Below are positions 1 to 30,527 of a DNA stretch of 30,527 nt, piece by piece. Source of the stretch: a virus. The stretch lies in IMG/VR virus record IMGVR_UViG_3300042864_000286, positions 1 to 30,527 of that record; one strand, given 5' to 3'. How positions within the stretch are numbered: position 1 is the stretch's first letter; each line of letters opens with the position of its first letter. The notes beneath the pieces are model-generated. The model did no database searches. It saw nothing but the letters and a program-made list of their open reading frames with translations, and was not told the DNA's origin. Both the position numbers and the translations under genes were made by a program.

Positions 1-1371
1 ATGTTCGAGTATGAAAAGCCAGGCGCAAGATATATGCCAGCAGTCAGACTTGGACGTTGGAACGGCAAAGTGCCCTACTTTAACTTAAGCGGCACATCCT
101 ATATCAATTTGCTACCAGAGATTCTTCCATACTTAGAAGATCACAACTATGATGTTGAATTGATCGACAATCGTGATTACAAAACTAAATTTGATTTTAC
201 TCGTGTAGATGAAAATTTCTTCAAGGGTATAACATGGCCTGAGGGACATGAACGAGCAGGACAACCTATTGTACTGCGTGACTATCAGATCAAAGTAGTC
301 AATGATTTTTTTGAGAACCCACAGAGCATTCAAGAAGTAGCAACTGGTGCGGGCAAAACAATTACATCAGCGGTTCTATCAAAATCCATTGAGCAATACG
401 GTCGTAGTATTGTTATCGTACCCAACAAGTCACTAGTTGGTGCTACTGAGGCTGACTACAAGAATGTAGGCTTAGATGTAGGTGTATATTTCGGTGATCG
501 TAAAGAGTTTAACAAGCAACATACCGTTTGCACCTGGCAAAGTCTAAACAACATGCTCAAGAACACCAAGTCAGGTGACGCAGATGTAACCATTCAAGAG
601 TTTATTGAAGACGTGGTTATGGTTCTGGTTGATGAGGTTCATGGAGCAAAAGCAGAAGCACTAAAAGAATTACTGGGCGGTGTCATGGCCAGAATACCTA
701 TTCGTTGGGGTTTCACAGGCACTATTCCCAAAGACAAGTTCGCATACTCGGCACTTCTTGTCAATCTTGGACCAGTGACCAATCATCTTACCGCAAGTGA
801 GCTACAAGACAAAGAAGTGCTGGCACGTTGTCATGTCAATATTGTACAACTACAAGATGGCGTAGAACTTGAGAACTATCAAAGCGAACTCAAACACTTA
901 CTGGGTGATAAGAAACGATTAGATGAATTAGGCAAGATAATTGACAAGATAACTGAGACAGGTAACACGCTGATCTTAGTTGATCGTGTGGCAGCAGGTC
1001 ATGAACTGGCAGCCAGACTTAAAGACGCAGTGTTCTTGAGCGGCAAAGATAAAGTCAAAGATCGTGATGTAGAATACAAAGAAGTTGCCATCTCAGATGA
1101 CAAAACAATTATCGCTACTTACGGTATTGCTGCCGTTGGTCTCAATATCCCACGCATCTTCAACTTGGTTATGATTGAACCTGGAAAAGGATTCACACGA
1201 GTAATTCAGTCTATTGGTCGTGGTATTCGTAAAGCAGAAGACAAAGACTTTGTTCAAATTTGGGACTTGACTTCAAGTTGTAGATTTGCCAAACGTCATT
1301 TAACGGTAAGAAAGTCCTTCTATCGTGAGGCGAATTATCCCTTCACCGTTGCCAAACATAACTACAAATGA
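1..1371 (+). CDS. uvsW: UvsW-like superfamily 2 DNA/RNA helicase (5' end outside window)
   Basis: ATP-dependent helicase of the T4 UvsW type, which in T4 unwinds R-loops and branched recombination intermediates and helps switch replication from origin- to recombination-dependent mode. Visible motifs: Walker A ATGAGKT (residues 114-120), DEVH box (211-214), GFTGT (237-241), and a C-terminal helicase motif QSIGRGIR (403-410). The first residues (RLGRWNGKVPYF) match the end of the small N-terminal domain of T4 UvsW (FRYGNWDGRIRL, from memory), whose full length is about 500 aa. The 456 codons seen therefore lack roughly 25-30 N-terminal residues, and the ATG at base 1 is probably internal. The stop overlaps the next gene by ATGA. 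The helicase family is certain; the UvsW identity is strong, from motif order and the N-terminal match. Confidence 0.9.
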   Translation: MFEYEKPGARYMPAVRLGRWNGKVPYFNLSGTSYINLLPEILPYLEDHNYDVELIDNRDYKTKFDFTRVDENFFKGITWPEGHERAGQPIVLRDYQIKVVNDFFENPQSIQEVATGAGKTITSAVLSKSIEQYGRSIVIVPNKSLVGATEADYKNVGLDVGVYFGDRKEFNKQHTVCTWQSLNNMLKNTKSGDADVTIQEFIEDVVMVLVDEVHGAKAEALKELLGGVMARIPIRWGFTGTIPKDKFAYSALLVNLGPVTNHLTASELQDKEVLARCHVNIVQLQDGVELENYQSELKHLLGDKKRLDELGKIIDKITETGNTLILVDRVAAGHELAARLKDAVFLSGKDKVKDRDVEYKEVAISDDKTIIATYGIAAVGLNIPRIFNLVMIEPGKGFTRVIQSIGRGIRKAEDKDFVQIWDLTSSCRFAKRHLTVRKSFYREANYPFTVAKHNYK

Positions 1372-1907
1372 TATTTATTGACAACAAATACACAAAATGG
1401 TATTATTCAATAATACACAAGGCGCAGAGTCGTTCAACAATATCTGATTATGTAGAGAGACATCATATTATTCCTAAGTCAATCGGTGGTACGAATGATA
1501 AATTAAATTTGGTAAAACTGACACTCAGAGAACATTTTGTTTGTCATAGACTATTGATTAAAATGACAAATGGATATTCAAGAATCAAGATGCTGCATGC
1601 TCTAGGTATGTTTGCGCAAAAAAGCCCTTTACAAAAACGAAAATTTTCGTCCAGAGAATACGAGATCATTAGAAAGTCCATATCGAATGCAAGAACTGGT
1701 TCTAAACATCCAGGAATTGGGGGCGTAAAGAAAGGTACGATTCCGTGGAATAAAAACAAAAAACAAGGTCCTCATACTGATCAATCCAATAAATCTAGAT
1801 CGACTACAATGAAAAATAAACCATCGACTATATGTCCACATTGCGGAAAGATCGGAAAAGGAAATGTTATGAAACGATATCATTTTAATAATTGCAAAAC
1901 TCAATAG
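1368..1907 (+). CDS. HNH homing endonuclease with C-terminal zinc finger
   Basis: Free-standing homing endonuclease of 179 aa. The HNH core is ERHHIIPKSIGG (H32, H33), N47 and H56/H60. A basic NUMOD3-like linker follows (about 105-150, WNKNKKQG), then a small Cys/His cluster CPHCGK...H...C (C156, C159, H172, C176) of the kind used for DNA contact in phage homing nucleases. The gene starts inside the uvsW stop (ATGA), so its translation is coupled to the helicase. It reads A+T-richer than its neighbours, fitting a recently acquired selfish gene. A sigma70-like promoter follows at once and serves the next operon. The HNH call is secure; the target site is unknown but is probably this junction in an endonuclease-free relative. 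Confidence 0.88.
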   Translation: MIFIDNKYTKWYYSIIHKAQSRSTISDYVERHHIIPKSIGGTNDKLNLVKLTLREHFVCHRLLIKMTNGYSRIKMLHALGMFAQKSPLQKRKFSSREYEIIRKSISNARTGSKHPGIGGVKKGTIPWNKNKKQGPHTDQSNKSRSTTMKNKPSTICPHCGKIGKGNVMKRYHFNNCKTQ

Positions 1908-1922
1908 ATTCATCCAAAAAAT

Positions 1923-1951
1923 TTGCTAAACACACTTATAAGTGATATAAT
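1923..1951 (+). promoter_or_regulatory. Sigma70-like promoter (early/middle class), leaderless
   Basis: TTGCTA (1923-1928), 17-bp spacer, TATAAT (1946-1951). The spacer contains the perfect 12-bp palindrome CACTTATAAGTG (1933-1944). The ATG at 1958 lies 7 nt after the -10 box, so it coincides with the predicted transcription start. No Shine-Dalgarno sequence is present. Confidence 0.8.
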
Positions 1952-1957
1952 ACTACT

Positions 1958-2458
1958 ATGAAAATACTCACACTTGACAATCAATCGTACAATTTAGAAA
2001 ATCTCCCAGAAGAGATTGATGATTTACGATTCGCTATCTTAGACAATAGTAATCCACAATCAGTAGACTATCATTATATTCCACTTATCTTCTTGGAAAG
2101 TTTTAATAGTCCGGCGCTTGTGTTGCGAATCGGTGATACTCAAATCAAAATGCCACTTGATTGGCAAATCTTGATTGGTGAAAGTGACATGGGTGACTTA
2201 GAAACACTACCACTCACATCAATCAATGATCGTGGGTTCAATGCGTTTGAATTCAATCCACTAACTGGTTTCAGACCCAGTTTTCTTGATATAGAAATCT
2301 TAGATGTGTATCATGATGTAACCTGGTATGCACCAAGACTCAAGAACGGACAATTCTTATGTGTACCAATTGAAGACACACCCAAGCCACGTTGCATTTA
2401 CTTTGTCAAAGAAGTCAGTCGCAATTGTGAAATCGTAGATTATAACCAAGCATTTTAA
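1958..2458 (+). CDS. Conserved-looking protein of unknown function (166 aa)
   Basis: Soluble acidic protein with no signal peptide or membrane segment. It is rich in aromatics and prolines, with short segments such as MPLDWQILIGE, LTSINDRGFNAF, DVTWYAPRL and RCIYFVKEVSR. I do not recognise an enzymatic motif. The sequence has the look of a widely conserved aquatic T4-like phage hypothetical, but I cannot confirm this. The start is the ATG 7 nt after the -10 box of the promoter at 1923-1951, giving a leaderless message. It is the first gene of a tight four-gene operon (4-nt gap to the next) with a clamp-loader-like protein, a zinc-finger protein and a polymerase-like fragment. A DNA-replication or transcription accessory role is an inference from context only. 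Confidence 0.85.
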   Translation: MKILTLDNQSYNLENLPEEIDDLRFAILDNSNPQSVDYHYIPLIFLESFNSPALVLRIGDTQIKMPLDWQILIGESDMGDLETLPLTSINDRGFNAFEFNPLTGFRPSFLDIEILDVYHDVTWYAPRLKNGQFLCVPIEDTPKPRCIYFVKEVSRNCEIVDYNQAF

Positions 2459-2462
2459 AATC

Positions 2463-3059
2463 ATGGCAACTAGAAAACCAGCCGTAGCAGCAGATGAAAA
2501 ATTAGAAAAGCAAGACTTTGACTTGTTCAAAGCAATTGATGCTATCGATGCAAAAAACTATGGTTGGTTTTCCAATCTCACGGACGAACAGCGTAAGAAG
2601 TTTGTACCCTATATGATGACACATTGGATCTCATCAGTCAAAAAAACAGGCATGATAGGTGCATACTATGTCATGAGTGTTGATGCTAATGCTAACAAAT
2701 ACTTGTTTAATGAAGTGATCAACAAAGATCATTCTGAGCTACAATGGCTAATGTTATGTGCCAGTAGTCCAGGAGTAGGGAAACAATTCCACAGCTGGAT
2801 TCCGCATCTTAATCTTAAAGTGTCACAACTTAAAGAGCCAGCCACCAAGAAAGAAGTCAAAGATTATTTCGGTAAAATATACGCAGGACTAAAACCTGAC
2901 GTACTTGATGATATCGCAGTCAGTTATACACAAAGTCAAAGACATCAACATAACTTGGCAAAAATGTATCCTAATATGAAACGTGAAGACATTGAACAAT
3001 TGTCTAAGATCGTAAGCGAGAAAGATATTGAAGAATATGAAAGAGAATCGGGTAACTGA
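2463..3059 (+). CDS. Clamp-loader small subunit (gp62)-like protein
   Basis: A 198-aa soluble protein. Residues about 20-115 follow the layout I remember for phage gp62: an F.AI.AI segment, then PYMMTHWISSV (49-59), a helical stretch with NANKYLFNEV, and ELQWLMLCASSPGVGKQFHSW. The last should align with the T4 gp62 segment FNYLMAAVPRGKRYGKW. The C-terminal helix (DIEQLSKIVSEKDIEEY) also resembles gp62 ends. gp62 pairs with the gp44 ATPase to load the gp45 clamp in T4. No gp44 or gp45 gene lies in this window, and the GVGK here is not a full Walker A. It begins 4 nt after the upstream stop without an obvious Shine-Dalgarno sequence, so translation is probably coupled. The CDS is certain; the gp62 assignment is moderate. 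Confidence 0.55.
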   Translation: MATRKPAVAADEKLEKQDFDLFKAIDAIDAKNYGWFSNLTDEQRKKFVPYMMTHWISSVKKTGMIGAYYVMSVDANANKYLFNEVINKDHSELQWLMLCASSPGVGKQFHSWIPHLNLKVSQLKEPATKKEVKDYFGKIYAGLKPDVLDDIAVSYTQSQRHQHNLAKMYPNMKREDIEQLSKIVSEKDIEEYERESGN

Positions 3060-3741
3060 TCAAGAAGAATATCGCTGCGACCACTGCAAGCGGTCGTTCG
3101 TCAGACCATCAAGTTTTATAAATCACATGTGTGAGCAAAAGCGTCGTTGGACTGACAAAGACAAACCGCAAAATCGTATTGCTTTTGCGGCATGGTTAAA
3201 CTTTTACAAAACCATACAACCATCAAGAAAGAAACGAGCGTACGTTGATTTCACATCAAACGCATACTACAATGGATTCATAAAGTACGGAACATATTGC
3301 GTAGAAGTTGGAGTGGTGAATCCAGAACGATATGCAGAATACTTGCTCAAAGAAAACATTCCACTTGACAACTGGAATAGTGATAAAGTATATACCAAAT
3401 ATTTGATTTTTTATCTTCGTAGTGAAGATGGCATGGATGCCGTTCGTCGTAGTATTGACAACATGCTGACGCTATCTGAAAATGAAAATGTAGAATTACG
3501 AGACGTATTCAGATACATCAATGTAAATAAAATCTGTCAGTACATTTGTTCTGGCAAGATTAGTCCATGGGTGTTATACTTGAGTACTACTGGAGCTGAA
3601 TTCTTATCAAAATTAAATGACGATCAGCGCAGTGTAATTTTTGAATACATTGATCCAGAGCGTTGGAACATTAAGTTCAAGCGTGACTCAGCAGAAGCAA
3701 AAAATGTCAGTGAAGTGCTAAATCAAATACAGGGACTATAA
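3037..3741 (+). CDS. Zinc-finger protein of unknown function
   Basis: About 234 aa from the ATG at 3037; a TTG nine bases earlier is an alternative start. The N-terminus carries a single C2H2/C2HC-like finger, YRCDHCKRSF...FINHMCEQKRR (C14, C17, H30 with C32 close by), followed by a basic patch (KRRWTDKDKPQNR). The rest is helical and aromatic with no recognised fold. The start overlaps the clamp-loader-like gene by 23 nt, and the stop overlaps the next ATG (TAATG), so the genes are translated as a unit. The finger suggests nucleic-acid or protein binding. A role in replication or in late transcription is possible from context but not shown. I cannot name a family. Confidence 0.8.
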   Translation: MKENRVTDQEEYRCDHCKRSFVRPSSFINHMCEQKRRWTDKDKPQNRIAFAAWLNFYKTIQPSRKKRAYVDFTSNAYYNGFIKYGTYCVEVGVVNPERYAEYLLKENIPLDNWNSDKVYTKYLIFYLRSEDGMDAVRRSIDNMLTLSENENVELRDVFRYINVNKICQYICSGKISPWVLYLSTTGAEFLSKLNDDQRSVIFEYIDPERWNIKFKRDSAEAKNVSEVLNQIQGL

Positions 3742-4337
3742 TGACTAAACGATTTGTAAGTGATGTCGATATTGACTTGGGTGATCGTGGCATATTACTA
3801 CAACATATAGATGTCACGCCAGCCGCAATTCATGGAGACATAGTTCGCAGACATAATAGTGGAGTGTATGTCACTGATATACCCTATGATTGTGTTAATA
3901 ACTTAGCGGCAATTGATTATGTCACGGCAGAAAATCGTGGTTATGTTAAGATCGATTTGCTTAATGTATGGCTATACAGACACGTGCGTGATGAACGGCA
4001 TCTTGTAGAATTGATGCGTGAGCCAGAATGGGATAAGCTATTAGACCGTTCATACTTTCAAAAGCTTATTCATATTGGTAATCACTATGATACTATGCTT
4101 AAAATGGAGCCTATCAATAGTGTCGCACGATTGGCAATGTTCTTATCCTTGATTAGACCAGGTAAAAAACATTTAATAGGTAAGTCATGGAGTGAAGTGG
4201 CAGAAACTATCTGGAAGATTGATGATGGTGGATATAGTTTTAAGAAGTCGCATGGCGTAGCATACGCTCATTTGGTAGTAGTTCATATGAATTTACTGCT
4301 TGAAGACAGCTCAGTGTCACAGCATACGCTTGACTAG
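3741..4337 (+). CDS. Mini C-family (DnaE/PolC) DNA polymerase palm-like protein
   Basis: 198 aa. Four blocks, in the same order as in bacterial DNA polymerase III alpha, stand out: SDVDIDLGDR (7-16; DnaE PDFDVDF, catalytic D401/D403 of E. coli), HNSGVYVTDIP (38-48; DnaE HAGGVVIAP), GYVKIDLLNV (67-76; DnaE GLVKFDFLGL, catalytic D555), and LSLIRPGKKH (135-144; DnaE VALFRPGPL) followed by YSFKKSHGVAYAHLV (165-179; DnaE YGFNKSHSAAYALV). The three catalytic aspartates thus have counterparts D10, D12 and D72. The PHP domain, thumb, most of the fingers, beta-binding and OB regions (DnaE is about 1160 aa) are absent. Only about 20 residues separate the first two blocks. It is fourth in the promoter-1923 operon, after a clamp-loader-like gene. 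The alignment is made by eye from memory; catalysis is unproven. Confidence 0.6.
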   Translation: MTKRFVSDVDIDLGDRGILLQHIDVTPAAIHGDIVRRHNSGVYVTDIPYDCVNNLAAIDYVTAENRGYVKIDLLNVWLYRHVRDERHLVELMREPEWDKLLDRSYFQKLIHIGNHYDTMLKMEPINSVARLAMFLSLIRPGKKHLIGKSWSEVAETIWKIDDGGYSFKKSHGVAYAHLVVVHMNLLLEDSSVSQHTLD

Positions 4338-4694
4338 TGTGATTGATTTACGTTTGATACGCTTTTTTGCAAGATCGCTCATACTGGTCGCAGGTCCGTG
4401 TAATATTTCTAGACCCTTGTTATTGAATGTTTTAAGATAGGGACGAAAAATCATCCAATCATCTTTTAAGAAAATATTGATTGGTATAAGTCTATTGCTT
4501 TCCCACCACCAGTTTTCACCCAACTCTAGAAATGTCGTTTTAAGTTCATTGCTGACGATACTGCCATAATCATAAAATGTTGTCACAACATCATCACGAT
4601 TCTGTACGATGCCAACGTACTCAAGATTTGCATAGGTGCAAATCGTTATAAACGGATGGTTCTCGCTTAACTTCTGAAAAAAATCATTGATCAT
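4317..4694 (-). CDS. Reverse-strand protein of unknown function (125 aa)
   Basis: The only convincing reverse-strand gene. It encodes a 125-aa protein with an aromatic core (GENWWWESNRLIPINIFLKDD) and a basic C-terminus (KKRIKRKSITLVKR) that could bind nucleic acid. No family is recognised. It converges on the polymerase-like gene, overlapping its 3' end by 21 nt. Its upstream region carries a perfect T4 late motif TATAAATA reading leftward (4723 to 4716), with about 15 nt from the predicted start of transcription to the ATG at 4694. It is therefore probably a late gene, unlike the operon it converges on. No clear Shine-Dalgarno sequence is visible. Confidence 0.72.
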   Translation of the reverse strand: MINDFFQKLSENHPFITICTYANLEYVGIVQNRDDVVTTFYDYGSIVSNELKTTFLELGENWWWESNRLIPINIFLKDDWMIFRPYLKTFNNKGLEILHGPATSMSDLAKKRIKRKSITLVKRML

Positions 4695-4699
4695 ATGTC

Positions 4700-4706
4700 A
4701 TAAATA
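4700..4706 (+). promoter_or_regulatory. Late-promoter-like motif ATAAATA (distal copy)
   Basis: CATAAATAGTAT, the first of two rightward ATAAATA motifs before the structural gene at 4755. It resembles the T4 late consensus TATAAATA recognised by gp55-containing RNA polymerase. Confidence 0.45.
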
Positions 4707-4715
4707 GTATGAGTA

Positions 4716-4723
4716 TATTTATA
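4716..4723 (-). promoter_or_regulatory. Late-promoter-like motif TATAAATA, leftward
   Basis: The reverse strand reads TATAAATA exactly as in the T4 late consensus. It sits 22 nt before the start of the reverse-strand gene (ATG at 4694) and between the two rightward motifs. Confidence 0.55.
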
Positions 4724-4730
4724 CAACTCG

Positions 4731-4737
4731 ATAAATA
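4731..4737 (+). promoter_or_regulatory. Late-promoter-like motif ATAAATA (proximal copy)
   Basis: GATAAATACTA, identical over 11 bases to the motif before the gene at 8124. It is followed by AAAAGGAA (Shine-Dalgarno) and the GTG start at 4755. Confidence 0.65.
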
Positions 4738-4754
4738 CTAAAAAGGAATATAAT

Positions 4755-5615
4755 GTGACAGCACAAACACAAGTTTATCTATACAATCAGCGACAGCTTG
4801 TGGTATTACTGCAAACATTGGGAGCTGGAGATTCTAGGAGATATGAAGTGGTATATAGCAAGAACTTAACGATTAGTAGAGGTGTTGATAACATTTTAGA
4901 ATTCGCCTTTGTTAATCAGAATCAAAAGCCAGTTGATGTCAACGGTAAAAGTATTACCTGTAGAATATTGAATCCTACTGGAACTCAAATACTGATTCAA
5001 AAGACGCTGGACCCAATATTCCCAATCACTGGTATTATGTGCTTGCGATTGAGCAAGGCTGACATTGAAAATATCACACAACAATACTGCTATTATAGCT
5101 TAGAGATACCGGTAGATCAGTTTGATTATCCAGTGTTTGTAGATGCGCAGGGCGGTGCTCGTGGCGATATCACAATTGTAAATTCAGTACTGCCATCATT
5201 TGTTCAAAGCAAAGAGGTTACAATACCCAGTCATCCGCCACCACTTGGTCAAAGTGGCAATGTTAATCCACAAGTGGCCCCACCTGGATCAGGTCAGCCT
5301 GTGACTTATTACAGCTCTACAATTAATACCGTAGAGGCTCCTGTACTATCCACGCAAGTGTTTATGACAAAGTTTACTGGCAATATTCAATGGCAGGGTA
5401 GCACACTAGCAGATTTTAGTTTATTCTATCCAATTGCTGATCCAGTTGTTTATAACGATAATACTATCACTGATGGGTTCAACATTGAGGGCTATCATCC
5501 ATATGTCAGACTCAAAATTATCAACGAAGGAACCTACCCAGTTATCCCAATTGGTCCTCCCGGAAATCAAGTACCTGCATTACAGGGTGATATCACTAGA
5601 ATTCTGGCTAGATAA
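4755..5615 (+). CDS. Virion structural protein, BppU-like N-terminal domain
   Basis: 286 aa with a GTG start: the ATG two bases upstream runs straight into TGA, while GTG lies 6-7 nt after AAAGGAA. Residues about 30-150 form a beta-rich unit (ISRGVDNILEFAFVNQNQKP, then KSITCRILNPTG, GIMCLRLSKADI, YCYYSLEIP). Its pattern is like the N-terminal domain of phage baseplate upper proteins (BppU family), which anchor receptor-binding parts. A proline/glycine-rich linker (about 155-185) leads to a second beta-rich domain (about 190-286). There is no signal peptide. It is preceded by a late-promoter motif and ends at a hairpin with a T-run, so it is probably a monocistronic late structural gene. The BppU likeness is a visual judgement; virion location is inferred. 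Confidence 0.65.
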   Translation: MTAQTQVYLYNQRQLVVLLQTLGAGDSRRYEVVYSKNLTISRGVDNILEFAFVNQNQKPVDVNGKSITCRILNPTGTQILIQKTLDPIFPITGIMCLRLSKADIENITQQYCYYSLEIPVDQFDYPVFVDAQGGARGDITIVNSVLPSFVQSKEVTIPSHPPPLGQSGNVNPQVAPPGSGQPVTYYSSTINTVEAPVLSTQVFMTKFTGNIQWQGSTLADFSLFYPIADPVVYNDNTITDGFNIEGYHPYVRLKIINEGTYPVIPIGPPGNQVPALQGDITRILAR

Positions 5616-5629
5616 CTTGTCCACTTAAC

Positions 5630-5658
5630 TTGATTTTTACTCAAAGACATAGTATAAT
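5630..5658 (+). promoter_or_regulatory. Sigma70-like promoter for the primase-helicase operon
   Basis: TTGATT (5630-5635), 17-bp spacer, TATAAT (5653-5658). The -10 box lies exactly in the loop of a perfect inverted repeat (5643-5671). Predicted transcription start is near 5665, 22 nt before the primase ATG. Confidence 0.75.
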
Positions 5659-5673
5659 ATGCTATGTCTTTTT
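5643..5673 (+). terminator. Hairpin plus T-run; possible terminator overlapping a promoter
   Basis: Perfect 10-bp arms AAAGACATAG (5643-5652) and CTATGTCTTT (5662-5671) around the loop TATAATATG, followed by T-rich sequence. It lies 28 nt after the stop of the late structural gene, so it may end that transcript, although the stem is A+T-rich and weak. Confidence 0.5.
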
Positions 5674-5686
5674 CTATTTGCAATCT

Positions 5687-6685
5687 ATGAGCAATCTTAT
5701 AATCGATACCACACTACAGCTATGGCAAGCTGGTCGCAAGATCAGACGCACTGGAAATGGTTGGCTAAGTGGAAATGCCGTATGTTGTGAGCATAATAAT
5801 CAAACTAAAGATCGACGTGGTCGTGGTGGATTGTATATTGACAATGAAAAAATAAGTTGGCATTGTTTTAACTGCGAGTTCAAAACCAGTTATACTTCTG
5901 GTCGTATGATAAATCAACGCTACAGACAATTACTTGAGTGGCTTGGCGCAGATAAAAGTTTAATCGACAAGCTAACAATTGAATCAATAAAGATCAGAGA
6001 AGAATCACTGGGTGCTACTTCGTACTTGAATCGAGTACAAACAAACTTAGAAATCAAATTTAAAACCACGCAGCTTCCCGATGGTAGCGAATTACTAGAT
6101 GTGAATAACACTAAGCATGAGTTCTATCTTAACTATCTTAAATCACGTGGGCTTAGTCCTAATAGTTATGATTATTATGTGACACCCAATGATGCGGGAC
6201 GAAATGCAACTAGAATCATTATACCCTATTACTATGGTGGACAACTAGTTGGTAATACCTCAAGATTTATAGATGATCGCAAGCCTAAGTATATTTCTGA
6301 ACAACAGCGTGGGTATGTATTCAATATTGATGCACAGAAATCAGATTGGCAGGTATGTATTCTAGTCGAGGGTCAATTTGACGCAATTGCAATTGGTGGT
6401 TGTGCATACATGGCAAGCACAATTCTTGATGAACAGGCAAACGTCATAAGTAGATTACGCAGAAAGATTATCGTAGTGCCTGATAGAGACAAGACAGGAA
6501 TGGAAGTATGTGAACGTGCGCTGGAATTAGGATATCATATTAGCATTCCGTCCTGGGCTAGTGACATAAAAGACGTTAATGACGCAGTGCGAAGATACGG
6601 AAAATTAGCAACGACAATGAGCATACTTCAGGCTGCAACAAGCAGTAGAATCAAAGTAGAGATGACAAGGAAGAAAATCGCGTGA
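5687..6685 (+). CDS. 61: T4 gp61-type DNA primase
   Basis: DNA primase that makes RNA primers for the lagging strand with the gp41-type helicase encoded next. 332 aa from the ATG at 5687 (T4 gp61 is about 342). A longer TTG start at 5630 is rejected because the promoter lies inside that extension. The N-terminal zinc-binding region has C33/C34, H36 and C60-x2-C63 (WHCFNCEF). The TOPRIM catalytic core shows LVEGQFDAIAIGG with E228, then VVPDRDKTG with D266 and D268, followed by the usual KDVNDAVRRYG segment. The stop overlaps the helicase start (GTGA), giving a coupled primase-helicase pair as expected for a primosome. No Shine-Dalgarno sequence is visible at this start. Confidence 0.88.
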   Translation: MSNLIIDTTLQLWQAGRKIRRTGNGWLSGNAVCCEHNNQTKDRRGRGGLYIDNEKISWHCFNCEFKTSYTSGRMINQRYRQLLEWLGADKSLIDKLTIESIKIREESLGATSYLNRVQTNLEIKFKTTQLPDGSELLDVNNTKHEFYLNYLKSRGLSPNSYDYYVTPNDAGRNATRIIIPYYYGGQLVGNTSRFIDDRKPKYISEQQRGYVFNIDAQKSDWQVCILVEGQFDAIAIGGCAYMASTILDEQANVISRLRRKIIVVPDRDKTGMEVCERALELGYHISIPSWASDIKDVNDAVRRYGKLATTMSILQAATSSRIKVEMTRKKIA

Positions 6686-8091
6686 CTCCAGTAGAATACA
6701 CCAGAGATATACAAGAATTATTTTTAAGAATGTTGCTTACTGAACCACAACTCTACACACGAGTAAGCAACATCATGAACTCAGAAAATTTTGAGCGCAC
6801 ACTACGTCCGGCTGCAAAGTTTTTAGTTGAGTTCTCGGAGAAGTATAACTCTATTCCAGACCCAGATCAGATTAGAGCTACAACTGGTATTGACATTGTT
6901 GTGATACCCGGGTTGCGTGATAGCGACACAGAGTGGTTCTTAGATGAGTTTGAAAAATTTACTAAGCGTCAAGAGTTAGAACGAGCGATTTTAAAATCAG
7001 CAGAACTACTTGAAAAGGGCAACTTTGATCCTGTTGAAAAGCTGATCAAAGACGCAGTTCAAATCTCACTTACAAAAGACATGGGCACTGACTACTTTGC
7101 GGACCCTCGTGCCAGATTAAACGCTATCAGAAACAACAATGGTCAGATATCAACTGGTTGGCCCTGTCTTGATAATAAATTATACGGCGGCTTTAATCGT
7201 GGAGAATTACAAATCTTTGCGGGTGGTTCAGGTTCTGGTAAGTCATTGTTTATGCAAAACTTGTCTGCTAACTGGATGCAAATGAACTTAAACGGTGTGT
7301 ACATTACACTTGAATTGTCGGAAGAACTTACAGCGTGGCGTATCGACTCAATGGTAACTGATGTAGCAACTCGTGACGTGTTCAAGAACATGGACGATGT
7401 TGAACTGAAAGTTAAAATGTCTGCGAAAAAGTCGGGTAAATTTTACATCAAATACATGCCTGCGCAGTCAACAGTGAACGATATTCGCTCGTATATCAAG
7501 ACACTACAGATGGAGAAAGGCATCAAGATTGACTTCTTATGTATTGACTACCTTGATCTATTGATGCCAGTGTCGACCAAAGTCAGTCCTAGCGACCTAT
7601 TCATCAAAGACAAGTATGTAAGTGAAGAACTGCGCAACTTGGCCAAAGAGTTGAATGTGTTGTTTGTGACAGCTTCTCAGTTGAATCGTAGTGCGGTAGA
7701 AGAAGTCGAGTTTGATCACTCACATATATCTGGCGGTATCTCAAAGATCAACACAGCAGATAACGTGTTCGGCATCTTTACAAGTCGTAGTATGCGTGAG
7801 CGTGGCCAGTATCAGATCCAGCTTATGAAGACTCGCAGTTCGTCGGGTGTTGGTCAAAAGATCGATCTATCATTTGACGTTGAAACACTCAGAATCTTTG
7901 ATGACGGGGACAGCTCTGGTTATGTTGCAACTGCACAAAGTGCATCAAACATCTTGAACAAGATCAAGACAAGTAGTGCGGTGACAAATGCAACAGAAGA
8001 AGATAAGTTTGTCCCTCAGAAAAAGATAGTTGCGAACGTACAATCAACAGCGTTAAGTGCAATGTTGAATCAAATCAAGACTCAGAAATAA
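6682..8091 (+). CDS. 41: T4 gp41-type replicative DnaB-family helicase
   Basis: Hexameric 5'-3' replicative helicase, 469 aa (T4 gp41 is 475). The RecA-like core has Walker A GGSGSGKS (181-188) and Walker B FLCIDYLDLL with D289. The conserved LELSEE, SQLNR and QLMKTRSSSGVGQ segments of DnaB/gp41 follow, the last being the arginine-finger and DNA-loop region. The N-terminal about 130 residues are helical, as in the collar domain. The start is GTG, overlapping the primase stop (GTGA), with a good Shine-Dalgarno sequence AAGGAAG (6667-6673) eight bases upstream. It is cotranscribed with the primase from the sigma70-like promoter at 5630. The next gene has its own late motif, so this operon probably has two genes. 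Confidence 0.93.
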   Translation: MTPVEYTRDIQELFLRMLLTEPQLYTRVSNIMNSENFERTLRPAAKFLVEFSEKYNSIPDPDQIRATTGIDIVVIPGLRDSDTEWFLDEFEKFTKRQELERAILKSAELLEKGNFDPVEKLIKDAVQISLTKDMGTDYFADPRARLNAIRNNNGQISTGWPCLDNKLYGGFNRGELQIFAGGSGSGKSLFMQNLSANWMQMNLNGVYITLELSEELTAWRIDSMVTDVATRDVFKNMDDVELKVKMSAKKSGKFYIKYMPAQSTVNDIRSYIKTLQMEKGIKIDFLCIDYLDLLMPVSTKVSPSDLFIKDKYVSEELRNLAKELNVLFVTASQLNRSAVEEVEFDHSHISGGISKINTADNVFGIFTSRSMRERGQYQIQLMKTRSSSGVGQKIDLSFDVETLRIFDDGDSSGYVATAQSASNILNKIKTSSAVTNATEEDKFVPQKKIVANVQSTALSAMLNQIKTQK

Positions 8092-8109
8092 ATTTGTCCC
8101 TGTTATAAG

Positions 8110-8116
8110 ATAAATA
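8110..8116 (+). promoter_or_regulatory. Late-promoter-like motif ATAAATA
   Basis: GATAAATACTA, 8 nt before the ATG at 8124. Predicted transcription start falls within about 0-2 nt of the start codon, giving an essentially leaderless late message. Confidence 0.65.
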
Positions 8117-8123
8117 CTACATC

Positions 8124-8372
8124 ATGAAAAAGAACACTCGTAGTTTGCTCGAAGAACTTGAATTAATCTCTGAAAATAGAGATACGCATCATATCATTGA
8201 GAATCGCGCAAATAACGTTATAGCAAGTGCCATACATTTGTTAGAGGTGATTTCTAGAAATTACACTCCAGAACAAACTGCGATACTTGAACGCAAGTTG
8301 TTGATTGCAATTAAGAATCGTGATGGTGATAAGTTTACTAAGAGTTTGAAACGATCAAAGGGTCAAGAATGA
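8124..8372 (+). CDS. Small helical protein of unknown function (82 aa)
   Basis: 82 aa, charged and predicted mostly helical (RSLLEELELISENRD at the N-terminus, NNVIASAIHLLEVI in the middle, basic SLKRSKG at the end). No recognised family and no membrane segment. The start follows the ATAAATA motif by 8 nt with no Shine-Dalgarno sequence. The stop overlaps the next ATG (ATGA), and the next gene encodes a probable structural protein, so this is likely a late-expressed virion or assembly factor. It has the look of a gene conserved among aquatic T4-like phages, but I cannot verify that here. Confidence 0.8.
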   Translation: MKKNTRSLLEELELISENRDTHHIIENRANNVIASAIHLLEVISRNYTPEQTAILERKLLIAIKNRDGDKFTKSLKRSKGQE

Positions 8373-9253
8373 GAGCAAGAGAAATAATGAAATCAACTAG
8401 AGTTGATGAGGGCTTTGCTGAGATCGCCCGTGACATGTACAGAAATAGTGATTTTGCAAAAAACCGAGCGCAGAAAGCTGCCACAAATTCTGCTCAGGCT
8501 ACCTTTCAAAAGAATATTTCGAATCTTATTGCTAGAGGAATACTATCCGGGTCTATCATTCAAAGCGCACTGCAGCCTCAGCAGCAGGCGCAGCAAGCAA
8601 CTCCAACGGCAAATAATCCGTTTCCTGGATCAACACCGACCCCGCCAAGCGCACCTACTGCTCCTACTGGAGCTAAGGGTGCAAAGATGCCAACCGCCAA
8701 TAATCCATTCCCGATTAAAGAAGCTGGGCCTCAGCCAATGGCGACCATGGCAAATGCTCCAGTTAGTGCAAAAAATTCTTCAAATTTTGATAACCCAAAT
8801 TCAAAATTAGAATTTAAGCCTGGTGCAATAGTTCAAACTGTTAATCAGTATATAGGGGCACTGGCTCGTAAATATAAGTGGCAAGATAATCCAGAACTTA
8901 AATCAAACGCCGAGCGTATTGCGGGTGAAATAGAACAAAAATTGTCAGACCCAACCGTTTTTAAGAGTATTGCTACCGCCATTCAGAAAAAAAATCCCAA
9001 CGCTATAGCTAAGATTGTTCAAAGTAGCACAGCAGATTTAATGGCACAATTGTTTAATACAATGTATCAATGGGAACAAGTTGGTCAAACTTCTGGAGAG
9101 TCTGAACAAGTGCAGCGATATCAAAATCAATTAAATACAGCAAGTCAATGGCTTGCACGTGCAGCAAAGGATCCTACAATTTTACAGACTGATGATGGTC
9201 AGCAAGTACTGAGAGGATTAGGCGTTTTAGCACAACAAGCAAATCAAAAATGA
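8369..9253 (+). CDS. Q/P/A-rich probable structural protein with repeated TANNPFP motif
   Basis: 294 aa. N-terminal helical region (1-65), then a low-complexity linker (about 70-150) rich in Gln, Pro, Ala and Thr with two copies of PTANNPFP (79-86 and 108-115), then a helical C-terminal domain (about 150-294). There is no signal peptide or transmembrane segment and no recognised family. AAAGGGT lies about 9 nt upstream, and the start overlaps the previous stop (ATGA). Alternating folded and disordered parts and late-promoter control suggest a virion or scaffold component; this is inference. The duplicated NPF-containing motif may be a docking peptide. An overlapping +1-frame open frame at 8403-8810 is treated as a shadow. 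Confidence 0.78.
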   Translation: MRAREIMKSTRVDEGFAEIARDMYRNSDFAKNRAQKAATNSAQATFQKNISNLIARGILSGSIIQSALQPQQQAQQATPTANNPFPGSTPTPPSAPTAPTGAKGAKMPTANNPFPIKEAGPQPMATMANAPVSAKNSSNFDNPNSKLEFKPGAIVQTVNQYIGALARKYKWQDNPELKSNAERIAGEIEQKLSDPTVFKSIATAIQKKNPNAIAKIVQSSTADLMAQLFNTMYQWEQVGQTSGESEQVQRYQNQLNTASQWLARAAKDPTILQTDDGQQVLRGLGVLAQQANQK

Positions 9254-9432
9254 CGCCCAGAGTTAAAGACTTTGCTAAGTGTGGATGTGGTCGCAGCGAA
9301 AGTGGTTTCTGCGACGGTAGTCACACACTTACCGTAGAAGAATATACTAGACGTTTATTCTCAAAATCACCAGAGCACACAATATTTCCAGAAACTGAGT
9401 CTGAGAAACCTGTTCCATACGCTCCCACGTAA
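9250..9432 (+). CDS. Phage CDGSH iron-sulphur protein (60 aa)
   Basis: A 60-aa protein whose N-terminal half is CGCGRSESGFCDGSH (11-25), the CDGSH signature. C11, C13, C21 and H25 would hold a [2Fe-2S] cluster by the 3Cys-1His arrangement known from mitoNEET-type proteins. Compared with the usual bacterial form (CxCGKSKNKPFCDGSH), one residue is missing between the second and third cysteines and the conserved proline is glycine. There is no membrane anchor. The C-terminal 35 residues are acidic and proline-rich. It overlaps the upstream gene by ATGA and is followed by a late-promoter motif. The role may be redox or iron handling; the partner is unknown. Ligand residues are complete, so cluster binding is likely. 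Confidence 0.82.
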   Translation: MTPRVKDFAKCGCGRSESGFCDGSHTLTVEEYTRRLFSKSPEHTIFPETESEKPVPYAPT

Positions 9433-9465
9433 TCATACATTGAAATTATAGCGTGATACTTATCT

Positions 9466-9480
9466 GCTCTAAATAAGAGC
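9466..9480 (+). promoter_or_regulatory. Late-promoter-like CTAAATA inside a hairpin abutting the start codon
   Basis: GCTCT-AAATA-AGAGC is a perfect 5-bp inverted repeat ending directly at the ATG (9481). It contains the late-type motif CTAAATA (9469-9475). Transcription from it should start at about the A of the ATG. On a read-through transcript the hairpin would sit right before the start codon. Confidence 0.55.
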
Positions 9481-9936
9481 ATGAATATCAAATGCTACAC
9501 CTTGTATGATATTACCAAAAGCAATATCACTTTCAGAAAAAAATTTGTTGAGATCATCAATGCTGATGAGCGCAAGTCACGCAGTCAGCAATCAAATTTT
9601 GAAACGATTTTGCAAATCATCAACATGCGTAGTCAACCAGAAAATATCAGTGAAGTTGATAGACTTGACATTGATATGGAAAAGATTGCGGAGTACAAGT
9701 TTGGATACTTATACTCAAAAGAATACACAAAATTAGAAACATTTACCTTATGGAAGTTTATGTTTTCAATTGATCATCCAGATGTATTTCATAATGGGAT
9801 TGAAGAATTAGGTAATTTACTATCAGATTGTGATCAAGTTCCAATGATCATTGACTTAAACGAATCGTTCATTCTTCCAAATCAAATGAACATTACTGCT
9901 GAGTTAAAGAATATATATTTTGAGATTGTAAAATGA
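9481..9936 (+). CDS. Protein of unknown function (151 aa)
   Basis: 151-aa soluble protein beginning MNIKCYTLYDITKSN, mixed alpha/beta, with no catalytic motif I recognise. The segment KFGYLYSKEYTKLETFTLWKF and an acidic middle are the main visible features. The ATG directly follows the hairpin-embedded CTAAATA motif, so it is probably translated from a leaderless late mRNA. The stop overlaps the next ATG (ATGA), and the following two genes continue the same overlapping pattern up to 11110. It is likely a conserved late gene of aquatic T4-like phages from general appearance and context only; function unknown. Confidence 0.8.
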   Translation: MNIKCYTLYDITKSNITFRKKFVEIINADERKSRSQQSNFETILQIINMRSQPENISEVDRLDIDMEKIAEYKFGYLYSKEYTKLETFTLWKFMFSIDHPDVFHNGIEELGNLLSDCDQVPMIIDLNESFILPNQMNITAELKNIYFEIVK

Positions 9937-10403
9937 CCAAATCATCAAAAGCGTTTCGTGATCTAAGCAGTGTAATTGAAAACACTCTTGAAAAGTTAAT
10001 GGACACGGTCATTGTAAAAATCAATGAACAATATGTAGTTTTTAATAAATATAGTATTACACGTACAGATTCAGAAGTGCATGTTTTTCGTCGTCGAGAT
10101 TATTCTACCATTGATTTTGCAAAAAGCAAACATGCAATGATATGGATAATGTTAGATCATAGCAATAGATTCTATGAACGTGATAGAATAAAAGCATTGG
10201 ATAGTATGTTGTCTAGTGTGGGTGTGGATAAAAAAATTCACGAGAACTTAAAGGAAAAAAACAGAAAAGATATTGAACTTTTTTTGCTTTATAGAACTAA
10301 ACTAGACGGTGATATACGTAAAGAAAAACGAATAATTTCTGAAATTGATAAATACTATAAAATGGCAAACACTATTAGTCATACACAAGGAAATAAAAAA
10401 TGA
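9933..10403 (+). CDS. Protein of unknown function (156 aa)
   Basis: 156 aa. The N-terminal half is beta-rich (VIVKINEQYVVFNKYSI, VHVFRRRDY). The C-terminal half is a long charged helix with coiled-coil character (about 95-150, many Lys/Glu/Asp). No enzyme motif, signal peptide or membrane segment. Coupled by ATGA overlaps to the genes on both sides (9481-9936 and 10400-11110). Being between an unknown and a probable structural gene, it may be a virion or assembly factor, but nothing in the sequence proves it. Confidence 0.8.
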   Translation: MTKSSKAFRDLSSVIENTLEKLMDTVIVKINEQYVVFNKYSITRTDSEVHVFRRRDYSTIDFAKSKHAMIWIMLDHSNRFYERDRIKALDSMLSSVGVDKKIHENLKEKNRKDIELFLLYRTKLDGDIRKEKRIISEIDKYYKMANTISHTQGNKK

Positions 10404-11110
10404 ACTTAACCGAATTGGCTCAACCCAAGAAAAAACAAGCACAACGTGCTTTGCGTGAACACTTTGAGATCAATATTGATCTTAATGGTATGAATGCTCA
10501 AAAAACCCGTAGTATGCTGACTAAAGTTCGTGGTCTCTTAAAAGAGTCTACTCGCTCAGTACACGGAACAAATGCATCACCGGCACATCTTAAGCTGGTC
10601 ATGATGGAGCAGATGCTATCACAGCATTATAGCGACATTCGTATTCAACCACGTATTGTTACAGAGAACGAAGAAGTCGAGAAGTCACAGGTTATTCTTG
10701 CAGCTCAAGACTTGATCGATCAACTACAAAAAATGGTTGAGCAAATCTCTAAGATGAACGCAGAAGAATTGCCTGCCGTTGTTAGCGGCATTTCAAACGA
10801 GATTGGCACTTCAGAGTCTGAGGCCTACAATCAAAGCGTATCAGAAGCCCTGACTACCCTGCTTGCAGCAGTCACAACAGCAAAAGGCAGCTTAACTTCA
10901 TCACTGGGAGTAATCACAGGCGAAGGCGGCGGTGACATGATGGGTGACGAAGGTTTCGGCGATGGAGCTGCGGAAGAAGATTTCTCGGGTGAAGAACCTC
11001 TACCAGGGGGCGGCGAAGAAGATTTTTCTGGTGAAGAAGAGTCAGATGCTCTACCAGAACTTCCAGAGCCAGACGAAGAACTAGGTAGTGCCGGAAGAGA
11101 GCTTCGTTAA
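10400..11110 (+). CDS. Probable structural/core protein with acidic tail (236 aa)
   Basis: 236 aa. Residues 1-115 are basic and helical (LAQPKKKQAQRALREHFEI, then TRSMLTKVRGLLKEST), and 115-170 are helical and Ala/Ser-rich. The last about 65 residues are strongly acidic and Gly-rich, with two copies of EEDFSGEE separated by a glycine-rich spacer. The terminal GRELR is basic. Good Shine-Dalgarno AAGGAAA about 10 nt before the ATG, and ATGA overlap with the upstream gene. Basic head plus acidic tail is typical of phage prohead-core or chaperone-like proteins, and I recall similar virion proteins in cyanophage genomes, but homology to T4 core proteins is not visible. Its stop is 1 nt before the GTG of the broken gene downstream. 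Confidence 0.7.
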   Translation: MNLTELAQPKKKQAQRALREHFEINIDLNGMNAQKTRSMLTKVRGLLKESTRSVHGTNASPAHLKLVMMEQMLSQHYSDIRIQPRIVTENEEVEKSQVILAAQDLIDQLQKMVEQISKMNAEELPAVVSGISNEIGTSESEAYNQSVSEALTTLLAAVTTAKGSLTSSLGVITGEGGGDMMGDEGFGDGAAEEDFSGEEPLPGGGEEDFSGEEESDALPELPEPDEELGSAGRELR

Positions 11111-11111
11111 A

Positions 11112-11394
11112 GTGAGACTTTACGAATTCGCAGGCGATGATAGTATGCGTGTAAAACTGACTGGCATTATCAGTCAGATACATGCAAAGTCACGAGATCA
11201 GGGTTTCAAAAAGCCCTTCTCGCTGACAGCCCTGCTCAACAGCACCCTTAAAAAACTTGATATCAAACATCAAGGGTAATAAAGTTGTATTCAAGGGTGA
11301 CAGCGATACCAGTGACTCTGAATTGGAAGAGCCTGGTGCAGATACCAAAGTTCTTGACAAAATGGCTAAACGAGCAGCCGACAAGCGTGACTAA
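11112..11394 (+). pseudogene. Frameshifted or internally deleted small phage gene
   Basis: The reading frame opening at GTG 11112 (VRLYEFAGDDSMRVKLTG, directly after the previous stop) runs to SLTALLN and then ends at 11279. A second frame, shifted by +1, is open from 11227 to the stop at 11394. It gives PLKNLISNIKGNKVVFKGD and a charged tail ending AKRAADKRD. Both parts look like real coding sequence and, from memory of related marine phage proteins, belong to one polypeptide in which roughly 25-40 residues separate the LLN-type and PLKNLI-type segments. The simplest reading is an out-of-frame internal deletion around 11240. A +1 frameshift or an assembly error is also possible. Alternatively the 55-codon first frame is used alone. 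Confidence 0.5.
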
Positions 11395-11409
11395 TCTATC
11401 CATTTTCTA

Positions 11410-11438
11410 TTGACAACAATATAAAAGTGTTGTATAAT
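11410..11438 (+). promoter_or_regulatory. Consensus sigma70 promoter, leaderless
   Basis: TTGACA (11410-11415), 17-bp spacer, TATAAT (11433-11438): a perfect match to the bacterial housekeeping consensus. A 6-bp inverted repeat ACAACA/TGTTGT (11413-11418 and 11428-11433) spans the spacer. The ATG at 11445 lies 7 nt after the -10 box, at the expected transcription start. Confidence 0.88.
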
Positions 11439-11444
11439 AGCTAC

Positions 11445-12173
11445 ATGACTTCACTATATACTCCAAAATTTAACTATAAGCCATTGCTACGTGAGAACGT
11501 CAATGGCAAACGTCAATACAATACTCCTGATCAACAACGAGTCCCATCAGTAACCACGATTCTTTCAGCCACAGAACCACAAGAAAAAAAAGATTCGCTT
11601 AATCAATGGAGAAAACGAGTTGGAGTTGAAAAGGCTCAGGCTATTACAACTGAGGCTGCCAATCGTGGGACCAGAATGCATACCTATCTTGAAACCTATG
11701 TTAAAGAGGGCGTAATCAATGAACGTCCTACTAATCCATATAGTTGGGCTAGTCATGCAATGGCTAAAGTTGTTATCGAACAGGGTCTACAAAAGGTAAA
11801 TGAGTTCTGGGGTGTTGAAGTTCCGCTTTATTTCCCATCAATCTATGCAGGCACCACTGACTGCTGTGGTATTCATAGTGGCACAGAATCTATTCTTGAC
11901 TTCAAACAAACTAACAAGCCTAAGAAAGAAGAATGGATCGATGACTATAAGATTCAACTTGCTGCCTATGCTGCCGCACACAATGAAGTTCATGGCACTA
12001 ACATTCGCAAGGGTGTTGTGTTGATGTGTGTCAAGCCCGTACAAGATGAAAAGACATTCGAGATCATCACTCCGCCCGAATATCAAGAGTTCATCATCGA
12101 AGACGCGGACTTTGATTACTGGACTAATCGCTGGTGGGCTCGTGTAGAAGAATACTACGTTAAACACGCATAA
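11445..12173 (+). CDS. RecB/Cas4-like PD-(D/E)xK exonuclease
   Basis: 242 aa. The core fits the PD-(D/E)xK nuclease fold: a helical N-terminus with RGTRMHTYLE (E probably catalytic), AGTTDCCG with D139, the ILDFKQT strand with D152-x-K154, and the QLAAYAAAHN helix with Q171 and Y175 typical of RecB-type nucleases. A DNA repair, recombination or host-DNA degradation role is likely; similar proteins are annotated as exonucleases in T4-like cyanophages. The ATG at 11445 is chosen rather than the upstream TTG at 11427, because the latter lies between the -35 and -10 boxes. Its own consensus promoter and lack of leader separate it from the structural genes on both sides. No cysteine cluster of the Cas4 iron-sulphur type is seen. 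Confidence 0.82.
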   Translation: MTSLYTPKFNYKPLLRENVNGKRQYNTPDQQRVPSVTTILSATEPQEKKDSLNQWRKRVGVEKAQAITTEAANRGTRMHTYLETYVKEGVINERPTNPYSWASHAMAKVVIEQGLQKVNEFWGVEVPLYFPSIYAGTTDCCGIHSGTESILDFKQTNKPKKEEWIDDYKIQLAAYAAAHNEVHGTNIRKGVVLMCVKPVQDEKTFEIITPPEYQEFIIEDADFDYWTNRWWARVEEYYVKHA

Positions 12174-12191
12174 GCATTTACTTCTAGTATG

Positions 12192-12198
12192 ATAAATA
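12192..12198 (+). promoter_or_regulatory. Late-promoter-like motif ATAAATA
   Basis: GATAAATAATG before the fibre gene at 12220. Predicted transcription start is about 12204, within the left arm of the hairpin at 12196-12221. Confidence 0.6.
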
Positions 12199-12221
12199 AT
12201 GATATAGGAATATATCATTAT
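12196..12221 (+). promoter_or_regulatory. Start-codon-occluding hairpin with Shine-Dalgarno in the loop
   Basis: Perfect 11-bp inverted repeat ATAATGATATA (12196-12206) and TATATCATTAT (12211-12221) with loop GGAA. The Shine-Dalgarno AGGAA (12206-12210) is in the loop, and the right arm includes the first two bases of the ATG at 12220. Confidence 0.6.
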
Positions 12222-13035
12222 GGCTATCGTACAAATATCAAAAATCCAAGTTAGAAGCGGTAATCTCGCTGACTTGCCACAACTGGCAGTCGGCGAATTC
12301 GGCTGGGCGGTTGATGAAAAACGACTATTCATTGGTAATGATCCCAACACAATTGGCGCTTTTCCAGACAATACTGAAATAGGAACAGGCGGATCATCTG
12401 CCAGAGCTGCTGGAAACACAGGGCAAATTCAGTTTAACACCGACGGTGAATTTGATGCAAGTGCAAATCTAACGTGGGACAATCCAAACGCTATCTTCAC
12501 GGTCAATGGTACAACTAATTTAAACGGCAACGTAAGCATTAACGGTAACGTTGATGTCAACGGAAATATCGTATACATTGACATTGAAAGATTGTCTGTT
12601 CAGGACCCAATCATAGAAGTTGGTAACGGCCCAAACAATACACCACTCACGGCAAACAATGGTTTTGATCGTGGATTACTGCTACACAACTATACTACAC
12701 AACCAGTTGACGCATTCATGGGCTGGGATACTGCGAATGGTCAGTTTGAGTTTGCTAGTAATGTTAACATTTTTAATGATGTGGTCACAGTCAATGATTA
12801 TGGAAACGTAAAAGTAGACACCCTACTCGGCAACGTAGATGGAGTTAATGCTAATCTGTCAGGAAATGTACGAGGGTTTGGTATGATTGCCATGAACGGC
12901 ATATTCTTAAACACCAAAATTATAGCAGCTCCTTACGAGGTACCCACTGGTTATAACGCCATGAGTACTGGACCAATTGAAGTAATTCCAGGCGGTAGCA
13001 TAACGGTAACTGACGGTCGTTGGGTTGTGCTGTAA
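12220..13035 (+). CDS. Tail fibre/tropism-type structural protein (271 aa)
   Basis: 271 aa. Residues 6-42 (ISKIQVRSGNLADLP then LAVGEFGWAVDEKRLFIGND) match the short N-terminal module found at the start of many phage fibre and tropism-determinant proteins. A module IQFNTDGEFDASANLTWD (about 70-90) follows, then repeating NGNV/NINGN beta-helix-like turns (about 95-115). A central domain starting QDPIIEVGNG is common to T4-like phage fibres. The C-terminus ends SITVTDGRWVVL. No catalytic motif. Late motif and AGGAA Shine-Dalgarno upstream. The module at about 66-95 recurs twice in the giant protein that follows, suggesting module exchange. Probably a host-contact fibre or its attachment part. 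Confidence 0.75.
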   Translation: MAIVQISKIQVRSGNLADLPQLAVGEFGWAVDEKRLFIGNDPNTIGAFPDNTEIGTGGSSARAAGNTGQIQFNTDGEFDASANLTWDNPNAIFTVNGTTNLNGNVSINGNVDVNGNIVYIDIERLSVQDPIIEVGNGPNNTPLTANNGFDRGLLLHNYTTQPVDAFMGWDTANGQFEFASNVNIFNDVVTVNDYGNVKVDTLLGNVDGVNANLSGNVRGFGMIAMNGIFLNTKIIAAPYEVPTGYNAMSTGPIEVIPGGSITVTDGRWVVL

Positions 13036-13065
13036 TGACGAGACAATCGTTTTTTAAAAAATACG

Positions 13066-13072
13066 CTAAATA
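13066..13072 (+). promoter_or_regulatory. Late-promoter-like motif CTAAATA
   Basis: GCTAAATACAT, 30 nt before the giant fibre ATG at 13103, with Shine-Dalgarno AAGGA at 13090-13094. A T6A6 palindrome lies just upstream (13050-13061). Confidence 0.55.
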
Positions 13073-13102
13073 CATGAATAGAACTAATCAAGGATCACTA
13101 TT

Positions 13103-16100
13103 ATGACAACTACAGTTGACGGCATTATTGGAATTGTTACCACTGGCAACGTTACGGCAAACAATTTTTTTGGTAACATTGATGGAAACAGTATCTCTGG
13201 CGACATCAACACCAGCGGCAATATTACGACTCCAGCCAATATATCAGGCTTTAATGTGGCTGCCGCCAATCAAGTTTATGTCGGCCCGCTGCAACTAAGA
13301 GCAATTAACCCAACTACATTTGGTGTATTTTTAGCTGATGGCGTAACTCAGGCTAACATTGATGTTGGAAACGTTGATGCATCGCAAATCACGCAAGGTA
13401 CCTCTGTCATCGCATTTGATGCTGTTAATGGAAACGCATTTGTGACTATCGCCGGTTCTAATGTTCTATTTGTTGAATCTACCGGTCTCGAAGTAATCGG
13501 CAATATTAATACTACTGGCAATCAAATATATAGTCTTGGTAACTCATCTAATCAATGGAAAGATTTGTGGATCAGTGACATATACATGGAGAATATTCCA
13601 CTAACAATGGTGGGTGTAGGACTTAGCAGTAATTTACAAGTCAACGGATCAAACGTACTTGTTGAATATGCCAATGGAAATACCACGCTGAGTAACATTA
13701 TTGTAGGCGGAAATGCTACCATCGCAGGAAGACTTGTTACTACTGGAAATATAACAGGCGGTAACTTAGATACGACTGGTCAAATTGTTTCATCTGGTAA
13801 CATTATAGGAGGTAACTTAAACACTCCCGGAATAGTTTTTGCAGTTGGAAACGTAAACGGTGGAAATCTAAATACTTCTGGCGAAGTGTTTGCAACTGGA
13901 AACGTAAGTGGCGGAAATATTGTTACAGCAGGTCGAGTAAGTGCAACTGGAAACGTAAGTGGCGGAAATATAGTAACTGGCGGTGAAGTTGTTGCAGTTG
14001 GAAACGTAAGTGGCGGAAATCTAAATACTGCCGGAGAATTAAATGCAACTGGAAACGTAAGTGGCGGAAATCTAAATACTGCTGGAGAATTAAATGCAAT
14101 AGGAAATATTGTAACTTCTTCTCAAATTATTGCTGGTGGAAATATCACTACTGTTGGAAACATAAGCGGAACAGGAAACGTAAGTGGTGGAAATATTAAC
14201 ACTTCCGGACTAGTTTTTGCAGTTGGAAACGTAACTGGCGGAAACATTACTACTGCCGGTGAAGTAACTGCCGGAGAAGTATTTGCTACTGGTAACATCA
14301 CCGGTGGAAATATCGATACTGCCGGAGAAGTATTTGCTACTGGTAACATCACCGGTGGAAATATATTCACCGCTGGTAACGCTGAAGTAGGTGGTATCTT
14401 AACAGATAACTACTACTACGCTAACGGCACTCCAGTTGACTTTGAGCAGCCTGCAGGCAGCAACACACAAGTTCAGTATAATAACGATGGCGATTTTGGA
14501 GCAAGTGCAGCATTCTCATTTGATGAAGTTGCAAATGTACTAACAATTGGCGGCGATATTGACGCTAACAATGTACAAATTACAAATGACTTGTCTTCAA
14601 ACTCACTAACTGTCACTGCAAATGCTGCAATTGGTAATATTTCAACCGCAATATTCTTAGCAACAAGCGAAGCAAACGTAGACTCGTTAGTAGTAGTAGT
14701 TGACGCTAATATCGGCGGCATCGCAAACATCGCTGGTAATATTGAAGCAGGTTCGAACATCATTCTAGCAGGTAACTTAGACATTACCGGAAATATCTCT
14801 CAAGTTACGGCACAAACTGCTCGTATCTTTGGTGATGCTACTACTGGTATTCAAGCACTACGAGCTGGTGTTGTAACAGGCTTTGCTAACTTAGCAACCT
14901 CAGTTATTCAAGCATCGACAAACAACAACGACTATTCACAGGTCAATCAACAGAACGTCAACGGTGGCAACGTAGCCAGTGCTGACTATGTTATTACTGC
15001 CGATGACGGCGATGATACAAACTACTATCTAGACTTGGGTCTTGCTGGTAGTGGATGGGACGGCACACAAACAAACTCATTGGGTGATGCTGTATTCCCA
15101 CGTGACGGATATTTATATGTTAATCAGGGTAATCTGGTACTCGGAACTGATAGTGCAACAAAGACTGTCAAGATTATCAGTGGCGCACCAGATAGTACTG
15201 GACTTGTCGCAACATTCAATGCGCCAGGAACTTCCAGTACAACCACTGGAACAGGAGCATTGGTTCTTTCTGGTGGATTAGGCGTATCAGGAAACATCAA
15301 CAGTGCTAATTTAACAACTGGTAATGTAACAGCAGGTAACGCAACTGTAACCGGTACTGTTGCAGCAGGTAATCTCAGCACAGGCGGATCACTTGCAGTT
15401 ACCGGAAACATCTCGGGTGGTAACTTAACTACCTCTGGACAAGTAGTTGCCATTGGAAACGTAGTGTCAAGCGCCAACATTAATGGTGTTGACTTCAACG
15501 CAAGTAACTCAATCATTGCAACAGCAAACATCACAAGTGGTAATCTTATCACAACTGGAGTTGTACTTGCAACAGGCAACATTAGTGGTGCAAACATCTC
15601 AGCATCTGGACAAGTCATTGCAACAGGTAATCTTGTAAGCAGTGCTAACATCAATGGCGTAAACTTAAATCTATCAGGTCTTGCGGCTATTGTTGGTAAC
15701 GTTGCTGCTGGCAACGTCACTACTGCAGGCGAAGTTGTTGCAACTGGTAATGTATCGGGTGGAAACGTAAATACTGCTGGTCAAGTTGTAGCAACTGGCA
15801 ACTTAGTATCAAGTGCTAACATCAATGGTGTTGACTTCAATGCAAGTGGAGTGATCATTGCTACAGGTAATGTTACTGGCGGAAATATCACTACTGCTGG
15901 ACAAGTAGTTGCTACAGGAAACATTGTATCAAGTGCTAACATCGATGGAGTAAACTTCAACGCAAGTGGTAACGCAGTTATCACAGGTAACGTATCAGCA
16001 AGCGGTTCAGCAACTATCACTGGTAATATTGCTGGTGGAAATCTAAACACAGCAGGTCAAGTAATCGCTGTTGGTAATCTGGTATCAAGTGCTAACGTTA

Positions 16101-19100
16101 ATGCAGTTAATTTAAATCTATCAGGTCTTGCCGATATTACAGGAAATCTTGCTGCTGCGAATCTAAACACAGCAGGACAAGTAATAGCTGCTGGCAACTT
16201 AGTATCAAGTGCTAACGTTAATGGCGTTAACTTCAACGCAAGTGGTAACGCAGTTATCACAGGAAATATCGACGCAAGTGGTTCCTCAAGTATCACAGGA
16301 AACATTACTGGTGGAAATCTAAACACAGCAGGTCAAGTTGTCGCAACTGGCAACATAGTAAGTAGTGCTAACGTTAATGCAGTGAGCTTGAATCTATCGG
16401 GGCTTGCGGTTATCACTGGCAATCTTGATGCTGGAAATCTCGTCACTGGCGGTCAAGTTGTCGCAACTGGAAATCTAGTAAGTAGTGCCAATGTTAATGG
16501 CGTAAACTTCAATGCAAGTGGCAACGTTGTTGCTGGTAACGTTACTGCTACTACCTTTGTTGGTAATCTAGTTGGTAACGTAAGCGGAACATTTGTTTCG
16601 CCAGGCGCAAACACCAACATCTTGTTTAATGATGAAGGTAACATTGGAGCAACTGCTGATCTTGTTATCGACAAAACATCAAACACTGTTACTGCCGTCG
16701 GAAACATTATTGCTGCTAACATATATGCTAACAGCGGTACTATCGGTGCATCACTGCTAACCGGTACACTAACCACTGTAGCACAGCCTAACGTTACTTC
16801 ATTAGGAACACTGAATCAACTGTCTGTTAGCAACGCAACCGCTAACATCATTCAGTTAGGCCCATTGAAGTTGCAATCAATTAACGCAACTACATTTGGT
16901 GTATTTCAAAACGATGGTGTAACACAAGCTAACATCGACGTTGGCGAGATTGACGTAAATAAAATCACGCAGGGTACATCGATTATCGGATTTGACGCAA
17001 TAGACGGCAATGCATACATCACTGTTGCTGGATCAAATGTATTCTTAGCTAATGCTACAGGTACATATACAACTGGCATATCAAGTGCAACTGGCAACGT
17101 TGTCGGTGCAAACTTGATTACTGCTGGTATCGTATCTGCTACTGGTAATATTACTGGTGGTAACATCACTACAGGCGCACAAGTTGTAGCAACAGGTAAT
17201 ATTACTGGCGGTAATATCAATACTGCAGGTGCTGTTGTTGCTACCGGTAACATCAGCGGTGCTAACGCTAACATTGCAATTAACGTTAACGCAGGCAATC
17301 TAGTATCGAACTTCTTGAAATCAAACGGTCTTGATTTGACTATCGCTCCGTCTGCTGTTAACAAGAGTATTTTAATGGTACCGACTGGTACTGGTAACGT
17401 TGACGTAGCAACTCGCTACATTACAAGTCTAGCAGACCCGGTAAACAATCAAGACGCTGCTACTAAAGCATACGTTGATCAGTTTGTACAGGGTATTCTT
17501 GTTAAGGCATCGGTAACTGTAGCAACAACCGCCGCTCTACCATCATACTCATACAACAACGGTACTGCCGGTGTTGGAGCAACTATCACTGCTCTTGCTG
17601 TTGGTATTCTGACCATTGATGGTGTCAACACTGTATTAGGCAATCGTATTCTTGTCAAGAACGAAGTTGGTGGACTGTCAATCGCTAACGGTATCTATGT
17701 GGTTACCACAGAAGGTACAGCCGGAGCTGCATATGTACTAACACGTAGTACAGATATGGATACACCCGGTGAAGTTGCAGGAGCATTTACATTCGTACAA
17801 ACTGGTTCAACTAATGCTGATAGCGGCTGGGTCTGTACAGCGAACGCCCCAGTTACTATTGGCACTACTTCAATCACTTGGTCACAGTTCTCTGGTGCTG
17901 GAGCATACTCAGCAGGCGCTGGTATTGCTCTAACAGGATCACAGTTCTCTGCTAACATAGACGGAACAACAACCGATATCATCGCTGGTAATATCGCAGT
18001 TAAGACTGGTGCTGTGTTGATTAATCCAAACATCACTAACGCTACTGGTACAAGTATTACACTGACTGGCCCTAACGGTGCCTTTACTGGTACTTCATTG
18101 ACAGTCACTGGTAACGCACTTGCGGGTAATGTGTATGCTAACAGCGGCACAGTTGGTGCTACAACTCTTATCGGTTCACTAGCAACAGCAGCGCAACCTA
18201 ACATTACATCAGTTGGTACACTTGCATCACTCGCTGTAACTGGCAACGTAACAGCAGGTAACGTAAGTGGTACACTGATAGGTGGAACACTAACAACAGC
18301 AGCACAGCCTAACGTAACATCAGTTGGTACTCTAACATCGTTAACTGTAACTGGTAATACTATATCTGGTAACGTGTATGCTAACTTGGGTACTATCGGC
18401 GCATCGCTACTAACTGGTACACTAACAACCGCAGCACAACCAAATATTACATCAGTTGGATCACTAACATCATTAACTGTGGTTGGTGCTATCGCTGGTG
18501 GTACTGTAACAGGAACTACACTAACTGGTTCGCTAACAACAGCAGCTCAGCCTAACATTACAACAATTGGTACGTTAAGTACATTGGCTGTTACAGGCAA
18601 CGCATCAGTAGGAAACATTACTGTTGGCAACTTGATGACTGCTCCGTTCGTTGGTGGAACATTAACAACAGCAGCACAGCCTAACATTACTTCAGTTGGC
18701 ACACTAACATCATTAGCCGTATCTGGTGCCGCAACTGCAGATAGTTTCACAGGCGTTACATTAACTGGTTCACTGACAACAGCAGCACAGCCTAATATTA
18801 CTTCAGTTGGTACTCTAACATCATTAGCAGTAACTGGAAACGTAGCAGCAGGTAATGTGTATGCTAATAGTGGCACTATTGGAGCATCACTGCTAACTGG
18901 AACACTGACAACAGCAGCACAACCGAACATTACAAGTATCGGTACTCTAAGTTCATTGTCCGTAACTGGTACGGTAAGCGGTTCACTACTAACAGGTACG
19001 CTAACAACAGCAGCACAACCAAACGTTACATCGGTTGGTACTTTGACTAACTTAGATGTTACAAGCAACATCTCTACAGGTAATCTAAATGCAGGTAACT

Positions 19101-20650
19101 TTGTCGGCGCCTCATTCTTACAGGGTGTTCTAACTGGCGGTTCAGCCGCTCAGCCTAACATTACAAGTATCGGTACTCTTGCTACACTAACAGTGTCTGG
19201 TAACGCCAGTGTTGGTAATCTATCAACACTGGGTCAACTAACAGCAGTTGGCAACATTGCTGGCGGTAACATCTCTACTGGTGGCGTAATCGTTGCTACA
19301 GGTAACATCACTGGTGCTAATCTTAGCACAGGTGGAATCGTATCTGCTAGCGGTAACATAGTATCAGGTGCAAACGTTAACACAGTTAACTTCAACTCAA
19401 CTGGCAACATTGTAGTTGGTGGTAACTCAACGATCAGCGGCACAGAAACCGTAACAGGCAACATCACTGGTGCTAACATTATCTCTGGTAACCTTGTTGT
19501 AGCGGGCGGCAATATTCGAAGCACCTCTGGTTTCTTTATCGGTGACGGCGGATTCTTGTCTAACATCACGGTTGCTGGTGGAACTAGTATTGTCAACGGA
19601 ACTTCAAACGTAAGTATCCCAACACTGAACGGTAATGTCAACTTTAACATTGCCGGCGCCTCTGCTGGTAAGATTACAGCAACATCAACCTCAATGGGTG
19701 TTGGAGCAGGCGGAGATGGTACATTCTCTACTGCTATCGGCGCTGGTGCTGGCGGTACAGGTCAGGGTTCACAGGGCGTAGCACTTGGCTACAACGCTGG
19801 TGCTAGCGGTCAAGGTGCTTCTGCAGTTGCGATTGGTGCTCTTGCTGGTCAAACAAGTCAAGCTGCCGGCTCTATTGCCATTAACGCAAGTGGCGCTGCA
19901 CTGAACCCAACTGGAGCAGGTTTCTTTGTTAACCCTGTGCGCAGCAATGCATCTAACATTGCTACACCAGTGTTCTACAATGCCACTACAAACGAGTTTA
20001 CATACTCAACAGCAATGGCGCTCGCTGGTAATATCACAGCAGGCAACGTGTATGCTAACGCCGGCACTATCGGAGCAGGTACACTAACAGGTACTCTTAG
20101 TACAGCAGCACAGCCAAGTGTCACTTCTGTTGGAACACTTACATCACTAAACGTGACAGGTGTTACCGCAGTAGGCTCACTGAATACTACCATCATTACT
20201 GCTGGATCCTCAGGAACCGTAGGCAGTATCACTGGTGACTGGAATCTCAGCGCAGGTTCAACCTTGCAAGCAACATACTCTGACTTGGGCGAACGTTACG
20301 CAGTAGATGTTCCTACCCTTCCTGGAACAGTTATGATGATCGGCGGTGCAGCAGAAGTTACGGCAGCAACATACGAAGGTCGCATGGCACTAGCAGGTGT
20401 TATATCTACTGACCCAGCATATGTTCTGAACTCTACACTAAAAGACTCGGTGATTATAGCACTTGCTGGTCGTGTTCCTTGTAAGGTAGTTGGTAAAATC
20501 AACAAGGGAGATATACTAACAGTATCACATATCACTGGTGTCGCTACTAAAGCAACAACCGTAGAGTATGGCGCTGTTGTTGGTAGAGCACTAGAAAGCT
20601 ACGATAGCAATGAAGTCGGAGTTATCGAAATCAAGGTAGATAGAGGCTAA
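13103..20650 (+). CDS. Giant repeat-built tail fibre (2515 aa) with C-terminal maturation-type domain
   Basis: Largest gene (25% of the window). Domains in order: N-terminal segment; a TTFGVF...TQANIDVG unit (about 62-126); 17-aa repeats GNVSGGNxxTAGEVxAT (about 209-432); a QVQYNNDGDFGASA module (about 455-485); longer repeats with VSSANxNGVNFNASG (about 720-1150); a second TTFGVF unit (about 1254-1320); a DPVNNQDAATKAYVDQ fibre domain (about 1440-1620); AAQPNITSVGTLTSL repeats (mostly 1690-2035); YadA-head-like AIGAGA/VALGYNAG repeats (about 2198-2270); and a C-terminal domain starting YSDLGERYAVD (2392-2515) with GVISTDPAYVLNS. The last resembles C-terminal trimerisation/autoproteolysis domains (Peptidase_G2-like) of phage fibres. 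Beta-helical trimer expected. Shine-Dalgarno AAGGA, ATG. No internal stop or frameshift seen. Confidence 0.88.
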   Translation: MTTTVDGIIGIVTTGNVTANNFFGNIDGNSISGDINTSGNITTPANISGFNVAAANQVYVGPLQLRAINPTTFGVFLADGVTQANIDVGNVDASQITQGTSVIAFDAVNGNAFVTIAGSNVLFVESTGLEVIGNINTTGNQIYSLGNSSNQWKDLWISDIYMENIPLTMVGVGLSSNLQVNGSNVLVEYANGNTTLSNIIVGGNATIAGRLVTTGNITGGNLDTTGQIVSSGNIIGGNLNTPGIVFAVGNVNGGNLNTSGEVFATGNVSGGNIVTAGRVSATGNVSGGNIVTGGEVVAVGNVSGGNLNTAGELNATGNVSGGNLNTAGELNAIGNIVTSSQIIAGGNITTVGNISGTGNVSGGNINTSGLVFAVGNVTGGNITTAGEVTAGEVFATGNITGGNIDTAGEVFATGNITGGNIFTAGNAEVGGILTDNYYYANGTPVDFEQPAGSNTQVQYNNDGDFGASAAFSFDEVANVLTIGGDIDANNVQITNDLSSNSLTVTANAAIGNISTAIFLATSEANVDSLVVVVDANIGGIANIAGNIEAGSNIILAGNLDITGNISQVTAQTARIFGDATTGIQALRAGVVTGFANLATSVIQASTNNNDYSQVNQQNVNGGNVASADYVITADDGDDTNYYLDLGLAGSGWDGTQTNSLGDAVFPRDGYLYVNQGNLVLGTDSATKTVKIISGAPDSTGLVATFNAPGTSSTTTGTGALVLSGGLGVSGNINSANLTTGNVTAGNATVTGTVAAGNLSTGGSLAVTGNISGGNLTTSGQVVAIGNVVSSANINGVDFNASNSIIATANITSGNLITTGVVLATGNISGANISASGQVIATGNLVSSANINGVNLNLSGLAAIVGNVAAGNVTTAGEVVATGNVSGGNVNTAGQVVATGNLVSSANINGVDFNASGVIIATGNVTGGNITTAGQVVATGNIVSSANIDGVNFNASGNAVITGNVSASGSATITGNIAGGNLNTAGQVIAVGNLVSSANVNAVNLNLSGLADITGNLAAANLNTAGQVIAAGNLVSSANVNGVNFNASGNAVITGNIDASGSSSITGNITGGNLNTAGQVVATGNIVSSANVNAVSLNLSGLAVITGNLDAGNLVTGGQVVATGNLVSSANVNGVNFNASGNVVAGNVTATTFVGNLVGNVSGTFVSPGANTNILFNDEGNIGATADLVIDKTSNTVTAVGNIIAANIYANSGTIGASLLTGTLTTVAQPNVTSLGTLNQLSVSNATANIIQLGPLKLQSINATTFGVFQNDGVTQANIDVGEIDVNKITQGTSIIGFDAIDGNAYITVAGSNVFLANATGTYTTGISSATGNVVGANLITAGIVSATGNITGGNITTGAQVVATGNITGGNINTAGAVVATGNISGANANIAINVNAGNLVSNFLKSNGLDLTIAPSAVNKSILMVPTGTGNVDVATRYITSLADPVNNQDAATKAYVDQFVQGILVKASVTVATTAALPSYSYNNGTAGVGATITALAVGILTIDGVNTVLGNRILVKNEVGGLSIANGIYVVTTEGTAGAAYVLTRSTDMDTPGEVAGAFTFVQTGSTNADSGWVCTANAPVTIGTTSITWSQFSGAGAYSAGAGIALTGSQFSANIDGTTTDIIAGNIAVKTGAVLINPNITNATGTSITLTGPNGAFTGTSLTVTGNALAGNVYANSGTVGATTLIGSLATAAQPNITSVGTLASLAVTGNVTAGNVSGTLIGGTLTTAAQPNVTSVGTLTSLTVTGNTISGNVYANLGTIGASLLTGTLTTAAQPNITSVGSLTSLTVVGAIAGGTVTGTTLTGSLTTAAQPNITTIGTLSTLAVTGNASVGNITVGNLMTAPFVGGTLTTAAQPNITSVGTLTSLAVSGAATADSFTGVTLTGSLTTAAQPNITSVGTLTSLAVTGNVAAGNVYANSGTIGASLLTGTLTTAAQPNITSIGTLSSLSVTGTVSGSLLTGTLTTAAQPNVTSVGTLTNLDVTSNISTGNLNAGNFVGASFLQGVLTGGSAAQPNITSIGTLATLTVSGNASVGNLSTLGQLTAVGNIAGGNISTGGVIVATGNITGANLSTGGIVSASGNIVSGANVNTVNFNSTGNIVVGGNSTISGTETVTGNITGANIISGNLVVAGGNIRSTSGFFIGDGGFLSNITVAGGTSIVNGTSNVSIPTLNGNVNFNIAGASAGKITATSTSMGVGAGGDGTFSTAIGAGAGGTGQGSQGVALGYNAGASGQGASAVAIGALAGQTSQAAGSIAINASGAALNPTGAGFFVNPVRSNASNIATPVFYNATTNEFTYSTAMALAGNITAGNVYANAGTIGAGTLTGTLSTAAQPSVTSVGTLTSLNVTGVTAVGSLNTTIITAGSSGTVGSITGDWNLSAGSTLQATYSDLGERYAVDVPTLPGTVMMIGGAAEVTAATYEGRMALAGVISTDPAYVLNSTLKDSVIIALAGRVPCKVVGKINKGDILTVSHITGVATKATTVEYGAVVGRALESYDSNEVGVIEIKVDRG
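13739..14391 (+). repeat. 51-bp (17-aa) tandem repeats in the giant fibre gene
   Basis: About a dozen imperfect copies of a 51-bp unit encoding GNVSGGNxxTAGxVxAT. Several neighbouring copies share the 20-bp DNA core GAAACGTAAGTGGCGGAAAT exactly, so the array expanded recently or is kept uniform by recombination. The unit length suggests one beta-helix turn. Confidence 0.85.
15400..16520 (+). repeat. Longer imperfect repeats in the giant fibre gene
   Basis: Units built from the 17-aa repeat plus an insert encoding VSSANxNGVNFNASG, giving NTAGQVVATGNLVSSANVNG-type blocks. At least seven copies of the VSSANxN segment are visible. Some stretches (for example those around 15960 and 16240 encoding NFNASGNAVITGN) are nearly identical in DNA. 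Confidence 0.8.
18178..19203 (+). repeat. AAQPN(I/V)TSVGTLTSL repeat array in the giant fibre gene
   Basis: Nine imperfect copies of a LTTAAQPNITSVGTLTSL-centred unit, with variable spacers often carrying GNVYANSGTIGASLLTG. Two isolated copies lie outside the array, near 16777 and 20100. The unit is typical of marine virus fibre proteins. Confidence 0.85.
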
Positions 20651-20651
20651 T

Positions 20652-20897
20652 ATGGCACTGCCCCCTACTCCTTCTGGTTATTCTAACTGGAATGCTTATA
20701 TAGAAGAGCAGGGTGCGGTGATAGCTGCCGCACAGATCCTTACCCTACAACAGGGTAAGGCTAGTGTTAAGTTACTTGATGTTGCGACTCCTGGTCGTAT
20801 TGATACCGACAGTCCTGACTATATGATATACAATGTCTTTACTACATGGCCAGCCAGAACTGTATCACCAACTACTGGTCGACCCTGGAGACAATAA
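20652..20897 (+). CDS. Small fibre-associated protein (81 aa)
   Basis: 81 aa starting MALPPTPSGYSNWNAYIEEQG, one base after the giant fibre stop (TAATATG), with AGAGG six bases upstream of the ATG. Translation is probably coupled to the fibre. The middle is helical (AVIAAAQILTLQQGKA); the end contains PDYMIYNVF and a basic proline-containing tail. No family recognised with certainty. From position it could be a fibre-tip, fibre chaperone or attachment component; PPTPSGYSNWN-type segments occur in marine phage fibre genes as far as I recall. Function inferred from neighbourhood only. Confidence 0.72.
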   Translation: MALPPTPSGYSNWNAYIEEQGAVIAAAQILTLQQGKASVKLLDVATPGRIDTDSPDYMIYNVFTTWPARTVSPTTGRPWRQ

Positions 20898-20932
20898 TTT
20901 CTCAGTAATTTGCTAGTTTTTTAGGAAAAATG

Positions 20933-20939
20933 ATAAATA
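20933..20939 (+). promoter_or_regulatory. Late-promoter-like motif ATAAATA
   Basis: GATAAATAAGT. The predicted leader begins near 20946 and starts with a small hairpin GAGG...CCTC (20946-20949 and 20959-20962), followed by a strong Shine-Dalgarno AAGGAGA and the ATG at 20984. This is the best-equipped translation start in the window. Confidence 0.7.
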
Positions 20940-20983
20940 AGTGTAGAGGAAATGCAAACCTCATCACATAAGGAGATTTAAAA

Positions 20984-21670
20984 ATGGCACAATTCCCAAG
21001 AGTTAATGGTGACTTACTACCAGTTCTAAACGATGACACAGGTCAATACGTAAACAGCGGCCCAAATGCAGTTCAAGCAGGTGCTACAGTTCAGCCACAA
21101 GGCCCAGCACTAGCATTCTTCACCGTTACTGGTGTTGGCGCTTTGACAGGCACACAAGCTTCGTACACTATCCGTGCAACTGAGCAGTTGGCTACAATTC
21201 ACATTTATCAGTTCAACAACGCAGCTAACGATTCGCTAGCAATGGCTATTTACCCAATCGACGCATGGAACATTGTTGATCTACAAGCTAACGTTCGTGC
21301 AGTTCTAACAGCAGCTGGTCAGCCAAACGCAGTTACAGTTACTGGCGGTGCTACGTTCTCAGAAATCACATACCCACCAACAGGCCCAATCGCTCCAGCA
21401 GCTCCAGTTATTGGAACAGCTATCGCTACAGCCGGTGCAGGTACAGCTACAGTCAACTTCACACCTCAGTACGATGGTGGCTCAGCTATCACTGGTTTCA
21501 ACGGTGTTTCAGTTCCTGGTGGCATCACAGCTACAGCACTACCTGGCGCAACATCAATGGCTTTCACTGGTCTTACAACTGGTACAGACTACGTGTTCGC
21601 TGTTACAGCAACAAACGCTATCGGAACATCAGTTCCTTCAGATCCTTCAAACACAATCACAGCCAACTAA
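20984..21670 (+). CDS. Abundant surface/decoration protein with C-terminal fibronectin-III-like domain
   Basis: 228 aa. The N-terminal about 130 residues are beta-rich without a recognised family. The C-terminal about 90 residues (from PAAPVIGTAIATAGAG through FTPQYDGGSAITGFN, then TGLTTGTDYVFAVTATNAIG to the end) have the full fibronectin type III pattern, an Ig-like fold often displayed on phage heads and tails. It is monocistronic: late motif, hairpin leader, near-ideal AAGGAG Shine-Dalgarno, uniform codon choice (many GCT/ACA/GTT) and a strong terminator right after. These features point to very high late expression, as for a capsid decoration, tail-tube or other major virion protein. Ig-like domains suggest surface display. 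The exact location is unproven. Confidence 0.75.
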   Translation: MAQFPRVNGDLLPVLNDDTGQYVNSGPNAVQAGATVQPQGPALAFFTVTGVGALTGTQASYTIRATEQLATIHIYQFNNAANDSLAMAIYPIDAWNIVDLQANVRAVLTAAGQPNAVTVTGGATFSEITYPPTGPIAPAAPVIGTAIATAGAGTATVNFTPQYDGGSAITGFNGVSVPGGITATALPGATSMAFTGLTTGTDYVFAVTATNAIGTSVPSDPSNTITAN

Positions 21671-21695
21671 TAATTGGTCGATTAGGCAAGAAGAC

Positions 21696-21722
21696 AAACG
21701 GGAACTTAGGTTCCCGTTTTTT
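21696..21722 (+). terminator. Strong rho-independent terminator
   Basis: Perfect 10-bp stem AAACGGGAAC / GTTCCCGTTT (21696-21705 and 21710-21719) with loop TTAG, followed by a run of Ts to 21722. It ends the fibre/decoration block. Confidence 0.93.
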
Positions 21723-21742
21723 ATTACTATTCTTTAAAAACG

Positions 21743-21749
21743 ATAAGTA
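21743..21749 (+). promoter_or_regulatory. Variant late-promoter-like motif ATAAGTA
   Basis: GATAAGTAGTA, one mismatch from ATAAATA, 8 nt before the ATG at 21757. The spacing is the same as at 8110-8124, so it is also predicted to be near-leaderless. Confidence 0.45.
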
Positions 21750-21756
21750 GTAAAGT

Positions 21757-22194
21757 ATGAATCCGTTTCAATTATCCTATATAGATCGTCTAAAAGAATG
21801 GCGTGATCTACGCAATCTAATAAAAACTAAAACATTGGAAGAACAATGCGTAGCGGTAGATCACTGGTGGCAGCAAGCACCCCTACTCACTCATCATTTT
21901 CATTGGAATGACATGACGCACTGGACAGATCCGTGGGAAATGTTATCCGAAAATCTCTATTGTCCCTTGACACGAGCAGTGGGAATGTGTTATACTCTGT
22001 TGATGAATGATATTACTAATATAGAGTTGGTACATGCACATGATCAGCAAGCAGAAGAACATTACTTAGTATTGGTGAATAACGCAAAATATGTGTTGAG
22101 TTACTGGCCGGATACCGTGATAAGTAATAGTCTTAGCAATTTCACAATCAATAGTTCCAAATCATTGGAATCCTTAAAAAATAAAATAAAGTAG
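21757..22194 (+). CDS. Protein of unknown function (145 aa), Trp-rich
   Basis: 145 aa with an unusual density of Trp and His in residues 35-75 (VDHWWQQAPL, HHFHWNDMTHWTDPWEMLSE). Then come CPLTRAVGMCYTLLM and a C-terminal beta region (HYLVLVNNAKYVLSYWPD). Cys and His residues are spaced loosely as in transglutaminase-like folds, but I cannot establish a catalytic triad. No signal peptide. No Shine-Dalgarno; the ATG lies 8 nt after a variant late motif. It comes just before nrdA, 4 nt from its start, and carries a possible internal promoter for nrdA within its coding region. Function unknown. Confidence 0.75.
   Translation: MNPFQLSYIDRLKEWRDLRNLIKTKTLEEQCVAVDHWWQQAPLLTHHFHWNDMTHWTDPWEMLSENLYCPLTRAVGMCYTLLMNDITNIELVHAHDQQAEEHYLVLVNNAKYVLSYWPDTVISNSLSNFTINSSKSLESLKNKIK
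21967..21996 (+). promoter_or_regulatory. Possible internal sigma70-like promoter for nrdA
   Basis: TTGACA (21967-21972), 18-bp spacer, TATACT (21991-21996), inside the 145-aa gene. It would let nrdA be expressed early, before the late motif at 21743 becomes active. Confidence 0.45.
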
Positions 22195-22198
22195 AGTT

Positions 22199-24547
22199 AT
22201 GAGCCAAATTAATGTCATCAAGCGCAATGGAGAGCGTGTCCCACTAGATATCTCTAAAATTCAAAGACAAGTAAAATATGGATGTCGAGGTATAGATAAC
22301 GTAAGTCCTAGCATGATTGAATTAAAGGCACAAATCCAATTCGCAGATGGTATGACAACCAACACAATCGATGAGCTATTGTTAAAAGCAATGGTTGATC
22401 TGATTGATGAAGAAGAAAATTCAGAAATCAATAATGTTAATTATCAGTATGTAGCTGGTCGTCAGCGTGTATCAATGTTGCGTAAAGAAGTTTATGGAAC
22501 ATACACTCCACCAAAACTATACGACATTGTCAAGACAAACGTAGCTGCGGGTATGTATACCGCAGAATTACTAGAGTGGTATAGCGAAGATGAGTGGAAC
22601 ATTATCGAACTATTCATCGATCACGCTAAAGACGAGAACTATACATTTGCGGCAATTGCTCAACTATGTGAGAAGTATCTTGTACAAAACAAAGTCACTG
22701 GTAAGATTTATGAAACACCACAGATACGTTATGCTATTGCAGCCGCCACGGCGTTTCATAATGAAGATAAAAAGACTAGATTAAAATATGTTAAAGACTA
22801 TTATGAGTGTGCCAGTGATGGGCATTTTACTCTTGCTACTCCTGTCCTGGCCGGACTCGGAACAACTACTAAGCAGTTTTCGAGTTGTGTCCTTATTAGT
22901 GCTGATGATACTTTGGATAGTATATTTGCCGCAGGCGAAATGATGGCAAAGTATGCCAGCAAACGTGCTGGCATTGGTTTAGAGATTGGTCGTATCAGAC
23001 CCGTGGGCGCACCTATTCGTAACGGCGAAATCAAGCATACTGGCTTGATACCGTTCTTGAAGAAATGGTTCGGTGATCTGCGTAGTTGTTCGCAGGGTGG
23101 AATTCGTAACGCAAGTTGTACTGTAACTCTACCAATCTGGCACTATCAGTTCGAAGACTTTATCGTGCTAAAGAATAATCAAGGCACAGATGAAACTCGT
23201 GTGCGTCAGATGGACTATAGTGTGGTAGTATCTAAACTATTCTGGCGCCGTTACAAGAACGATGAGCAGATCACACTATTTGATCCCAATGAGGTGCCTG
23301 ATCTATATGAAGCATATTATCGTGATACAAAACTATTCGAGCAACTCTATCTAAAATACGAGAAGCGTACGGACATCAAGAAGAAGTCGCTAAGTGCAGA
23401 CGAGATGTTTAAAAAGGGCATTCTCAAAGAGCGCACAGACACTGGTCGTATTTACATTCTCAACATCGATAACGTAATCAATCAAGGTTCATTTGATTGT
23501 TCTATCACACCAGTGTATCAGTCTAACTTATGCCAGGAAATCACCCTACCAACCGCACCATTTCAGCGTCTTGAAGATGAGCGTGGTCGTATAGCACTTT
23601 GCACTCTTGGTAGTATTAACTGGGGAGCATTTAAGAATCCACAAGACATGCGTAAAGCTTGTCGTGTATTGGTTCGCTCATTGAGCAATCTGCTACAATA
23701 TCAAGACTTCCTATCAATACAAAGCTTCTTAGCCAACAAAGAGTTTGAACCATTGGGTGTAGGTATTACTAACTTAGCATACTGGCATGCTCGTCGTAGC
23801 TTTAAGTATGGTGAGCCAGAAGCACTAGCAACGGTCAAACGTTGGATGGAGGCACAAGCCTACTATCTTACAGAGATGAGTGTAGAATTGGCAGAAGAGC
23901 GTGGAGCATGTGAGCGTAGTGGTGATACATGGTATGGCAAGGGCGTATTCCCATGGGAGCGTCGTGCTGCTGGTGTGAATGATCTAACAGACTTTGCACC
24001 CTCTATGGACTGGGGAGTTCTGCGTGAGCGTATGATTATATCTGGTATTCGTAATGCTACACTCATGGCTATCGCTCCAGTAGAGTCATCATCTGTTGTA
24101 TTGAATTCAACAAATGGTATCGAGATGCCTATGGAGTTGATTTCAGTTAAAGAAAGTAAGGCTGGTTCATTCGTACAAGTGGTGCCAGAATACAAACGTT
24201 TGAAATCACGATATCAGTTGATGTGGTCTCAGCCGGATTGTATTGATTATCTTAAAACCGCTGCGGTGTTAGCGGTGTACGTAGATCAAAGTATCTCTAC
24301 TAACACGTTCTATAATCCAGCAAACTATATAGATGCGGATCCACAGAAGGATCGTAAGGTACCAGGTACCTTGATCGCTAACAACTTAATGTTGGGCACA
24401 CATTGGGGGCTTAAATCATTCTACTACTCATTAATCAACAAGCTTGGTAGCAAAGATGTGGCAGAAGAAGCACCAGAAAGCAACGTGATCGCATTCACTC
24501 CGGTAGAGGACGAGGGAGAGGAAGATTGTCTCGCATGTAAATTATGA
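22199..24547 (+). CDS. nrdA: Ribonucleoside-diphosphate reductase alpha subunit (class Ia)
   Basis: Reduces ribonucleoside diphosphates to deoxy forms for phage DNA synthesis, as an NrdA-NrdB complex. 782 aa (T4 NrdA about 754). N-terminal ATP-cone region (about 1-95, INVIKRNGERVPLDISKIQ). Active-site residues: C230 (SSCVLI) and C468 (ALCTLGSINWG) form the redox pair, C445 with N443 and E447 (NLCQEI) carries the thiyl radical, and Y742/Y743 relay the radical. The C-terminal swinging pair is C777/C780 (CLACKL). All key residues are intact, so the enzyme should be active. A weak Shine-Dalgarno (AGAG) precedes the ATG. The stop overlaps the GIY-YIG gene (ATGA). Glutaredoxin downstream is the likely reductant. 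Confidence 0.96.
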   Translation: MSQINVIKRNGERVPLDISKIQRQVKYGCRGIDNVSPSMIELKAQIQFADGMTTNTIDELLLKAMVDLIDEEENSEINNVNYQYVAGRQRVSMLRKEVYGTYTPPKLYDIVKTNVAAGMYTAELLEWYSEDEWNIIELFIDHAKDENYTFAAIAQLCEKYLVQNKVTGKIYETPQIRYAIAAATAFHNEDKKTRLKYVKDYYECASDGHFTLATPVLAGLGTTTKQFSSCVLISADDTLDSIFAAGEMMAKYASKRAGIGLEIGRIRPVGAPIRNGEIKHTGLIPFLKKWFGDLRSCSQGGIRNASCTVTLPIWHYQFEDFIVLKNNQGTDETRVRQMDYSVVVSKLFWRRYKNDEQITLFDPNEVPDLYEAYYRDTKLFEQLYLKYEKRTDIKKKSLSADEMFKKGILKERTDTGRIYILNIDNVINQGSFDCSITPVYQSNLCQEITLPTAPFQRLEDERGRIALCTLGSINWGAFKNPQDMRKACRVLVRSLSNLLQYQDFLSIQSFLANKEFEPLGVGITNLAYWHARRSFKYGEPEALATVKRWMEAQAYYLTEMSVELAEERGACERSGDTWYGKGVFPWERRAAGVNDLTDFAPSMDWGVLRERMIISGIRNATLMAIAPVESSSVVLNSTNGIEMPMELISVKESKAGSFVQVVPEYKRLKSRYQLMWSQPDCIDYLKTAAVLAVYVDQSISTNTFYNPANYIDADPQKDRKVPGTLIANNLMLGTHWGLKSFYYSLINKLGSKDVAEEAPESNVIAFTPVEDEGEEDCLACKL

Positions 24548-25236
24548 ACTATTACGTGTATGCCTATTTGAGAGAAGATGGAACCCCTTACTACATTGGT
24601 AAGGGGAAAGACAAACGAGCGTGGAAATCTCACAAAAGAATTAATGGTACAGAATTATTACCAAAAGATAAAACACGCATAGTCATATTATGTAAAAATT
24701 TATTAGAGCATCAAGCGTTCGATATAGAAAAAGAACTTATTACTAAGTACGGTAGAGCAGATAATGAAACAGGAATACTTCGCAATGTTTCAGACGGGGG
24801 CGGGTTCGGTAGTAATGGATACAAACATGATGATGAAACAATAGAAATTATAAGATTAGCAGCAGAGATCAATGCCAGAAAAAGAGTAGATGAAGGCTCA
24901 CATAACTTTCAAACTCAGATACCCCCAAATTTGGGCGGCAAGATTTCCAAAATGTTAATAGAAAATGGAAAACATAATCTATTAAAACGACCGGACGGAA
25001 CTAGCGTTGCATCAGATAGAATAGAAAATGGAACACATCATTTTCTAGACGAAGAATGGAAGAAGAAAAGAGCGGAAGAACATTCAATTTGGATGAACGA
25101 ACAAGTTCAGAGTGGAGAGGCATTGTTTGTAAAAAATAATCCAGCAAAAATAAAAGTTAGTTGTATTGAATGTAAAAAAGAAACAAACTTAATGGGTCTA
25201 TCTAGATTCCATAAACACACAAAGGAAAATAAATGA
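24544..25236 (+). CDS. GIY-YIG homing endonuclease between nrdA and nrdB
   Basis: 230 aa. The N-terminal GIY-YIG nuclease domain has YVYAYL (4-9), YYIGKG (16-21) and the catalytic arginine in KDKRAWKSH (R25). The middle is a repetitive basic DNA-binding region with ENGKHN/ENGTHH-type segments. The C-terminus has a Cys pair CIECKKE and a basic helix, possibly a zinc-binding part. It overlaps nrdA upstream and nrdB downstream by ATGA at both ends and provides AAAGGAAA as the Shine-Dalgarno for nrdB. The codon and base composition is more A-rich than the flanking nrd genes. It is a free-standing selfish endonuclease; the natural target is probably the fused nrdA-nrdB junction of related phages. 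Confidence 0.88.
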   Translation: MNYYVYAYLREDGTPYYIGKGKDKRAWKSHKRINGTELLPKDKTRIVILCKNLLEHQAFDIEKELITKYGRADNETGILRNVSDGGGFGSNGYKHDDETIEIIRLAAEINARKRVDEGSHNFQTQIPPNLGGKISKMLIENGKHNLLKRPDGTSVASDRIENGTHHFLDEEWKKKRAEEHSIWMNEQVQSGEALFVKNNPAKIKVSCIECKKETNLMGLSRFHKHTKENK

Positions 25237-26333
25237 GTAAAGAGCAATATGATTTGTCTAAACAATCAGATTATCTGAATCGCACGATGTTCCTGGACCC
25301 AGCTGGTCCGGTAGTCGTTCAGAGGTTTGAAGAGGTTAAGTATCAAAAGTTACAGAAGTATGAGAAGTTGGCTCGTGGATTTTTTTGGGTGCCAGAAGAA
25401 ATCAGTTTGACAAAAGACAAAGTAGATCACAAAGAAGCCAGTGATGCTGTCAAGCATATCTTTACATCGAACCTTTTACGTCAGGTTGCACTTGACTCGA
25501 TTCAGGGCAGAGCACCCGCACAGGTATTCGGTCCTGTCTGTTCGATACCAGAACTAGAAGCACTAATAATAAACTGGAGTTTTTTCGAAACGGCAATACA
25601 TAGTCAAAGCTATAGTCATATCATTAGAAATATTTATAACTCATCGAAAGATGAGTTCAACAAGATACACGATACAAAAGAAATCGTAGAGATGGCCGCA
25701 AGCGTAGGACGTTACTACAACAAACTACATGAACTGAACTGCGCTAAAGAGTGCGGCGAATCAATCCCAGAGCGTGAACATATCAAAGCAATCTGGTTAG
25801 CACTACATGCATCATATGCGCTTGAGGCACTCCGATTCATGGTGTCATTCGCTACAGCACTTGCGATGGTAGAGAACAAAATTTACATCGGCAACGGTAA
25901 CATCATCTCGCTCATTCTACAGGACGAACTCTTACACAAAGAATGGACTGGATGGATCATCAATCAAGTTGTCAAAGAAGACCCACGATTTGCTGATATC
26001 GTAGAAGAATGTCGTGACGAAGTCTATGCAATGTACACTGAAGTCATCGAAGAAGAAAAGCGTTGGGCACACTACTTGTTTATCAAGGGTGTAGTAATTG
26101 GCCTAAATGCTGATATCATGTGTGACTTTATGGACTGGACAGCATTTCAGGCTCTCAAAGAAATTGGCATCAAGTATCAGGGCACCTATCCAAAGTCAAA
26201 TCCAATTCCATGGTTTAACAAACACATCAACATCAATAAGAAGCAGGTAGCACTACAAGAGACCGAATCGACCAACTACGTTATTGGCGTAATGAGCGAG
26301 AACGTTGATAAAGTATCCTTGCCCACTATCTAA
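25233..26333 (+). CDS. nrdB: Ribonucleoside-diphosphate reductase beta subunit (class Ia)
   Basis: 366-aa radical-generating subunit. The di-iron ligands are visible: D88 (ALDSIQG), E119 and H123 (FFETAIHSQSY), E198 (ALEALRF), E232 and H235 (QDELLHKEW). The tyrosyl-radical residue is Y127 in HSQSYSH, the same context as Y122 of E. coli NrdB, so this is a standard class Ia protein rather than a Mn or tyrosine-less type. The C-terminal tail (NVDKVSLPTI) should bind NrdA. Start overlaps the GIY-YIG stop (ATGA) with a good Shine-Dalgarno. A promoter for the glutaredoxin gene begins 15 nt after its stop. Confidence 0.96.
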   Translation: MSKEQYDLSKQSDYLNRTMFLDPAGPVVVQRFEEVKYQKLQKYEKLARGFFWVPEEISLTKDKVDHKEASDAVKHIFTSNLLRQVALDSIQGRAPAQVFGPVCSIPELEALIINWSFFETAIHSQSYSHIIRNIYNSSKDEFNKIHDTKEIVEMAASVGRYYNKLHELNCAKECGESIPEREHIKAIWLALHASYALEALRFMVSFATALAMVENKIYIGNGNIISLILQDELLHKEWTGWIINQVVKEDPRFADIVEECRDEVYAMYTEVIEEEKRWAHYLFIKGVVIGLNADIMCDFMDWTAFQALKEIGIKYQGTYPKSNPIPWFNKHININKKQVALQETESTNYVIGVMSENVDKVSLPTI

Positions 26334-26347
26334 TCTATCCAAAATAC

Positions 26348-26376
26348 TTGACTTATAACACTAAGTCAAGTATAAT
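26348..26376 (+). promoter_or_regulatory. Sigma70-like promoter embedded in a perfect inverted repeat
   Basis: TTGACT (26348-26353), 17-bp spacer, TATAAT (26371-26376). An 11-bp perfect inverted repeat TACTTGACTTA / TAAGTCAAGTA (26345-26355 and 26362-26372, loop 6 nt) covers the -35 box and reaches into the -10 box. Predicted start is near 26383, followed by Shine-Dalgarno GAGGTAA. Confidence 0.78.
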
Positions 26377-26395
26377 CAACTCTGAGGTAATAATT

Positions 26396-26644
26396 ATGAT
26401 TACAATTTATACAAAGGACAATTGCCAGTTCTGCGATATGGCAAAAGCATTGCTAGAAAGTCGTGGCGTACAATACAACACGATTAATGTCAGTGAGAAA
26501 TCCGAGGCACGTGACTTCTTAATTGAGAATGGTCATCGTTCAGTCCCACAGATTTTTCGTGGTACTACACACATTCCAGGCGGCTATCAAGGTATTGCAA
26601 GCATGTCTGAAGAAGAATTTAACACTAAGATAAAAGGAAACTAA
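26396..26644 (+). CDS. grx: Glutaredoxin
   Basis: 82 aa from the ATG at 26396. An upstream TTG (26348) is rejected because it is the -35 box itself. The protein is a complete small glutaredoxin: beta strand MITIYTK, redox-active CQFC (C10, C13), the cis-proline segment SVPQIF (cis-Pro likely in VPQ) and a GGYQGIA glutathione-binding loop. It probably re-reduces the phage NrdA C-terminal cysteines encoded just upstream, as T4 NrdC does. It has its own sigma70-like promoter and a Shine-Dalgarno GAGGTAA 5-6 nt from the start. The following gene starts immediately after its stop and is probably cotranscribed. Confidence 0.93.
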   Translation: MITIYTKDNCQFCDMAKALLESRGVQYNTINVSEKSEARDFLIENGHRSVPQIFRGTTHIPGGYQGIASMSEEEFNTKIKGN

Positions 26645-26935
26645 ATGTTAATTGATAAAGGCGTAGCAACGGGTGAAGTTATTACACTGAAACTTACATC
26701 AGGTGAAGAACTTGTAGCAAAGTTGATTGAAGAAACTGGCGCACACTATAAGCTGTCACATCCACAGGTCATTGGTCATGGTCCCAAGGGTCCAGGTTTG
26801 ATGCCATACTTGTTCACCGTTAACCCAGACAAAGAGGTTAAACTGCTCAAGACAGCAGTGACCGTAGTAGAGGCATCTGATAAAATTTTTGCTGATCAAT
26901 TCATTCAGGCCACTACTGGAATTAAGTTAGCCTAA
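26645..26935 (+). CDS. Small beta-barrel, Sm-like protein (96 aa)
   Basis: 96 aa. The first half reads GEVITLKLTSGEELVAKLIEE, the strand pattern of an Sm/Lsm-like barrel (long strand, short turn with a Gly-Glu, long bent strand). Then come a glycine/proline loop (HGPKGPGLMPYLF), strands VKLLKTAVTVV, and a helical C-terminus ending TTGIKLA. Hfq-type RNA-binding residues are not obvious, so the fold assignment is by pattern only. Strong Shine-Dalgarno AAAGGAAA. It starts directly after the glutaredoxin stop. Its own stop codon TAA lies inside the CTAAATA late motif of the next gene. Function unknown; an RNA- or protein-binding accessory role is possible. Confidence 0.72.
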   Translation: MLIDKGVATGEVITLKLTSGEELVAKLIEETGAHYKLSHPQVIGHGPKGPGLMPYLFTVNPDKEVKLLKTAVTVVEASDKIFADQFIQATTGIKLA

Positions 26936-26938
26936 ATA
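26932..26938 (+). promoter_or_regulatory. Late-promoter-like motif CTAAATA overlapping a stop codon
   Basis: CCTAAATACTA; the TAA stop of the Sm-like gene (26933-26935) lies within the motif. Shine-Dalgarno AAAGAGGT follows at about 26943-26950, and the ATG at 26956. Confidence 0.62.
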
Positions 26939-26955
26939 CTATAAAGAGGTATTAT

Positions 26956-27225
26956 ATGGCAAGTTTGAGTAGATTGGGCGATACAAATCAAGCAGGTGGC
27001 AAAATATTGCGTGGATCATCCACGGTATTTTGTAATGGTAAGCCGGTTGGTTTACACGTAAGTCCAATCTCTCCTCATCCCAAGGGAAGACCACATAAAA
27101 CATCTAAGACAACAAGCGGTAGTCCAACCGTGTTTTGTGATGGTGTCCCAGTTCTTAGAATAGGGTCGGGCAATAGTTGCGGTCATAGCATCGTGAAGGG
27201 TAGCCCAGACGTAAACGTTCCATAA
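26956..27225 (+). CDS. 5.4: PAAR-repeat tail-spike tip protein (T4 gp5.4-like)
   Basis: 89 aa with the typical PAAR layout: an N-terminal MASLSRLGDTNQAGGK, repeated STVFCNGKPV / SPTVFCDGVPV segments, H54/H63-type histidines and the C-terminal CGHSIVKGSPDVNV. PAAR proteins form the sharp metal-binding cone on the contractile-tail spike that pierces the host envelope; the likely metal ligands are the histidines and the Cys of SCGHS. Length and position match gp5.4 of T4 and its relatives. Late motif plus AAAGAGG Shine-Dalgarno upstream. It is followed at once (TAATATG) by a large structural protein, presumably a spike or baseplate partner. Confidence 0.92.
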   Translation: MASLSRLGDTNQAGGKILRGSSTVFCNGKPVGLHVSPISPHPKGRPHKTSKTTSGSPTVFCDGVPVLRIGSGNSCGHSIVKGSPDVNVP

Positions 27226-27226
27226 T

Positions 27227-29764
27227 ATGAGTCAAACAGGCAGCTACACCCCATTACAAATCAATACGCTATCAGAACTTCAAAGTGGTAGCGGATTTAA
27301 AATTAATGCTACTATACAGGCGTTGATGGGCGTATATTCGCCCGCATCTTATCAACAGGGCACACTTACTAATAATTCAGTGCTGAATAGACTAACTGAC
27401 GCATTGCCTAACATCTATAACATGGCTAAGATTGGTCAGATCAATCTTGCTACCTATCGTAATTTGTTAAATTTAGGTAGTTCAGTATGTCCAGCACTGG
27501 GTAATAGTAAGCCCGCTACATTCAAGCCATCATACGCAGGTTATGGTAGCTGGCAGGGTAGCACACTGACGGCTGATAGTTATCCTCCAAAGGGATATCC
27601 CGCTGATGGTACCTATAGTTACATTTATCAAGCATACGGAAACTATGCGTATGTGACTGGTTGGCCTGGACGTAATAGTTGGCAGAAAGACACTGATGAA
27701 TACGTGGCTGCTTTCCCGCCCTCTACAGATTCTACACTAGCTCCGGACTATGACAAGTACTTTAGTAACGGATTCATAGGATGTTTAGCGCAGCAAGCAT
27801 ACAACGAATTGTTCACTGGACAATTCAATCAGTACAATAACATTGTTAACGCAATGCAATTGTACAGCAGTTCTACTGAACAAAGTAATACGCAGATCGC
27901 CAGCTTTACTAATAGCAAGACTTACATGTCTGGTAATTTTAGCAACATCAATGATTTAACTACTAATGACTTAAGTGGCGTTAATCAAAGTTTTAGAATT
28001 TGGGGGAACGATCTGATCAATACTGGTAAAGTGATTGATCTATCAAACATACATAAGTTTGGAACACCAAGCATACTATTGCTTACTCTTCAGAAGTATG
28101 GTGCGCTAACTTCTGCAGTTGGATTGGCCCTACAATACGCTGGATTATCTACTAGTGAATTGGATAAGATATGTTCCCCGACCTATACTCCTACGCCAGA
28201 AGAAGAAAAGAAAATCTATCAAGCCTTTACTTACATCAGTGGTAATGATTTGTATGGATTAAATCAGGGTGTCACCTTACAACTTAACTGCAGATTAAAC
28301 AATCTACGTACCTTAGCTGATCTACTCGACCCACAATATCTATTCCCTAATAGTTATCTTGGTCTTACTATTCCGCAATATCGTGCAGACACTGCATCAA
28401 GTAAGACATACTATTTTATATATGTTAATGGCGGAGTAAATCCGCAAGTAAAAGTGTTAAGTGAGCCACTTGCGACAGACTTATCGGGAATCATTCCTGA
28501 ATCTATTGCAACTGCCTGTGCTGCATTTTCAGTAAGTATGCAGCAAGTTAAAAATATTATGCAGGCTAACATCGAGAAGTTCGCACTAGCAGTAGTCGAT
28601 TTAGAATTGACTAATCTGGCTCTTCCTGATTTGAATACTACAACCGGAACTGCGGTTAATATTGCAGCAGCCAATCAATTACTAGGATCATTGGCACTTG
28701 GTAGCGGTAATAGCGGAACATTTCAGCAGTGTGATTACATGGGTGCCTCTAGTGGATATCCTTATACTTCGTGGCTACAAAAATCTCAAGAGCTGATTGC
28801 AACTTTACCTACTGACAATTTGCAACAAACTTATAAAGAACTATATCAACTGAGTTTGACTCCGCCCTTGCCACCAGTTCCACCTGATCCTGCCATACCA
28901 CTAGATCCTATACTAGATGCTGCTATACAGAATTTGATCGATCAAGCTAATAGTCAGATCAGTTTCATTTATAATTCAAATGTAGATCAGTGTGAGGCAT
29001 TGAACAACTATTGGAATTATATTGGTAATCAATTGTTTGTATCACAGCGAGCAATACCATATGCTATACCATTGATGAATAGTGTTACATCATCAGTTAG
29101 TACAAATGACTTTCAAAGTTTTGTACAAAATATAGGAACATATGCACAAGAAAACTCGCCTGGTGCAACAGGAACCGTACTTGCGGCCATATCTGATCCT
29201 ACTACCTTAGGTGGACAAAGTGTTCTGGGATCAATGCGTGAGGCTCGCAATGCTGCAAGACTAGCCAATGCCGGTATACCACCTGAAAATGATATACCAA
29301 GTTCATTGGACTCAAGCGGTGCATCAGCTATAGCAACCGTTACTAATGGTACTATCACCGCAGTGACAATGACAAGTACAAGCAGTGGATATAGCTTAGC
29401 AAACCCGCCCAGAGTTAACGTATATCCATTTGGATATAGCGTAGTATTGATTCCTGTTATTGAATCTGACGGATCAATTAGCAATTTATACATAGCAAAT
29501 GGAGGTCGTAACATGCCTTATGCTGAAATAATAATCGATCCTCCACCAACTGTTCAGCCACCTAATCGTGAGGGCAATATTCAACCACCACCTAATGTTG
29601 ATCAACCAACATTTCCAGGTCCTGGACCGTTTACTGGGTTTAGTGGAAATCCCTATCTACCGGGATTACTCGTTCCACTTGCACCTAGTAACGATGCAAC
29701 ACCTACAATACCAGAAACTATTGATAATGTATCTAAGTGTAACTGTGATTGTTGGAATCTGTAG
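27227..29764 (+). CDS. Large tail/baseplate-associated structural protein (845 aa)
   Basis: 845 aa, no signal peptide. The N-terminal two thirds is helical and rich in Asn, Tyr, Gln and Ser without an enzyme motif. A beta-rich module near 700-775 (IATVTNGTITAVTMTSTSSG through LYIANGGRNMPYAEIIID) has the look of repeated carbohydrate- or structure-type beta units. A proline-rich stretch (about 775-825) follows, and the protein ends KCNCDCWNL with three cysteines in five residues. It lies one base after the PAAR stop (TAATATG), so the two are coupled late genes. I recall large structural proteins of this kind next to gp5.4 in cyanophages. Possible baseplate, spike-associated or internal-penetration role; specific function unknown. 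Confidence 0.75.
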   Translation: MSQTGSYTPLQINTLSELQSGSGFKINATIQALMGVYSPASYQQGTLTNNSVLNRLTDALPNIYNMAKIGQINLATYRNLLNLGSSVCPALGNSKPATFKPSYAGYGSWQGSTLTADSYPPKGYPADGTYSYIYQAYGNYAYVTGWPGRNSWQKDTDEYVAAFPPSTDSTLAPDYDKYFSNGFIGCLAQQAYNELFTGQFNQYNNIVNAMQLYSSSTEQSNTQIASFTNSKTYMSGNFSNINDLTTNDLSGVNQSFRIWGNDLINTGKVIDLSNIHKFGTPSILLLTLQKYGALTSAVGLALQYAGLSTSELDKICSPTYTPTPEEEKKIYQAFTYISGNDLYGLNQGVTLQLNCRLNNLRTLADLLDPQYLFPNSYLGLTIPQYRADTASSKTYYFIYVNGGVNPQVKVLSEPLATDLSGIIPESIATACAAFSVSMQQVKNIMQANIEKFALAVVDLELTNLALPDLNTTTGTAVNIAAANQLLGSLALGSGNSGTFQQCDYMGASSGYPYTSWLQKSQELIATLPTDNLQQTYKELYQLSLTPPLPPVPPDPAIPLDPILDAAIQNLIDQANSQISFIYNSNVDQCEALNNYWNYIGNQLFVSQRAIPYAIPLMNSVTSSVSTNDFQSFVQNIGTYAQENSPGATGTVLAAISDPTTLGGQSVLGSMREARNAARLANAGIPPENDIPSSLDSSGASAIATVTNGTITAVTMTSTSSGYSLANPPRVNVYPFGYSVVLIPVIESDGSISNLYIANGGRNMPYAEIIIDPPPTVQPPNREGNIQPPPNVDQPTFPGPGPFTGFSGNPYLPGLLVPLAPSNDATPTIPETIDNVSKCNCDCWNL

Positions 29765-29812
29765 GCATAATCGTCGTTAGATAAAGAGTCATACTTAACG
29801 CAGTAAAATATG

Positions 29813-29858
29813 ATAAATCAATAACGTGCGTTATGCTCACGTATTAAGAAAGGAGAAT
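29813..29858 (+). promoter_or_regulatory. Weak late motif and hairpin leader before the lysin gene
   Basis: GATAAATC at 29812-29819 is one base off the late motif. The leader contains AATAACGTG / CACGTATT arms (about 29820-29828 and 29838-29845; one bulge), followed by a strong Shine-Dalgarno AAAGGAGA before the ATG at 29862. The 29765-29861 gap holds nothing else I can support. Confidence 0.42.
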
Positions 29859-29861
29859 AAT

Positions 29862-30527
29862 ATGCTTATATTAAGCAGGCTAAAACTAATCTTATTATGC
29901 ACGATCATACCAATTTTAATACTATTAATAGGGTCACTGACAAACTATAATAAAGATGTACAAGACGAAACCACTGTAGAGACTACAGTTGCAACACAGG
30001 CAGAAGTTAAAGCGAAACCCACCGCTAAGACAGTGCTAGCGAAAGAAGACAATAGCACCGCTGCTACTGAAATGGTTCAACCAATCACGTTACCAGAGGT
30101 CATCATCACTAAAAGAACTGCGACAATAAAAGAGCAGATCAATTGTATGGCGGCAAACATCTATCATGAAGCCGGTGGAGAACCGTACATGGGTCAGGTA
30201 GCAGTTGCCAGAGTAGTGATGAATCGAGTCGCTCATGGCTTTGCTAATAGCCCTTGTCAGGTAATCTATCAATCTCGTAAGCGGGTTGATCCCAACACTG
30301 AGAAAGCAATCATACATTGTCAGTTTAGTTGGGTATGTCAGGGAAAGAAGTCACCTAACACAAACAGCGAGCGATACCGTATCGCAGAAGAAATCGCTGA
30401 GCTTGTGATTTTGGAGAATAAATGGAATGATGAGTATCACAGTAAAATTCTATTCTTTCATAATCACACTGTGAATCCACGCTGGCCCTATAAGAAAACT
30501 TTTACAATCGGTAATCACACCTTTTAC
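29862..30527 (+). CDS. SleB/CwlJ-type cell wall hydrolase with N-terminal membrane anchor (3' end outside window)
   Basis: At least 222 codons, open at the window end. The N-terminus has two basic residues (R6, K8) followed by a hydrophobic segment LKLILLCTIIPILILLIGSL (7-26) without an obvious signal-peptidase site, so it may be a signal anchor. A charged, Thr/Ala-rich linker (about 30-85) leads to the hydrolase domain: MAANIYHEAGGEP with catalytic E103, GQVAVARVVMNRV, then CQVIYQ and CQFSWVCQGK, all typical of the SleB/CwlJ Hydrolase_2 family that cleaves peptidoglycan. This is the likely phage endolysin, possibly of the signal-anchor-release kind. Strong AAAGGAGA Shine-Dalgarno and a weak late motif upstream support late expression. 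No stop codon is reached within the window. Confidence 0.88.
   Translation, partial: MLILSRLKLILLCTIIPILILLIGSLTNYNKDVQDETTVETTVATQAEVKAKPTAKTVLAKEDNSTAATEMVQPITLPEVIITKRTATIKEQINCMAANIYHEAGGEPYMGQVAVARVVMNRVAHGFANSPCQVIYQSRKRVDPNTEKAIIHCQFSWVCQGKKSPNTNSERYRIAEEIAELVILENKWNDEYHSKILFFHNHTVNPRWPYKKTFTIGNHTFY

Follow-up and report, generated by a model that had tools for sequence, protein, structure and literature searches.

Judging from modelled RNA folding, a virion-protein gene of a T4-like phage probably stays untranslated until the late transcript is made, owing to a hairpin that overlies its late promoter. The trick is known from T4, and by sequence comparison it recurs here at the same gene in many distant relatives. 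PHROG matches to a DnaB-like helicase, a primase, NrdA and NrdB mark the DNA that we analysed (the whole stretch, 30.5 kb, hereafter the window) as a fragment of a T4-like phage; a megablast search of the window against phages returned no match.

Hairpin, late promoter and gene neighbourhood

The gene in question (12220-13035, + strand) is predicted to encode a tail or structural protein of 271 aa, the first 40 residues of which are common to jumbo-phage virion proteins (55% with Munch 328). It follows an exonuclease gene at 11427-12173 on the + strand (phrog_298, PD-(D/E)XK, E 4e-52), whose likely start codon is the ATG at 11445 and whose product shares 44% identity with the 121Q exonuclease over 217 residues. 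In Munch, 121Q, RaK2, CBB, XaC1, XbC2, fENko and Kaldavass the order is exonuclease, one small gene, structural gene and nrdA. In PA5oct the structural gene comes directly after the exonuclease and the small gene lies before the reductase, and in the window nrdA is set apart from the structural gene by a 7.5-kb ORF together with smaller genes. Farther downstream in the window, a 10-bp G-C-containing stem at 21696-21725, followed by T-rich sequence and lying 3' of the ORF at 20984-21670, is a likely terminator.

The late promoter motif GATAAATA occupies 12191-12198 on the + strand, with its first base 29 nt upstream of the ATG at 12220. In T4, late RNAs begin 13 bases downstream of the motif's first base. 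With this spacing the late start is predicted at 12204 (+ strand), close to where the left arm of the hairpin meets its loop, which is also where the sequence-only reading had placed it. The prediction fits a peak at 5 nt in the motif-to-ATG spacings of related genomes (described below); the peak supports this start because an ATG at that distance would be at +1 if the RNA starts 13 bases after the motif's first base.

Within the window, TATAAATA-like sites with at most one mismatch are not enriched (47 vs 55 expected). In the 264-kb contig of the nearest relative, whose downstream protein is 84% identical, GATAAATA is enriched (31 sites vs 8 for the reversed motif), and the same contig holds a gp55-like late sigma factor (phrog_12791 E 8e-80, phrog_234 E 5e-24). 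The search for this factor covered eight records, most of them fragments; besides the nearest relative, one (G002) gave a single weak match and six gave none. In related contigs, the genes for tail sheath, tail tube and baseplate are preceded by ATAAATA motifs, and for CBB the genome authors list 35 ATAAATA sites upstream of structural genes as predicted late promoters (PMC5259590, in excerpt).

The hairpin consists of a left arm at 12196-12206, which overlaps the motif, a GGAA loop at 12207-12210 with an SD-like GGA, and a right arm at 12211-12221, the last two bases of which are the A and T of the start codon (all on the + strand). The 11-bp stem that the sequence-only reading had drawn at 12196-12221 around a GGAA tetraloop is present in all 11 of its 11 pairs. 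Its further claim, that the stem ties up the start codon, holds for the A and U of the AUG and fails for G12222, which is unpaired. In the fold of 12171-12250, an outer helix on the + strand adds eight pairs to the stem, joining 12187-12194 to 12225-12232 within codons 2 to 5. The 40-nt fold has an energy of -12.1 kcal/mol (z -4.5) and the 80-nt fold one of -18.2 kcal/mol (z -4.8), and in each case 0/200 dinucleotide shuffles are as stable; in a 140-nt context the hairpin reaches a z of only -2.1, with 7/200 shuffles as stable. An RNA starting at 12204 is without notable structure (z 0.4). An intrinsic terminator was ruled out, as GGCTATCG follows the stem and there is no T run. An exact search of IMG/VR for the window's hairpin gave no matches, and neither did Rfam 15 at gathering score in the window.

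We modelled the cost of opening the ribosome site, taken as the 10 bases before the AUG through the AUG, and obtained 12.1 kcal/mol for the long RNA vs 0.6 for the short RNA. Assumed starts from 12202 to 12208 give modelled costs of 0.3-1.0 kcal/mol; with an assumed start at 12201 a 6-bp stem remains and the modelled cost is 4.5. The SD-like GGA sits open in the loop (opening cost 0.0), about 10 nt from the AUG and downstream of the left arm. From these values the switch is predicted to act chiefly by tying up the start codon and the bases around it. Repression may be moderate, because the loop leaves the SD exposed and the start-codon bases alone open for 3.6 kcal/mol on the long RNA.

Predicted read-through and the proposed switch

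The sequence-only reading had put an early promoter on the upstream nuclease gene and had seen no terminator between the two genes, and both statements agree with what we found. A sigma70-type promoter, TTGACA-17-TATAAT with 12/12 matches, lies at 11410-11438 on the + strand and has its predicted start at 11445, the A of the exonuclease ATG. We looked for a + strand terminator in 11300-13200 and saw none, so none lies between the nuclease and the structural gene on that strand.

Given that no terminator was seen, RNA polymerase from the exonuclease promoter would be expected to run on into the structural gene. On the resulting long RNA, the hairpin at 12187-12232 is computed to form and to tie up the start region, and the structural gene would presumably be silent. 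The late sigma machinery would then use GATAAATA and start RNA near 12204, inside the left arm; by the same computations this late RNA cannot form the hairpin, and a ribosome could use the GGA and the AUG. Because the promoter and the left arm are the same DNA, the choice of promoter would set whether the RNA can be translated. The same arrangement, with other stem sequences, appears to be kept at this gene across a large T4-like group that mixes genes for DNA and nucleotide metabolism with virion genes. We consider a translation switch set by the transcription start site to be the likely function of the element at the structural gene, and the modelled energies support the interpretation given in the sequence-only reading.

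If the hairpin guards against early read-through, it would be expected to accompany an early promoter upstream. Among the relatives, the correlation between the two was not significant (rho 0.18, p 0.18, n=59), nor was it when repeated with better start-codon calls (rho 0.16, p 0.22, n=57). Read-through from more distant promoters could blur these correlations, a possibility that we do not count as evidence. In CBB we classed by hand the upstream genes of 25 of 37 motif/start pairs, leaving out eight outside annotated stretches, two inside genes, one second copy of the motif upstream of the same gene and one with a weak SD. Hairpins were present in 5/10 pairs that follow non-structural or hypothetical genes, in 1/10 that follow structural genes and in 1/5 with a divergent neighbour. 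The first class against the rest (5/10 vs 2/15) gives p 0.06; across the comparisons of hairpin with upstream gene class (Fisher p 0.07 and 0.06, Mann-Whitney p 0.17) there is a trend only. Where a structural gene follows Dda, in CBB and in 121Q, there is no hairpin.

A stem that exists on read-through RNA only could also be a processing or decay site, at which an endonuclease cuts the read-through RNA and parts the exonuclease and structural mRNAs, the translational block being incidental. T4 endonucleases are described as acting on early mRNAs at start regions (PMC3014915, in excerpt). A cutting site needs no particular placement, whereas in the relatives stems of unlike sequence have their right arm over the SD or AUG and their left arm over the late promoter, and we regard processing as an improbable primary role.

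The arrangement in related phages

From two scans we obtained 151 loci, among which the N-terminal motif of the structural protein was used to choose 63 distinct start regions, the window included. Directly upstream, 57 of the 63 have an ORF that matches the exonuclease in size (200-300 codons), and NTAAATA occurs within about 40 nt of the start in all 63. In many of these regions the left arm overlaps the motif and the right arm bears the SD or AUG, with unlike stem sequences; the SD lies in the right arm in many relatives. Retention of the stem in close relatives, which the sequence-only reading had made a test, is seen in the nearest readable relative (L001/L072), where a paired G-C insertion brings the stem to 12 pairs. 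The sequence of an equally close relative (L073) ends inside the element, and some more distant relatives are without the hairpin.

For each start region we took the opening cost on the read-through RNA minus that on the late RNA as the barrier and compared it with spacers shuffled outside the motif and SD, with at most 3 of 60 shuffles as the threshold for passing. Identical start regions were merged; the statistics otherwise ignore kinship. The start-dependent barrier passes in 33 of the 63 regions and fails in 30. By motif, the passes are 19/21 with GATAAATA, 20/34 with any NATAAATA and 13/29 with other motifs. The window itself has a barrier of 12.2 against a shuffled mean of 3.3 (1/60; 0/40 in a second run). 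A cruder first metric, the mean pairing probability of positions -14 to +3 with bases before the start, had given 16/63 regions at 5 or fewer of 100 shuffles and had not singled out the window (24/100). We replaced it with the opening-energy difference after seeing this result, because under the first metric loop bases count against a hairpin; the T4 genes discussed below served as an outside check on the replacement.

Chance is the simplest alternative, since AT-rich DNA with a fixed ATAAATA will often pair with the AT-rich sequence before a start codon. Perfect stems of at least 11 bp with loops of 3-8 nt occur at two places in the window, this hairpin and 26344-26373, and 8/60 whole-window shuffles hold at least one; the stem by itself is therefore unusual and not unique. 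Two of the loci (L074 and L075) fail the shuffle test; by eye their arms pair in a different register, with the motif itself matched by the right arm. What is beyond chance is that the stem coincides with the motif and the start codon and that it recurs in relatives. The shuffles that were beaten in the 33 regions, and in nearly all of those with GATAAATA, keep the motif, the SD and the composition of the spacer. The sequence-only reading had proposed a check for covariation. MAFFT alignments lined the stems up too poorly for pairs to be counted, so we used an arm-swap test, which needs no shuffling: across 71 sequences, own arms pair at -5.4 kcal/mol vs -2.9 for foreign arms (Wilcoxon p 4e-4). 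In the GATAAATA set the values are -9.6 (own) vs -5.3 (foreign); the signal is slight in the remaining sequences (-3.7 vs -2.5, median rank 0.38). Given these results, we consider chance very unlikely.

The arm sequences also bear on whether the inverted repeat acts as DNA, either as an operator or as an extra element of the late promoter. The repeat does cover the promoter, and in T4 the late promoter of I-TevI is overlain by an operator to which I-TevI itself binds (PMC2988022, in excerpt). A sequence-specific operator is unlikely because the arms vary widely among relatives while their pairing persists, and we give a role as DNA very little credence. An equally slim chance attaches to a helix that aids translation, by displaying the SD in the loop, where the GGA is indeed open, or by shortening the SD-AUG distance, as described for T4 25 and 38 (PMC3014915, in excerpt): known helper helices sit between the SD and the AUG, whereas this left arm precedes the SD and the spacing is already normal, on which geometry we rejected a helix of the 25/38 type, many relatives have the SD in the right arm, and the late RNA could not form the helix.

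We return to the start-site-set switch and its distribution. The equivalent gene passes at 10 or fewer of 200 shuffles in 11 of 14 named jumbo-phage records, the failures being BF (15/200), RaK2 (51/200) and PA5oct (162/200); XaC1 passes in one run (9/200) and had 13/200 in another. Near-identity among several of the named records lowers the number of independent cases. The hairpins extend to other genes as well. In 12 related contigs, 24/118 pairs of late motif and start are at 1 or fewer of 40 shuffles vs about 6 expected, and roughly ten of these 24 belong to the gene family studied here. Among SD-bearing pairs, 6/32 in CBB and 6/31 in 121Q are at 1 or fewer of 60, with about 1 expected in each. 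These two phages share hairpins of different sequence at the neck protein, at the gene after ClpS and at the studied gene; a hairpin is also found at the head-tail adaptor in contig G002 and at the structural gene after topoisomerase II in CBB. CBB also has a gene with a T5orf172 domain close to its major head gene (185056-185400, L264); this gene has a late promoter hairpin (11.7 vs 3.1 kcal/mol, 0/60), which recalls the arrangement of I-TevI. Among the papers listed by literature searches we recognised no report of such hairpins in jumbo phages, which does not prove that there is none.

Predicted leaderless genes and the switches of T4

In seven related sequences (G001, G002, G004, G005, G013, G014 and the window), the spacing between ATAAATA motifs and the first ATG of ORFs of at least 80 codons has two peaks: 50/158 lie at 4-6 nt (35 of them at 5), and a further 70 at 17-28 nt. 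For comparison, control motifs (three, AT-rich and unrelated) are at 4-6 nt in 0/39, 4/32 and 5/31 cases, and the true late motif in CBB plus 121Q is at this distance in 1/61. None of the 50 close pairs has an SD at the usual place, which is not independent evidence because the motif itself occupies that place. For sigma70 promoters in the seven sequences, the -10 ends 6 nt before the ATG in 19/112, and at the exonuclease gene of the relatives the distance from -10 to ATG is 6 or 7 nt in 20/29 strong promoters. From these spacings, we predict leaderless early and late mRNAs in related phages. Among the papers listed by literature searches we recognised no report of such leaderless phage genes; absence from the literature is not thereby proven.

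In the window, a late motif lies 4-6 nt before an ATG at 8109-8126, and the 6-nt spacing of sigma70 promoter and ATG is found at 11410-11447, near 1922 and near 21966. At 10347-10402, a late motif precedes a short frame of 13 codons by 7 nt; the stop of this frame and the start of the gene at 10400 overlap (ATGA), and contig G001 has a near-identical short frame near 261387. The other long stem of the window, at 26344-26373, is a 12-bp inverted repeat with a 6-nt loop; it is operator-like, covering a sigma70 promoter with 11/12 matches at its -35 and spacer. A repeat of this length is exceptional among 172 sigma70 promoters, in the spacers of which inverted repeats reach p of 0.05 or less in 14/172 vs about 9 expected.

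It is tempting, and for now quite tentative, to see in both patterns a general rule of this large T4-like lineage, in which translation would be tied to the start of the RNA, for late genes with an SD often through promoter hairpins, and for others through an ATAAATA motif or sigma70 -10 element placed so as to make the AUG the first codon. If so, ATG-first genes without an SD would be used only when an RNA starts there, and genes embedded in this way would be deaf to read-through, which would let early and virion genes be interleaved without terminators. As for the hairpin itself, the results suggest that the trick of a few T4 genes may be an old and widespread way of silencing virion genes in early transcripts, and they offer a possible account of how nucleotide-metabolism genes can sit inside a virion cluster without a terminator. 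The trick would be kept at this gene across environmental and cultured jumbo phages, including Sharanji (recorded host E. coli K-12 MG1655), and the proposal gives gene-by-gene predictions that can be checked by RNA mapping.

Published accounts give the same mechanism for e, soc, 49 and I-TevI of T4, and a 100-fold reduction is cited for e (PMC3014915 and PMC2988022, both in excerpt). Similar structures are described for I-TevII, I-TevIII, segB and Aeh1 mobE, where the ribosome binding site is sequestered on early or middle RNA and freed by a late promoter just upstream (PMC2988022, in excerpt). The sequence-only reading had cited e and soc as examples. Our scoring recovered e, with a barrier of 11.9 vs 3.6 for shuffles (0/40); the soc leader does not stand out (28/200), though the mechanism is described for it (PMC3014915, in excerpt). 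Gene 49, which reads AATAAATAccctta...taagggtttattATG, has a barrier of 13.1 vs 0.8 for shuffles (0/200), and I-TevII one of 13.2 vs 7.9 (8/200).

As in soc, the window element serves a virion gene downstream of early genes (PMC3014915, in excerpt); unlike the soc leader, it stands out in the scoring. It shares with I-TevI, I-TevII, I-TevIII, segB and Aeh1 mobE an adjoining late promoter and a start region that, by computation, would be tied up on read-through RNA (PMC2988022, in excerpt), but those are homing endonucleases in or beside genes, and the window gene belongs to the virion and is conserved, as is the order of the genes around it. The closest likeness is to 49 and e, in which the late motif is in the left arm, the start falls after or in that arm, as it is predicted to do here, and the right arm is on the SD or AUG. 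The window gene differs from these two in being a tail or structural gene beside an exonuclease and in having an AU-rich stem with the SD in the loop, and its repression is a prediction. Three features of the e, 49 and I-TevI switch are found: the motif overlaps the left arm, the helix takes in the first two bases of the AUG, and there is a gp55-type sigma factor in the contig of the nearest relative. An open late RNA without the left arm and read-through of early RNA into the gene are predicted. Since the structural features are those of the T4 kind, we call the element another case of that known kind, and the modelling indicates that it most likely works like T4 49 and e.
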